This document shows, in pieces, positions 1 to 56,449 of a stretch of 56,449 nt of DNA. Position numbers and translations under genes: made by a program. The notes under the pieces are model-generated. The model searched no databases and was not told the DNA's origin. It worked only from the letters and a program-made list of their open reading frames with translations. This DNA is from Rubripirellula sp. (GTDB lineage Bacteria; Planctomycetota; Planctomycetia; Pirellulales; Pirellulaceae). The stretch's first letter is position 1; the number at the start of each line of letters is the position of its first letter. Location: NCBI GenBank assembly GCA_029245125.1, contig JAQWPZ010000055.1, positions 1 through 56,449 of the forward strand. The letters are read 5' to 3'.

Positions 1-72
1 CGAGTAGACCGAAGCTCCCGAGCAGACCGAAGCTCCCGAGTAGACCGAAGCTCCCGAGCAGACCGAACTTCC
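1..72. repeat. 18-bp tandem repeat, four copies
   Basis: Four head-to-tail copies of an 18-bp unit (CGAGTAGACCGAAGCTCC). Copies 1 and 3 have GTAG and copies 2 and 4 have GCAG at the same place, so the array is really two copies of a 36-bp unit. Copy 4 has two further differences near its end. The array may extend left of the window. It lies downstream of the minus-strand FKBP gene, with no gene in the 209 bases between. Confidence 0.9.
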
Positions 73-206
73 CAGCAGGCATAAGATCCTTGCATAGAGC
101 AAGGTTCTGCAGTCGGAAGTCGACTGCGCCTCAAAGCATGCTTCAAAATGATGGCGAAGTGATTAGCCGGCACATCGAATGACAAACCGGCGAACTCTTT
201 AAGAAG

Positions 207-220
207 CTCAGTCGACTGAG
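207..220 (-). terminator. possible weak terminator of the FKBP gene
   Basis: A perfect 14-bp palindrome (CTCAGTCGACTGAG) lies about 60 bases downstream of the FKBP stop codon. As RNA it would form a five-pair stem with a TCGA loop. On the minus strand it is followed by CTTCTT, not a clean U tract, so a terminator role is only a guess; it could equally be a protein-binding palindrome. Confidence 0.25.
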
Positions 221-281
221 GCTCGATCGAAGATTCATTCCGATCAAGCCAACTGAGTGTCGCAAATGAACCTGTCGCGAA

Positions 282-968
282 CTATTGAATTGCGAGCAAT
301 TCAACTTCAAAGACGAGGACTTCATTCGGCCCAATTGCGCCCTGGCTACCACGCTCGCCGTAGGCCAAATCAGAAGGAATGTAAAGCATCCACTTTGATC
401 CAACTTTCATTTGCTGAAGCGCCATCTGCCAACCTTTAATAACTTGGTTGACCTGGAAGGTCGCAGGCTGACCTCTTTCTACCGAGCTGTCGAACGTCGT
501 TCCGTTGATCAACTTTCCGGTGTAGTGAACTTTGACAGTCTCGGTAGGTCCTGGCGAAGGGCCGTCGCCCGCTTTGATTACTTTGTACTGCACACCACCC
601 TGCAGCGTCTTCACACCTTCCTTCTTCGCATTGGCAGCGAGATAGGCGGTGCCTTCTGTTTTCTTCTTAGTCATCTGTTGCTGTTGACGCTGAACCAACA
701 TCGTTTGAATCATCTGCTGCGTCGCTTGCAGCTGCTCGTCATTCAACTTGGCGTCTTTACCACCAAACGCATCGGCAAAACCTTGCGAAAGTGATTCGAG
801 CGAAAAATCACCTTCGGCGAAGCCCGACTGCTTCATTTGCTGACCGACGGAGTAGCCGAGGAAATAACCAATCGAATCGGCGCCAGCCTCGTCCTGGGCA
901 AAAGCCGGTGGTACCAAGGCAAGGCACCAAGCGGCGAGGATAGCGTGAGAAATCATTCGCTTTGACAT
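282..968 (-). CDS. secreted FKBP-type peptidyl-prolyl cis-trans isomerase
   Basis: A 228-residue protein with an N-terminal signal peptide ending near AFAQ (residue 25), so it probably acts as a periplasmic folding catalyst. Residues about 30-125 match the helical FKBP N-terminal dimerisation domain (SIGYFLGYSVGQQMKQSG, then a Gln-rich helix). Residues about 130-228 form the FK506-binding isomerase domain with the family signatures VKVHYTGKLINGTTFDSS, IKGWQMALQQMKVGSKW and IPSDLAYGERG. The length and domain order are those of Mip/FkpA proteins. Isomerisation of Xaa-Pro bonds is known for the family; the substrates here are unknown. It follows the kinase gene on the same strand after 135 bases, so co-transcription is possible. 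There is no clear Shine-Dalgarno sequence; an alternative ATG lies four codons downstream. Confidence 0.93.
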   Translation of the reverse strand: MSKRMISHAILAAWCLALVPPAFAQDEAGADSIGYFLGYSVGQQMKQSGFAEGDFSLESLSQGFADAFGGKDAKLNDEQLQATQQMIQTMLVQRQQQQMTKKKTEGTAYLAANAKKEGVKTLQGGVQYKVIKAGDGPSPGPTETVKVHYTGKLINGTTFDSSVERGQPATFQVNQVIKGWQMALQQMKVGSKWMLYIPSDLAYGERGSQGAIGPNEVLVFEVELLAIQ

Positions 969-1103
969 ATTCAGTTATCCAATCAGGGAATACTTCGGAA
1001 GTACCACAAACACCAGGTACCATTTGGAATTCAACCCTGCAGGATACCAGCGAGCCGCGATACTGCCACCGCCCCAAGCTCGAACGTGGCGATTTGGCTC
1101 GGC

Positions 1104-2132
1104 CTATCGCTGCATCCAGATCGCCCCAGCAATGATCGCGACGATCGCGACTAGCATGATGAGCAAATGGATCCAGGTGATCTGGCGGGGAGGGGCCTGG
1201 GCCATTTGAAATTGAATTTGCTTCTTCAGCATCTCGTGACCAACCGAGGCTACCGCTCCCGCCCCATTGCGAGAATCGCCTGTCCCCGCACCGTCGCGTG
1301 ATTCGCCTGCCTGAATCGCCTCATCCAACTGCAGCATCACCGCCTGAACCTGCCGCGCGTTGAAGGGACGGTCAGCTGGTTTTTTGGCAAGCAGTTGATA
1401 AGTCATCTGCTGAAGCACTTTCGGACAACTCGAGACGACTGAATCGATCCGCGGTGGGTCTGCTAAGAGGTGCTTGTTGAACAATTGAGCGTAAGTTTCG
1501 CCTGAAAAAGGTTTTTCCCCAGTCAACATTTCGAAAACACAACACCCCATCGAGTAAAGGTCTGCCTTCCCTGAGAGTGACTGGTCCGCAGTGATTTGCT
1601 CTGGCGACATGTAAGCGTGCGTCCCCACCATCATCCCACTGCCGGTAAGGTCGGTCCCTCGCAAATCCCGGGCGACACCGAAGTCACCTAACTTCACGTC
1701 ACCATCAGCCGTCAGCAACAGATTACCGGGCTTGAGGTCGCGGTGTACGACACCGTTGTTGTGGGCGTGCTGCAACGCCGAGGCGACCTGCTTGGTGATG
1801 TCAGCGACCATCTGCCAGGGGAACCGTCCCTTCAGCTCCAACAAATCCTTAACCGTGCCCCCTCGAACCAATTCCATCGCGTAATAGAGCTGGCCTTCGT
1901 GGTTACCACCATCGTAGTAGCGAAGGATGTTGGGATGACATAACCGCTTCATGACCTCCATCTCACGCCGAAATCTGGCACGAATGAGCTCATCCTCGCT
2001 GGCTGCATCATTCAATCGCTTAACAGCGACAGACACACCGGTCAAACGGTGCGTCGCCTCATAAATGGTGCCGACGGTTCCTATGCCACGAACTGGGCCG
2101 AGTTCATAATCGCCAAGGAACGTTCCAGACAT
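1104..2132 (-). CDS. Hanks-type Ser/Thr protein kinase, C-terminally membrane-anchored
   Basis: A 342-residue kinase. The catalytic domain covers about residues 8-265: a glycine loop (GIGTVGTIYEA), the ATP-binding lysine at K38 (VAVKRL), the catalytic loop VVHRDLKPGNLLL, the metal-binding DFGVARD, and the activation/APE region (GTHAYMSPEQI). All catalytic residues are present, so it should be active. A Gly/Ala/Asp-rich linker leads to one hydrophobic segment in the last 25 residues (ITWIHLLIMLVAIVAIIAG), which gives a tail-anchored protein with the kinase in the cytoplasm and almost nothing outside. The gene starts 48 bases after rplU on the same strand, so it may be read from the rplU promoter. 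The substrates cannot be inferred. Confidence 0.93.
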   Translation of the reverse strand: MSGTFLGDYELGPVRGIGTVGTIYEATHRLTGVSVAVKRLNDAASEDELIRARFRREMEVMKRLCHPNILRYYDGGNHEGQLYYAMELVRGGTVKDLLELKGRFPWQMVADITKQVASALQHAHNNGVVHRDLKPGNLLLTADGDVKLGDFGVARDLRGTDLTGSGMMVGTHAYMSPEQITADQSLSGKADLYSMGCCVFEMLTGEKPFSGETYAQLFNKHLLADPPRIDSVVSSCPKVLQQMTYQLLAKKPADRPFNARQVQAVMLQLDEAIQAGESRDGAGTGDSRNGAGAVASVGHEMLKKQIQFQMAQAPPRQITWIHLLIMLVAIVAIIAGAIWMQR

Positions 2133-2180
2133 CAGTCATCAGCAAGCTCGAGCATGGAAGCAACAATGTTGCTCCTGATT

Positions 2181-2495
2181 CTACACGCTGGCGATCTTTT
2201 CGATCCGCACACGGGTGTGAATTTGGCGATGGCCGATGCGGCTTTTGCTGTGCTTTCGGCGGCGAAATTTCTGCACGTAGATTTTTTTATCCAGGCTTGG
2301 CCCGATCACCGAGGCGGTCACCGAAGCGCCCTCCAAGGTGGGAGCGCCCAATTGCAACCCGTCGTCGCCGCTGACCGCGAGCACCTTTTCGAACGTCAAG
2401 TTCTCACCCTGGGGCAAATCACGGTAGTCGACTTCCAGTTCCATGCCGGGTTCGACTTTATATTGACGACCGCCGTCGACGATGATGGCGTACAT
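2181..2495 (-). CDS. rplU: large ribosomal subunit protein bL21
   Basis: A 104-residue protein of normal bL21 length. It opens with MYAIIVDGGRQYKVEPG and carries the family signature around KIYVQKFRRRKHSKSRIGHRQ, a basic C-terminal stretch that binds 23S rRNA. The Shine-Dalgarno-like AGAGAAG lies just upstream of the ATG. In most bacteria rplU is directly followed by rpmA (bL27). Here the next gene is a Ser/Thr kinase, and no bL27-like reading frame is found nearby, so rpmA must be elsewhere. As a ribosomal protein gene it is expected to be strongly expressed. Confidence 0.95.
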   Translation of the reverse strand: MYAIIVDGGRQYKVEPGMELEVDYRDLPQGENLTFEKVLAVSGDDGLQLGAPTLEGASVTASVIGPSLDKKIYVQKFRRRKHSKSRIGHRQIHTRVRIEKIASV

Positions 2496-2583
2496 GATAC
2501 TTCTCTAAGGATCGGTTGCTGCGGGACTTATGGATTTAACGAGCCGCGTAGTGTAGCGTCCTCCCGTCACGGCGCAAAGGTCC

Positions 2584-2627
2584 AAAAACCCCGGTTTAAC
2601 AGGTGCTTTACAGGACCTGGGTTGGGG
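2584..2627 (-). terminator. possible terminator or leader hairpin between the S9 peptidase gene and rplU
   Basis: Read on the minus strand, a GC-rich outer pair (CCCC with GGGG) and an inner five-base stem (CAGGT with ACCTG) enclose a ten-base loop and are followed by TTTTT. It lies 104 bases after the S9 peptidase stop and about 90 bases before the rplU start. It could terminate peptidase transcription or act as an attenuator in the rplU leader. The internal loops make the fold uncertain. Confidence 0.3.
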
Positions 2628-2731
2628 CACTTGGCCGGAAGCCCCTATCTAGCGGCCGAAATCCCCAATCAAGGGGGAAATCCGACGACGGTCGCTTCGA
2701 TTCCTAGCTCGCTCGCGAAAATCGATCCTGC

Positions 2732-5059
2732 CTAATCTAGAAGAAGCTGACGCTCCAAAAATCGGTGGGTCATTCGCGTCAGATGCCAAAGTTGCTTGGG
2801 ATCGCGGATCCCGTGAGCGGCGGCCGGATAGATCATTAAATCGAACTCTTTCCCTGCATTTTGCAGGGCAGCCGCCATCCGCATGGTATTGCTTGGATGA
2901 ACATTGTCATCCGATTCACCATGAACAAGGAGCACTCGCCCCTGGAGCTGATCGGCCGAGTAAACCGGCGCGGTATCGAGGTAACCCTGCGGATTCTCGC
3001 TTGGCAGCCCCATGTACCGCTCGGTGTAAAACGCATCATATTCCTTCCAGTCAGTTACCGACCCCCCCGCGATCCCGGCGGCAAATGCGTCGCTATGGGT
3101 CATCGCGTAGAGAGTCAGAAACCCACCAAAACTCCAACCCCGAATCGCGAGTTTCTGCTCATTGACCCAGGGCTGATCACGCAGCCAACTCACTGCCGAC
3201 ATGACATCCGCAAACTCCTGCTCTCCAACTCGCAGGTGAATTTTCCATGTGTCAGCCAACCCGGCACCCGCGCTGGAGCGATTGTCGACCAGCAGGGTGG
3301 CGATCCCCTGTCGGGCTAACAACTCACGATACAGGCCGCGGTTGCCGGCGAATCGCTTCTTCACGACCGGTGACGACGGACCACCGTAGGTTTCAATCAC
3401 GACCGGGCAAGGGTTTGCCTCGCTGGCTGTGGCAGGGCGGATCAACATCGCCGGCAGCGATACTCCATCTGCCGTTTGAATGCGGAACACCTGCGGCTGA
3501 ATCACCGCAGTCTTGAGCTTTGACTTCGACTCGGCCAGCACCCGTGTGGTTTGATCATCGACTGACCGCAGCAACAATTTGGTGGGCTGCGTCGGCGTGC
3601 CAAATCGATCAACGACCCATTTCAATTGGGGACTCGGCTGCAGAGTGTGCCAACCCGACTCGGAAGTGATTGGCACCAGAGTGGCTGGCGTATTGGGCTG
3701 CATCGCAACTTGGTAAGCGTGTTGCTCGATTGTCCCGCTCACCGCATCCCCTGTCACTAATAAACGCTCCCCCTGCAGATGAAAGTCCCGCACATCGAAA
3801 TGAGGTGGAGTCAAAGGCGTAACGACCATTCCATTGGGTGAGACATGGTAAAGACGTGTACGGCCACTGGGCACCTCGCTACGCCACACCAAGCTCCCGT
3901 CCTCTCTCCATGCCGGCGCTGCCGGAGGTTCGATCCAGGTCGGACTTTCTTCGCGAAAAAGCAGGCTCGGCTTTGCCTGCATACCTGCATTGGCATCGTC
4001 CCGGATCGCGAATACCTCGCGCCAGCTTTGCTGCCGATCACTTACCGAAAATAGCAAAGTCAATTTTTGAGTATTCCACCAAACACCTGTGATGATCCTT
4101 GGAGCCTGAGGCGTTGACTTCGCCAGCTGCTTCGGAGGCGGGACAATGCCCTGATCCAACCCACGCAGATCCCACAGAAAAAGTTCCGCATGGGGAATCG
4201 GATCGCCTGCTTTCGGATAACGCGCAACAATCCCTTTCCCACGTTCACTCGCAGTAGATGCGAGCGTATAAGGCTCGATCCCACTGATGTCGATCCGAAG
4301 CATCGCCATCCACATCCCGTCTGGGCTGAACCAAAAACCTTGATAATTTCCGCGGCCGTAAATTTCCTCTTGGTAAGTCCAATCGAGGACACCGTTGAGC
4401 AGTGTTTCGGAACCATCATGAGTCAGCTGCAGCGACCGTTCGCTGGCAACATCAACCACAAACAGGTTTCCCTGATTGACATAGGCAATGCGGCGTCCGA
4501 CGGGATCCAGCGTGACGTTCTGCCATGAGTTGGCATCTCGCGAAAGCCAGCGAGCTGGTTGCTGCGGCGACACGATCGCCAGCGACTTTTTGATCTTTAC
4601 CAAGATCGGATCGTCAGCTGACTTCATGCTGGGGACGGTTGTCATCACCGCGTTACGAGCCTGCTTTTCATCCACCCCATCAAGCTGCTGCAACTGCGAA
4701 GTCAATTGGTTCACAACTGGCCACGGTTGTTCCTCGAGCGTCTGCAGATCAAGCTCGTTCCATTGGTCCGCACGCCGAATCAATAAACTTGTCTCGGCGC
4801 CGTCGATCCAGTGAGTTTGCGGGACCTCCGGGAAATAATCAAACTTCTGCTCGGGATGATAGAGAGAATGCAAGGAGAGTTTGGGGACAGGCCGATCAGC
4901 TTTCTCGCCCTTGGCCGCCGCTTGGGGAGGATCGCCCCACACGGGTATCATCGTTGCAACCACGATGCAACAAACTGCATAACCTCTGCCGACCCTGATC
5001 CCAAGGGACCACCGGTTACAATCTGCCGGAGTTTGTGAGGACATAGTTCGTGAGGACAT
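2732..5059 (-). CDS. secreted S9 family prolyl peptidase (dipeptidyl-peptidase IV type)
   Basis: A 775-residue protein. The start at 5059 is chosen because AGGAG lies nine bases upstream and a signal peptide follows (YAVCCIVVATMIPVWGD); the frame stays open for 13 more codons. Residues about 130-480 form the DPP IV N-terminal beta-propeller domain (WQNVTLDPVGRRIAYVNQGN, LDWTYQEEIYGRGNYQGFWF). The C-terminal alpha/beta hydrolase carries the triad: Ser in GWSFGG (about residue 643), Asp in HGESDDNVHPSNT and His in AAAHGIRD. The EEIYGR stretch resembles the propeller Glu motif that binds the substrate amino terminus in DPP IV, so removal of N-terminal dipeptides in the periplasm is likely. It is transcribed divergently from the sulfatase. 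Confidence 0.92.
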   Translation of the reverse strand: MSSRTMSSQTPADCNRWSLGIRVGRGYAVCCIVVATMIPVWGDPPQAAAKGEKADRPVPKLSLHSLYHPEQKFDYFPEVPQTHWIDGAETSLLIRRADQWNELDLQTLEEQPWPVVNQLTSQLQQLDGVDEKQARNAVMTTVPSMKSADDPILVKIKKSLAIVSPQQPARWLSRDANSWQNVTLDPVGRRIAYVNQGNLFVVDVASERSLQLTHDGSETLLNGVLDWTYQEEIYGRGNYQGFWFSPDGMWMAMLRIDISGIEPYTLASTASERGKGIVARYPKAGDPIPHAELFLWDLRGLDQGIVPPPKQLAKSTPQAPRIITGVWWNTQKLTLLFSVSDRQQSWREVFAIRDDANAGMQAKPSLLFREESPTWIEPPAAPAWREDGSLVWRSEVPSGRTRLYHVSPNGMVVTPLTPPHFDVRDFHLQGERLLVTGDAVSGTIEQHAYQVAMQPNTPATLVPITSESGWHTLQPSPQLKWVVDRFGTPTQPTKLLLRSVDDQTTRVLAESKSKLKTAVIQPQVFRIQTADGVSLPAMLIRPATASEANPCPVVIETYGGPSSPVVKKRFAGNRGLYRELLARQGIATLLVDNRSSAGAGLADTWKIHLRVGEQEFADVMSAVSWLRDQPWVNEQKLAIRGWSFGGFLTLYAMTHSDAFAAGIAGGSVTDWKEYDAFYTERYMGLPSENPQGYLDTAPVYSADQLQGRVLLVHGESDDNVHPSNTMRMAAALQNAGKEFDLMIYPAAAHGIRDPKQLWHLTRMTHRFLERQLLLD

Positions 5060-5335
5060 CAACCGGTGCTCCTGACTTGCGATATAACCAACTTCCAATC
5101 TCTCCCACCCGTGCGATAGTTCACCAGCTCGGTGATCGATTCATTCACGACGCCAGCGTAACGATTGGTACTGCAAAGAATGCAAATCCAAACGCGATTT
5201 GGCTGCCGAGATCGCCTAGAATCAAGAACGACCTAAGCAAGCAGAATGTCGACCGGGAAAACAAATCCTACTAGTTCGACACGACAATGCCAATTTGACC
5301 ATCCAAGAGATTCCATCGTGCACGATTCAACGAAA

Positions 5336-7234
5336 ATGTCGCTCCCTCTTAATCGCTCAGCGACTCGCCCCCCGTGGCTCGCCACCATCGTCATGTTGAC
5401 ATGTTTGAGTTGCGGGCAATTAGTAGCTCAGGAAGCGGTCGCCCGGGAACCAGAGTCACGCCCCAATATTGTGTGGATCATGTCGGAGGACAATTCGGTC
5501 CATTACCTCAAGCACTTTGATCGTCACGGTGCGATCGCGCCCGCTATTGAATCACTCGCCCGCGAGGGGATCACGTTCGACCGAGCTTTTTCAAATGCCC
5601 CCGTCTGCTCCGTCGCCCGCACGACGTTGATCACCTCCTGCTATGCCCCGCGAATCGGGATTCAATTTCATCGCCGCAGCAAGATGGCGACAATGCCGGC
5701 GGGCGTAAAAATGTTCCCGTCTTACCTGCGTGCCGCGGGCTACTACACCACAAACAAAAGCAAAGAAGATTACAACGCCACGAAATCTGCAGACGTGTGG
5801 GACGATTCGTCTCGACGGGCGTCTTGGAAAAATCGCCCCACCGATGAAACACCTTTTTTTCACGTCGTAACGACTGCCATCTCGCATGAAGGCAGTCTGC
5901 ACTTCAACGCCTCCGCGATGGAAACAAAGACGGTCACCGACCAACTCTCGGTCCAGCTTCAACCTTACTTTCCTGACACCGCGACCTTTCGCTACACGCG
6001 GGCACGCTATCACGACCGCATCATGGCGGTTGACAAAGTGGTTCGTGACACAGTCGCTGAGCTTGAAAAATCAGGGTTACTGGACGACACGTTCATCTTT
6101 TACTTTGGCGATCATGGCGGCGTTTTACCAAGATCAAAAGGCTATGCCTACGAGTCGGGCCTGCATGTGCCACTGATTGTTCGGGTTCCCGAACAATTCC
6201 GACATCTGACAGATCGTCCAATGGCCTCCCGAACCAAAGGATTTGTTGAATTCGTAGACTTTGGGACCACCGTGCTCAACCTGGCCGGTATCTCACCGCC
6301 CGACGGAACGGACGGTCGACCATTTCTAGGCAAGGGTGTCACCGCAAGCGAAGTTGATGCTCGCCAAGAAACGTTTGGATATGCCGATCGATTTGATGAA
6401 AAATACGATCTCGTGCGTACACTGCGACAAGGGAAGTTCAAATACATCCGTAATTTTGAGCCATTTCTTCCTGACGCGCTGCAGAACAACTATCGCTACA
6501 AAATGCTCGCCTTTCAGGAATGGCGAGATCTCTATGAACAAGGAAAACTCAACGAAGTCCAAAGTCAATTCTTTGAACCAAAAGCTCCTGAAGCACTCTA
6601 TGATCTTTCCAATGACCCACACGAAATCAAGAATCTTGCCGACGATCCAGAATTTGCCGATCAGCTAAAGCAAATGCGACAACGGTTGAACGAAAGACTG
6701 AAATCAATGCCGGATCTCAGCTTTATGACCGAAGCGACTCTATACGATTCAGCGTTAGACCAACCAGTTGCCTTTGGCCAACAACATCGTGAAGCGATTG
6801 GCGAATTGATCGACGTCGCGAATTTAGCCCTACTGCCGTGGGAACAAGCCGAACCAAAATTACGGAAAGCAATCGCGAGTGATGACTGGCTGGTTCGCTA
6901 CTGGGCTTTGGTCGCCTGCTCCAGCTTCGGCAGCGAAGCAGCATCACTGGATTCCATCATCGAGCAGCGGCTACAAGACCTCGAACCCCTCGTTGTGATG
7001 CGAGCGGTTGAATTCGCTGCGATCGCGGGCACCCAAGACCCTCGGTCCGCTTTGTACCGGTCACTACAACGAGCCACCAGCGAATCAGAAGCGCTCCGAC
7101 TGCTCAACACCGCGGTCTTCTTGAACGACCACACCGACGGACGATTCCCAATCGATGTTCAAAAGATCAAGTTCCTGTTCAAGCCAAAACCCCGCAGCGA
7201 ACTGCTACGACGAACGGAATACCTTGCTCGTTAA
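5336..7234 (+). CDS. secreted formylglycine-dependent sulfatase
   Basis: A 632-residue protein from the ATG at 5336, chosen because it puts a signal peptide (TIVMLTCLSCGQLVAQ) at the amino terminus; the frame is open back to 5246. The sulfatase core begins RPNIVWIMSED with metal-binding acids. The active-site motif CSVAR at residues 91-95 fits C-x-(P/A)-x-R, where Cys is converted to formylglycine by a separate maturase. FYFGDHGG supplies the later metal ligands. The C-terminal 170 residues look like HEAT-type helices (DDWLVRYWALVACSSFG), common in planctomycete sulfatases. The likely role is removal of sulfate from algal polysaccharides or glycans outside the cytoplasm. The substrate is unknown. 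Confidence 0.93.
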   Translation: MSLPLNRSATRPPWLATIVMLTCLSCGQLVAQEAVAREPESRPNIVWIMSEDNSVHYLKHFDRHGAIAPAIESLAREGITFDRAFSNAPVCSVARTTLITSCYAPRIGIQFHRRSKMATMPAGVKMFPSYLRAAGYYTTNKSKEDYNATKSADVWDDSSRRASWKNRPTDETPFFHVVTTAISHEGSLHFNASAMETKTVTDQLSVQLQPYFPDTATFRYTRARYHDRIMAVDKVVRDTVAELEKSGLLDDTFIFYFGDHGGVLPRSKGYAYESGLHVPLIVRVPEQFRHLTDRPMASRTKGFVEFVDFGTTVLNLAGISPPDGTDGRPFLGKGVTASEVDARQETFGYADRFDEKYDLVRTLRQGKFKYIRNFEPFLPDALQNNYRYKMLAFQEWRDLYEQGKLNEVQSQFFEPKAPEALYDLSNDPHEIKNLADDPEFADQLKQMRQRLNERLKSMPDLSFMTEATLYDSALDQPVAFGQQHREAIGELIDVANLALLPWEQAEPKLRKAIASDDWLVRYWALVACSSFGSEAASLDSIIEQRLQDLEPLVVMRAVEFAAIAGTQDPRSALYRSLQRATSESEALRLLNTAVFLNDHTDGRFPIDVQKIKFLFKPKPRSELLRRTEYLAR

Positions 7235-7322
7235 TACCGAGACCGATTCCAACCAATCCGTTCTCGATACGAGTTGCTGGTCATGGTGAGCTGGCATTGC
7301 TATCGCCCGCCGCTGCGACAAC

Positions 7323-7398
7323 CCGACCTAGGCCCAGCAGTCCGACTTAGGCCCAGCAGTCCGACTTAGGCCCAGCCGCCTGGCTTAGGGCCAGCGGG
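7323..7398. repeat. 19-bp tandem repeat array, four units
   Basis: Units at 7323-7341, 7342-7360, 7361-7379 and 7380-7398, consensus CCGACTTAGGCCCAGCAGT. The first two differ by one base; the third and fourth are progressively degenerate. The array lies between the convergent sulfatase and enoyl-CoA hydratase genes. Its fourth unit overlaps the end of the hydratase gene, whose stop codon is the TTA/TAA contained in the repeat. Confidence 0.88.
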
Positions 7399-8170
7399 GT
7401 TCGCGTCGTTCCAGAAAGGAACGGATTCCTTCACCAGCCGATTCAGTCGTGCATGCCGTCGCGCTGTCGGCTGCGCCGGCGGATAGTTGACTCAACAAAG
7501 CTTCGCCTACACCTTCATTGAGGAAACGCTTCGACGCTTGGATCGCTTCTCGCGGCGCGTCGGTACATTGCTTTGCCAAGTCCGCCGCAGCGACCCAGAT
7601 TTGCTGAGACTCAACCGGCTTTCCGCAAAGGCCAATACGATATGCCTCGTCAGCATCGACCGGTTGCCCGGTGAGCACCATCCGTGCCGCTGCAGCTGCA
7701 CCGAGGCGAAACGACAGCAGCGCAGCAGTGGCGCCCCCCACCAAGCCACGTCGAACCGCAACCGCCGTATACGAAGCCCGCTTGGAGGACATGACCAGAT
7801 CACAAGCTAAGACGAGTGCCAACCCAGACCCAACCGCAGCACCATCGACCGCCGCCACCACTGGTTTTGGAAACCGCAACATTTGCTCCAAGAGTTCCGT
7901 CAGCTGACGCCAAGCCGAAAACCATTCTGGCAATGATTCACTATCGGGCAGCTCCGAAATCTCCCCCAATGTCTGCAAATCCAAGCCAGAACAAAAATGC
8001 TCACCACCCCCAGTGAGAACGACAGCCTGCACTCGTTTCTCTTGATGCACATCCGAAAAAGCGGTCGACAAGTCAGCCAGCAACTGCGGGTTCAATGCGT
8101 TGCGAGTGGCTGGCCGATCCATTAATAGAGTGGCAATATTATCGTGGATCTTGACGTCAACATACTGCAC
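7385..8170 (-). CDS. enoyl-CoA hydratase/isomerase family protein
   Basis: A 261-residue crotonase-fold protein. The GTG at 8170 is taken as the start because GAGGAGA lies seven to eight bases upstream and the conserved region begins at once (VQYVDVKIHDNIATLLMDRP); the frame is open to 8221 but has no other well-placed start. Family signatures are the N-terminal NALNPQLLADL, the oxyanion-hole segment GGGEHFCSGLDLQTL and the second oxyanion region AAVDGAAVGSGLALVLACD. The segment that usually holds the catalytic Glu reads VRRGLVGGATAALL, so simple hydratase activity is not assured. CoA-thioester chemistry is expected in the cytoplasm; substrate unknown. Confidence 0.9.
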   Translation of the reverse strand: MQYVDVKIHDNIATLLMDRPATRNALNPQLLADLSTAFSDVHQEKRVQAVVLTGGGEHFCSGLDLQTLGEISELPDSESLPEWFSAWRQLTELLEQMLRFPKPVVAAVDGAAVGSGLALVLACDLVMSSKRASYTAVAVRRGLVGGATAALLSFRLGAAAAARMVLTGQPVDADEAYRIGLCGKPVESQQIWVAAADLAKQCTDAPREAIQASKRFLNEGVGEALLSQLSAGAADSATACTTESAGEGIRSFLERREPRWP

Positions 8171-8511
8171 AGATCTTCTCCTCAAATGCACCAGAAAGAC
8201 GTCATTGTAACGCCGTCTCAAACCATCGCATCTTCCCCGATAGCCCCCGCCTCAAATCGCAACGAAACAAATCCTGCTGAGACTGCCAAAACGAGAATCC
8301 TCGAATTACAACGCTGGCAAAACCGACACAAGATTCAATCACAGCTTGACCTGAGAATCACCAAATCATCCGAGCAGGGAACACCAGGCACGCGAAACAC
8401 TATCAGCCTGCAGATAGAAGATGAACACTGGGCTCCTCGAAGATGAACACTGGGCCCCTCGGAATCGACCAAGGCACGGAAACATGCCCGAACCGACGAC
8501 AACGATAGTGA
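8171..8511. other. gene-free stretch before the interrupted four-helix-bundle gene
   Basis: No reading frame here looks coding. The stretch begins with the Shine-Dalgarno sequence of the enoyl-CoA hydratase gene and contains one 22-bp tandem duplication. It presumably holds the hydratase promoter, but no convincing sigma-70 hexamers were identified. Confidence 0.5.
8417..8460. repeat. 22-bp tandem duplication
   Basis: Two adjacent copies of GAAGATGAACACTGGGCTCCTC (8417-8438 and 8439-8460) that differ at one position. They are located between the enoyl-CoA hydratase gene and the interrupted four-helix-bundle gene. Confidence 0.9.
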
Positions 8512-9033
8512 TCAGCGGGGACGGGTGGACAACGTGCAAGCAGACCAACAACCGCGGCTCCCGTCCTTCGTTGCATCAACTGGTTCTCGCTTCCCGTCTT
8601 CATCGTACTTGTACTCAGCATCGCGGTACTCGTACTCGACTCCAGCATTGTACTCACCGGGCGGTTCCGCCACGGTATCCGATCGGACAATCAATCGAGT
8701 CAACATCGGGACGATCCGATGGAGCAAGCGATTCAAGTCCGCGTGGGATTTATCGTCAAGTCAGTTCGTCGCAACATAGATGTCTTGAATCGCAACACAT
8801 TCCAGCGTCGAGCCACGAGCGTTTTCTAGAAATCGACTTCGATCTTTCAGGCTTCGTTTTCCGTTGCCTTCGGCGATATTCAGCGGAATCGATTGGGCGG
8901 CGCGAAGCCGTTGGTCGCACGCATGGCGGTGGCAACCGTTCAGCTCCTTGGCAAGCTTGAACGACAAAGCGACGGATTCGATTGCCAGTCGATAAACGTC
9001 GAGTCGATCGCGATCGAAAACTGGTTCGGTCAT
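8512..9033 (-). pseudogene. four-helix-bundle (23S rRNA intervening-sequence type) protein gene with in-frame TGA
   Basis: Starting at the ATG at 9033 the frame reads MTEPVFDRDRLDVYRLAIE, then RLRAAQSIPLNIAEGNGK, SRFLENARGSTLECVAIQDI and VATN, typical of the IVS-type four-helix-bundle family. A TGA at 8761-8763 then interrupts it, but the same frame resumes without a shift as LDDKSHADLNRLLHRIVPML, which is the expected fourth helix, and runs to a stop at 8512. As the family usually has Gly before Leu-Asp here, the simplest reading is a GGA-to-TGA nonsense change. The tail has lost its usual Glu-Tyr repeat in part (VEYEYRDAEYKYDEDGK). A truncated three-helix product could still be made. No 23S rRNA gene is near, so this is an orphan copy. 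Confidence 0.75.
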
Positions 9034-9430
9034 GGGTGCCCCGTTTCGAGTACGAGCACGAGTACCGGGCCGCGCCCTGAGTACGAGTACGAGTACGAGC
9101 ACGAGTACGAGGACGAGGACGAGGACGATGGCACTTCATGCCAGGACCATTTGATCAATATAAAATCGTCACCCACCCATCTTCTTAGCAAGCATCATCC
9201 TCAGACGACGCAATCCTGAAGGTTTCCGAGACGAGGACCGCAAACGATCGCTCCAAAGCGAGAAAACAACCTGGCACCAAGGGCAACCTCTCGCATCAGC
9301 CAGACATCGACCGCCACATCAAATCGAACCAGTCTGCCAGACACCGCTGATCAATGCTGGGCATCGCGAAACAACGATCGCGAATTTCTTAGAAGGCAGC
9401 TCGATAAAGATTCCCACGGCGTGCCCCACG
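9034..9430. other. gene-free stretch upstream of the four-helix-bundle gene
   Basis: The first 95 bases are dominated by GAGTAC-type hexamers, listed separately. From about 9130 to 9430 there is no credible gene, hairpin or repeat. The frames that cross it are translations of the hexamer repeat. Confidence 0.5.
9048..9128. repeat. degenerate hexanucleotide repeat GAG(T/C/G)AC
   Basis: Three hexamers (GAGTAC, GAGCAC, GAGTAC) at 9048-9065, a 13-bp interruption, then about eight more at 9079-9127 that drift from GAGTAC to GAGGAC. In frame they encode Glu-Tyr, and on the other strand Arg-Thr or Leu-Val. A decayed version of the same hexamer appears on the other side of the four-helix-bundle gene around 8605-8655, so the gene is bracketed by the same simple repeat. 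Confidence 0.85.
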
Positions 9431-9464
9431 AAAAAACCCCGAAGAGTCAAACTCTTCGGGGTTT
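9431..9464 (-). terminator. intrinsic terminator of the YTV-repeat gene
   Basis: A perfect 14-bp inverted repeat (AAACCCCGAAGAGT and its complement) surrounds a three-base loop. On the minus strand the stem is followed by a T run (the A run at 9431-9436 on plus). It lies 45 bases downstream of the stop codon of the YTV-repeat gene. This is the strongest Rho-independent terminator in the window, suiting a highly transcribed single gene. Confidence 0.88.
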
Positions 9465-9508
9465 CGAAATTTGGCCCTGCTCAGCTTGGAGCAGGGATTC
9501 ACAACAAC

Positions 9509-11593
9509 CTATTTGCAGCAGTCAGCGGCTGGACCGTAGACGGGCACTTTGACAGTCGTTGCGACTGGCTTGCAGACGCGAACTTCTACCGTTTCCATTG
9601 TCTGGACAGGAACACACACGGTGTACTCCTCAGGTACCTCTTCCTTGACTGTCTCGTAAGTGGTGACGTCATAGGTTCGGGTTCGCTCTTCTGGCTCGCA
9701 GGTAGTGGTCTCAACTTCGCGGGAGCGTTCTTGAGTTTCCATTCGCTGCTTTTTCACGGTTCGCGTGCGAGTTTCCGTCTTGCAGCTAGTCTGCGAAACC
9801 ATTCGCTTGCGTGTTTCCATTCGTGTCTTGCAGACAGGAACCATGCGGGTGCGAGTCTCACTCACCATTTTGGTGACAGGGACAGTCCGAGTTCGCTCTT
9901 CGGTGCGGTACTTGGTGATGTCACGAGTTCGCTCTTCTTCGCGATGCTTGCAAAGGGAAACCATTCGAGTCTTCGTCTCGGTGGCCCATTCGCAATAAGC
10001 CACTTCGCGGCTTCGCGTTTCCATACGATTCTTTCGTACAGCAACAGTACAAGTCCGTGTTTCGGTTTCCCAAACGCGAACTGGTACTTCGCAGGTGCGA
10101 TTTTCCCAGCGAGTTTTGCGAACAGCAACTTCGCGGGTACGAGCTTCCGGACGATACTTCGTCACGGTGCACTCGCGAGTACGATCTTCCGTGCGGCACT
10201 TCTGCACTTTGACAACGCGAGTTCGCTCTTCTGGTCGGCATTTGGTGACCGTGATCGTGCGAGTGCGTTCTTCAGGGCGGCACTTTTGAACCTGAACCGT
10301 TCGGGTACGAGCCTCTTTAACCCAATTGGTAACGGTGTAGGTGTAAGGAACTTCGGAGGTCTGACGCTCGTAAGTCGTGCAAGGAACCTCTTCGGAAACC
10401 ATGTTAGGAACATAAACGCGTCGATAGACGGTTCGGGTTCCACCACCACAACCAGTTCCGCATCCACCACCGCAAGCAGAAGTCGGGCAGCAGCAGCAGC
10501 AAGCGGCACTGCCACATGCGTTGCCACAAGCAACTTCGACAGCTTGGCATTCGTATTTACCCATGTCGCGGGTCACGGTCTTCATGGTGGTGACAGGCAC
10601 ACATTTTGAAACGGTGCGGGTCCCTTCTTTGGTCTCGGTCACAGGAACACACTCGGTATAAGTCTGCTCCACGTCTTCGGTGTAAGCGACCTGGACCGTG
10701 TAGGTTTGCTCAACTTCCTCGGTGTAAGGAACTTGAACAGTGTAAGTCTGCTCCGACTCTTCCACGTAGGGGACGTTGACCTTGTAGGTCTGAGTCATGG
10801 TTTCCTGGTAAGGAACCATCGTGGTGTAGTCTTGGGTTACCGTTTCGGTGTAAGGAACACAAACTCGGTACTCACGAGTCTCGGTAACTGTTTTCGGTAC
10901 TCGAACCTGATAAGTTTTTTCGATGTTCTCGGTGTACGGAACACAAACTTGGTAATCGACCATTTTGGTCTTTCGAACCGGAACACGAACGTCATACGAC
11001 TGCTCGACTTGCTCGGTGTAAGGAACCATCACCTTGTACGTTTGCTGCTCGGTGTAAGGAACGCAAACCGTGTAAGTCTGTGTAACGTCCTCTTTCACTG
11101 GAACACACACCGTGTAGGTCTGCTCAACCTGCTCGGTGTATGGCACGCTAACTTGGTATTCCTGCTCGACTTCAGTCGTGACAGGAACCTGTACGGTGTA
11201 CTCTTCCTCTTCTTCATAAGGAACACATACCTGGACTTTATAAGTCTCGGTGTGGGTCTCCGTTTTGGGAACCATCACGGTGTACGTTTGTTCCTTGGTT
11301 TCGACCTTCGCGACTTGTCGACAGACCGTTCGCATGCGAGTGCGAGTCTCTCGTTGGTAGGTCGTGCGTGGGACCTCACGGGTCTCGGTCACGTATTGTG
11401 ACCGCATAACGGTTTGCTCTTCGTATCCGACGATCTCGCCGTTGGAAGAACCTGCAGCACCGACGCTGCTTGCAGTTACGCAAGGCGAGCTGGTGGCACA
11501 GCCGCTACATTTGCCACAGCCGGCTTGGGCATCAACTGACAGCAACAATGCCGCGCTAAGTCCCAAAAATGCCTGTAAAAGATGTGCTCTCAT
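9509..11593 (-). CDS. secreted YTV-repeat cell-surface protein
   Basis: A 694-residue protein, started at the ATG at 11593 because GGAG lies eight bases upstream and a signal peptide follows directly (MRAHLLQAFLGLSAALLLSV, cleavage near AQA). A Cys/Ser-rich head comes next. About sixteen tandem 14-residue units of the type YTVQVPYTEEVEQT fill roughly residues 95-330. A Cys/Gly-rich knot (SAACCCCCPTSACGGGCGTG) follows, then about fifteen 14-residue units of the type RTRTVQVQKCRPEE fill roughly residues 420-640, ending with CVPVQTMETVEVRVCKPV. The first array is acidic and the second basic. YTV-motif proteins are a planctomycete-specific family, reported in R. baltica cell-wall fractions. Alternating hydrophobic residues suggest beta strands, and regular Cys suggests disulfide cross-linking. 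It is a single-gene unit with its own terminator. Confidence 0.9.
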   Translation of the reverse strand: MRAHLLQAFLGLSAALLLSVDAQAGCGKCSGCATSSPCVTASSVGAAGSSNGEIVGYEEQTVMRSQYVTETREVPRTTYQRETRTRMRTVCRQVAKVETKEQTYTVMVPKTETHTETYKVQVCVPYEEEEEYTVQVPVTTEVEQEYQVSVPYTEQVEQTYTVCVPVKEDVTQTYTVCVPYTEQQTYKVMVPYTEQVEQSYDVRVPVRKTKMVDYQVCVPYTENIEKTYQVRVPKTVTETREYRVCVPYTETVTQDYTTMVPYQETMTQTYKVNVPYVEESEQTYTVQVPYTEEVEQTYTVQVAYTEDVEQTYTECVPVTETKEGTRTVSKCVPVTTMKTVTRDMGKYECQAVEVACGNACGSAACCCCCPTSACGGGCGTGCGGGTRTVYRRVYVPNMVSEEVPCTTYERQTSEVPYTYTVTNWVKEARTRTVQVQKCRPEERTRTITVTKCRPEERTRVVKVQKCRTEDRTRECTVTKYRPEARTREVAVRKTRWENRTCEVPVRVWETETRTCTVAVRKNRMETRSREVAYCEWATETKTRMVSLCKHREEERTRDITKYRTEERTRTVPVTKMVSETRTRMVPVCKTRMETRKRMVSQTSCKTETRTRTVKKQRMETQERSREVETTTCEPEERTRTYDVTTYETVKEEVPEEYTVCVPVQTMETVEVRVCKPVATTVKVPVYGPAADCCK

Positions 11594-12435
11594 GAAAAAA
11601 ACTCCGGGGTTGTGTCTCACAGCATGCGAGGCTCAAGAATGGTCGAACGAGGTAACCCCTGACGGCTGCGCAAGATAGGCCGTTTCGGTGATCCCACAAG
11701 AATCTAATACCCGTTCCCGACCTGTTCAACCATTCATGCAAAATTAGCAACATTTTCCGCAACGATTTTGTTGACTCAGGTGGGCTGCCAAACCACCAGA
11801 TTGGTTACCGCAACAGCGGAATCGTTCCAATTGGGATGCGGGACTGCAGGATCGGCCAACCGGGATCGGCGTGTCTTGTGTCAGTTTGATTACCGAACCG
11901 TTTCGTGGCGTTACGGCACCAGCAGTGGTGCTGCAACGCGGTTCGCCCTTGCTGTCTTGCCAACCCGTCCGCCGCTCTCAACCTGCGGAATTCGACAGGC
12001 AACTCGAAAAAAATACAAATTTCACCTCGAGCGGCGGTCTGCACCTCGAGCTTCAGGATCCCAGGTTCTCCGATCATTTCGTGCAACCAGCCCAAACTCC
12101 CGTTTCCGTACCGAGCGAAATGGTGTTTGTGATTCAAAAAGGATCAGAATCAAGCTGATTCGGTTCCAGCGAGCTTGTCAGCTATCTGAGGCCAAAGTTT
12201 GTGATGCGATCTAGCCGATAGCCAACGCAGGCACGGGATCCATCCAAATTGTTGCTGAAGCGGCGAAATCCGCGGGCTCCCACTGAAATGTTTGGGTGAG
12301 GGACCAATGACAAATCGGGTTCACTTCCGTATGATTCGAGAGGGGTAGGACAACGATGAATTCCGCCTCTCAAGATTGGCGATTGGATGCGGCGTCCGCA
12401 TCAAAAAGACTCGGGTTGTTGGCGAGGGAGGATCG
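11594..12435. other. long gene-free stretch between the YTV protein and the PAS-GAF-receiver gene
   Basis: About 840 bases with no gene that can be supported. Overlapping open frames occur on both strands around 11770-12210. One plus frame begins like a lipoprotein (TILLTQVGCQTT, near 11765) and a second plus frame ends plausibly (LHLELQDPRFSD to VIQKG, stop near 12160), which could be a frameshifted remnant. The minus strand is open over the same bases, so coding is undecided. The stretch must also hold the promoters of both flanking, divergent genes. Confidence 0.35.
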
Positions 12436-14193
12436 ATGAGTCGATCACCAGAGGCAACGAAATCGACTAGCGAGCCACGGCGCTTGATTTGCGTCGGTGA
12501 CCCGAAGACGCTGCCAGGTGACGTCGACCCAGACCGAGTCATCCTGGTTGACACCTCGGTTGCGGTCGTTGATGAGCTGAGCGAACCGTCGGTCAACGGG
12601 GTATGGATAGCTCGCGATCAGTTCCCCCAGTTGACTGAATTGAGAGGCATCGCCCAAAGCGCGAGCATGCTTCGCGATATGCCTGAAGGCGTCGCCCTAC
12701 TCGATTCAGATGTCCGCGTGCTGTGGGCGAATCGTCGACTCGCCCATTGGTCGGGCCGCCCGGAGGATGAGGTCACTGGCGTCAATTTCTATGAATTGCT
12801 GGCCAACCCCGAAATCATGGGTCCAGATTTTTGTCCCTTTCATACAGCACTGGCCACCGGGGAAGAATCCACTAGCACGCTTCAAACCGACGGGAATCGC
12901 TACTACCAAGTCCACGCGGCACCGATTGTCCAACCCAACTACTCCCGTCAATTGATTGTTACTGTCAGTGACATCACCGATGAGATTCTTCAACAACAAA
13001 AATTGGCGGCCATCCATCATGCGGGTCGAGAATTAGCTGATCTGCGGCCCACCGAAATCTTCATGATGGAAGTGGATGAACGGATTGATTTGCTGAAAGA
13101 GAACATTCGGCACTATCTAAACGATTTGCTGAATTTCGAAGTGATTGAAATTCGCTTACTCGAACACACAACGGGCAATCTCGTTCCACTGCTGAGTGTC
13201 GGGATCGATCAAGACGCCGCCGACCGCCAACTCTATGCTCACCCTCAAGGAAACGGCATCACTGGCTACGTCGCTGCCAGCGGGATGAGCTACGTTTGCC
13301 AAGATGTCGAAAACGATCCGCTGTTTATCCCGGGTGCTAACAACTCCAAAAGTTCCATCACGGCGCCGCTGATACTCCACGACCAAGTCTTGGGGACGAT
13401 CAATGTCGAAAGCCCTGACCCGAGTGCATTCAGTGATAGTGATTTACAGTTCTTAGAAATCTTCGCGCGGGATGTAGCTTTTGCGTTGAATACGCTGGAG
13501 TTGTTGGTTGCCCAGAAGGCGAACACAGCCCAGCAGAGCTGCGATGCAATCCACAGTGCCGTCGCATTGCCGGTCGATGAAATTCTGAATGATGCAGTTA
13601 ACGTGATGGAGGGATACATCGGCCACAGTCCAGAAGTCGTGGACCGCCTGCGAAGAATTCTCCAGAATGCTCGTGACATCAAGCAGACGATCCAGCAAAT
13701 CGGACAAAAGATGACACCGCTGGAAGCAGTCCCCGCTGGTGTTCAATCTCCGCAACACGCGATGTTGCGCGGCAAACGCGTCTTGGTTGTCGATGCTGAT
13801 GGACAGGTTCGCGAAGATGCACATCAGCTACTCGAAAAGTATGGTTGCGTTGTAGAAACCGCTCACAAAGGTGACGAAGCGGTACTGATGGTTCGTGGCA
13901 GCGGCGGCGCTGATAGCTATGACGTGATCATCAGTGACATCCGACTACCCGATTACAGCGGGTATCAGTTGATGCGAAGACTCGGCGAAATCATGGAACG
14001 TGTGCCGATGGTTCTGATGACTGGATTCGGATATGACCCTGGTCACTCGATCGTCAAGGCGAGGCAAGCAGGCCTGCACCCCAAATGTGTGCTGTTCAAG
14101 CCGTTTCGCCTCGATCAACTGATCGATGTGATTCGAACAATTTTAGAGATCGACCAACGACCACTAGGCGAGCAACCAGAGACTGACGAGTAG
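12436..14193 (+). CDS. PAS-GAF-receiver signalling protein without kinase domain
   Basis: A 585-residue cytoplasmic protein. The ATG at 12436 is preferred over an upstream TTG because GGGAGG sits just before it. Residues about 80-182 form a PAS domain (LRDMPEGVALLDSDVRVLWANR), 208-355 a GAF domain (GNGITGYVAASGMSYVCQDV, SSITAPLILHDQVLGTINVE), and 380-430 two helices that resemble a histidine-kinase dimerisation domain. Residues about 447-575 form a receiver domain (KRVLVVDADGQVRED, IISDIRLPDYSGYQ, VLMTGF, LFKPF), with the phospho-acceptor Asp in ISDIRLP. No ATP-binding kinase domain follows the helices, so it cannot phosphorylate itself. It likely senses a ligand or redox state and takes phosphate from another kinase. 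It is convergent with the EF-G-like gene. Confidence 0.88.
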   Translation: MSRSPEATKSTSEPRRLICVGDPKTLPGDVDPDRVILVDTSVAVVDELSEPSVNGVWIARDQFPQLTELRGIAQSASMLRDMPEGVALLDSDVRVLWANRRLAHWSGRPEDEVTGVNFYELLANPEIMGPDFCPFHTALATGEESTSTLQTDGNRYYQVHAAPIVQPNYSRQLIVTVSDITDEILQQQKLAAIHHAGRELADLRPTEIFMMEVDERIDLLKENIRHYLNDLLNFEVIEIRLLEHTTGNLVPLLSVGIDQDAADRQLYAHPQGNGITGYVAASGMSYVCQDVENDPLFIPGANNSKSSITAPLILHDQVLGTINVESPDPSAFSDSDLQFLEIFARDVAFALNTLELLVAQKANTAQQSCDAIHSAVALPVDEILNDAVNVMEGYIGHSPEVVDRLRRILQNARDIKQTIQQIGQKMTPLEAVPAGVQSPQHAMLRGKRVLVVDADGQVREDAHQLLEKYGCVVETAHKGDEAVLMVRGSGGADSYDVIISDIRLPDYSGYQLMRRLGEIMERVPMVLMTGFGYDPGHSIVKARQAGLHPKCVLFKPFRLDQLIDVIRTILEIDQRPLGEQPETDE

Positions 14194-14218
14194 ATCGCTC
14201 GCTCGGGCCACGACCTCG

Positions 14219-16315
14219 TCACATGGAAAATTCTTCTTCCTGATTGGTTGCTGCATCCATCAGCTTCTTTTGAATCTCACAAGACACCGTTTCGTAGTGG
14301 CTGAAGCTGAGAGTGTAGCTCCCTTGGCCGGCAGTCATGCTGGATAAGGTGCGGCTGTAGTGACCAACCGCGCGAAGCGGTACTTCACATTCAATCGACT
14401 GCATTCCACCTCCGACTGCGTCGCTACTCAACACCCGACCGCCTCGACCACTCAAGTCACTGAAGATATCGCCAACATGCGTCTCTGGTGTCGTCACAAC
14501 CATATGCACGACAGGTTCCAGCAAAGCGGGTCGAGCCTGCTGGAAGACCTCCCGAAAGACCAAACTGCCAGCCATCTTGAAAGCGGCTTCACTGCTGTCA
14601 ACCGGATGGTGCTTGCCAAAGAACACTTCAACTGCAACGTCCTGGATCGGGTACCCGGCAATCACACCCCCAGACAGCCTCGCTAAAAATCCTTTTTCAA
14701 TCGCGGGCATCAAGTTACCGGGGATCACACCACCGACAACCGAATCGACCCACAAAAAGTTGGACTTCGCATGGTAGTGACTTGACTTCATCGCAGGGAA
14801 CCGATCTTTCGTCGCAAACGATTCGATCTCCGTGCCTCGCGGCAAGGGCAACATACGAATGTGAACCTCACCAAATTGCCCTCGGCCACCACTCTGTTTT
14901 TTGTGGCGATAGCTTCCCTCGGCGGCCTGCGTGATGGTCTCGCGATAAGGAATCCGTGGTTCGTGTGTCGCCACTTCAATTTTATCGCGGCGTAACAATC
15001 GTTCACGCAGAATTTGCAGATGCAATTCGCTCGTCCCCATCATCACCATTTCGCTGGTCTGTGGATCACGCGATAACTTCAGCGTCGGATCCTCTTCTGT
15101 CAATTTGTGCATCGAAGCGGACAACTTGTTCTCATCACCCCGTTTCTTTGGCGAGATCGCCAAACCGACCATTGGCTCCGGGAACGCGATCGGTGGTAAT
15201 TCTAAATCACCTAAAGAGGAACCAACATGTAAGTCTTCCATTTTGGCAACCGCCACAATCTCTCCTGCCGAGGCCGAATCAATTGACTTGGTTTGTTCTC
15301 CCTGCACCCGCAGCAGTGGATGGAGCTTGACCTCCTTGCGAACCCCACTGACATGGACTGACTGATCCTTGCGTAACGTACCGCTGAAAATCCGGATGTA
15401 GCTTAGTTTTTGCACAAAGGGATCGACTCGAACCTTAAATACCCGGGCAATCACTGGCCCATCGGCCGCTTGGTTGATGGTGACGGTTTCACCGGCAGCG
15501 GACGGCAATTGACGCACAATCTCTTCAGGAACCGGTGCGACATCCACCAAGGTGTCCAGCAAGGGTGTGAGTCCAACACCGGTATTTGCCGAGGTACACA
15601 AAACCGGAATCACGTTACCGGCCGCAATGGATTGCTTCAGCAGACGCCTCAACGCATCGCCGCCGGGCATCACACCTTCAAAATATTGCTCCATCAACGT
15701 CTCATCAGACTCAACCAACTTCTCGACCAATTGCTCGTGAGCATGCACCAAATTCATGGCGGCATCTCGAGCCTCGTTTGGCAGATCGATCGTGCAAGCA
15801 ACGTCTGTTAAAGAACTGCCCTCACCGAGCGGAACCTGAAGAGGCACCACTTCATTTCCCCAAGTGTCCCGACACTCTTGCAAAATTACTTTGTAATCAG
15901 CTTGTGGATCATCCATTTTGGTGACCACGATCATGCGTGGGATGCCGGCATGCTGGGCTTCCTCCATCGCACGTCGAGTATTTAGCTGAATCCCCGCATG
16001 CGCATTGATGCAAATCACCGCACAATCGACCGCCGCCATCGCGCCAATCATCCCGCCGATAAAGTCTGAGTACCCGGGGGTGTCAATGAAATTGAAGTTT
16101 GACTGACCGTGTCGCAAATGAACCACGGCAGATTCAATGGAGTGCCCGTGTGCTTTTTCCTCCTCATCAAAATCGCAAACACTTGTTTGGTCTGCGACAC
16201 TCGGCGTTCCCGGCACCGCTCCTGCTTCGGCCAACAAGCGATCAACAAGAGTCGTCTTGCCGGCCGATGCGTGTCCACAGATGGCAAGGTTCCTCCATTC
16301 AGACGAACGTGACAT
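14219..16315 (-). CDS. EF-G-like translational GTPase (paralogue type)
   Basis: A 698-residue protein with the five-domain layout of EF-G. The GTPase motifs are GHASAGKTTL (P loop), DTPGYSDF (G3) and VVTKMDDP (G4, Thr in place of the usual Asn). Domain IV (YRHKKQSGGRGQFGEVHIRM) and the C-terminal GDIFSDLSGRGGRV segment are clear. The P loop reads GHASAGKT instead of AHIDAGKT of housekeeping EF-G, and the gene lies away from rpsL/rpsG/tuf, which places it with EF-G-like paralogues of uncertain role rather than the main fusA. The start has a strong AAGGAG eight bases upstream. It may act in ribosome recycling or under special growth conditions; this is inference. Confidence 0.88.
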   Translation of the reverse strand: MSRSSEWRNLAICGHASAGKTTLVDRLLAEAGAVPGTPSVADQTSVCDFDEEEKAHGHSIESAVVHLRHGQSNFNFIDTPGYSDFIGGMIGAMAAVDCAVICINAHAGIQLNTRRAMEEAQHAGIPRMIVVTKMDDPQADYKVILQECRDTWGNEVVPLQVPLGEGSSLTDVACTIDLPNEARDAAMNLVHAHEQLVEKLVESDETLMEQYFEGVMPGGDALRRLLKQSIAAGNVIPVLCTSANTGVGLTPLLDTLVDVAPVPEEIVRQLPSAAGETVTINQAADGPVIARVFKVRVDPFVQKLSYIRIFSGTLRKDQSVHVSGVRKEVKLHPLLRVQGEQTKSIDSASAGEIVAVAKMEDLHVGSSLGDLELPPIAFPEPMVGLAISPKKRGDENKLSASMHKLTEEDPTLKLSRDPQTSEMVMMGTSELHLQILRERLLRRDKIEVATHEPRIPYRETITQAAEGSYRHKKQSGGRGQFGEVHIRMLPLPRGTEIESFATKDRFPAMKSSHYHAKSNFLWVDSVVGGVIPGNLMPAIEKGFLARLSGGVIAGYPIQDVAVEVFFGKHHPVDSSEAAFKMAGSLVFREVFQQARPALLEPVVHMVVTTPETHVGDIFSDLSGRGGRVLSSDAVGGGMQSIECEVPLRAVGHYSRTLSSMTAGQGSYTLSFSHYETVSCEIQKKLMDAATNQEEEFSM

Positions 16316-16746
16316 AGCACAAACTCCTTCATGAGAAGTCGGCGACGATCACGCCAGCCACCAGGCTCGCCAATCGCACCGAGCAGGAAGCCTCCAATGT
16401 AGGACCACCAGAATTCAGATGCAAAGTTTTCGGGAAATTAGGAGGGAGCTCCAGACGAAACCGGCGATCAACCCAAACCCCAAAAGCCTCCCAAACTGAC
16501 AACCAGCTCGTTTCGAGGCTCGGCTAACGCATAGAAAAACCAGGGGCAGCGCGATTCGGTTGGCAAGCGAAACCTGCAAACCTGCAACCATCAGCAGGCA
16601 ACGAACGGGCAGTCACGCAATTGCGGCGGAAGCGCTTCATCAGAATTCGCCTTCACCGAGAATTGATTGGCCGAACTAGTTACGACGTCCGGCGACGCAA
16701 CTCCAAACGAAGATTCGCTTCGTATCCTAGGGATTTCCCGAGGAGC
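16316..16746. other. gene-free stretch upstream of the EF-G-like gene
   Basis: About 430 bases with no credible gene. The first 15 bases contain the AAGGAG ribosome-binding site for the EF-G-like gene. The rest presumably carries its promoter and the end of the response-regulator transcript. No repeat or clear hairpin was seen. Confidence 0.5.
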
Positions 16747-17202
16747 CTACTCGCTGGCGGCATTCGATTTTGTTCCGTGCTCATCTTCCATCTCTTCGAT
16801 GTAGCGACGCAGGCGCTCCAACTCGTCGACGGTCCCTTTGAACTTCAACATCGTGTCGACACGTTTCAGCAACTCGATCTTGTTGACCGGTTTACTGAGG
16901 AAATCGTCGGTTCCCGAAGCAACAGCACGTTCAATGTCACCAAGCTCGCTCAAGGCAGTGACCATCAACACCATCACCCGCTTCGTCTCGGGATCGTCTT
17001 TGAGTTGCTTACAGACCTCGAACCCGCTGCGTTTGGGCATCATTACATCTAATAACACCAAGTCAGGTTTGAATGAATGCACCTTAGCGATGGTGTCGTC
17101 CCCATCGACCGAGGTTTCAAGCTCGCAGTCGATGTTGACCAAATAAGCTTCGAGCAACTCGCGGTTGGCATCGTTGTCGTCGGCTATCAGAATTCGATGC
17201 AT
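16747..17202 (-). CDS. single-domain response regulator (CheY-like)
   Basis: A 151-residue protein consisting of one receiver domain plus a short charged C-terminal helix (DELERLRRYIEEMEDEHG). Acidic-pocket residues are DDND near position 8, the phospho-acceptor is D52 in LVLLDVMMPKRSG, and the switch Thr and conserved Lys lie in MVTALS and FLSKPVNKIELL. All receiver residues are intact, so it should be phosphorylated by a partner kinase. There is no output domain and no kinase beside it, so its target must be protein-protein contact. It follows glyA by 59 bases on the same strand and could be co-transcribed. Confidence 0.92.
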   Translation of the reverse strand: MHRILIADDNDANRELLEAYLVNIDCELETSVDGDDTIAKVHSFKPDLVLLDVMMPKRSGFEVCKQLKDDPETKRVMVLMVTALSELGDIERAVASGTDDFLSKPVNKIELLKRVDTMLKFKGTVDELERLRRYIEEMEDEHGTKSNAASE

Positions 17203-17261
17203 GGAACAAAAACTGTCTTAGAGTGTTCGGGAAAATCCCAGCAGGGTGACCATCAAGTCAC

Positions 17262-18524
17262 TCAGACTGGCTCAACCGCTGCGGCACGCCCAGCAGGCAC
17301 GGGAAAATGTTCACCTAGTTCTCGAACTTCGTTTCGAATTCGAGCGTGCAGGTCAGCGTCATCGGCGTTCGCAAGGGCTTGATGAATCCAGCCGCCGACC
17401 CGCTTCATTTCCTCAACACCCATGCCACGAGTGGTCAGTGCGGGGGTGCCGATGCGAATCCCTGAAGGATCCATTGGCTTTCGTGTATCGAAGGGAATCA
17501 TGTTCATGTTGACGGTGATTCCACATTGGTCCAAGACAGCTTCGGCTTTCTTCCCACCCAGACCAACGGCGGTTACATCGACCAACATCAGGTGATTGTC
17601 GGTGCCACCACTCACCAACGGCAACCCGGCCGCCATCAATGCTTCGGCGAGCGACTTTGCATTATCAACTACGGCTTGCCCGTAAGCTTTGAAGTCCGCC
17701 GCCATCGCCTCGGCGAAACAAATCGCTTTGGCAGCGACCACGTGCATCAATGGTCCACCCTGCGTGCCTGGAAAGACATTGCGATTGACGAGCTTGAGAT
17801 GTTCCTGCTTGCAGAGAATCAGTCCACTGCGAGGTCCCCGAAGCGTCTTATGCGTCGTCGTGGTGACATAATCTGCATAGGGGACCGGGCTGTTGTGAAT
17901 GCCGGCAGCTACCAATCCCGCGTAGTGAGCCATGTCGACCAGCAGCAGGGCCCCAACTTCTTCAGCGATCTCAGCGAACTTTTCGTGAGGAATCTCGCGG
18001 GGATAGGCGCTGGCACCGGCGACGATCAACTTCGGCTTGTGTTCGCGAGCCAACGTGGCAATTTGGTCAAAATCGAGCCGGTGCGTTTCGCGATCGACCC
18101 CGTAACTTTGAAAGTTGTAGAGCCGCCCGCTGATATTCAGCTTCATCCCATGGGTCAGATGGCCGCCTTGGGCTAAATCTAGCCCCAACACGTGGTCACC
18201 CGGCTCCAAGCAACTCAAATAGACTGCAGTATTGGCCTGCGAACCACTGTGCGGCTGAACGTTAGCGGCTTCTGCTCCGAACAGCTTCTTAGCCCGCTCG
18301 ATCGCCAACTCTTCCACCACATCAACGTGCTCACACCCCCCGTAGTACCTCCGGCCGGGGTAGCCCTCTGCGTATTTGTTGGTCAGCACACTGCCCGCCG
18401 CCTGCATGATGGCCAAGCTTGTGTAGTTCTCACTCGCAATCATTTCGAGCCCGTCTTGCTGGCGCTGGGCTTCTGCCTCGATGGCTTCCCAAATTTCGGG
18501 ATCTTGCTGTTGCAGCGGATTCAT
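17262..18524 (-). CDS. glyA: serine hydroxymethyltransferase
   Basis: A 420-residue PLP enzyme that interconverts serine plus tetrahydrofolate with glycine plus methylene-tetrahydrofolate, the main source of one-carbon units in the cytoplasm. The sequence is canonical: [12 protein letters not shown] near the amino terminus, [29 protein letters not shown], and the PLP-binding lysine K226 in [12 protein letters not shown]. The length equals that of bacterial GlyA. The response-regulator gene follows 59 bases downstream. The ribosome-binding site is weak. I looked for a riboswitch in the 450-base upstream region and did not recognise one. Confidence 0.97.
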
Positions 18525-18989
18525 TCGGATCTTTCGCGGGGTGACACATGGATTTCAGTGGGCGACAGATAATTGTCCGCCTCCAGGAGGGAACCGTCAA
18601 TCTCTCGACCGCATCACGGTCAACGAGGTCAATTGCCCGTAAAACGACGGTATGTCGTTGAAAACGGAGACAATTCTAGACAGGCAGGGTAAAGTGGGGG
18701 TGTTCGGAATCGGCTGACTTTACCGAACAAACCGGTTTCAACAGGCGAACTGCTTGGCCAGTCGATCCGTTACTACGGAGGTGAAGCCCAATAGGACCTC
18801 GCGAGGTACGGGTTGTTCAGCCTGTTTTACATCGCCCAATTGCGTGCTTTATAAGCCCCCAATTGCGTGCTTTGTAAGCCATCGGGCCATCCTCTGGCTC
18901 GACCCGAATTCAGACAGACTCCGGCATTCCTGGTGCCGCCGTGACCTAACCTTCCAAGGATTCAACTCCTTTTTCAACGAGTGCATGGA
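18525..18989. other. divergent intergenic region glyA / metalloprotease
   Basis: About 465 bases between two divergent genes, so it should contain both promoters. It holds one 23-bp tandem duplication. A short plus-strand frame (18754-18993) crosses the duplication and has no recognisable features. No riboswitch or strong hairpin was seen. Confidence 0.5.
18835..18880. repeat. 23-bp tandem duplication
   Basis: Two adjacent copies, 18835-18857 and 18858-18880, differing at one base (CCCAATTGCGTGCTTTATAA versus ...TTTGTAA). They lie about 110 bases upstream of the metalloprotease start, within its likely promoter or leader. Confidence 0.92.
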
Positions 18990-21980
18990 ATGAAATACGC
19001 CCCTTGTATCGCCCTCCTTGGTGCCCTGACATTTATGTCAGGGGCCCAAGCCGACATGCCGCCTTTCGACAAAGTGTCCGAAGGCTTCACAAAGCTGCCG
19101 GTTTCCGATCAGAACAACCCTAAAGGACTCTTCAATCTTTGGAAGCGAACCAAAGATTCGCAACTGCTCGCCGAGTTGCCGAAGAACTTCATGGGGAAAA
19201 ACTACTTCATCGCTTTGACCCTCAGCAGCGGAGATCGTTACGCCGGTTTGCAATCTGGCGAATGGGTAGTCCAGTGGCGTCGCTACGATGACCGACTTGC
19301 GTTGATTGCACCCAACTTAGAAATTCGGGCAACTGGAGATGCCGAGAGCCGGGCATCAGTCAAGCGTTTGTTCACCGATCGCGTCTTGCTGGATATTCCA
19401 ATCGTGGCGATTGGTCCAACGGGCGGTCCAGTGATTGATCTCGATTCCTTGTTGCTCGGGAGCGCTAGCACTTTCTTCGGCCCTACGGTCCGCATCAGCA
19501 ATTCAAGAATCAAGAAGATTGCTTCGGCGAAAGTCTTCCCGCAGAACGTTGAAGTCGCGTTCGAGATTGTCGGACGCGAGAATCGCTTCCAAACCTTACA
19601 CTACTCGTTCAGCGAAGTGCCTTCGCCCACCTCCGGTTTCAAGCCTCGTAAAGCGGATGAGCGAGTCGGTTATTTCACCACCGCTTACTCTGATTTGAGC
19701 AAGTACACGGACGACGAAACTCGGGTCCGATACATCAATCGATGGCGTTTGGAGAAGCGAGATCCGAAACTCAAGTTAAGCCCACCAAAGGAACCCATTC
19801 GCTTCTATGTGGAGCATACCGCTCCCGTCCGATACCGCCGCTGGATCAAAGCCGGCATCGATTATTGGAATAAGGCTTTCCGCAAAGTCGGGATCGACGA
19901 TGCGATCGTGATCGAATACCAGGATGCCGTCAGCGGCGTTCACATGGAAAAAGATCCAGAAGACGTTCGATACAACTTTCTTCGTTGGTTGAATAACGAC
20001 ATCGGCACTGCAATCGGCCCGAGCCGAGTCCATCCTTCAACGGGTGAAATTCTGGATGCCGATATCATCCTTACCGATGGCTGGATCCGCCACTTCAACT
20101 TCAACTTCGAAGACTTGATGCCCAAACTGGCAATGGAAGGCATGTCACCGGAAACGCTTGCATGGCTCGGCCGACACCCACGTTGGGACCCCCGCGTTCG
20201 ATTGGCTCCACCCGAGAAAGCGAATTATCTACGAGCGAAATACGCCCGAGAAGCACAGCAGCCAATGGCTGGTTTCAACATGGCCCAAGCCGACTCATCA
20301 CTGCTAGGTGACGACGAATTCGACGGACTTTACGGACATATTAGCCAAAAGAATGGTTTGTGCATGGCCGCGAGCGGCCGCAGTCTTGACCTCGCTTTGA
20401 CACGCATGAATTGGGCGCTAACACTGTTAGCCGAAGATGATGACAAGGAAAAGGAAGGCGAAGATAAGGAAGGTGACAAGGACGACGAGAAAGAAGGCGA
20501 CGACAAAGATGATGACGACGCCGACGACGACAAGGACGACGCCGACGACGATGACAAGGAAGGCGACGACGATGATGACGAAGAGAAAAAGAAGGCTGAC
20601 GCAGAGAAAGCAGCCGCTAAGAAAGCTGCAGAGGCGGGTGACTTGCTAGACGGCATGCCCGAATGGTTCGTTGGACCACTCTTAGCCGACTTGGTTGCCC
20701 ACGAAGTGGGGCACACGCTCGGACTGCGGCACAACTTCAAAGCGTCCGGGCTCTATACCCTCGACGAGATCAACAGCGAAGCAGTGAAAGGAAAGAAAAC
20801 CTTTACCGCTTCAGTAATGGACTACACGCCAATCAATTACCGCCTCGAAGCGGGTGAGACTCAAGGCGACTACGCCATGATCGACATTGGGCCATACGAT
20901 TTCTGGGCAATCGAGTATGGGTACACGATGGACGAAAAATCGTTGCCCGAACTGCTGAAACGCTGCACCGAGCCAGAACTGCAATATGCAACTGACGAGG
21001 ACACGTCCGGCCCCGATCCATTGGCCCGTCGCTACGACTTCACCAAAGATCCGCTCGATTACGCTCAAGAGCAGATGAAATTGGTAAAAGTTTATCGCGG
21101 TCGCATTCTTGAGAAGTTCGTGAAAGATGGCGACAGTTGGGCGAAGGCTCGACGTGGCTACGAACTGACCCTCAGCCTGCAGACGCGTGCGACAAGCATG
21201 ATGGCTAACTGGATCGGTGGGGCATTCGTAAACCGCGACAAGAAAGGTGACCCGGGTGACCGACCACCTGTTCAAGTTGTACCTGCTGATCAACAGCGAG
21301 CAGCATTGAAGTTCGTGATCTCGACAGCCTTCGATGACGAATCATATGGACTGACTCCCAAGTTGCTGGAGCGAATGTCGACTGACAAGTGGCTCGACGG
21401 TGGCGGACGGGGCTCAATGTCCAACGAAGCAACCTGGCCGATTCATGATCGGATCCTCGGTGTCCAAGCATCGGCTCTGACGATGCTGATGAACCCCACC
21501 ACGCTACGCCGAGTCTACGACAATGAATTGCGACTCCCTGCGACCGAAGATACGCTGACCTTGCCCGAATTACTGGGCGAAGTAAATAAGGCAGTCTGGT
21601 CCGAATTGGATCAAGAATGCCCAGCAGATCGCAACGATCGCCAGCCGATGATCTCGTCATTGCGACGCAACCTCCAACGTGAACACACGCAGCGGTTGCT
21701 CGACTTGGTTCTCGAGGCGTCTGATGACACGGCCGCTTACAAGCCGATCAGTAACTTGGCACGAGCAGAGATACGAACGCTGTCTAGCCGAATTGCATCC
21801 TCATTGGAGCGATGCGGCAAGAACATGGATGCGTACACCAATGCTCATCTGACCGAGGTCAAGGAACGAATCGACCGAGCCTTAGAAGCTGGTTACACCT
21901 ACAGTGCAGCTTCGTCATCCTCACCGTTGATGATGCTGCTGGGCAAGGAAACAGGGCTTGGTGAGGTCACCACTCCCTAA
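18990..21980 (+). CDS. secreted zinc metalloprotease (metzincin-type, DUF5117/DUF4953 family) with acidic insert
   Basis: A 996-residue protein. The ATG at 18990 is chosen because the signal peptide starts there (MKYAPCIALLGALTF, cleavage near AQA); GTG at 18981 is the alternative. The N-terminal 230 residues match the beta-rich domain of this family (YFIALTLSSGDRYAGLQSGE). The catalytic domain has the extended metzincin motif HEVGHTLGLRHN at residue 571 and a Met-turn candidate SVMDYTPINY. Between the N-terminal half of that domain and the zinc motif lies an approximately 70-residue run that is almost only Asp, Glu, Lys and Ala (residues about 481-550), which is not typical. The C-terminal 350 residues are helical. 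Extracellular or periplasmic protein degradation is likely. An intrinsic terminator follows the gene. Confidence 0.88.
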   Translation: MKYAPCIALLGALTFMSGAQADMPPFDKVSEGFTKLPVSDQNNPKGLFNLWKRTKDSQLLAELPKNFMGKNYFIALTLSSGDRYAGLQSGEWVVQWRRYDDRLALIAPNLEIRATGDAESRASVKRLFTDRVLLDIPIVAIGPTGGPVIDLDSLLLGSASTFFGPTVRISNSRIKKIASAKVFPQNVEVAFEIVGRENRFQTLHYSFSEVPSPTSGFKPRKADERVGYFTTAYSDLSKYTDDETRVRYINRWRLEKRDPKLKLSPPKEPIRFYVEHTAPVRYRRWIKAGIDYWNKAFRKVGIDDAIVIEYQDAVSGVHMEKDPEDVRYNFLRWLNNDIGTAIGPSRVHPSTGEILDADIILTDGWIRHFNFNFEDLMPKLAMEGMSPETLAWLGRHPRWDPRVRLAPPEKANYLRAKYAREAQQPMAGFNMAQADSSLLGDDEFDGLYGHISQKNGLCMAASGRSLDLALTRMNWALTLLAEDDDKEKEGEDKEGDKDDEKEGDDKDDDDADDDKDDADDDDKEGDDDDDEEKKKADAEKAAAKKAAEAGDLLDGMPEWFVGPLLADLVAHEVGHTLGLRHNFKASGLYTLDEINSEAVKGKKTFTASVMDYTPINYRLEAGETQGDYAMIDIGPYDFWAIEYGYTMDEKSLPELLKRCTEPELQYATDEDTSGPDPLARRYDFTKDPLDYAQEQMKLVKVYRGRILEKFVKDGDSWAKARRGYELTLSLQTRATSMMANWIGGAFVNRDKKGDPGDRPPVQVVPADQQRAALKFVISTAFDDESYGLTPKLLERMSTDKWLDGGGRGSMSNEATWPIHDRILGVQASALTMLMNPTTLRRVYDNELRLPATEDTLTLPELLGEVNKAVWSELDQECPADRNDRQPMISSLRRNLQREHTQRLLDLVLEASDDTAAYKPISNLARAEIRTLSSRIASSLERCGKNMDAYTNAHLTEVKERIDRALEAGYTYSAASSSSPLMMLLGKETGLGEVTTP

Positions 21981-22008
21981 TCCCCGGAACGAAGATTGAT
22001 CTTCAACT

Positions 22009-22043
22009 AACCCGCTGATGGTTTATCCGTCAGCGGGTTTTTT
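22009..22043 (+). terminator. intrinsic terminator of the metalloprotease gene
   Basis: A ten-base stem (AACCCGCTGA paired with TCAGCGGGTT) with an 11-base loop, followed directly by a T run. It lies 28 bases after the metalloprotease stop codon and separates it from the VCBS-repeat gene. Confidence 0.9.
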
Positions 22044-22118
22044 CGTGTCCCAGCATACCGGATGCCCAACGGTTACACTTGTCGCGGCTTTACAAATCCT
22101 CGTTTCAGGTATCGGACC

Positions 22119-23303
22119 ATGTCGAACGTTGCTTTCAAAATCGCCGCCGGCTATTTAGCCTGGGCTTTCTTGGTGAACGAAAACTGCCTCGCGCAGGAAC
22201 TCGCCTTCGAAAAAGTTGTGCTCGACCCACAGATTGGCAAGGTTTGTTATGCCGTCACCGCTGCAGATGTCGATGGTGATTCGCGATTGGACCCCGTCGC
22301 TATCAGCGAACGTGAAGCGTTCTGGTTCAGAAACCCCGACTGGAAAAAGCACACGATGATTTCGGATGCGGTACCAACAGATCACGTTTGCATCGTGCCA
22401 GCAGACATCGACAGGGATGGAAAAGTCGATTTCGCCTTTGGTGCTGGCTGGCCACGCAATGGCGGAACAATTCACTGGATGAAGCGTGGCAAAACCCTGA
22501 ATGATCCTTGGCAGATCCATCCCATTGCCGCAGAAGCCTGGACCCACCGTATGCGGATGGCCGATGTACTGGGACAAGGCCGTGATCAATTGGTTGTCAC
22601 GCCGTTAAATGCCACCACGGGAAACGGAATCCGGTTGCTCGCTTTCCCCGTTCCCGACAATCCAGCGAGCGATTCATGGAAACCAATCGTCGTTGACGGA
22701 TCATTGAACCGAGCCCACAACCACTGGCACCTACCAAGCGGGAACGCCGCTGATGAGACAATAGTTGCCAGCCAAGAGGGGCTAACACGAATCACCCGCA
22801 ACGAAAAGAGTTTTTCGTTGCAGCAGATTTCTGCAGGTGCAGAAAGTGAAGTTGCCGCACAACGCGGCGCAGGTGAAGTCAAAAACGGAATACTTGGTGA
22901 TCGCCAACTGCTGGCGACAATCGAACCGATGCACGGCAACCATGTCGTCGTCTACATCGGCGAGAAAATTGATGCCAACATGAAACGAGTCGTCCTGGAT
23001 GACACGTTCAAACAAGGACACGCAATTTGGTGCGTCGACCTCGACGGCGACGGTCGAGACGAAGTGATTGCAGCTCATCGGGAAAAAAAAGCTGATGGCG
23101 AGGCTCCTGGGATCTATCTCTATCGCTCCCAAGACGCTGACGGCCAAACTTGGATGAGGCAAACGCTCGACCAACCCGTTGCCTGCGAAGACATCCACTG
23201 CGCCGACTTTGATGGTGACGGAAGCATCGACATTTTGACGGGTGGTCGCGCCACGCATGATGTTAACCTGTACTTGAATCGCTCAGCCGGCAAAGCCAAA
23301 TAA
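22119..23303 (+). CDS. secreted VCBS/FG-GAP repeat protein
   Basis: A 394-residue protein. The ATG at 22119 is favoured over 22062 because a signal peptide begins there (MSNVAFKIAAGYLAWAFLV, cleavage near CLAQ). At least four calcium-binding loops of the D-x-D-x-D-G type are seen: ADVDGDSRLDPVA, ADIDRDGKVDFAFG, VDLDGDGRDEVIAA and ADFDGDGSIDILTGG. These mark the blades of an FG-GAP/VCBS beta-propeller. Proteins of this kind are abundant in planctomycetes and are thought to bind ligands or partners outside the cytoplasm; the specific role is unknown. It follows the metalloprotease on the same strand, but a terminator separates the two. Confidence 0.87.
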   Translation: MSNVAFKIAAGYLAWAFLVNENCLAQELAFEKVVLDPQIGKVCYAVTAADVDGDSRLDPVAISEREAFWFRNPDWKKHTMISDAVPTDHVCIVPADIDRDGKVDFAFGAGWPRNGGTIHWMKRGKTLNDPWQIHPIAAEAWTHRMRMADVLGQGRDQLVVTPLNATTGNGIRLLAFPVPDNPASDSWKPIVVDGSLNRAHNHWHLPSGNAADETIVASQEGLTRITRNEKSFSLQQISAGAESEVAAQRGAGEVKNGILGDRQLLATIEPMHGNHVVVYIGEKIDANMKRVVLDDTFKQGHAIWCVDLDGDGRDEVIAAHREKKADGEAPGIYLYRSQDADGQTWMRQTLDQPVACEDIHCADFDGDGSIDILTGGRATHDVNLYLNRSAGKAK

Positions 23304-23535
23304 CTTGGGTTCGCTTACCTTGTTCAACGCATAAGAAGCGAACTTCGAATCGCACAGCATCAGCAACAAGACAAACCGCACACTAGAAATGCAACGTGCA
23401 AGTGCCAGAATCCCTAATGGCCAGAATTCCCAAGGTCACTCAATGCCGTGGGCTCGCGGCTTGTAAAACCGGCGGCGATAGCATGAACACTCTGTGAACC
23501 ACGCCCCACCTCTGCCAGCTTTTCCAGTGAGCTGC

Positions 23536-24468
23536 TCAGTCCATTCGAGCGAGAATTTGCTCAACACGTGTCCGTTCGGTAGGCAAGAAATGATTGAAGG
23601 GTTCGGCCATCGCATCATTGCAAATGCCGCGGATCGATAACGCGCACTTCGTTGCTTTAATGAAGCGACTGGCGTACTTACCGACGGTGTATATTTGCTG
23701 CAAACGTTCGACACGCTGGCACAGCACCTCGACTTGGTCAGACTGATTCGCGACGACCGCATCATAGAGTTCAGCAAAGAGCTCCGGAAAAACATTGGCT
23801 CCGCCGTTGACGCCGCCATCACCACCCATCTGAACGGCTTCCGCCATCAAATGCTCCGGCCCAATCAGGACCGACCAATCGGGTCGCATTGTTTTCAATG
23901 AAATCAAGTCACGGAAGTATTTCAGATCACCACTACTGTCCTTGACTCCAATGATCCGCTGCATGTCAGCCAATTTTCTTAGTGTGTCGATTTCGAACCA
24001 CACCTTCGTCAAGCTGGGCATGTTGTAAAGCATCAGGGGCAATTCCCCCGGCAGATGTTCGACGACCTGACCGATATAACGAACCAATTCTGTTTGGCCA
24101 GCAGGGAAGTAGTAGGGAGTAGACAGAACCGCGGCATGCGCCCCCGCCTGCTCGGCAACACAAGCCAGATCAATCGTTTCTATGAACGATGTATCAGTCA
24201 CTCCGACCATAACCGGCACTCGATCACCCACGTACTGGCATACCAATTGGATGAATTCCCGCCGCAGTCGGTAACTCAAACTTGGGGCTTCACCGGTCGT
24301 GCCCAAAATAAAAATGCCATGTATTCCACCGCTGATCACGTGATCCAACAGACGCTCCATCCCCGGAATATCAATCGCATCACGATGAGACAATGGAGTC
24401 ACCAGTGGAACGATGATGCCGTGCAGAGATGAGACGTCGTCTTGGTCAGAAAAAGAATCCGTCATCAT
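23536..24468 (-). CDS. DapA/NanA superfamily aldolase or lyase, probably not dihydrodipicolinate synthase
   Basis: A 310-residue TIM-barrel enzyme (309 from the second ATG). Family residues are GTTGEAPSL (substrate-carboxylate binding), the Tyr in [10 protein letters not shown] and the Schiff-base lysine in [10 protein letters not shown]. True dihydrodipicolinate synthases have an Arg two residues after the Pro of YNxPxR; here the residues after YNMP are Ser-Leu-Thr, so the aspartate-semialdehyde-binding Arg is missing. This argues for another pyruvate- or keto-acid-type aldolase/lyase reaction. It is the last gene of a three-gene run, starting four bases after the ATP-grasp gene, so they are probably one operon and may act on one pathway. 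Confidence 0.88.
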
Positions 24469-24472
24469 TTTC

Positions 24473-25501
24473 CTAGACCGCCATCCATGCCGCTTTGTAG
24501 CTCAAGCCGAGATTGAGAATCCGCTGCAGCAAAGCTTCATACGAGAGCCCCACTGACTCGGCTGACTCCGCCAAGTCTTCTCCATATTCAATATTCGGAT
24601 TGGCATTGGCTTCAATGACGTAGATCTCTCCTGAGTCAGTCATGCGGAGATCCATGCGACCATAGCCGCTCATACTCAACGCACGATAGACACGCTTGCA
24701 CAACCGGCTGACACGCTCTTGAGTGGCATCGTCTAGATCTCTGGCCGCGTGTGTTGTGATGCCATGCTTGATCTGGTACTTGCGATCCCACTTGACGCGA
24801 CTGGTTGCGATTCGAGCTACATCATCAGGCATTTTCTCGAAACTCATTTCCCACGCGGGGAAGGTCGTTAGCCGCGTATTGCCAAGTACACCAACATAAA
24901 TCTCACGACCTTCGATGTACTGTTCGGCAATGGCATCGTCATTCGTCTTTTCATGGACAAATTTGACTCGATCCGCCAAGGCTTGATCGTTGTGCACAAT
25001 CGAGGCTTGTGAGATACCGAACGAAGCATCTTCGACCACTGATTTAACGAACAGCGGGAACGACAATTTCTTTGGGCGATGCACTTTTCGTCCGATCGGA
25101 AACACCGCAAACCGAGGTGTGGGAATGCGATGGAACGTCAGCACTTTTTTCGAGAGAGCTTTGTCCTTGCTTAACAGCAATCCGCGTGGATTACAGCCGG
25201 TGTAGGGTTGCTGCATCAGCTCCAAGTAACTGATCACGGCAAAGTCGTAGGTCACAACACCGTGAAATTCCTCCAACAGCATGAAGGTAATATTCGGCTG
25301 AAAGTCACTCAATGCAACTCGGATCGGTGCCAGATCGTCGTAGACCCCGAGCGGCAATACGTCGTGCCCAAGCCGTCGCAACGTTTCACAAACGTCGAAT
25401 TCGGCTTTCCAGGGATCGATCTCCTCCTCACTCACGCCGTCGAGCGTCAGCGGAGGAACATGCCCCTCTCGAACAAGCACTAACACGCGAAGTTTGGTCA
25501 T
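24473..25501 (-). CDS. ATP-grasp ligase of the D-Ala-D-Ala ligase type
   Basis: A 342-residue ATP-grasp enzyme. The central domain has the ATP-binding [18 protein letters not shown] and [16 protein letters not shown]. The C-terminal domain ends with [29 protein letters not shown], which holds the Mg-binding Glu and Asn. The N-terminal domain ([12 protein letters not shown]) differs from housekeeping Ddl and lacks its usual serine-rich substrate loop. Such relatives form carboxylate-amine bonds on amino acids or peptides. It is preceded at 15 bases by a putative zinc peptidase and followed at four bases by the DapA-type gene, all on minus. The context suggests synthesis or modification of a small amino-acid conjugate, not cell-wall synthesis, but this is inference. 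Confidence 0.88.
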
Positions 25502-25516
25502 GACGTCCTCAGCACC

Positions 25517-26539
25517 TTAAACGGCCACACGATGACGCCCCTCATGCAAAAAGTTGGTGGTCCGCACAGCGACCAAAATCATCGCGTCTCGTTTCAGTTC
25601 GTCTTGAGGCCCCCCCACTCGCAGCTTCAGCTCTCGGCAACGTTCAATCATTTCCTGGACCACCTGATCAATGGAATAGGAATATTCACCGGTCCAACGG
25701 GCAACGGCGCGACGCAATTCGCCTCGCACTCGGCTGAGGAACGCGGCAGCCGTCGGATTCCGCTTGTGGGCAGGATCGGTCGAAAATAAACGACGCAGGT
25801 CATTATCGTAGATACTCGGATAATCCAGCTCGTAATGTTCGCGTTTTCGAGCGTAATGAGTCCGCAACGTTTTCCGAATTCGCGACAATGGATCGGCGGT
25901 AATTCTCGACTGGACAGGGGGTTTTGTGCCGTTAATCGACTTCATGTAGGTGTCGACCGTCTGCAGTTTTTTGATGGCTGGCCAATCTCGATAACGGGCT
26001 CTCCACCGCGATCCAGGGCGAAGCCAAACCGCAAAAGTCTCGGCGAAATCCTCCAGCGGATGAGCCTGAGCGTACCACATCTCTAGGTGATGGACGTAAT
26101 CGCGGCTGGACGGCTGGGGTTGATAGGAGTCTGGGTAGGGAGCCGATGGTTTACCGAACACCTTGCGGTAACTGGCTTTACGTCGCAGCCTGAAAGCCGT
26201 GTCAATCGCATGGCCCGCCTCATGACGGAGGATTTTCATGCACCATTCTTGCGTCCCACCCTCCACTTCAAGCAACTGCTTACGTTCCAAACGCATCAAA
26301 CGGGGGTGGGCGAGGTAGAACGGAATGGCGATTCCAGGTATTCCATCAGGCGAAAACCATTCCTCGCTCAGCCAACAGTGCGGTCGAAACCTCAACCCGC
26401 GGTGAAGCAATTCTTCGTTAAGTTGTTCAATCCGCTGTTCCAATGGCGTATCACGGATGGTCAGCTTCAAGTCGCACATCCGCATATCGAGCAACGCTTC
26501 GTCGCTCATCGCATCGAGGTTTGGCTTCTTTTTCGCCAT
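25517..26539 (-). CDS. putative zinc-binding metallopeptidase
   Basis: A 340-residue protein started at the ATG at 26539 (MAKKKPNLDAMSDEALLDM); a TTG two codons upstream is less likely. The zinc motif is HEAGH in CMKILRHEAGHAIDTAFRL, with a candidate third ligand in EDFAETFAVWL about 60 residues later, spacing typical of gluzincin-like families. No signal peptide or membrane segment is visible, so it is cytoplasmic. The N-terminal 100 residues (FRPHCWLSEEWFSPDGIPG) and the basic C-terminal half have no recognised domain. It heads the run peptidase, ATP-grasp, DapA-type and faces away from the MnmE-like gene with 76 bases between them, which must contain both promoters. A peptide-trimming role linked to the ligase is a hypothesis. 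Confidence 0.82.
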   Translation of the reverse strand: MAKKKPNLDAMSDEALLDMRMCDLKLTIRDTPLEQRIEQLNEELLHRGLRFRPHCWLSEEWFSPDGIPGIAIPFYLAHPRLMRLERKQLLEVEGGTQEWCMKILRHEAGHAIDTAFRLRRKASYRKVFGKPSAPYPDSYQPQPSSRDYVHHLEMWYAQAHPLEDFAETFAVWLRPGSRWRARYRDWPAIKKLQTVDTYMKSINGTKPPVQSRITADPLSRIRKTLRTHYARKREHYELDYPSIYDNDLRRLFSTDPAHKRNPTAAAFLSRVRGELRRAVARWTGEYSYSIDQVVQEMIERCRELKLRVGGPQDELKRDAMILVAVRTTNFLHEGRHRVAV

Positions 26540-26615
26540 GATCAAAAACGATCAAATAGGTTTCGCGCGAGTTCAGTAAACAAGATGGGTCGAGTAGTTT
26601 ATTCGACATTGCTAT

Positions 26616-27827
26616 ATGTCTTTACCCCAAAACGATCATCAAAGCAAAACCAATCACGAAAGACGTGCGCTCATTGCTCCTCAAATTACACAATGCAGTT
26701 GTCTGACCGGCACGGGACGCAGCGCGATCGCGGTTGTCGCGGTGCGTGGACCGGATGCCCAAGAGGTGCTCCAACGCTGCAGTCGGCTGGCAGTTGATCA
26801 GCCGGCTTCGGTGGGGCAGGTTCGGCTTGGTCATTGGACCGGTCCAGATGCGATCCAGACCGATCCAAGTCCCGCAACCAATCACCCGGATGAAACCGTG
26901 GTGATCACAGCAATCACCGCAAATCACTGGGAAATTCACTGCCATGGGGGAACGGCTGCCATTGAAAGAATCCTTGCTGACCTGCAGCACTGCGGGGCTC
27001 AGTGGGTTCGCGAAATCAGGACTGAATCGCCACTCATCATCACGGAGGCAGAAGCGGTATTGGCTCGCTGCCTCACGGAAAAAACAGCGGCGGTCGCGCT
27101 AGCACAAGTCCGCGGAGCACTCCTCGAATGGGCAGTTCAGTGGCAATCGCAACCAACTTCACCCGAAATCCTCGCTACCGTGAAATCGGAGGCTCAAACG
27201 ATCCTCCGCTCCGCCGAATGGACCATGCGGATCGCTCAGCCATGGAAAATTGTGCTCGTCGGGAAGCCAAATGTCGGAAAAAGTAGTTTGCTAAACGCGT
27301 TGGTCGGCTTTGACCGAAGCATCACATTCGACCAAGCGGGAACGACTCGTGATGTGTTGCACACAGAAACAGTCATCGCCGGTGTCCCGGTACGACTGAG
27401 TGACACGGCCGGCATCCGTGACAGTGGGGAGCCGATTGAAGCCGAGGGAATGCGAAGAGCCCTCCACGCCGCCAACACGGCTGATTTGGTCATTCAAGTC
27501 GAGGATGCGACCTCCCAACAACCGGTCGATTTTTTCTCATTGCATTCTTCGATTCCACAAATTCACGTACTGAACAAGGTCGACCTCGTCGAAAGTAGAC
27601 AAACTCTCTCCGAAAACGACGTCGCCACCAGTGCCATGACCGGCGTAGGCATGGAAGCGTTAGTGACGCTTCTTGGCCAAAAACTTCTTCAGCACGCTCC
27701 CAAGCCGAGTGAACCCGTTGTCCTCAATGAGCGACAGCACGATCTCATGACTCAAATCGCCACCTCATCCCCAGAATTTCAGTTAACGGCTAAACTTGAG
27801 GCGTTGATTGGCGAGGTCCTACAGTGA
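26616..27827 (+). CDS. MnmE/TrmE-like GTPase lacking the C-terminal Cys motif
   Basis: A 403-residue protein. The N-terminal domain resembles the folate-binding domain of MnmE (TGTGRSAIAVVAVRGPDA and HWEIHCHGGTAAIERIL). The G domain has GKPNVGKSSLLNAL, a G2 Thr in GTTRDVL, DTAGIRD and LNKVD. MnmE proteins are about 450 residues and end in (F/C)CIGK, whose Cys is needed for tRNA wobble-uridine modification. This protein stops at LEALIGEVLQ without that motif. It is therefore a divergent paralogue, or a MnmE that has lost its modification chemistry. It overlaps the leader of the next gene (isoaspartyl peptidase), whose ATG lies nine bases after its stop, so translation may be coupled. Confidence 0.85.
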   Translation: MSLPQNDHQSKTNHERRALIAPQITQCSCLTGTGRSAIAVVAVRGPDAQEVLQRCSRLAVDQPASVGQVRLGHWTGPDAIQTDPSPATNHPDETVVITAITANHWEIHCHGGTAAIERILADLQHCGAQWVREIRTESPLIITEAEAVLARCLTEKTAAVALAQVRGALLEWAVQWQSQPTSPEILATVKSEAQTILRSAEWTMRIAQPWKIVLVGKPNVGKSSLLNALVGFDRSITFDQAGTTRDVLHTETVIAGVPVRLSDTAGIRDSGEPIEAEGMRRALHAANTADLVIQVEDATSQQPVDFFSLHSSIPQIHVLNKVDLVESRQTLSENDVATSAMTGVGMEALVTLLGQKLLQHAPKPSEPVVLNERQHDLMTQIATSSPEFQLTAKLEALIGEVLQ

Positions 27828-27835
27828 GGGATTCT

Positions 27836-28771
27836 ATGTTGTTCCGATCGTTTCTGTTGTTAGGTTTGCTCATGTCGATCGAAAACGTAAATGGCGAAGA
27901 AACGCCCAAATGGGCCGTCGTCATCCATGGCGGAGCTGGCGATCCCACCCATTGGGATGATGCCAAGCGAAACGCCCGTCTGAATGGGCTTGAGCAAGCA
28001 CTCCGCAGAGGCGCCGAAATGCTCGCCGAAGGTGCAACCGCGGTCGACACGGTTCAGGCCGTCGTCCAGGTCTTGGAAGATGACCCAGCCTTCAATGCCG
28101 GTCGCGGGGCAGTACTCACCAAGGATGGCCATGCTGAACTCGATGCGTCGATCATGGATGGGAAGACCCGAAACTGCGGTGCCATCGCCGGTGTGACCAA
28201 TGTCAAAAACCCGATTCGCTTGGCCAAATGCGTGATGACCGAGACCAAACATGTGCTGCTCGCCGGCAAAGGGGCCGAACAATTTGCAGCCGACCAAAAT
28301 CAAGAACTAGTCGATCCTGACTACTTCCTCAGCAGCACGCATCCTGATGCCAACCCAGACGGGTTGTACTTAGGGACGGTTGGATGCGTTGTGCTGGATC
28401 AGCACGGTAACCTCGCCGCAGGCACAAGCACCGGCGGAACTCCAAATAAATTACCCGGCAGAATCGGAGACTCGCCCATCATCGGTGCGGGCACTTATGC
28501 CGCAAACGACACCTGCGCCGTCTCTGGAACCGGTGTCGGCGAAGAATACATTCGCAACAGTGTCGCCTATGACGTTGCCGCTCAGATGCGTTATGCAGGT
28601 CGATCGATTGATGATGCCGTGACACAAATCATGGACAAGACCCTGAAACCGGGCGTCGGTGGATTGATCGCTGTGTCGCATCAAGGTGAAATCGTGATGC
28701 AGCACAATACCCCCGGTATGAGCTGTGGATCTGCTGATAGCAACGGACGCTTCGAGACACGCCTCAAGTAA
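27836..28771 (+). CDS. secreted isoaspartyl peptidase / type III L-asparaginase
   Basis: A 311-residue Ntn-hydrolase. The ATG at 27836 is used because GAGGG precedes it and a signal peptide follows (MLFRSFLLLGLLMS, cleavage near VNG). The precursor hallmarks are WAVVIHGGAGD, the helix NAGRGAVLTKDGHAELDASI and the autocleavage site GTVGCVVLDQHGNLAAGTST, in which T181 becomes the N-terminal nucleophile of the beta subunit. Such enzymes cleave beta-aspartyl dipeptides and asparagine. With its signal peptide it would act in the periplasm, on damaged or diet-derived peptides. It sits nine bases after the MnmE-like gene and ahead of the release-factor-like gene. Confidence 0.93.
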   Translation: MLFRSFLLLGLLMSIENVNGEETPKWAVVIHGGAGDPTHWDDAKRNARLNGLEQALRRGAEMLAEGATAVDTVQAVVQVLEDDPAFNAGRGAVLTKDGHAELDASIMDGKTRNCGAIAGVTNVKNPIRLAKCVMTETKHVLLAGKGAEQFAADQNQELVDPDYFLSSTHPDANPDGLYLGTVGCVVLDQHGNLAAGTSTGGTPNKLPGRIGDSPIIGAGTYAANDTCAVSGTGVGEEYIRNSVAYDVAAQMRYAGRSIDDAVTQIMDKTLKPGVGGLIAVSHQGEIVMQHNTPGMSCGSADSNGRFETRLK

Positions 28772-28834
28772 TCCCTTCACGAATCGAGTTCCTATCCAGA
28801 GCGTCGAGCTCGGCTCAAGCATGGAGGAATTTTC

Positions 28835-29443
28835 ATGAGCCAGCCGCAAGACCCGCCTGAAGGCCAGGCACCGAAAAAAATGCCACCTTCGCGGTACCCG
28901 ATCGAATACGCGGGTGGGCCGCATCCTACCTTGATGCCACCCGATCAACTCTTGAAGCACTGCGAACTGCGGACGCAACGACGCAGTGGACCAGGTGGTC
29001 AGCACCGAAACAAGACAAGCAGCGGTGTCTTTCTGACCCACCGACCAACCGGGGTCGTTGCGGAAGCAACCGAGCGACGCAGCCAAGCTGACAACCGTGG
29101 TGTCGCACTGCAGCGACTGCGGATGAAATTAGCGGTTGAGATCCGCACCCCCTCGATCCTTGACGGCCCAGTTTCGGATCCGGAGCAGGCGTTTCGACAA
29201 ATGCGAGCCAGTGGAACGATGCGTGGCAAGGCAACCCGTCTAGCTGACACCAATCCAGACAAGGCGCCGCTGCTGGCGCTGCTGCTGAACGATCTGCATG
29301 CCTGCGGCGGACAACCGCGGCAACTTACCGAGTCGTGGCAGATGACGGGCACCGCGATCGTGCGATTGGTCAAATCTCACCCACCGGCGTTGAAACTTTT
29401 GCAGGCCATCCGCCAACACCACGGCCTACGACCACTGTCTTAG
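28835..29443 (+). CDS. GGQ release-factor-like protein
   Basis: A 202-residue protein with one class-I release-factor catalytic domain. The motif RSGPGGQHRNKTSSGV places GGQ at residues 54-56, followed by the expected VFLTHRPTGVVAEATERRSQ. There is no stop-codon-recognition domain, as in ArfB/RF-H-like rescue hydrolases. The C-terminal 95 residues (from about EIRTPSILDGP) are not the basic tail of ArfB but a separate helical domain ending AIRQHHGLRPLS. Hydrolysis of peptidyl-tRNA on stalled ribosomes is the likely activity. The start has a strong GGAGG nine bases upstream. It follows the isoaspartyl peptidase by 63 bases. Confidence 0.88.
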   Translation: MSQPQDPPEGQAPKKMPPSRYPIEYAGGPHPTLMPPDQLLKHCELRTQRRSGPGGQHRNKTSSGVFLTHRPTGVVAEATERRSQADNRGVALQRLRMKLAVEIRTPSILDGPVSDPEQAFRQMRASGTMRGKATRLADTNPDKAPLLALLLNDLHACGGQPRQLTESWQMTGTAIVRLVKSHPPALKLLQAIRQHHGLRPLS

Positions 29444-29512
29444 CCTGTGATCTTCTCGAAGCCTGTGACCACGGCCATCGCCCACCACCCGACCGTGCCA
29501 ATTCAGGCCCCG

Positions 29513-29550
29513 GACGAAATCAAGTCCGGTAGACGAAATCAAGTCCGGTA
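29513..29550. repeat. 19-bp perfect tandem duplication
   Basis: Two identical copies of GACGAAATCAAGTCCGGTA at 29513-29531 and 29532-29550. They lie about 60 bases upstream of the FAD oxidoreductase start, in its leader or promoter. A second, shorter duplication follows immediately downstream. Confidence 0.93.
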
Positions 29551-29570
29551 GCGGCTATGATGGCGTCTAC

Positions 29571-29590
29571 CAAAGACCTTCAAAGACCTT
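29571..29590. repeat. 10-bp perfect tandem duplication
   Basis: Two copies of CAAAGACCTT, 29571-29580 and 29581-29590, ending 19 bases before the ATG of the FAD oxidoreductase. Together with the 19-bp pair this makes two independent tandem duplications in one short leader. Confidence 0.88.
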
Positions 29591-29609
29591 CATTTCAGCA
29601 ACTGAATCC

Positions 29610-31883
29610 ATGCATTGGCTCAAGACTTTTGCCCTCATTGCAGTCGCACTGATTGGCCAGGAATCCACAACCACTTCCGCTGCTGAAATTTTCGTCGAAG
29701 CGGAAAGCTTTACCGATCGAGGTGGCTGGAAACTGGACACACAGTTCATTCAGCAAATGGGCTCACCCTACCTGTTAGCACATGGCTTGGGTCAGCCGGT
29801 TGAAAATGCTGCAACAACCATCGAAGTCAACGAGGCGGGGATGTACCGGGTCTGGGTTCGGACCTTCGACTGGGTCGCCCGTTGGGGTGCAAAACCATCA
29901 CCGGGTAAGTTTCAACTGATCATCAACGGTCAGCCACTCACCACCATGTTTGGAACCAAGGGTGAAAAATGGAGCTGGCACGACGGCGGGACAACTCAAT
30001 TGCAAACGGGTGAAACCAAGTTGATGCTCAAAGACTTGACCGGGTTTGACGGCCGATGTGATTGCATCTACCTGACCACTGATTTAGATGCGACTCCACC
30101 ACCCGCCCAAGAAGTACTCTCTCAATGGCGACGTCAACAACTTGGCTTACCAGAAAAACCGCAGAACCGTGGCCCATACGATTTGGTGGTGATTGGCGGT
30201 GGCTATGCCGGCATGGGGGCAGCGATTTCAGCAGCTCGAATGGGTTGCCGCGTTGCGCTCGTCCAAGACCGCCCCGTTTTGGGCGGCAATGGATCGAGCG
30301 AAGTTCGCGTCTGGGCCAAAGGAAATATTCGACGCGGAAAGTTTCCTCGGATTGGCGAAATCATCGAAGAGGTAGCTGACAAAGCAACCAAATCCCCCGG
30401 AACTTACGAAGAGTTTGGTGACGCGCAAAAAGAAGCAATCGTCCGATCCGAACCAAACATCGATCTACTGCTGAACCATCACGCACACGGTGTCGAAATG
30501 GACAGCAATCGGATCAAAGCTGTCTTGGCATTGGATACTCAAACGGGAGCCGAACTGAGAATCATCGGCGACGCTTTCTCGGATTGTACCGGCCACGGTT
30601 GGATTGGCACCTGGGCTCAGGCTGATTGGGAAATGGCCGCCGATGGTCGCATGGGAATGAGCAACATGTGGGCTTGGGATGAGGGTGAATCACCACTCGG
30701 CTTCCCCAACACACCCTGGGCTCTCGAACTATCCATGGAAGACTTTCCGTATCCGCGAGACCACCATGGCCAATGGTTTTGGGAATCAGGTTTTGACAAG
30801 GATGCGATCGGAGACGCCGAGGGAATCCGAGACTGGAATCTGCGAGCAGTTTACGGTGCCTTCAATGCGATGAAAAACCGTGACGGTGCCGCCGATCATA
30901 CAACTGCCTTCCTGACTTGGATTGCTTATGTCGGTGGTCCACGCGAAAGCCGTCGGTTGATGGGCGATGTCGTGTTGAACCAAGACGACATCGTCAGCAA
31001 ACGCGATTTCCCGGACGGCTGCGTCCCCAGCACTTGGTCAATCGATCTCCACTACCCCAAGCAACAGTACGCAAAAAAATTCCCTGAAAATCCGTTCATA
31101 TCGATTGCGGTTCACAATCGCGGAGTCGATCGCAGGTATGGCTACCCCGTACCCTACCGCTGTTTCTACAGTCGCAACATCGACAATCTGTTCATGGCTG
31201 GACGCTGTATCAGCGTCACACACGAAGCGTTGGGAACGACCCGAGTGATGAAGACTTGTGGAATGATGGGTGAAGTGGTCGGCAAAGCGGCATCCCTTTG
31301 TGCAATTCATGATTGCGACCCTCGCGACGTCTATGAAGAGCACCTGGAGGAGTTGCTGGAATTACTGGAACTCCCCGGCAAAGCACGCCGCAGCACGCCC
31401 TCGGCCCGAATCGTTATCCCAGAAGATGCATTCCCCTTGGCTGGACCTTATGGACCATCAACTGGAATGGAGATCGAAAAACTAGAGGGCACGATCGTCG
31501 ATGACGAAAACGCCAAGGTAGAAGGCAAGTGGACGAATGGAAATGGCTTAAAAAACTACGTTGGCTACGGTTACAAGTATGCTCCACCAAACGGCAATTC
31601 GGTAGCAACATTCAAGTTGACGGCGGCTAAGGCTGGCACCTACGCCGTACAGCTTTTTACTCAATCTCATCCCAACCGCGCGACCAACACGCCAGTTGCC
31701 GTCCATTGGAATGAGCAAACAAGTCACCATCAAATCAATCAACGAAAGAAGTACGAACAAGATGTCACGACTGTGACCGAACTTAAACTCACCAAGGATC
31801 AAGTGGTGACGGTGAAGGTCAGTACTACCGGAGCAGACGGTACCGTACATGTCGACGCCATTCGTTTAATCGAGGTAAAATAA
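29610..31883 (+). CDS. secreted FAD-dependent oxidoreductase with N- and C-terminal beta domains
   Basis: A 757-residue protein with a signal peptide (MHWLKTFALIAVALIG, cleavage near SAAE). Residues about 25-150 are a beta-rich, carbohydrate-binding-like domain (IFVEAESFTDRGGWKLDTQF). The FAD-dependent oxidoreductase domain starts at about residue 190 with YDLVVIGGGYAGMGAAISAA and LGGNGSSEV, and includes NIDNLFMAGRCISVTHEALG near its end. The last 140 residues form another beta domain (AGTYAVQLFTQSHPN) like those that close carbohydrate-active proteins. No twin-Arg motif is visible, so FAD would be inserted after export, or export differs. It probably oxidises a sugar-type substrate outside the cytoplasm. 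The next gene starts three bases after its stop in the same frame. Confidence 0.88.
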   Translation: MHWLKTFALIAVALIGQESTTTSAAEIFVEAESFTDRGGWKLDTQFIQQMGSPYLLAHGLGQPVENAATTIEVNEAGMYRVWVRTFDWVARWGAKPSPGKFQLIINGQPLTTMFGTKGEKWSWHDGGTTQLQTGETKLMLKDLTGFDGRCDCIYLTTDLDATPPPAQEVLSQWRRQQLGLPEKPQNRGPYDLVVIGGGYAGMGAAISAARMGCRVALVQDRPVLGGNGSSEVRVWAKGNIRRGKFPRIGEIIEEVADKATKSPGTYEEFGDAQKEAIVRSEPNIDLLLNHHAHGVEMDSNRIKAVLALDTQTGAELRIIGDAFSDCTGHGWIGTWAQADWEMAADGRMGMSNMWAWDEGESPLGFPNTPWALELSMEDFPYPRDHHGQWFWESGFDKDAIGDAEGIRDWNLRAVYGAFNAMKNRDGAADHTTAFLTWIAYVGGPRESRRLMGDVVLNQDDIVSKRDFPDGCVPSTWSIDLHYPKQQYAKKFPENPFISIAVHNRGVDRRYGYPVPYRCFYSRNIDNLFMAGRCISVTHEALGTTRVMKTCGMMGEVVGKAASLCAIHDCDPRDVYEEHLEELLELLELPGKARRSTPSARIVIPEDAFPLAGPYGPSTGMEIEKLEGTIVDDENAKVEGKWTNGNGLKNYVGYGYKYAPPNGNSVATFKLTAAKAGTYAVQLFTQSHPNRATNTPVAVHWNEQTSHHQINQRKKYEQDVTTVTELKLTKDQVVTVKVSTTGADGTVHVDAIRLIEVK

Positions 31884-31886
31884 ACC

Positions 31887-33587
31887 TTGCCCCAACGGAA
31901 GCGTAATCGGTTGCTGGCGGCTCTGGTACACACAGTACGTGTCGCGATGGTCGCCGCGTTGCTGATGCTCATCCCGTCGCCAACATCGACAACGGATCAT
32001 GACGGGTCCGTCGCTCCACCAATCGACCAATTGATCGCCCTCGACAAACGGGTGAGTCTGGCAACCATCAGACCCACTCCAGATCAAAGCGGTTTGTGGC
32101 CCATTAGTAATTCGCAGAACGAACCACTGGGATGGATCGCCCGAACTTTGCCGGCCGCCGCTGATGCAATCGGTTATCGTGGACCTACAGAGGCTTCGAT
32201 ACTGCTTACGCCTGACCTGAAAATCGCCTCCGTAGCGATCTTGTCCAGTGCTGATACAGAAGAACATGTTCAAGCTGTCGCCGAAGACGAGGTTTTCTTT
32301 GAACAGTTTCGAGGTTGGCTTTGGGGTGATCCACCACAACAAGTCAAAATCGACGCTGTCTCAGGAGCAACGCTGACCTCTCTGGCGCTCGCCCAAGGCG
32401 TGCTGGCTCGAATTGGCAATACTCGGCCTTCCTTGATTTTCGCTGATCCACTGGAACTCCCTGAGGTCGAGCCGTGGTTTCCACTAGCAGCAAACGTCGA
32501 TGCTAAGACGGGTGTCGTTCGCGACAAAGACAAGCAAACACTCGGTCAAGCGATTCGAACTGGACCGCTTTCCGATGGGGTCATTGGATATCAGGGGCCT
32601 ACGGAACTCTTGCTGAAACTGAACCCCAATCAGCAAATCGAGGCGGTAAAAATCCGATCCTCCTTCGACAATGAACCTTACGTAGGCTACGTCCGCCAAG
32701 AACGCGGATTTTGGAAACTTTTCCAAGGCAAAACAATTCAGCAACTGGCCGAATTTTCTCCAGAGGAAGCGGGTGTAGAAGGGGTTTCGGGAGCCACCAT
32801 GACCAGCCAGGCCATCGCCGAAACACTGGTCGCCGCGGCAGCGAAGCGGCAGGAAAAACAGTCAAAAACAAAAATGGAATCAACTGGATACCTATCGTCG
32901 ATACGATTCACACCGGCCGACTACGCGACGATCACGCTGCTCCTACTTTTGACAACACTCAGTCGATTTAAACGATTTCATCACGGCAACCTACGACGCT
33001 GTTGGTTGTCGATCGTCGTCGTCGTCATCGGGCTCTGGTCTGGCAATCTGATCTCGCTGGCCTTGGTGGCAGGTTGGTCAGCCGAAGGAATCGCCTGGCA
33101 ACTGGCACCGGCTTTGGCAACGCTTGCTGCAGTGAGTCTGTTTACACCGCCAATCAGCAAGCTCAATCCATACTGCAACCATCTTTGTCCACACGGCGCA
33201 ATTCAACAATTACTCCGCCCCACACCGAAGTCCAAACATCGAATTCAACTGCCCGCATGGCTCACACGTTCGATGCACCATCTACCAGGCATCACACTCG
33301 TGGCAGCCTACTTGGCGTTGGTGATCGTCCCCAGCCTTGACCTGTCTACCTGGGAGCCGTTTCATGCCTATTTATTCCGACTCGCAGGATGGGCCACGAT
33401 CGGACTAGCCTTCACAACGCTCCTTATCGCAGCCTTTGTCCCAATGGCCTATTGCCGATTTGGCTGCCCGACTGGGCGTTTGCTCGATCATCTTCGCCGC
33501 ACCGCTACAAGTCACCAAATCCAGCATGCTGATCTTGTCGCCTTAGCACTGATCATCTTTGCGATGACGTGGCGATTGAACAATTGA
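31887..33587 (+). CDS. NosR/NirI-like membrane protein with two FMN-binding domains
   Basis: A 566-residue protein. The TTG at 31887 is the only start available that keeps the N-terminal hydrophobic segment with its Arg/Lys-rich front (PQRKRNRLLAALVHTVRV), because the stop of the FAD gene lies one codon upstream in the same frame. Two FMN-binding domains follow, each with the covalent-flavin motif: DAVSGATLTS (T162) and EGVSGATMTS (T304). The C-terminal half has about five membrane segments and two CxxxCP motifs, CNHLCPHG (C430) and CRFGCPTG, as in NosR-type proteins, but no ferredoxin domain. It probably passes electrons across or from the membrane to periplasmic flavins. Its position suggests that the neighbouring FAD enzyme is its partner. 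Confidence 0.85.
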   Translation: MPQRKRNRLLAALVHTVRVAMVAALLMLIPSPTSTTDHDGSVAPPIDQLIALDKRVSLATIRPTPDQSGLWPISNSQNEPLGWIARTLPAAADAIGYRGPTEASILLTPDLKIASVAILSSADTEEHVQAVAEDEVFFEQFRGWLWGDPPQQVKIDAVSGATLTSLALAQGVLARIGNTRPSLIFADPLELPEVEPWFPLAANVDAKTGVVRDKDKQTLGQAIRTGPLSDGVIGYQGPTELLLKLNPNQQIEAVKIRSSFDNEPYVGYVRQERGFWKLFQGKTIQQLAEFSPEEAGVEGVSGATMTSQAIAETLVAAAAKRQEKQSKTKMESTGYLSSIRFTPADYATITLLLLLTTLSRFKRFHHGNLRRCWLSIVVVVIGLWSGNLISLALVAGWSAEGIAWQLAPALATLAAVSLFTPPISKLNPYCNHLCPHGAIQQLLRPTPKSKHRIQLPAWLTRSMHHLPGITLVAAYLALVIVPSLDLSTWEPFHAYLFRLAGWATIGLAFTTLLIAAFVPMAYCRFGCPTGRLLDHLRRTATSHQIQHADLVALALIIFAMTWRLNN

Positions 33588-33980
33588 GCAACCCTTGTTG
33601 CGCGGCACCGAGCGATTTGTTCCTGCGATGATAAAACAGCGATCGACGAGATGGCATGCAGCATCCTTGAATCGCCCGACAGATCGACTCGGCCGCAACC
33701 GAAACTCTCCTTACACGCTGAAGGGCACGCTACCGCGATAAACCAGGCTCCTCGACGTCCACTGGTGATGAAGCATCACAGAGGCTCCAACACCGGCCCA
33801 CACAACAACCCAACCTGCTATACCATGCCGATGCGATTTCATTACTGGCGACTGTGAAATTTGAGAAAGCAGAATCCATCCGCCAATGGATGCCGCCTAG
33901 GCTAGCTGTGAAATCAAAAATCGTGTCGATATTGAACTCCGCCGAGTACGTTTGAGTTTTCGCCTTACCGGGTACCACCT
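33588..33980. other. gene-free stretch upstream of the DUF389 gene
   Basis: About 390 bases. Short open frames here have no recognisable features. It is assumed to hold the DUF389 promoter. No strong hairpin or repeat was found. Confidence 0.45.
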
Positions 33981-35420
33981 ATGTCCGTCGTATTCATTGT
34001 CGCGAATGAAAAACAGTTCCAGGTTGGCATCGAATGGTGCAGAAGAATGTCCGAGCATTCATCAACACCCCCAACGGTCCACATCGTGGTCGCCGACTCG
34101 GAACGCAAGACGTTGGCAGAGTACATCAAACGAAAAGTCGCCGAACTCCCCATCACCTCCCTGAGGTTTCGGTCGACCATCCTCGATAACGACGTGCGGG
34201 CGGTTTTATCGTATTCGAGATCAGTGAAATGCGAAAAGCTGTTCATGCTGTTTCATCCGGATGAAGCTGATTTCCAACAACAACTGTTTAAAGAATCGAT
34301 GGTCCCAACGATGTGGCTCCGTTCCGGATCCGAGCCGACCACGGCGGGGCGACTGATTTGCGTTTTCAAAGATCGTGTGCAATTGACGGATCTTGCTGCG
34401 GAACAAATGTTTGGGCAGACATCCAACAATTCACTTATTTTCGATGCCGACGAGGAATCGAATGACTTGCCCGCTGCCGTGATGACTGCGGCCAATGCTC
34501 AATCAATTGCACCGGGCGATTTACTGTTGTGCGGGGTCCCGGGACCAACCAAATCAGATCGTTACTATGTGACCGGCATCGCATTGTTGAAACAAACCAC
34601 GCTCCCTGCAGTAGCACTAGTTCACTGCGGCGACACATTGATGGAATCATTTGCGGGCAAATTGCGATCTTGGAGCGAATCGATCGTGCCACTGATGTCG
34701 CGGGAACATCGTGTCGATTTATCCAACGATTTGCAAATCGGATCACAACCCAATCTCGAATACCTCGGATTGATTTCGGCATCTTCCATGCTGGCTGCTT
34801 TTGGATTGCTTCAAAATTCAGCCGCTGTCATCATCGGTGCTATGCTAATCGCTCCATTGATGACACCGATTCTGGGAGCAGGCTTGGCGCTTACCCAAGG
34901 AAATCGGCCGCTGTTCAAGAACGCGATGCTGACCATCAGCCTTGGCTTCACCGGCGCGTTGGTCGCAAGCATCTTATTTGGGTGGTTGTTTTGGCTAATT
35001 TATGATCCTGTCATCACCTCTGAGATGTGGGCCCGCTGCCGACCATCGCCCCTTGATTTTTGTGTTGGCCTAGTGGGTGGACTGGCTGCATCCTACGCAC
35101 GGACGCGAACTCATCTATCATCCGCACTCGCTGGTGCGGCCATTGCGGCAGCCCTAGTGCCACCGATTTCCACGGCGGGATTACAAATCGCGTTTGGCTA
35201 TTTTGAGCGAAGCGACCAGGGCACGCCGGTGATTGGACCGCTGCTGTTGGTCACGATCAACGTTCTAACAATCATGGTTGGATCATCATTCGTCTTATGG
35301 GCTAGGGGCATGCGAATCGACCGCTCGCTTTATCTCTCGGACCGCTGGGTGCTACGTGTTTTCGCACTCCTGGCAACGTTGGTCTTAATGCTCCTAACGT
35401 GGGTCGTCGTTCCCCACTAA
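33981..35420 (+). CDS. DUF389 (TIGR00341-type) membrane protein with N-terminal soluble domain
   Basis: A 479-residue protein. The first 240 residues are soluble and resemble two universal-stress-type halves (MSVVFIVANEKQFQVGIEWC, LICVFKDRVQLTDLAAEQMF). The DUF389 membrane domain follows from about residue 250, with the family signature NSAAVIIGAMLIAPLMTPIL and ALAGAAIAAALVPPISTAGL, and about five to six transmembrane helices. The function of DUF389 proteins is unknown; the pairing with a stress-protein-like domain suggests a sensed or gated transporter, which is inference. The gene is followed by a perfect hairpin and converges with the amidohydrolases. Confidence 0.88.
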   Translation: MSVVFIVANEKQFQVGIEWCRRMSEHSSTPPTVHIVVADSERKTLAEYIKRKVAELPITSLRFRSTILDNDVRAVLSYSRSVKCEKLFMLFHPDEADFQQQLFKESMVPTMWLRSGSEPTTAGRLICVFKDRVQLTDLAAEQMFGQTSNNSLIFDADEESNDLPAAVMTAANAQSIAPGDLLLCGVPGPTKSDRYYVTGIALLKQTTLPAVALVHCGDTLMESFAGKLRSWSESIVPLMSREHRVDLSNDLQIGSQPNLEYLGLISASSMLAAFGLLQNSAAVIIGAMLIAPLMTPILGAGLALTQGNRPLFKNAMLTISLGFTGALVASILFGWLFWLIYDPVITSEMWARCRPSPLDFCVGLVGGLAASYARTRTHLSSALAGAAIAAALVPPISTAGLQIAFGYFERSDQGTPVIGPLLLVTINVLTIMVGSSFVLWARGMRIDRSLYLSDRWVLRVFALLATLVLMLLTWVVVPH

Positions 35421-35424
35421 GGCC

Positions 35425-35446
35425 CCAGCAAGAATCATCTTGCTGG
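35425..35446 (+). terminator. stem-loop after the DUF389 gene
   Basis: A perfect eight-base stem (CCAGCAAG with CTTGCTGG) and six-base loop start four bases after the DUF389 stop codon. The following TTGCC is a poor U tract, so termination may need Rho, or the hairpin may protect the transcript end. It lies in the 107-base gap between convergent genes. Confidence 0.45.
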
Positions 35447-35527
35447 TTGCCCGAGCAAATCGTCCACACAAAGAGCTCACATCCGATCCGCAAGATTGCC
35501 TTGACTTCGGCGGTGCCACCGAACCAA

Positions 35528-36820
35528 TTAGCGCTGCCGGTACTTCCGCTGGTATTTCTCGTACAGCATTTTGTGCCGGCTGCCGAGATCTACCACACGA
35601 CCCTGAATATACGCATCCGTCACATGACTTTCCGTCTCCAAGATGTCACCATCTGTGATAATCAACGAAGCGTCTTTCCCAACCTTGATCGATCCGATGC
35701 GATCCTCCACACCGAGGATCTCAGCGGCTGACAAAGTGATGGATCGCAGGGCCTCGTCATGCGGTAACCCATACGCCGCAGCACAGGCAGCGTGATAAGG
35801 CAAGTTACGCATCGCAGCAGCTCCGCCCGGCGAAACGGTTCCGGATCCACCGATGGCGAATGAGACGCCAGCTTGTCGTAGTCGCTCCGGCAGAGTGTAC
35901 GAAGCGTCATAGGGGTCATCTCGATAACGAGGCAACCGATACACGCCAGCCACAATGACTGGGACCTTGAAACGCTTCAGTAATGCCGCACAGGCGTCAG
36001 CCTCATAGCCACCGTAAACAATCAGCTTTAGATCTTGTGTTTGAGCATAGGCAACAGCTGATTCGATGGCAGATTGCGAATCAGCCGCAGCTAACAGCGG
36101 CAATTGACCGTCGATCAGTGGCAGCAAACTTTCCAGACGTACATTGACCTCCGTCTGCTCAGGCCGATCGTGACGGGCATCACGATACAGTCGCGCCTGC
36201 TCTAGCAATTCATCGAGCTCTTTCCATTTTGCGGCGCGCTGTTCGGCTTGCTTCTTGTCATCGCTGCTGCGTGGATGGAGATAGCTCCAATCGACGCACA
36301 ATGCAGCTGGAGCTCGAAGCGCCATATCACTCACGGTCCATCCATCGAGGTACAACACAGCGGATTGCCCGCGAAGGTACCGACCTCGGGGGGCGGTCAT
36401 GCCGACCAGTACGCCTCCTGCGCGTGCAACAGGAATCAATTCGCTATCAGGATTTACCGCCACCCAAGAGCGGGCATTTGGGTTGAAGTTTCCGTACTCG
36501 GTACGGTCATCCGTTTCATCAACTGCCGAAATTTCTCGTAATCCAATATCGGTCATGCACTCGATCAAGCCGGGATAGACGTGCTTCCCGCTGGCATTCA
36601 CTTGGAGCGTGCGGTCAGGAAGCTGAAGACGCTTCCCGACGGCAGTGATTTTTCCATTCTCAAACAACACCTGCCCATTTTCGATATCAGGACCATCGAT
36701 GATGTGAATCGTCCCTCCCTCGATGACGATCGGCACTGTTTGTGGAGCGCCGGGAATTTGATCGTGCGCAACCGCGATGCTGACAGTAAAAAGACCAAGT
36801 AGGCTCGTGACTAATCTCAT
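35528..36820 (-). CDS. secreted amidohydrolase-family protein lacking the HxH metal motif
   Basis: A 430-residue protein with a signal peptide (MRLVTSLLGLFTVSIAVA). The fold is that of imidazolonepropionase-like amidohydrolases: the beta-sandwich VIEGGTIHIIDGPDIENGQV, the approach to the metal site HVYPGLIECMTDIGL, and the closing GSIKVGKDASLIITDGD. At the place where active members have PGLIDxHxH it reads PGLIECMTD, so the two His ligands are absent and classical metal-dependent hydrolysis is unlikely. Its ATG overlaps the stop codon of the upstream 1071-residue gene by one base (TAATG), a sign of translational coupling and probably of complex formation. Confidence 0.87.
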   Translation of the reverse strand: MRLVTSLLGLFTVSIAVAHDQIPGAPQTVPIVIEGGTIHIIDGPDIENGQVLFENGKITAVGKRLQLPDRTLQVNASGKHVYPGLIECMTDIGLREISAVDETDDRTEYGNFNPNARSWVAVNPDSELIPVARAGGVLVGMTAPRGRYLRGQSAVLYLDGWTVSDMALRAPAALCVDWSYLHPRSSDDKKQAEQRAAKWKELDELLEQARLYRDARHDRPEQTEVNVRLESLLPLIDGQLPLLAAADSQSAIESAVAYAQTQDLKLIVYGGYEADACAALLKRFKVPVIVAGVYRLPRYRDDPYDASYTLPERLRQAGVSFAIGGSGTVSPGGAAAMRNLPYHAACAAAYGLPHDEALRSITLSAAEILGVEDRIGSIKVGKDASLIITDGDILETESHVTDAYIQGRVVDLGSRHKMLYEKYQRKYRQR

Positions 36821-39800
36821 TACTTTGCCTCCTTTTTGCTAGTTTCCAGTTGTTTTTTTCCTGCCTGACCAGATCCGTGAGCAGTGCAGAAGGCGTCAAA
36901 TCGATCCCAGCGGTCCTCCTCGGCAACCTTGTCTCTTTTTGGCTTGCCAGTCGGTGGGCCACCATTGAGGACCTTTTGAATCAACCTGGCTTTCAAATCC
37001 GCATCACGGTCTCGCAGCTGCCGCTCTTTCTCTAAATCAAAATATTTTTTACCGTCGATCCACGTTTGCTCGCACCGCGTCAAAGTCGACAGTGGACGCC
37101 CGCTCCAAATGACGAGGTCCGCGTGCTTGCCAGGGGCTAACGACCCAACGTACTGATCGATTCGTAATTGCTTGGCGGGATTAAGCGTCACGAACTTCAA
37201 CGCCTCTTCCTCTGGTACAGCTCCGTACTTGGTAGCCTTGGCGGCTTCTGTGTTCAGGTGTCGAGCCAATTCACGGTCGTCGCTGTTGAAAGAAACAACA
37301 ATACCCTGGTCATGCATCACCGCTCCGTTGTAGGGAATAGCGTCATAAACTTCGAATTTGTATGCCCACCAATCGGAGAACGCGGACGCCATCGCACCAT
37401 GTTTGGCCATCCGGTCAGCAATTTTGTAGCCCTCCAGGATGTGCTGCAGGGTGCCGATCTGGACGCCGAACTCTTCCAGAACTGACAAGGTCGCTACGAT
37501 CTCGTCTTGGCGATAACTGTGACAATGAATCCAACGTTCGCCACGTTGTACTTCCGCCAATGCCTGCAACTGCAGATCAACACGAGGTGGAAGTCGATCA
37601 CGCGAGCCTTGTTCCCAGTTTCGCCAGTGCGTCTGATACTCACGAGCCGCGAGCAGTTGATCGCGAATGACTTGCTCCACGCCCATGCGGGTATTTGGAT
37701 AACGACTCTGGGACCGTTTCACATTTTCACCCAAGGCGAATTTGATTCCCGCTGGAGCCTCTCGCATTCGCAATCCGTCCATCGTCTCGCCCCAACGGAG
37801 CTTGACGACCTGATTCTGCCCACCGATCGGATTGGCAGACCCGTGCAGGATATTGGAGGTCGTCAAACCACCAGCAAGTTGCCGAAAGATCTGGATATCA
37901 GTGTTATCGATGAAATCTCCAATTCGAACTTCAGCCGTGACCGCCTGGCCCGATTCGTTGACACCGCCATCGGTTCCCATGTGGGAGTGACAATCGATCA
38001 AACCTGGCGTGATGTGTTTGCCATAAACATCGATCACCTGGCACCCTTTCGGTGCTTCAATCGAGGGGGCAACGGCAACAATTTTCCCATCCCGAACCAG
38101 CACGTCCGCTTCTTCAAGCTTTCCCTGCTGGTCACAGGTCCACACGGTTGCGCCACGAAACAAAACGGTGGGCTGATCACTCACACGCTCGGTCAGCCCG
38201 TATGCGCCTAGCGGGATCAGTGTTGGGGTGCTTGGATTTACATCGACTTCGGCAATGCTCTGTGGCTCGGATTGATCCTTCTCTGCTTCATCTGACTGCC
38301 CATCTTCTTTCGATTCATCTGGCTCGGCGTCGACACTGACTGCTGTTTCTGTGGCGGCCGTTGTTTGCCGCTGCATCCGCAAATCAAGCAATTTTCCGTC
38401 AGGCAAGCGCAATGATGCAAACACCTCAATCGCTGCAGAAGCCGCATCGACGGTAAGGATCGTCAATTGCGACTGCCCAGGCGGTAGCTCAGGCGAGATC
38501 TCTTTCAGATCCAACATTGCCGTCAGCCGATCTCGCCCGCGGACGACATTTCCGAGTTTGGCGGTCTTGGGGGTGGATTCGGTCTCTTTCTTACCTCGGC
38601 CTCGCTTTGCCTCGACAACTTCGACCTGTCCAGACATCCTGCCGTCTGCTTGGTTGAGTTCAAGCGTCAGTTCCGTTTCAACTTTGTCCGCACGCAGGGT
38701 TGTTTTCCATTGACCAGCCAACGAGTCGTCTGCCTGCTTATCCGGCGACACAACAAATCTTTCGCCGGCAACCCAACACTCCTTCACCTTTGTTTTTGAA
38801 TCCCAAAGGTCTCCATCACAGATCACCAAGCTGGCAAGCATGCCTCGTCGCACCCGACCAACTTGTGAATCGAGGCCAAGCAACATCGCCGGACTAGTGG
38901 TCACCGCTGCCAGTGCTGCATCAGCATCCAGACCCCGCTGAACGGCAACACGCACCTTCGCGAGAAACTTACCCGGGTCGTCCAGTCCATCGGTCGTCAG
39001 ACAAATGGTGAGGCCGGCCTCATGAAGCCGCGCCGGATTCTGTGGAGCCAAATCCCAGTGCAACAGATCTTGAAGCGAAGTGCTTCGCGCTGCTTCCGCC
39101 GATTGAACTTTGGGGGCCTCTGGGAAATTGACGGGAACGAGAACTGCTCGATTCATCGCCGCGATTTCGGCAAGCTGACGATACTCTCGGCCCGATCCGC
39201 GGAGAATCCATTTCAACGAGAATTCATCGGCGACCTTACCCGCTCGAATTGCCATCCGCTCGTTCTGAGCATCAATCACGAACGTATCGACATCAATTGC
39301 ATCTACGAGTACTTGCAGAGCCCGATTGCTCTCGGGACGCGGCAGAGTCGGCTGAGACCGATAGGCTGTCCAAGCCCGACTGTACCACTGTGCGTCATAC
39401 AGAGATTGACGGAGCAGGGCAGTGGCCCCCATCGGAGAGTTTGGATATCTCGGGCGTGATCCGGTCCTCGGAACCGTTAATTGTAAGTGATGCCAAGACT
39501 TGGCACTCAGTAGTCGTTGTCCCGGATCCGATCCCAACTGCACCACGCAACTGGTTCCCTTGATGATTCCACCTTGTGGGGCAACCAGCCGCGATGTGAT
39601 CCCCTGCGATCGCAACTTTGCGGCTTGATCAATCGGGTTTTTTGCTGCTGCTACCGAGACGTTCCGCTGAGGCATCACGTTACTGTTCCAATAGCCCGGC
39701 TGCTCATCAGCGAGTGGCACATTCAGTTCGCTAAAAGCATCGATCAACCCCGCGTAAACTCGTTTGCCTTGACAATCGATCACCTGAAATCCCGCTGGAA

Positions 39801-40035
39801 CGTTCAAGTCCTTCGAGACAGCGAGAATCGCCCCACCTTCGATGAGAATGGTCGCATTTCGAATCAGTGAACCGGGCTGCGTGACCACATCGGCCCCAAC
39901 CAATGCGTGAGCAGTTGGTCGACGATCACGAAGTCCAACGATGGGGTCGGCTGCTGTTGGACTCTGGGCGACCGCTAAACCGGTGACCAAAATCAGCAAC
40001 AGCGGCAAAACCGAAGATATGAAGCTTCTCAACAC
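36820..40035 (-). CDS. secreted double amidohydrolase, one active and one degenerate module
   Basis: A 1071-residue protein with a signal peptide (MLRSFISSVLPLLLILVTGL). The first module (about 45-430) ends in a normal amidohydrolase pattern, but its metal site reads VYAGLIDAFSEL with no His pair. A beta-rich spacer follows (LAGQWKTTLRADKVETELTL, about 440-560), then a linker rich in Glu, Asp and Ser (about 570-600). The second module (about 610-1010) carries the intact ITPGLIDCHSHMGTDGG with H683 and H685, plus later candidates HCHSYRQDE and SFNSDDRELARHLN. Only this half should be catalytic. It is twice the usual family length, a fusion. Periplasmic hydrolysis of a peptide- or amide-like compound is inferred. 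The gene overlaps the next one by one base. Confidence 0.87.
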   Translation of the reverse strand: MLRSFISSVLPLLLILVTGLAVAQSPTAADPIVGLRDRRPTAHALVGADVVTQPGSLIRNATILIEGGAILAVSKDLNVPAGFQVIDCQGKRVYAGLIDAFSELNVPLADEQPGYWNSNVMPQRNVSVAAAKNPIDQAAKLRSQGITSRLVAPQGGIIKGTSCVVQLGSDPGQRLLSAKSWHHLQLTVPRTGSRPRYPNSPMGATALLRQSLYDAQWYSRAWTAYRSQPTLPRPESNRALQVLVDAIDVDTFVIDAQNERMAIRAGKVADEFSLKWILRGSGREYRQLAEIAAMNRAVLVPVNFPEAPKVQSAEAARSTSLQDLLHWDLAPQNPARLHEAGLTICLTTDGLDDPGKFLAKVRVAVQRGLDADAALAAVTTSPAMLLGLDSQVGRVRRGMLASLVICDGDLWDSKTKVKECWVAGERFVVSPDKQADDSLAGQWKTTLRADKVETELTLELNQADGRMSGQVEVVEAKRGRGKKETESTPKTAKLGNVVRGRDRLTAMLDLKEISPELPPGQSQLTILTVDAASAAIEVFASLRLPDGKLLDLRMQRQTTAATETAVSVDAEPDESKEDGQSDEAEKDQSEPQSIAEVDVNPSTPTLIPLGAYGLTERVSDQPTVLFRGATVWTCDQQGKLEEADVLVRDGKIVAVAPSIEAPKGCQVIDVYGKHITPGLIDCHSHMGTDGGVNESGQAVTAEVRIGDFIDNTDIQIFRQLAGGLTTSNILHGSANPIGGQNQVVKLRWGETMDGLRMREAPAGIKFALGENVKRSQSRYPNTRMGVEQVIRDQLLAAREYQTHWRNWEQGSRDRLPPRVDLQLQALAEVQRGERWIHCHSYRQDEIVATLSVLEEFGVQIGTLQHILEGYKIADRMAKHGAMASAFSDWWAYKFEVYDAIPYNGAVMHDQGIVVSFNSDDRELARHLNTEAAKATKYGAVPEEEALKFVTLNPAKQLRIDQYVGSLAPGKHADLVIWSGRPLSTLTRCEQTWIDGKKYFDLEKERQLRDRDADLKARLIQKVLNGGPPTGKPKRDKVAEEDRWDRFDAFCTAHGSGQAGKKQLETSKKEAK

Positions 40036-40314
40036 TGGCTTGCTTTTCCGAAAGTGGGGAGAGAACGTGCAACGGGGAAACCCAATCCGCAGCTGGCATA
40101 TTCTTAACGCGTGGCGACCCTACGTAGCATAGTTAAACAGATCGAGCAGGATTGCCGGCCACATCGAAAGATTCGACGTACAATAAAGGGGTGAGGGGTA
40201 GTTTCTCCGGTAATTTCACTTGACCCGGATCTTCGACCTGAATCATGATGGAATTCCACACGATGCAATTCGTGCTGGAACGATCTATGAGAGGGAGAAC
40301 TTAGGAGGCTAATC

Positions 40315-40863
40315 ATGGAGCCTGACAAGACTCCAAACGAGGTGGCGAAGCGATCGACCATCGAACGCTTCTTCAGCGGTTTGAATGAGTGCATTTTCCA
40401 GTCAAAACTGGGAGTGGTAGACGTCCAGCTAGTCGACTATCTCAGCGATATGATGCTGAGATTCGTGAGATTCGATTCGCTGCACAAAGTTCGCCATTCG
40501 GATGGACGACCAGCGACCGAGATTTTCCAAATGCTCTGCGAGGCGGAAAATAGAATCGGCTTGGCTCGCAGAGAAGTTCATCGCCACATCGGCGACTTCA
40601 CGCTTTTCTGGTCGGGGATGTATCCTGAAAGTCTCCGCCGCATGCGTCCCCATGAAACCAAAGATGGATTTCTGGATTATTGCCGTCAAGGCAAGCGTGC
40701 GTATGCAATCGCCGCCGAAATCGAAGGTGGCCACGATCGACCATCAAGCGATGTGCTGCAATCACTAAGCGATCAATTCGAGATGTGTGCTTACGGCTTG
40801 CGTGAGGTGCGTCGCGAATGGGAAGAAGGCGAATCGAATGGAAACGACTTGCTGATTTCTTGA
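40315..40863 (+). CDS. conserved-looking helical protein of unknown function
   Basis: A 182-residue protein that I do not recognise. The gene is convincing: TAGGAGG sits seven bases before the ATG and codon use resembles its neighbours. It is predicted to be all-helical and cytoplasmic, with no signal peptide or membrane segment. Notable stretches are RSTIERFFSGLNECIFQSKL, GLARREVHRHIGDFTLFWSG and DYCRQGKRAYAIAAEIEG, mostly amphipathic helices with many Arg and Glu. It stands alone between the divergent amidohydrolase genes and the M32 carboxypeptidase. A small adaptor or regulator is possible but nothing in the sequence shows it. Confidence 0.7.
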   Translation: MEPDKTPNEVAKRSTIERFFSGLNECIFQSKLGVVDVQLVDYLSDMMLRFVRFDSLHKVRHSDGRPATEIFQMLCEAENRIGLARREVHRHIGDFTLFWSGMYPESLRRMRPHETKDGFLDYCRQGKRAYAIAAEIEGGHDRPSSDVLQSLSDQFEMCAYGLREVRREWEEGESNGNDLLIS

Positions 40864-40970
40864 GGCCGGTTGGGTTCCGAGAGCCGATTCCAGCGGACGT
40901 CATCTTTGCGCGAGTCCTCGCGGGAGCAATGATCTAGCAGTGATCATGAATCCCCAGGACAAGTGTTACC

Positions 40971-42500
40971 ATGCCCGATTTCCAATCTCGGTTTGATTCT
41001 GTCTGTCAGCGCGCACGAGAATCCATGCGGCTACAAACTGCCGCCGATACGCTCGAATGGGACGAACGCACCGGCTTGCCGCATGCAGCTGGTGAATATC
41101 GGGCCATTCAAGTCGCTTCACTCCGGTCGATCGTCCATAGCATTCGGACAGACACTGCCTACGGCGACGACCTGACCTGGCTGATGGAACATGCCACAGA
41201 CCACGATCCACATAGCGACATTCGCGCAACCATCGAATGTTTGCATCGCGATTGGGATCGCGACCGCAAATTGCCGAACGAATTGGTGCAGAGGACAGCC
41301 GAGGCGACTGTTCGCGGGCAACAAATCTGGGACGAAGCGCGGAGAGCAGATGACTTCAACTTATTTCGTAACGCGCTGAGCGAAATACTAGATTTGAAAC
41401 GCGAGGCCGGCAAGCGTCTATCCGAAGGCACGGATCGGTCCGCCTACGAAGCCCTGATGGATGAATACGAACCGAATGCGAGTGTCGAAGATTTGCAAGA
41501 AGTCTTCGAGCGTGTCCGGCGGCCTCTAGTGAAGTTGATCGAACAAGTCACTCAATCGGAAAAACAGCCCAATCTGAAAGCGATCGAGGGGGTTTTCCCG
41601 GTGCAAGACCAACGCGATTTCAGCCATCGCATTGCCGAGTCTATTGGGTTCGACTTTGACCGCGGACGACTCGACGAAACCTCTCATCCTTTTTGCACAA
41701 CGCTTGGACCACACGATTGTCGAATCTTGACGCGGTATGATCCACACGTTCTTTCGTCTGGGCTGTTCGGCACGCTCCACGAAGCAGGGCATGGCACCTA
41801 CGAACAAGGCTTGCGGACAGATTGGTTTGGCCTACCGCCTGGTTCCTATGCCTCACTTGGCATTCACGAATCACAGTCGAGACTTTGGGAAAACCAAGTG
41901 GGCCGCAGTCAGGCATTTTGGCAGTGGCTGTACCGAGATACACAACAGACTTTTTCACCCCAACTGGATGAAGTCGGACTCGATACGTTTTACTTTGCGA
42001 TCAACGCGGTTCGCCCCAGCCTGATTCGCGTCGAAGCGGACGAAGCAACCTACAATCTGCACATCCTGATCCGGTTTGATCTGGAACGAGAGTTAATCGG
42101 AGGAACGCTCCAAGTTGACGACCTGCCAGAAGCGTGGAACGCGCGATACGAAAGTGATTTGGGAATTCGCCCCGACTCGGATGCTGATGGTGTCTTGCAA
42201 GATGTCCACTGGAGTGCTGGGCTATTCGGCTATTTTCCGACTTATACCCTTGGCAACCTGGCCGCCGCCCAGCTTTTTGAGACCGCTACCGAGCAAATTG
42301 GAGACCTCGACGAATTGCTTGCTCGCGGTGAGTTTCGGCCTCTGCTCGATTGGTTGCATCAAAGAATTCACTTCCACGGCCGATGCTACAGCGGCAATGA
42401 ACTAGTCCAACGTGCCTGTGGAGCCCCGCTATCGGCGGAACCACTGACAGCGTATTTGACGGAAAAACTTGGCCGGTTGTATGATTTGCCAAGAGAATAG
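40971..42500 (+). CDS. M32 family metallocarboxypeptidase
   Basis: A 509-residue cytoplasmic enzyme of standard M32 length (Taq carboxypeptidase type). It starts with the helical region AADTLEWDERTGLPHAAGEY. The zinc motif HEAGH lies near residue 269 in FGTLHEAGHGTYEQGL, and the third ligand Glu is in GIHESQSRLWENQVGR. The family signatures HPFCTTLGPHDCRILTRY and RFDLERELIGGTLQVDDLPE are also present. It removes C-terminal residues from peptides, with broad specificity and usually no action after Pro, and so serves peptide recycling. No signal peptide is present. It is a single gene between two uncharacterised ones. Confidence 0.95.
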   Translation: MPDFQSRFDSVCQRARESMRLQTAADTLEWDERTGLPHAAGEYRAIQVASLRSIVHSIRTDTAYGDDLTWLMEHATDHDPHSDIRATIECLHRDWDRDRKLPNELVQRTAEATVRGQQIWDEARRADDFNLFRNALSEILDLKREAGKRLSEGTDRSAYEALMDEYEPNASVEDLQEVFERVRRPLVKLIEQVTQSEKQPNLKAIEGVFPVQDQRDFSHRIAESIGFDFDRGRLDETSHPFCTTLGPHDCRILTRYDPHVLSSGLFGTLHEAGHGTYEQGLRTDWFGLPPGSYASLGIHESQSRLWENQVGRSQAFWQWLYRDTQQTFSPQLDEVGLDTFYFAINAVRPSLIRVEADEATYNLHILIRFDLERELIGGTLQVDDLPEAWNARYESDLGIRPDSDADGVLQDVHWSAGLFGYFPTYTLGNLAAAQLFETATEQIGDLDELLARGEFRPLLDWLHQRIHFHGRCYSGNELVQRACGAPLSAEPLTAYLTEKLGRLYDLPRE

Positions 42501-42578
42501 GGAGATGACAGCGATCTGCTAAAGCGTCCAAATGTGAGGTACAATTTCGTACTCGTCCCAGCCGAATTGAGAGTGCCG

Positions 42579-44642
42579 ATGATTGTCACCCCGTGCCCAA
42601 GATGCCAAGAGACCTTTCGTATCCCCAACGGCTCGCTGCCAGAGGATGCTCAGGCCGTTTGTCCATGGTGCCAAGAACAATTCGCTTTATCCGAGGTCAT
42701 TGAACACCTGCCACCGGTTTTGGGAGTAGTCAGCGCCGACGGCAGCCCGATCGAACTCGCATCTTCCCCACCCCAAGTAGAACAGGGATTCCACCAGAGC
42801 AATGGTGAAGATACCGGGTCAGGTGTTGAAACCGCTTCCGAACCGTGGGCCGATTTGTCGATTGATGACCGCGAAGCTAACACTGAATATCTCGGTGGCG
42901 AGCAGTGGGGTATTCGCGGTACCGATCCCTTGCCAGGTTCAGATGAGATCGGAACCGGGGGTCAAGAACCAATTTTGATGCGGGCTCCGGGTCGCCAACG
43001 GAAAAAAAGTTCAGGGATCCGCACCGCCATTGGCGTCGTGCTTGGTGGACTTGCTGCTCTACCAATCGCCGGTGGTATCTTGATGCTGATGGGCAAAACA
43101 CCGGACTGGGGTTTCTGGCCGTTCGATGGTGGCAGTCAAGACTCTGGATCAGGTGTGATTGCAGCCCCCATGGGAAACCTCGGCGAGCGATCATACGATC
43201 GACCCTTCGGTCAATCGTTGATGGGGTCCGAGCAATTGGAGGCGACCTCCGAACCGAGCGATGCGGCGTTGCAAAGCATCCTTGATGCTGATCAACCAAC
43301 GCAACGGTCAGATACTGCCACCAGCGAAACGACTTCGGAACCGACACCTGCTGGAAAAAAAGATTCCGCCTCTGATCTCGAAGACGAGACCTCGGTGAAT
43401 GACATTCGCGAATCGAACACGGCGAGCACTCCTACATCAGCGATCCAAACCAAGCCAACTTCTACGCTAGATGCCATCACACTGCTCAATCCAGCTTTCG
43501 ATGCCGATAGAGACTTCAATCCGAGATCCGCTGAGCTTGATGCCCAACTTGCGACCAAGACAGCGACGGATCAAATATCGCCAACTGAACGGCCGCCATC
43601 CTCCACCTTCACAGCTTCGGACGAAACAGATCCAAATACGACTGAGACGATCGAGATCGAATCGCTTGAACCAGGAAGCCCAACTGCGAACCTGAATCTC
43701 GCTGAGGATACATCTCGAACGCCAACGGAACCGAGCGTCGCTCTCAATCTGGAATCGCCAGAGTCAAACTTGGTATCTGATCCGCTGCGAATCGACGATC
43801 CAGAAACACCGGACGCTGCATCTTTCCATTCGAACAATTTAGCGGCAGCCGTCAATTTACTCACAAGTCCTGCGTTGAACTCTCCATCGGGATTCGATGC
43901 GACCGAACTTTCCACCGACCTTTCCGTCGATGTGCAGCTCGCGGAGGCAGTCGACGAGATCCCTATCGAAGAAGAGATCACCACTGAAACCGAATCCGAA
44001 ATCTCCACTACGACCTTAGAGATCCCAACTGAGACACCCGCCCCAGGCCCAACGAGCAACGAAGCCGCTGCTAACTTGACCGCCGCCAATCCCAGCGATT
44101 CAGAGTTAAAGACTGAGCCAGAGCTTCCAACTCCTGAATTGGCCGCGGCGGAATCAGTTGCGAATGAATCGCGAGATGCGGTCACACCAAGTGATTCGCC
44201 CGAGTCAGCAACGATTGTTCAACCGATCATGACTGCCATCAACTTAGTCAATCGGCTATCGGCGTTTGAGGGAGAAAAGCAGAACCGCCTCATCTTGACT
44301 CGTGACACCTATTTGAAAGTCGCTGAGGTTTGCAACGACCCGGCCACTCCTACCAAAGACATAGGCGAATTGGCCAACACGATTGCAACCTCATCCGCGA
44401 TTAGTGAAATTGAGAATGCAGGTCTGCAATGGATTCAACATGGCCGCCGTCAATTTGACGGACTCGCGGTTGTCGGTAATATCAACCAAAACGACGGCAA
44501 AACCACTTTGCTGCTCAGCAACGGCTCAAGCCTGAACTTGATGCAAGGTTCCCAGTTGCCGTCAGGAACAAAAGCATTGGTGCTAGGACGAATCGTGGAC
44601 GATTCAACAGTCACGACTGTGGCGATTGAAGCAATCCAATAG
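42579..44642 (+). CDS. zinc-ribbon, single-TM protein with long acidic linker
   Basis: A 687-residue protein of unknown function. The ATG at 42579 is chosen because the zinc ribbon starts at once (MIVTPCPRCQETFRIPNGSL then AVCPWCQEQF, two CxxC pairs). About 100 residues later comes one membrane helix (TAIGVVLGGLAALPIAGGIL, about 150-172). It is followed by roughly 390 residues of Thr/Ser/Glu/Pro-rich low-complexity sequence, probably disordered. The last 130 residues are folded (LSAFEGEKQNRLILTRDTYL, then a beta-rich NGSSLNLMQGSQLPSGTKAL). The zinc ribbon is likely cytoplasmic and the long stalk and end domain periplasmic. This design suits a link from cytoplasm to envelope, but no function is assigned. 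The next gene follows by 34 bases. Confidence 0.72.
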   Translation: MIVTPCPRCQETFRIPNGSLPEDAQAVCPWCQEQFALSEVIEHLPPVLGVVSADGSPIELASSPPQVEQGFHQSNGEDTGSGVETASEPWADLSIDDREANTEYLGGEQWGIRGTDPLPGSDEIGTGGQEPILMRAPGRQRKKSSGIRTAIGVVLGGLAALPIAGGILMLMGKTPDWGFWPFDGGSQDSGSGVIAAPMGNLGERSYDRPFGQSLMGSEQLEATSEPSDAALQSILDADQPTQRSDTATSETTSEPTPAGKKDSASDLEDETSVNDIRESNTASTPTSAIQTKPTSTLDAITLLNPAFDADRDFNPRSAELDAQLATKTATDQISPTERPPSSTFTASDETDPNTTETIEIESLEPGSPTANLNLAEDTSRTPTEPSVALNLESPESNLVSDPLRIDDPETPDAASFHSNNLAAAVNLLTSPALNSPSGFDATELSTDLSVDVQLAEAVDEIPIEEEITTETESEISTTTLEIPTETPAPGPTSNEAAANLTAANPSDSELKTEPELPTPELAAAESVANESRDAVTPSDSPESATIVQPIMTAINLVNRLSAFEGEKQNRLILTRDTYLKVAEVCNDPATPTKDIGELANTIATSSAISEIENAGLQWIQHGRRQFDGLAVVGNINQNDGKTTLLLSNGSSLNLMQGSQLPSGTKALVLGRIVDDSTVTTVAIEAIQ

Positions 44643-44676
44643 CATCTTCATATTCCGCTCACAGCAGGGAAGTTAG

Positions 44677-45663
44677 ATGTCTGAGGAATCAAAAGAAGAT
44701 TCAAATGAATCTGCAGGGACGCTGACTGGCACGCTACTTTATGGTCTCTCCCTGCCAGAGCGTACCGCCCGAAGTGCTTCACTAGTTGTCGGCGGATTCG
44801 TCAACGAAACGGCCGCCAGGTTAATCCCGGCCGCTTTTCGGTCATCACGCAGCTACACCGTCTTTGTGCAACAAGCACTCGACATGATGGTGAAAGATGT
44901 TGGTGGCGTTCAAGGTGAAACACCGGCAGCACCTGACGAGGAAACAAAACTAGCGAGGAAAGCCGTCGGTGGACTTTTAGACGTTGCGGGAACCGCCACG
45001 CTCCACCTGTCACCCATGACTGTGCTTGCCATATTTAACGATCTTGCCTACGGATCGAGTCACTACCTGAGAAAACTCAGTGAAGAGTTAAAAAGTGAAG
45101 GCATCATCGATGCTGAATCGAGTATCGATCACGTGTCAGACCTAGTCGATGCGTTAGAGTCCACCACCGGCAAAGCGGTAGAGGCGATGGACACTCCCCC
45201 GATCAGCATCTCGGGATTGACCGACACCATCGCACGCCTCAGCGACGAACTAAGCAAAGCCGAACCTACGAGTTTACTGCCGCAAGCAGAGGTCCAGCGC
45301 ATCTGGGGCGAGATGGAACGTGCAGCGACCACTGCTGATGTTGGCCTTTGGGATATCAGCACCACGATGACAATGTTCGCATTGAATCGAATCACGCTCA
45401 CGAGTCGCGGCGCGCTGTCGACGCTCGATGTCGCTGGCAACTTGTTTGATGAGCATATTATCGCTCACTACAGCGATGCGTTGGTAGAGATTTCTGACCA
45501 CGGTTTGTACGCAACCCTGGCAGATGCCTCGGCACCCTATCTGGAAGGGGTGTGGGAAAACTTCGCGGAGGATCGCGAAACTTGGACAGAAGAGATGCTG
45601 ACTGGTCGGTTGATCGAAAAAGGTTGGCAAAGTATGCGGGGATGGTTTTTGCCGACTCCCTGA
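44677..45663 (+). CDS. uncharacterised helical protein
   Basis: A 328-residue protein not recognised. It starts after AGGGAAG with MSEESKEDSNESAG, an acidic disordered head, then becomes mainly helical: SARSASLVVGG-like segments near residue 40 (RTARSASLVVGGFVNETAAR), a weakly hydrophobic helix (VGGLLDVAGTATLHLSPMTV), and long amphipathic helices with Leu/Glu (SDLVDALESTTGKAVEAMDT). No signal peptide, and no segment hydrophobic enough for a sure membrane helix; peripheral membrane association is possible. It follows the zinc-ribbon protein by 34 bases on the same strand and is likely co-transcribed with it, so the two may work together. Confidence 0.68.
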   Translation: MSEESKEDSNESAGTLTGTLLYGLSLPERTARSASLVVGGFVNETAARLIPAAFRSSRSYTVFVQQALDMMVKDVGGVQGETPAAPDEETKLARKAVGGLLDVAGTATLHLSPMTVLAIFNDLAYGSSHYLRKLSEELKSEGIIDAESSIDHVSDLVDALESTTGKAVEAMDTPPISISGLTDTIARLSDELSKAEPTSLLPQAEVQRIWGEMERAATTADVGLWDISTTMTMFALNRITLTSRGALSTLDVAGNLFDEHIIAHYSDALVEISDHGLYATLADASAPYLEGVWENFAEDRETWTEEMLTGRLIEKGWQSMRGWFLPTP

Positions 45664-45827
45664 AACCAAGTGGTGTTGAAGGCTGAAGCATTGAAAGCCA
45701 CTTAAAATGGACTGAAAGGCCGATTCACTGCAGACACACCTCGCCCCAGGCCAAACCAATGTCGGTCCTGACTACCCGGCTTTCATCCATCACTTAGCAG
45801 ACGCATAAATTACGTTGGCAGCGCACG

Positions 45828-46757
45828 ATGCGAATCTACTACACCGATCACTTTGAATTACCGCTGCCGCCGAAGCATCGCTTTCCGATGTCAAAGTACC
45901 GTTTGCTACGCGAACGGATTGTTCGCAGCGACGACCATCTCCAAGACACACTGCTCGTTCCACCAGCGGCAACGGATTCCCAACTATTACGATGTCATAC
46001 CGCCCGTTACTTGGAAGCGGTTAAACAGGGAACGCTGACACCCGCTGAAGTCCGCCGCATCGGATTTCCATGGTCCTTGAAACTGGTTGAACGTTCACGA
46101 CGCAGTACCGGCGCGACGATAGCGGCGAGCCGCGCCGCCTTGGATAGTGGCATCGCGGTTAATCTCGCGGGTGGGACTCACCATGCTATGACCGACGCTG
46201 GTGAGGGTTACTGCGTGTTCAATGATGCGGCGGTTGCCATCCGAACCATGCAACACGAGGGTCAGATCAAACGCGCTTGTGTCATCGACTTAGATGTCCA
46301 CCAAGGTAACGGAACCGCCCAAATTTTGCGCGGCGACTCATCGACGTTCACCCTGTCAATTCATGGCGTCAAGAATTTTCCATTGCGAAAAACGGATGGC
46401 GACCTCGATATCGCTTTACCAGACGGAACGAATGACTCGGCTTACTTGCGGGCTCTCGCGAACGCACTCGATCAAGTCAGTGAAAACGGCCCCTTCCAAC
46501 TCGCCATCTACCTTGCTGGTGCCGACCCCTTTGCTCAGGATCGCCTGGGAAGACTATCACTTACGATGCAAGGCCTTCAAAAGAGAGATCAGCAGGTCGT
46601 AGACTGGTGCCGCTCTCAAGGGATCGCTGTGGCGATCGCGATGGCCGGTGGCTACGCGGCAGAACCATCGCAAATCGTCGAAATTCACGCGGCCACGGTG
46701 CGAACAGCCAGTCTCGATGCCCAGGGGCAAACAGACGACACTTTTGCCGCGAGCTGA
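45828..46757 (+). CDS. histone-deacetylase-family (AcuC-like) hydrolase
   Basis: A 309-residue cytoplasmic protein with the arginase/deacetylase fold. Family marks in order: YYTDHFELPLPPKHRFPMSK, LAGGTHHAMTDAGEGYCVFN (the paired His), VIDLDVHQGNGTA (zinc-binding Asp and His), SIHGVKNFPLRKTDGDLDI, LAGADPFAQDRLGRLSLT (second zinc Asp) and AMAGGYA. In the last motif the usual catalytic Tyr position is occupied (GGY). Bacterial members remove acetyl or acyl groups from proteins or small amines such as polyamines; the substrate here is unknown. Length is normal. The ECF sigma gene starts about 110 bases downstream on the same strand. Confidence 0.92.
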   Translation: MRIYYTDHFELPLPPKHRFPMSKYRLLRERIVRSDDHLQDTLLVPPAATDSQLLRCHTARYLEAVKQGTLTPAEVRRIGFPWSLKLVERSRRSTGATIAASRAALDSGIAVNLAGGTHHAMTDAGEGYCVFNDAAVAIRTMQHEGQIKRACVIDLDVHQGNGTAQILRGDSSTFTLSIHGVKNFPLRKTDGDLDIALPDGTNDSAYLRALANALDQVSENGPFQLAIYLAGADPFAQDRLGRLSLTMQGLQKRDQQVVDWCRSQGIAVAIAMAGGYAAEPSQIVEIHAATVRTASLDAQGQTDDTFAAS

Positions 46758-46865
46758 ATCGATCCAAGAAGGGTTGTGAGGTATCCTAAGAGGGTGGGTT
46801 TCTTGCTCTCATGCTGTCCGGCCAGCAGAATCGCCGGCTATTTTCCCTTTCCGGGTTGCGACATT

Positions 46866-47477
46866 ATGACTTCGATTACTGATCTACTGAGCAGCAGCAC
46901 AACCGGGAAGGCGAAGGATACCGATCAACTTTTTACCCTGATGTACGACGACTTGTGTCGATTAGCCGGGCGGTTTCTACAAAATGAACCGATGCGAAAT
47001 CGCCTCAGTTCATCGTCGCTGGTCCATCAAGCGTACATGCGAATGGTTGATCAGTCGCAGATCAACTGGCAAGGGAAAACGCATTTCTTCGCGATCGGGG
47101 CGACCGTCATGCGTCGCATCTTGGTCGACCATGCCCGCAAGACGCGTTCACTTAAGCGTGGTGGAGGCTGGGAACGGCGACAACTCACTGACGAGGTGAC
47201 ATTTCAGCTCAGTCGCGACGAAGACGTGATGGCACTCGACGATCTGCTCACCACCCTTGCCGAGCTCAACCCACGACAGGAAAAGATTGTTGAACTGCGA
47301 TTCTTCGGTGGCATGACAATGGGTGAAATCGCCACCGAGATGGGACTCGGCCTTCGAACAGTCGAAAAGGAGTGGGCGATGGCAAGAGCATGGATGCGAC
47401 GCGAATTGCGAAATAACGAAATCGATGGAGAAGATGCCGCGAGTCATCAGCCAACGAAACCGTCCGAAGGCAACTGA
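46866..47477 (+). CDS. planctomycete-type ECF sigma factor
   Basis: A 203-residue sigma-70-family protein. The ATG at 46866 is chosen because conserved sequence starts soon after (MTSITDLLSSSTTGKAKDTD); the frame is open to 46776. Region 2 includes LFTLMYDDLCRLAGRFL and SSSLVHQAYMRMVDQ, followed by TVMRRILVDHARKTRSLKRG. Region 4 is a helix-turn-helix, TMGEIATEMGLGLRTVEKEW. This matches the ECF-like group, abundant in planctomycetes, whose genes sit next to Ser/Thr kinases instead of anti-sigma factors. The kinase gene begins three bases after its stop, so the pair forms an operon and the kinase probably controls sigma activity by phosphorylation. Confidence 0.93.
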   Translation: MTSITDLLSSSTTGKAKDTDQLFTLMYDDLCRLAGRFLQNEPMRNRLSSSSLVHQAYMRMVDQSQINWQGKTHFFAIGATVMRRILVDHARKTRSLKRGGGWERRQLTDEVTFQLSRDEDVMALDDLLTTLAELNPRQEKIVELRFFGGMTMGEIATEMGLGLRTVEKEWAMARAWMRRELRNNEIDGEDAASHQPTKPSEGN

Positions 47478-47480
47478 TCA

Positions 47481-49937
47481 ATGGATGCATCGCGATACGC
47501 ACGCGTCCGCGAGTTGTTTCTTGCCGTCGAGGAAATGCCACCAGCTGACCAAATAAGCTATCTAAAGGTTGAGACGGGCGAAGATGCAGAGTTGCTGCAA
47601 GAAGTACTGTCATTGCTAAACGAGCATGACCCCGAATCAGCGAGGCTTGAGGGACGCCGAGAAATGGAGGTGCCCCCGGCAGCAGCACGGTTCACATCGC
47701 AGCGGTCATTGGAAAATGACTCCAGTACCGACAACAAAACGGCACCCCCTTCAACTCGGCAAAAGACAACACACGGTGGTGAGGTAGAACCGACGCACAG
47801 CGTCCGACCAAACAAGCAGACATCCCAAGTTACCTTGCACAAGGCACAACGCACTCACGCCGCGCCACGAGACACCGAATCATTTACTCCCGCACAAAAA
47901 TCTCCCAGTGCGGCACTGTGGGAAAAATTGGCGAGACAAAGTCGACGACGAACATCCGGATGGCTATGGCTCGCCGCTTTGCTTCCGACTGCATTGGTCG
48001 GTTGGTGGACGTACTCACAGGTCGAATCAACCATGAATCGCTCGGTTCGGAACGAGCTACAAGGAATCGCTGACAGCGTCGCTCTCGCATCCCAGCAGTT
48101 TCTCTCTGACAAATCGAAATTAGTTCAGTCCTGGGCAAGACAACCTGGGATCCAATCCCCGATCCAGCAGTTGGTCGAATCTTCTCGGTCAAAGCCAGAT
48201 CCAAGTGTATTAGAACTGGCCCAGCCCTCCCAGCAAATACTGGCTCAGCTGCAGCAACTTTCTGGATTCGACAGTGTCGAATTTGTGGTCTGGAATGAGT
48301 CTTATCGGACCATTGCAACCTCCCAAGCGGACCGCAACGAGGTAGCAACCGGAAGCAAATTAGGCCAACCTGTCGCACCTACCAACGCTGCGAATTTAAC
48401 CCGCGTCATGGCTGGAGAAACCGTCCTGATCGGACCGGTAAAGCTCGCTAAAAACGCGAATCCGACAATGGCAATCATTGTTCCGATCAATGGACCGGAC
48501 GGCCGTGTCATCGCTGGGTTACAAGTTAGCGGAATCAATATCTACAACGAGTTCAATCGTGTCTTCATGAATGTCTCGCTTGCAGGGGATGTCGACGTCT
48601 ACGCAGTCAATCAGGAAGGCGTGATGATCACCGACAGCCCGCGTGCGATGGCAATGGCTGCGAAGAGACAACTCGATGTCGGACAGAATGAAGTCGCGGC
48701 AAATCTTCGCGTCGCAGACCCAGGGTTAGAACTTGACACCGCCAGCGCCAACGCACTGCAACGCTCTACGAGGCCACTGACTGTTGCGGTGGCCGAAGCA
48801 ACCAACGGTGCATCAAACGTTCGTGTTGTCCCCTACAAGAATTATGCAGGAACTGGTGTCGTTGGTGCTTGGCGTTGGCACCCGGAATGGGAACTTGGAG
48901 TAGTCATTGAACATGATGCGAAGGTTGTATTTGCGCCTGTGCGAATTGTTCGCATCGGATTTATCGTGCTGGGCAGCCTGCTGTCCTTAACCGCATTCAT
49001 CGCAGCAACCCGAATCGCTTCGACCTCGACCGCGAAGCAAGCTGCGGTTCACCCGCTTAGCCGTTATGAAATCCTAGAGGAATTGGGCAGTGGCGGAATG
49101 GGAGTTGTTTACCGCGCACGTCATCGACAATTGGGTCGTGACGCTGCCTTGAAGATACTCAGCGGCGGTCGGCGACAAAAAGAAGATCAACTTCGATTTG
49201 ATCGTGAAGCTCGCTTGGCCGCTTCACTCAGTAATCCGCACAGCGTCATGATTTATGATTATGGACAATCTGACGTCGGCGAGGCTTACTGCGTAATGGA
49301 ACTTCTGAAAGGCTTGACGCTTCAGCAAGTCGTCGCCCGCAGCGGCTGCCAGCCAATCGGCCGAACGCTCTGCATCATCAGCCAGATGTGTGATGCATTA
49401 GTCGAAGCGCATCAGATGCAATTGCTTCATCGTGACATCAAACCACAAAATGTAATGCTGTCACTCGACGCTTCGGTCGGTGACTGGGCTGTCGTTTTTG
49501 ATTATGGATTGGCAAAACCATTGCAGCCTATATCGGGTGTCTATCAGACTTCTGAAACGCTCTGGTCCGGCACGCCGATGTATATGGCACCCGAGCGTTT
49601 TCGCGACCCTAATGCGATGGACCCACGTTCCGACATCTACTCGGTGGGTTGTGTCGCTTACTATCTGCTATGCGGCCGATCACCTTTCATCGAGTGCGAC
49701 CCCGAATCCCTTTTTGCTCTGATCCTGAGCGAACAACCTATCAGCATCGGCATTCACCGCAATGAAGAAATATCAGCAGAAATCAATGACTTGGTCTTGA
49801 AATGCATGGCCAAGCAAGCCGAGGAGCGGTTCGATTCGATTCTAGAACTCTCGCGGGCAATTGATCAACTGCGGGTGAAACACACCTGGACAACCGACGA
49901 GGCGAGAGTGTGGTGGAAACACTACGGTGGTCGTTGA
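47481..49937 (+). CDS. transmembrane sensor Ser/Thr kinase with Cache-like extracytoplasmic domain
   Basis: An 818-residue protein. Residues 1-60 are the planctomycete module that normally precedes a kinase domain (ARVRELFLAVEEMPPADQ, ELLQEVLSLLNEHDPES). A disordered stretch leads to TM1 (about 157-178), then a roughly 310-residue outer domain with Cache-like features (DSVALASQQFLSDKSKLVQS, MAIIVPINGPDGRVIAGLQV), TM2 (about 488-512, RIGFIVLGSLLSLTAFIAAT), and the kinase at about 528-810. Catalytic parts are GSGGMGVVYRA, the Lys in DAALKIL, LLHRDIKPQNVML, then VVFDYGLAKP, so DFG is changed to DYG, and GTPMYMAPERF. Active kinase is likely. It is coupled to the upstream ECF sigma gene by a three-base gap and so probably transmits an external signal to it. 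Confidence 0.92.
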   Translation: MDASRYARVRELFLAVEEMPPADQISYLKVETGEDAELLQEVLSLLNEHDPESARLEGRREMEVPPAAARFTSQRSLENDSSTDNKTAPPSTRQKTTHGGEVEPTHSVRPNKQTSQVTLHKAQRTHAAPRDTESFTPAQKSPSAALWEKLARQSRRRTSGWLWLAALLPTALVGWWTYSQVESTMNRSVRNELQGIADSVALASQQFLSDKSKLVQSWARQPGIQSPIQQLVESSRSKPDPSVLELAQPSQQILAQLQQLSGFDSVEFVVWNESYRTIATSQADRNEVATGSKLGQPVAPTNAANLTRVMAGETVLIGPVKLAKNANPTMAIIVPINGPDGRVIAGLQVSGINIYNEFNRVFMNVSLAGDVDVYAVNQEGVMITDSPRAMAMAAKRQLDVGQNEVAANLRVADPGLELDTASANALQRSTRPLTVAVAEATNGASNVRVVPYKNYAGTGVVGAWRWHPEWELGVVIEHDAKVVFAPVRIVRIGFIVLGSLLSLTAFIAATRIASTSTAKQAAVHPLSRYEILEELGSGGMGVVYRARHRQLGRDAALKILSGGRRQKEDQLRFDREARLAASLSNPHSVMIYDYGQSDVGEAYCVMELLKGLTLQQVVARSGCQPIGRTLCIISQMCDALVEAHQMQLLHRDIKPQNVMLSLDASVGDWAVVFDYGLAKPLQPISGVYQTSETLWSGTPMYMAPERFRDPNAMDPRSDIYSVGCVAYYLLCGRSPFIECDPESLFALILSEQPISIGIHRNEEISAEINDLVLKCMAKQAEERFDSILELSRAIDQLRVKHTWTTDEARVWWKHYGGR

Positions 49938-50084
49938 CCAAGGAAGCGCCGCCGGACGAACACGCTCAACAAAACAAACCGTCAGTTGCCCAGGCACAAA
50001 CAGTCGTCGATACTTGAACGACCCTGAAGCAACGCGAAATGACTTACATCGTCCCACCTACAACATGAAGCCGGAACGAAAGAA

Positions 50085-50972
50085 GTGAACGGAATCAAAA
50101 ACGCGATCAGAAAAATTGGCAAACCGATTGTCACCATCGCCAGGGATTTCCTCGAGCCAACACCCGATAAGGTGGTTGTCGACTGGCACACGATCTCGGG
50201 TGGACCAGCGAAGGGATGCCAAATCCTGCTACCTGCTCCCTCAGGGTTTGTCGACTCGATTGTTCCCGGAAAATACGAGCCCCTCTGCACTGAGATCATG
50301 GAAGCGCTGATCTCACGAGACTCGGTATGCTTTGATATTGGAGGTCACTATGGCTATTTCACGCTGGTCCTTGCGAGCCTAGCACGTGATGGTCGAGTCG
50401 AAACGTTCGAGCCAGTTCCCTCACATGCGACGCGAATCGCTGAATCAGCTGCCCGCTCCAGCTTGTCGCATGTGACGCTTCACCAACAAGCTGTCGCCGA
50501 TGTCGCAACGACCATGACGCTGCGGTATGCGCCGAGTGGTAACTTTGACTCGATGGGGTACCTCGATTCTTGTGGGGGTGTCGCCTCGGAAGCCGCCGCC
50601 GAGCAATATCCCACCTTCGAAACAATCTCAGTACCGTCAACAACACTCGATGATCTGTTAGACCTCAAACCTGACTTCATCAAGATGGACGCCGAGGGCG
50701 CCGAAGCGGCAATCCTGCGAGGGGGAATGAAAATGTTATCAAACTCGCCGGTGCGACTCTTCATCGAAGTTCACGGCATTCGCGCTGCCTTCGAATGTGC
50801 TGATATTCTGCGGCGAATTGGGTACCGCGCAATTTTGCTGGGTCCCCAAGAAGCGACCATGCCGATGCTTTGCGTCTCGGAACAAGACACATCGACCTTG
50901 GAGGCCATTAAAAAGATTTTGAACTGTACTCCGAGCTTCGTGTTCGAACCAAATCCATCGCCGTCGGCATGA
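50085..50972 (+). CDS. FkbM-family SAM-dependent methyltransferase
   Basis: A 295-residue protein starting with GTG at 50085. The Rossmann core begins at about residue 80 with the SAM motif SVCFDIGGHYGYFTLVLASL, then VETFEPVPSHATRIAES. The FkbM-family end motif is TTLDDLLDLKPDFIKMDAEG, followed by AEAAILRGG. These enzymes O-methylate hydroxyls on sugars, antibiotics or lipids. No signal peptide or membrane segment is present. The gene stands alone, without glycosyltransferases next to it, so the substrate cannot be guessed. It follows the sensor kinase by 147 bases. Confidence 0.9.
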   Translation: MNGIKNAIRKIGKPIVTIARDFLEPTPDKVVVDWHTISGGPAKGCQILLPAPSGFVDSIVPGKYEPLCTEIMEALISRDSVCFDIGGHYGYFTLVLASLARDGRVETFEPVPSHATRIAESAARSSLSHVTLHQQAVADVATTMTLRYAPSGNFDSMGYLDSCGGVASEAAAEQYPTFETISVPSTTLDDLLDLKPDFIKMDAEGAEAAILRGGMKMLSNSPVRLFIEVHGIRAAFECADILRRIGYRAILLGPQEATMPMLCVSEQDTSTLEAIKKILNCTPSFVFEPNPSPSA

Positions 50973-51310
50973 CCCATCCCATACCCAAGATCGCCCGTTA
51001 CACGCTCAAATAGCAGTGGCAAGTCGCACGTCAGATGACCAGAAACAACTCAGCTTGAGACAATGGCTTGCCGATTTGTTCGCAACGAATTCGTGAACTG
51101 GCAACCCACAAGAAGTACTGGCGGCGAATCCACACTCCTACCCCCATTCAAATCCGAGGTACAGACACCCACGGATCAGCGAGAACCAACCCCTTGGCAG
51201 TGACAAATGGCGGGCATGACGCTCGATGACTAAACTTGAGTTAGGTGTTGTTAAGAACGTGATCCGAACCGCTGCGGATCAATGGCCAGCTGACTGAATG
51301 AGATAAAACT
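50973..51310. other. gene-free stretch upstream of the ThuA gene
   Basis: About 340 bases with no credible reading frame, repeat or strong hairpin. It should hold the promoter for the ThuA gene, whose start is preceded by a weak GAGA. Confidence 0.45.
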
Positions 51311-52228
51311 ATGAATTGCCGTTCGATATTGGTTGTTGCCCTACTCATGATTTGGGGTGGTACGTCCAGCCATGGTGAGACGACCAAGATTGTATTGGTC
51401 GCTGGAAAACCGTCTCATCCACCTCGCATGCATGAATTCAATGCCGGTGTTCAACTGCTGGCCAAGTGCTTGGAAGGGGTTCCCGATGTCGAGCCACACT
51501 TTGTGCTCAATGGCTGGCCCGAGGATGAATCAATTTTTAAAGATGCAGATGCCGTCGTATTTTTCATGGATGGCGGTAAACGACACGAAATCGTTCAAGA
51601 GAACGGCCGACGACTCACAGTAGTCGATGAGTGGGCCAAGCAGGGCGTCGGACTTGGCTTCATGCATTTCGGAGTCGAAGTAGTTGCTGACCAAGCTGGT
51701 GATCAATTCAAACGTTGGATCGGAGGACACTACGAGAACATGCATTCGTGCAATCCGATCTGGGAACCGAGTTTTCAGACATTCCCGAAGCACCCGATCA
51801 CACGCGGGGTCAAGCCTTTTCAAATCAAAGATGAGTGGTACTTCAATATGCGTTTTGTAGCTGACGTCAGTGGCAACGAACCAGCAACCATCGATGGCTT
51901 GAATTTCACTCCGATTCTGGTGGCAGCACCCTCCGATGCTGTACGCAACGGACCCTACGTTTATCCGAAGGGGCCCTACCCACATATCCAGGCATCAAAA
52001 GGTCGCGCCGAAGCGATGATGTGGGCGGTCGAACGCCCCGATAGTGGTCGCGGCTACGGATTCACCGGTGGACATTTCCACGACAACTGGGGCAACGAAA
52101 ATTTCCGGAAAGTTGTTCTCAACGGGCTCCTCTGGATCGCCCAAGCGGAAGTTCCAGCATCGGGTGTGCAATCTTCAGTTTCCCAGCAGCAACTCGATGC
52201 GAACTTGGATCCGAAAAGGCGAAGATAA
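51311..52228 (+). CDS. secreted ThuA-domain protein
   Basis: A 305-residue protein with a signal peptide (MNCRSILVVALLMIWGG, cleavage near HGE). The ThuA/glutamine-amidotransferase-like fold is clear: TKIVLVAGKPSHPPRMHEFN, DADAVVFFMDGGKRHEIV, GVGLGFMHFGVEVV and the closing RGYGFTGGHFHDNWGNENFR. ThuA-type domains are frequent in planctomycete secreted proteins and are linked with trehalose or other sugar use, although the chemistry is not settled. It stands alone and converges with the MoxR gene. Confidence 0.9.
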   Translation: MNCRSILVVALLMIWGGTSSHGETTKIVLVAGKPSHPPRMHEFNAGVQLLAKCLEGVPDVEPHFVLNGWPEDESIFKDADAVVFFMDGGKRHEIVQENGRRLTVVDEWAKQGVGLGFMHFGVEVVADQAGDQFKRWIGGHYENMHSCNPIWEPSFQTFPKHPITRGVKPFQIKDEWYFNMRFVADVSGNEPATIDGLNFTPILVAAPSDAVRNGPYVYPKGPYPHIQASKGRAEAMMWAVERPDSGRGYGFTGGHFHDNWGNENFRKVVLNGLLWIAQAEVPASGVQSSVSQQQLDANLDPKRRR

Positions 52229-52530
52229 GTCGCTTAGCAAAAGCTGAATGAAATCGCTGCCAGCCAAGTTTTCTCTTAGCTTGAACCAGCCGGCAGGATG
52301 AGGGCGAATGCAGCGTGACGGCCCGCATGCCGCCTGAAAGGCGCGCGGCCCCAAAGCAGCAGAAGAGGGCAACGCGGAGCCTGGCAGTTGATTTCACGCG
52401 CAACGCTCGCGGCTTTACACGACGAGAAAAGCGAGGCTCGATGCGAACCCTGCTTCTACCGGTTTGAACAGGCCAACCTTGAGAGTGTTGGCAACAGCAG
52501 CGATTCCAGACGGTGTCCCAGACGTTTCGC
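52229..52530. other. gene-free stretch between convergent ThuA and MoxR genes
   Basis: About 300 bases. A GC-rich block near 52310-52390 contains an imperfect inverted repeat at 52320-52350 (GGCCCGCATGCCGCC against GGCGCGCGGCC around a short TGAAA loop). Open frames on both strands here have no protein features. No U-rich terminator was found for either gene, so the inverted repeat may serve as a bidirectional transcript end. Confidence 0.4.
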
Positions 52531-53535
52531 CTATTCGCTCTTTTCGGGAACTTTCTCAAGGATGTCTAGCAGAACTTGATCAGGTTCCATTCCCTCTGCC
52601 TGAGCCTCGAAGTTCAACAAGACACGATGCCGCATCGCTGGCAGAAAGACTCGCCGAATGTCCTCAAAACTGACGTTATAACGACCGTCAAGTAACGCCC
52701 GAACTTTCGAAGCCAAAGCGATCGTTTGCGCGCCACGAGGACTCGCTCCCCAACGCACATAATTGTTCGTCGCATCGACAGAATGAGGCCCATCGGGATG
52801 AGTCGCCAAGTTCAAGCGAACCAAATAATCTTGAACGTGGGGCGCCAAGATAACTTGCCTAACCATTTCTTGCCATTTGATTAACTCAGGACCATCCATG
52901 ACTCTTTCAAGTTCGATATGCTCCCCGCGCGTGGTCCGGTCGACGATCGTGTTCAAATCTTCCCGACTACTGTAACCAACGACAAGCTTAAAAAGGAATC
53001 GATCCAACTGAGCTTCCGGCAGAGGATAGGTACCTTCTTGTTCGATTGGGTTCTGGGTGGCCAACACGAAAAACGGCTTCGATAATTCGAAGCGGGTCCC
53101 ACCGGCAGTGACGGTTCCCTCCTGCATCGTTTCCAGCATCGCTGACTGGGTCTTGGGTGTCGCACGGTTGATTTCATCTGCCAGCAAGATCTGGGTGAAA
53201 ATCGGCCCGCGTTGAAACTCAAACCGGCGGCGTCCGTCTTCATCCTCCACGATCATATTCGTCCCCAGAATATCGGCCGGCATCAGGTCCGGGGTAAACT
53301 GGATTCGATTGAAATCAAGGTCTAGCACCCGAGAAAGCGTGCGGACCAACATGGTCTTACCCAATCCTGGCACGCCTTCAAGCAGGCAGTGACCACCACA
53401 CAAAACGGCGGTCAAAACTCCGTGAACAATCTCATCGTGACCAACGATCACACGCCCGATCATCTCGCGAACAGCGTTATAACGATCACGGAACTCTTCG
53501 GCATCAGCCTGCATTGAATCGACGGTCGTACTCAT
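52531..53535 (-). CDS. MoxR-type AAA+ ATPase
   Basis: A 334-residue cytoplasmic AAA+ ATPase. Walker A is GVPGLGKTMLV, the MoxR signature is RIQFTPDLMPADILG, Walker B is ILLADEINRATPKTQ, and sensor 1 follows in FFVLATQNPIEQEGTYPLPE. The C-terminal lid (YVRWGASPRGAQTIALASKV) completes the family pattern, including RHRVLLNFEAQAEG. MoxR ATPases act with VWA-domain partners as chaperones for complex or cofactor assembly and for envelope stress. The DUF58 and VWA genes that often follow do not lie downstream here: the next gene is the convergent ThuA gene. It shares a strand with the M19 dipeptidase upstream, 145 bases away. Confidence 0.95.
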   Translation of the reverse strand: MSTTVDSMQADAEEFRDRYNAVREMIGRVIVGHDEIVHGVLTAVLCGGHCLLEGVPGLGKTMLVRTLSRVLDLDFNRIQFTPDLMPADILGTNMIVEDEDGRRRFEFQRGPIFTQILLADEINRATPKTQSAMLETMQEGTVTAGGTRFELSKPFFVLATQNPIEQEGTYPLPEAQLDRFLFKLVVGYSSREDLNTIVDRTTRGEHIELERVMDGPELIKWQEMVRQVILAPHVQDYLVRLNLATHPDGPHSVDATNNYVRWGASPRGAQTIALASKVRALLDGRYNVSFEDIRRVFLPAMRHRVLLNFEAQAEGMEPDQVLLDILEKVPEKSE

Positions 53536-53680
53536 CGGCGCGGTGTGACTCCGGTCAAGAAAAGTTGAAAACTAGTGGGCTGGGTTGCCGACGCGAGCTC
53601 ATAATAGCTCATCAGCATCAATCTGGGTGACCAGAATGCACCGCGAAACACCCCATTTCGCAGGAAAGAAGCCTCAGCAA

Positions 53681-54952
53681 TCACTCTGCAAGGGCTTGGG
53701 ACACATTCTCCACCTGCCGGAACACCCTGAGAATATTGCCACCCAGAACTTTGCGAATCTGCTCTTCACTGTACCCGCGATCAAGCATTCCCTGAGTGAT
53801 TACTGGATAAGTGCTAACATCTTCTAGCTGCTTGGGTAATGCCGGCACACCATCGAAATCTGAACCTATACCAACATGGTCGACGCCGGCGATTTTGACG
53901 ACATGGTCGATATGATCCAAGACATCGTGAATATCACAGGTGTCACCTCGCGGATTCGCTTGCTCCCACTTCCGAAGCTCGCCGCTTGCTCGCTCCTGAT
54001 CCTCACTGAATTCCTGGTTGAACCGCTTCCGCATCGCCAAGCGTGACAGGGAGCGACTCGCGTCGACCGCATTTACAAAATCCGGGAAGAAATTGATCAT
54101 CACGACCCCGCCATTCTCAGCGGTCAACTTCAACACATCGTCTGGCACGTTCCGTGGGTGATCAGCAACTTTCCTTGCCGACGAGTGAGAAAACATCACC
54201 GGTGCCTTCGTCACCGCCAAAGCTTGCCGCATGCAATTGGGCGAGACGTGTGATAAATCGACAATCATTCCCAGCCGGTTCATCTCGCGAACCACTTCTT
54301 CACCGAAGGCCGACAACCCACCCGAAATCTCCTCGTCGGTACAAGAGTCGGCCCAGGGTAAAGACATTGAGTGCGTCAGTGTCATGTACCGCGCGCCCTG
54401 TTTGTATAATTGCCGTAGGACATTGAGCGAATTCTCGATGGAATGCCCTCCTTCGACTCCGATCAAAGAAGCGATTTTTCCCTCCGCGCAAATCCGTTCA
54501 ATGTCGGCTGTCGAACCTGCCAGCCCAAAAGTTGTTGGGTAAGCATCAACCATCCGCTTAACCAAGTCAATTTGCTCGAGAGTTGTTGTGAGCGAATTGC
54601 CTTTGGACGAAGTCGATGTCGGTACGAAAACCGACCAGAATTGTGCGCCAACACCCCCCTGACGCAGCCGGGGTATATCGGTATGGAACTGGGACTGACT
54701 CGTCGACAAATCGAATTGGGCGAGACTCCGCTCGGTCTCTCGGATGGCCCACGGCAAATCGTTATGGCCATCGACAACCGGCGCGGTTTGATGAATCGCT
54801 CGCGCACGATCAGAAACACGGATTGGAGGCTTCGACGCAGTTGTCTCCTGTGCCACAACGCCTGGCGGTAACACCATGCCAAGCGGGAACAACCCAATCA
54901 CGCCCAGAACAATCACATTCACTCGATACACGTTAGTCTCTCCCAATTGCAT
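53681..54952 (-). CDS. secreted M19 membrane-dipeptidase-family peptidase
   Basis: A 423-residue protein. The ATG at 54952 is chosen because the signal peptide begins there (MQLGETNVYRVNVIVLGVIG, cleavage near VVAQ); the frame is open 83 codons further but would overlap the preceding gene. Zinc ligands are H63 and D65 in VVDGHNDLPW, the bridging Glu in IGVEGGHSIEN, and His in DLSHVSPN and MFSHSSARKV. GIGSDFDGVPALPK near the end is also typical. M19 enzymes split dipeptides, including D-residue dipeptides and some beta-lactams. Periplasmic peptide recycling is likely. The OYE-family gene lies 131 bases upstream on the same strand. Confidence 0.94.
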   Translation of the reverse strand: MQLGETNVYRVNVIVLGVIGLFPLGMVLPPGVVAQETTASKPPIRVSDRARAIHQTAPVVDGHNDLPWAIRETERSLAQFDLSTSQSQFHTDIPRLRQGGVGAQFWSVFVPTSTSSKGNSLTTTLEQIDLVKRMVDAYPTTFGLAGSTADIERICAEGKIASLIGVEGGHSIENSLNVLRQLYKQGARYMTLTHSMSLPWADSCTDEEISGGLSAFGEEVVREMNRLGMIVDLSHVSPNCMRQALAVTKAPVMFSHSSARKVADHPRNVPDDVLKLTAENGGVVMINFFPDFVNAVDASRSLSRLAMRKRFNQEFSEDQERASGELRKWEQANPRGDTCDIHDVLDHIDHVVKIAGVDHVGIGSDFDGVPALPKQLEDVSTYPVITQGMLDRGYSEEQIRKVLGGNILRVFRQVENVSQALAE

Positions 54953-55083
54953 CTCTCGACAAACCGAAGCACTCACCAGCGCACAATCCATCAAAATAGA
55001 GTCTACGGCAGATTCTGGTAAGCCAGCAGTTACCTGCTGCGATAACCGTGAATCACCAACGAAAATTCTGGCGTAAAGATCTG

Positions 55084-56449
55084 CTAAGTGGTCGTGTCTT
55101 GCTTCAACCGTTTTAGCACATCCCGCTCTGGCCGCCTCTTGTAGAACGGATCCAATGGATAACAGCCACTGACCAGTCCATTGCGTGGAGCGGTGGTGCA
55201 ATCACTGAAGGTACGGCAGATCTTTTTCCGCGTCATTAGCTTACCTTCTAGCACGTCAGCGGGTAGATCAGGATAAGACAGCACCATTCGGCCCAAGCCC
55301 ACAGAATCGACCATACCAGCTCGAACGACAGCCTGCCCAACATGGGGTAACCAATCCTGCAAATAGCTATACCCAGACCCCACAAATCGCTGTTCCGGAA
55401 ACTGCTGCTTCAAAGCCGCTGTGGCTTGAATCTGTCGAGCCACCCCGACCAATGGATCTTCCGGCGGTTGGTATCCATCACTTGGTGGAAAGTAGGCTGG
55501 TCGCTGAATGTGTGGGTTGTAATAGGGACTGCCGGCTGTCGTACAAACGAGGCGGATGCGGAGCTGTTGAAGTAGTTCAACGAACTTAGCTGGCTCTCGC
55601 AAATCAAGGCCTTGCCCACTGGCATCTCCTCCAAACGCCAACTGCGGATCCGCAGACAGCTCGGGCACTCCGATCCGATCTGGACCTGCGTGGAAGGGAA
55701 TGAAATCGAAGACACTAAGCCGTACACCGATCATCAGGGAAGGTGATTGAGCGCGTATGCCACTCACAATCTCACGCAGAAAGCGGGTCCGATTTTCGAA
55801 GCAACCACCAAACAACCCAGGCCGGTCGTATCCGCTCAGAAGTTCATGACCGAGGTAACCATGGCAGTGTTTGATGTCGACAAATTGAAAACCTGCCTGC
55901 GCCGCCAACCCTGCCGCGTGAATAAATTGATCGATCAATCGACGTAATGCATCATCACTCAAAATCGTTGAATCATCGACGATGCTCAACCTCGCATCGA
56001 GGCAAGGGTTACGTTGGACAGTCAGCGGTTCAGCCGAACCGCGATCATTAGGACGAGCAAAACGTCCTGAATGCGTTAATTGCAAACCGACCAATAGATC
56101 ATCTGAGGCTCCAAATCGTCCCTGATGCGTCGAAACCAATTCCGTCCGTAGCGATTCAATCGCCTTCAAGTTCTGATCGTTGATGATCAATTGATTAGGG
56201 TTCGCGCGGCCATCATGGCGTACCGCGACCGCCTCACCACCCCAGATAAGCTTCGCTCCACTGAGACCGAAATTCCGCCAGCGTTGAATCGTCAAATCAG
56301 TTGGACGCCCCTCGGCTGTACCATCCCATCCCTCCATCGGGAGAATGCAAAACCGATTCCCAATCGGGTGCCCTTCAACCTCAAAGGCTTCGGCCAGCGG
56401 CGATTGGTCGGATGCAAGACTCTGCTCATCGCATGGCAAATCGATCCCC
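55084..56449 (-). CDS. old-yellow-enzyme-family NADH:flavin oxidoreductase (5' end beyond the window)
   Basis: At least 451 residues of an FMN-dependent TIM-barrel. Motifs are [10 protein letters not shown] near the amino terminus, [13 protein letters not shown], the FMN/substrate part [18 protein letters not shown] followed by [15 protein letters not shown], and [20 protein letters not shown]. The C-terminal cysteines ([19 protein letters not shown]) recall the iron-sulfur-binding cysteines of the longer family members but the spacing is not the standard one. The frame is still open at 56449 and its first candidate start is a TTG at 56439 without a ribosome-binding site, so the true start is probably outside the window. 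Ene-reduction or oxidation of a small molecule is expected; the substrate is unknown. Confidence 0.88.

Follow-up and report, generated by a model that had tools for sequence, protein, structure and literature searches.

A planctomycete YTV protein whose two repeat arms probably pair as a giant antiparallel beta-hairpin

Background

Ordinary beta-hairpins and beta-ribbons combine an antiparallel register with couplings at even offsets between side chains of the same face and with opposite diagonals on the two faces. In the YadA-type adhesins of bacterial surfaces, a 14-residue beta repeat is stacked coil on coil into a left-handed parallel beta-roll. To our knowledge, no ribbon built from strands of ~300 residues serves as a building block of a cell wall.

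Since the 1980s, planctomycete walls have been described as made mainly of protein (work cited in PMC8567305), and peptidoglycan has since been reported in planctomycetes too (cited in PMC10632474). Several observations connect these walls with the YTV proteins. In the account of the Tuwongella immobilis wall preparation, two YTV proteins are top-scoring, only in the SDS-soluble fraction S3, and cross-linking there, if any, is therefore incomplete; the fibrous remnants are interpreted as the SDS-insoluble wall (PMC8567305). For walls of Gemmata obscuriglobus boiled in 10 % SDS, YTV proteins are named as major constituents (PMC5287468), and one YTV protein is listed as essential in Planctopirus limnophila (PMC10632474). 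The parts of the YTV literature that we consulted speak of Cys-rich proteins with YTV motifs or domains, give no structure and describe no arm pairing, hinge, code or mirrored indels. Among the papers listed by our literature searches, likewise, none was seen to describe paired YTV arms; Mahajan et al. 2020, a main study of these proteins, could contain such a description.

Here we present an analysis of one YTV protein and its relatives. The protein is encoded in a stretch of 56,449 nucleotides, hereafter the window (contig JAQWPZ010000055.1 of the Rubripirellula sp. assembly GCA_029245125.1). Its two repeat arms very probably pair antiparallel as a two-stranded beta-ribbon folded at a central hinge, that is, as a giant beta-hairpin. 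With ordinary beta-hairpins the protein shares the antiparallel register, the even-offset couplings and the opposite diagonals, but its strands would be ~300 residues each, with indels and lengths compensated between them. With the YadA-type beta-roll it has the 14-residue repeat in common, whereas its strong couplings connect the two arms and not successive units.

Results

Organization of the gene and its protein

The YTV gene occupies 9509..11593 on the minus strand, where the open reading frame from the ATG encodes 694 residues plus the stop; the mechanical open reading frame opens at GTG 11620, not at ATG 11593. The 694-residue protein matches the Pfam YTV family (PF07639) in 12 stretches and with a score of 133.9 bits, where the cut-off is 21, and belongs to that family. 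Searches with the window protein returned no family from NCBIfam and no match among PDB sequences at E-values up to 1.

The features that follow all lie on the minus strand. Residues 1-24 (11522..11593), read by eye from the translation, form a probable signal peptide with a hydrophobic core, ending in VDAQA before GCGKC, and a linker of Cys, Ser, Gly and Ala follows at residues 25-56 (11426..11521). The N arm, residues 57-352 (10538..11425), is built from 14-residue units of the type YTVxVPYTEExEQT and is net acidic with an Arg-rich start. A Cys/Gly-rich hinge, residues 353-385 (10439..10537), contains the centre of the charge mirror described below and leads into the C arm, residues 386-686 (9536..10438), with 14-residue units of the type RTVxVxKCRPEERT, net basic with an acidic end. 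The ends of the arms and of the hinge were set by eye. Phase-break analysis placed one 12-residue unit, carrying a two-residue deletion, in each arm: residues 174-185 (11039..11074) in the N arm and residues 555-566 (9896..9931) in the C arm. The whole protein has 39 cysteines.

Elsewhere in the window, 8764-9102 on the minus strand encodes a 23S rRNA intervening-sequence-type protein (PF05635) that begins in simple-sequence DNA. On the plus strand overlapping it, to about 9120, the simple-sequence DNA reads as Glu/Tyr/Asp-rich.

Two arms of equal period and opposite charge

A sequence-only reading of this gene had described two oppositely charged repeat arrays of equal period around a cysteine knot. 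Two oppositely charged arms around a Cys/Gly-rich centre are confirmed, with net charges of -18 (N) and +21 (C) and of +4 for the whole protein in the GTG-started frame. The 14-residue period is likewise present in both halves, identity autocorrelation at lag 14 being 0.429 (N) and 0.376 (C) over a composition background of 0.122 and 0.115. Even lags (e.g. 2, 12, 14, 16) are raised in both arms, and at lag 7 the values fall below background (0.035 in the N arm, 0.053 in the C arm), so the heptad of a coiled coil is absent. The same reading had noted 15-16 clear units per arm; these exist within a larger span of ~300 residues, roughly 21 unit lengths. Towards the ends polarity is reversed, the N arm starting Arg-rich and the last 70-residue window at the C terminus having a net charge of -7.

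The central knot fared less well. A cystine-knot fold is a compact domain with six cysteines at conserved spacing. The centre of the YTV protein is a low-complexity hinge, and across 56 proteins (without L059, in our numbering of loci) its C/G-rich length varies from 28 to 162 residues, which leaves a cysteine knot unsupported.

A charge mirror centred on the hinge

When charge is smoothed along the window protein, the N arm and the mirrored C arm, compared across about 290 residue pairs, correlate at r = -0.81 with residues 371-372 as the centre, smoothing leaving few independent points per protein. None of 1000 shuffles of the unit order of the C arm reached this value (mean -0.26, lowest -0.64), and reversing the C arm, as in parallel docking, gave r = -0.44. 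When the C arm was rotated one or two units, r stayed at -0.74 to -0.80, because the mirror centre is free to move as much, and the other 16 rotations gave +0.04 to -0.38; from smoothed charge alone the register can therefore be read only approximately. The residue-level charge count of the window protein is noisy, with its top at a sum of 710 (0-based), then 743 and 741, and the register was fixed not by this count but by pooling relatives.

A search of 149 genomes of the same taxonomic family (Pirellulaceae) gave matches in 128. The set analyzed comprises 57 full or nearly full proteins, several of them close to each other, the window protein included. Left out from 62 rows were the paralogues L009 and L011, the cut or partial L043, L049 and L053, and L026, a near-copy on a Rubripirellula metagenome contig that is 95 % identical to the window protein. 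Scanned with no use of the hinge position, 56 of the 57 proteins have their best mirror centre no further than 10 residues from the stretch with most C/G (mean r -0.71 over the set), L035 being the protein whose centre falls away from the hinge; mirror centres were scanned over the middle 35-65 % and C/G content over the middle 30-68 % of each protein, and chance agreement in a single protein is not negligible. Random re-pairing of arms at equal freedom brought the mean from -0.71 to -0.41 (lowest of 2000: -0.48), and under the same freedom the own arm ranked first among the 57 in only 30 proteins. One protein, L065, has almost no charge mirror (r = -0.24).

Contrary to what had been supposed, the halves are not matched in total charge: arm net charges do not covary (r = -0.08, 57 proteins), and the basic arm carries the larger charge (C > |N|) in 56 of 57 proteins. 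The acidic-then-basic order expected of homologues is seen within the family, where the N arm is negative and the C arm positive in 51 of 57 proteins, but in only 10 of 26 proteins outside it. These 26 had the highest scores among loci outside the family; they come from three further families, of which two share its order and one does not, and several are closely related. With the same scan ranges, the best mirror is centred no more than 12 residues from the window richest in C/G in 23 of 26; in 21 of those 23, r is between -0.71 and -0.93, with next-best centres reaching -0.67, and some proteins have a weak C/G window, with 5-7 such residues in 20. Since 10 of 26 are acidic and then basic but 23 of 26 are mirrored, the conserved property is local complementarity and not a pair of net-charged halves. 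YTV matches occur in 293 of 297 genomes of the class and in none of 14 control genomes. Among the relatives of the three other families (L188-L213), the mirror at the C/G stretch is mostly kept despite arms that are both basic or of reversed polarity.

Couplings between the arms follow an antiparallel register of constant parity

With the phase-mean charge removed, the best register has an even phase sum in all 57 proteins (2 in 43, 4 in 10, 0 in 2 and 12 in 2). Pooled over 56 proteins (without L065) at phase sum 2, the charge covariance (x1000) is -40 at offset 0, -32 at +2, -21 at -2 and -20 at -4. At the odd offsets -1 and +1 it is near zero (-1 and -2.5), with a raised value of -16 at -3, and registers shifted by whole units mostly give +6 to -12. 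This even-offset preference is the signature of two strands whose side chains lie on the same face.

Residue couplings give the same picture at finer grain. We pooled unit pairs at the common register (677 rows, effective number 299) from 54 proteins, L065, L059 and L090 being left out. Of the 25 strongest non-local couplings, 22 connect the two arms, all at even offsets from -4 to +2. Replacing the C arm by a foreign one (20 trials) left none between arms in the top 25, with a maximum of 0.72 versus 5.48 for the own arm. Shifts of three to six units left 0-4; shifts of -1, +1, -2 and +2 units left 16, 14, 6 and 12. Those of -1, +1 and +2 retain 6-9 couplings at the offsets of the own register, which is partly unexplained and, we think, partly due to pairs that cross unit borders. 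The strongest mean coupling lies at offset -2, corresponding to phase sum 0 modulo 14 and a residue sum of about 741; from there, odd phases also couple at +2 and even phases at -2. In a twisted pair of antiparallel strands, the two faces are expected to have such opposite diagonals. Cross-strand couplings with constant i+j and the same parity, as in an antiparallel two-stranded beta-ribbon, are thus what the pooled data contain, and by these statistics antiparallel register and parity can be regarded as shown.

The two faces differ in composition, the even face being made of Thr, Cys and Pro and the odd face of Tyr, Val, Arg and Glu. In each of the arms, only even phases have Pro as a common residue (79 % at N6, 39 % at C4, 21 % at C10), as would be expected if the even phases were non-hydrogen-bonded pairs with outward-facing amides.

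That each arm instead forms its own beta-solenoid or stacked repeat, with coils of about 14 residues and the pair of solenoids docked side by side, is very improbable. Such an arrangement would suit the beta-like alternation of the 14-residue repeats seen at even lags, and docking unit to unit would likewise mirror charge and length, but it calls for strong couplings between successive units of one arm. In a coupling analysis extended to two units, 37 of the top 40 couplings lie between arms at the same even offsets (-4 to +2), and two more have odd offsets. The remaining one of the 40 is the strongest listed coupling from unit to unit inside a single arm, with a z of 2.4 versus 8.2 between arms, so contacts of the solenoid type are not what these data indicate. 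Between-arm couplings also cover most phases at one register, which continuous strand pairing fits better.

A position-specific pairing code

At the pooled register, particular residue pairs are enriched or depleted (counts are pooled unit pairs from the 54 proteins and not independent events). At N9-C7, Glu-Lys occurs 281 times (169 expected) and the swapped Lys-Glu 30 times (3.0 expected). At N1-C13, Tyr-Arg is found 598 times (468 expected) and its swap Arg-Tyr 21 times (2.2 expected), and at N7-C9 Tyr-Arg is found 364 times (178 expected) and Tyr-Thr once (52 expected). Thr-Glu is in excess at N12-C2 (183, 83 expected), where Glu-Glu is scarce (7, 75 expected); N10-C2 favors Gln-Met (110, 36 expected) and Met-Gln (36, 7.1 expected), and N4-C10 favors Gln-Thr (179, 74 expected). 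Part of the code, namely Tyr-Arg, Thr-Glu, Gln-Met and Gln-Thr, is not charge against charge.

The code recognizes arms that it has not been trained on. Trained without the window protein, it scored the own register of that protein at +0.26 mean log-odds per pair, and each of the eight shifts, by one to four units, scored negative. Across 55 proteins (without L065 and L090), leaving out one at a time, the own arm beat all 15 drawn foreign arms in 50, foreign arms without scorable pairs being counted as beaten.

These results bear on the possibility of an artefact, in which composition, repeat ancestry or an inverted DNA repeat would produce the mirror with no pairing at all; we find this hardly credible. 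It could draw on the arms being related repeats, on the relatedness of the sequences and on the few independent points of smoothed charge, but foreign arms, shifts of at least three units and re-pairing of arms remove or weaken the signal, the swapped Lys-Glu and Arg-Tyr pairs are in marked excess, and the held-out window protein contradicts it. An inverted DNA repeat, searched for in the YTV gene, was not found.

Indels and lengths are compensated between the arms

The two 12-residue units of the window protein each lie 188 residues from the mirror centre. Further phase breaks fall within ~50 residues of the centre. Across proteins, with the mirror centre fitted on charge, 43 of 113 phase breaks of the N arm are mirrored, meaning that an equal break of the C arm lies within 10 residues of the distance in the N arm. 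Matched with foreign arms in the same way, the figure is 478 of 6328, and none of 2000 permutations reached the value for own arms.

Arm lengths, for which the C/G stretch and not the charge served as the starting point, agree as well (r = 0.83, n = 56, again without L059; 0.82 for independent phylogenetic contrasts). The length of the hinge is uncorrelated with that of the N arm (0.05). At the level of sequence statistics, the mirroring of indels and of lengths can likewise be regarded as shown.

Cysteines at the main phases avoid each other in register

Cysteine recurs at preferred phases, as had been noticed from the sequence: over 57 pooled proteins it fills 22 % of positions at N phase 4 and 25 % at C phase 8. 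In the pooled register these two phases are diagonal contacts. Cysteine at both occurs in 18 in-register unit pairs versus 57 expected (p 8e-13, with unit pairs treated as independent; 56 proteins, without L059), and none of the four shifts by whole units that were tried has this depletion. The depletion contradicts disulfides between N4 and C8 within one ribbon. For other combinations, N4 with C2 has a modest excess in register (20 versus 9.9) that also appears at some unit shifts, and N4 with C6 has an excess at shifts of +1 and -2 units.

The avoidance, itself plain in the counts, indicates that the main-phase cysteines are kept from disulfides across the ribbon. The disulfide locking proposed from the sequence alone is modified accordingly: because N4 and C8 cysteines avoid each other within a ribbon, it would probably act between ribbons.

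Paralogues, and pairing within or between molecules

The genome of the window protein encodes two paralogues. L011 (contig C4, ORF 1069-2574) is Cys-poor; its arms, around a PG turn, each repeat every 16 residues, and its tail is acidic. A turn motif of the PG or RGG type could serve as the centre for 30 of the 32 members examined of its subfamily (B), with a mean r of -0.68 when the mirror centre was searched near the motif. The couplings of these members (202 rows, effective number 92) follow the geometry seen above, with N9-C7 the strongest (z 7.2); between-arm couplings make up 22 of the top 30, and 19 of those 22 have even offsets. L009 (contig C224, ORF 961-2697) is Cys-rich and strongly basic, with 16-residue units, both arms basic and a central module of PG-W-D-C-PG pattern; its subfamily (C) gave no clear mirror signal (mean r -0.30, 10 of the top 30 couplings between arms).

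Antiparallel docking of the halves had been proposed between molecules. Its antiparallel sense stands: the arms pair at a fixed register, and charge is part of the code. Pairing between molecules is unnecessary, because a hairpin within one chain explains the data. The same pairing between two molecules, as a homodimer or a head-to-tail polymer, is unlikely. An antiparallel homodimer has an identical register of constant i+j, and the coupling and charge results fit it equally; on grounds of parsimony, with the mirror centre on a Gly-rich hinge, the local concentration of an arm on the same chain would be far higher. In comparisons within a genome, the own C arm scored above that of the paralogue in 18 of 20 cases, with one tie (to three decimals) and one unscorable, which argues against mixing of paralogues and bears only on that, not on homodimers.

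Structure models

AlphaFold2, run with a two-row alignment (the window protein and one relative), gave the full protein a pLDDT of 29.9 and a pTM of 0.17; for residues 298-445 (10259-10702) the values were 48.5 and 0.26. The low-confidence model of this fragment has strands at 299-320 and 326-355 separated by a KEG turn, and suggests a different local fold near the hinge, with a local hairpin around residues 320-326. On such a model, a small cap may take the place of plain ribbon over the ~50 residues to either side of the centre.

Discussion

We propose that the window protein is a wall protein of planctomycetes, probably exported, whose N and C arms would pair antiparallel over most of their length in the same chain and in a beta conformation. 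Each 14-residue unit of the N arm would stand opposite one specific unit of the C arm, and the register would be set by a code of Tyr-Arg, Glu-Lys, Thr-Glu or Glu-Thr, Gln-Met and Gln-Thr pairs with swaps such as Lys-Glu and Arg-Tyr. Pro would cap the edges of the ribbon. The main cysteines, out of contact within the ribbon, would probably be available for disulfides between ribbons, yielding a tough protein wall. If straight, the ribbon would have a contour of roughly 100 nm (300 residues x 0.33 nm).

More broadly, we lean towards regarding YTV proteins as a protein analogue of the nucleic-acid stem-loop, with strands of ~300 residues, a position-specific code, compensated indels and a rigid ribbon of up to ~100 nm. 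Such ribbons would join only via chosen faces and disulfides, and would be the basic fibre of the planctomycete protein wall across the class.

A giant hairpin with a readable code offers a concrete and testable architecture for the YTV proteins, which are strong candidates for wall components. It explains the equal period and length of the two halves and predicts which cysteines would cross-link the wall. If true, it would show that beta-pairing both programmable and very long occurs in nature, a point of interest for protein materials, and it would explain how planctomycetes could make a wall fibre from protein.
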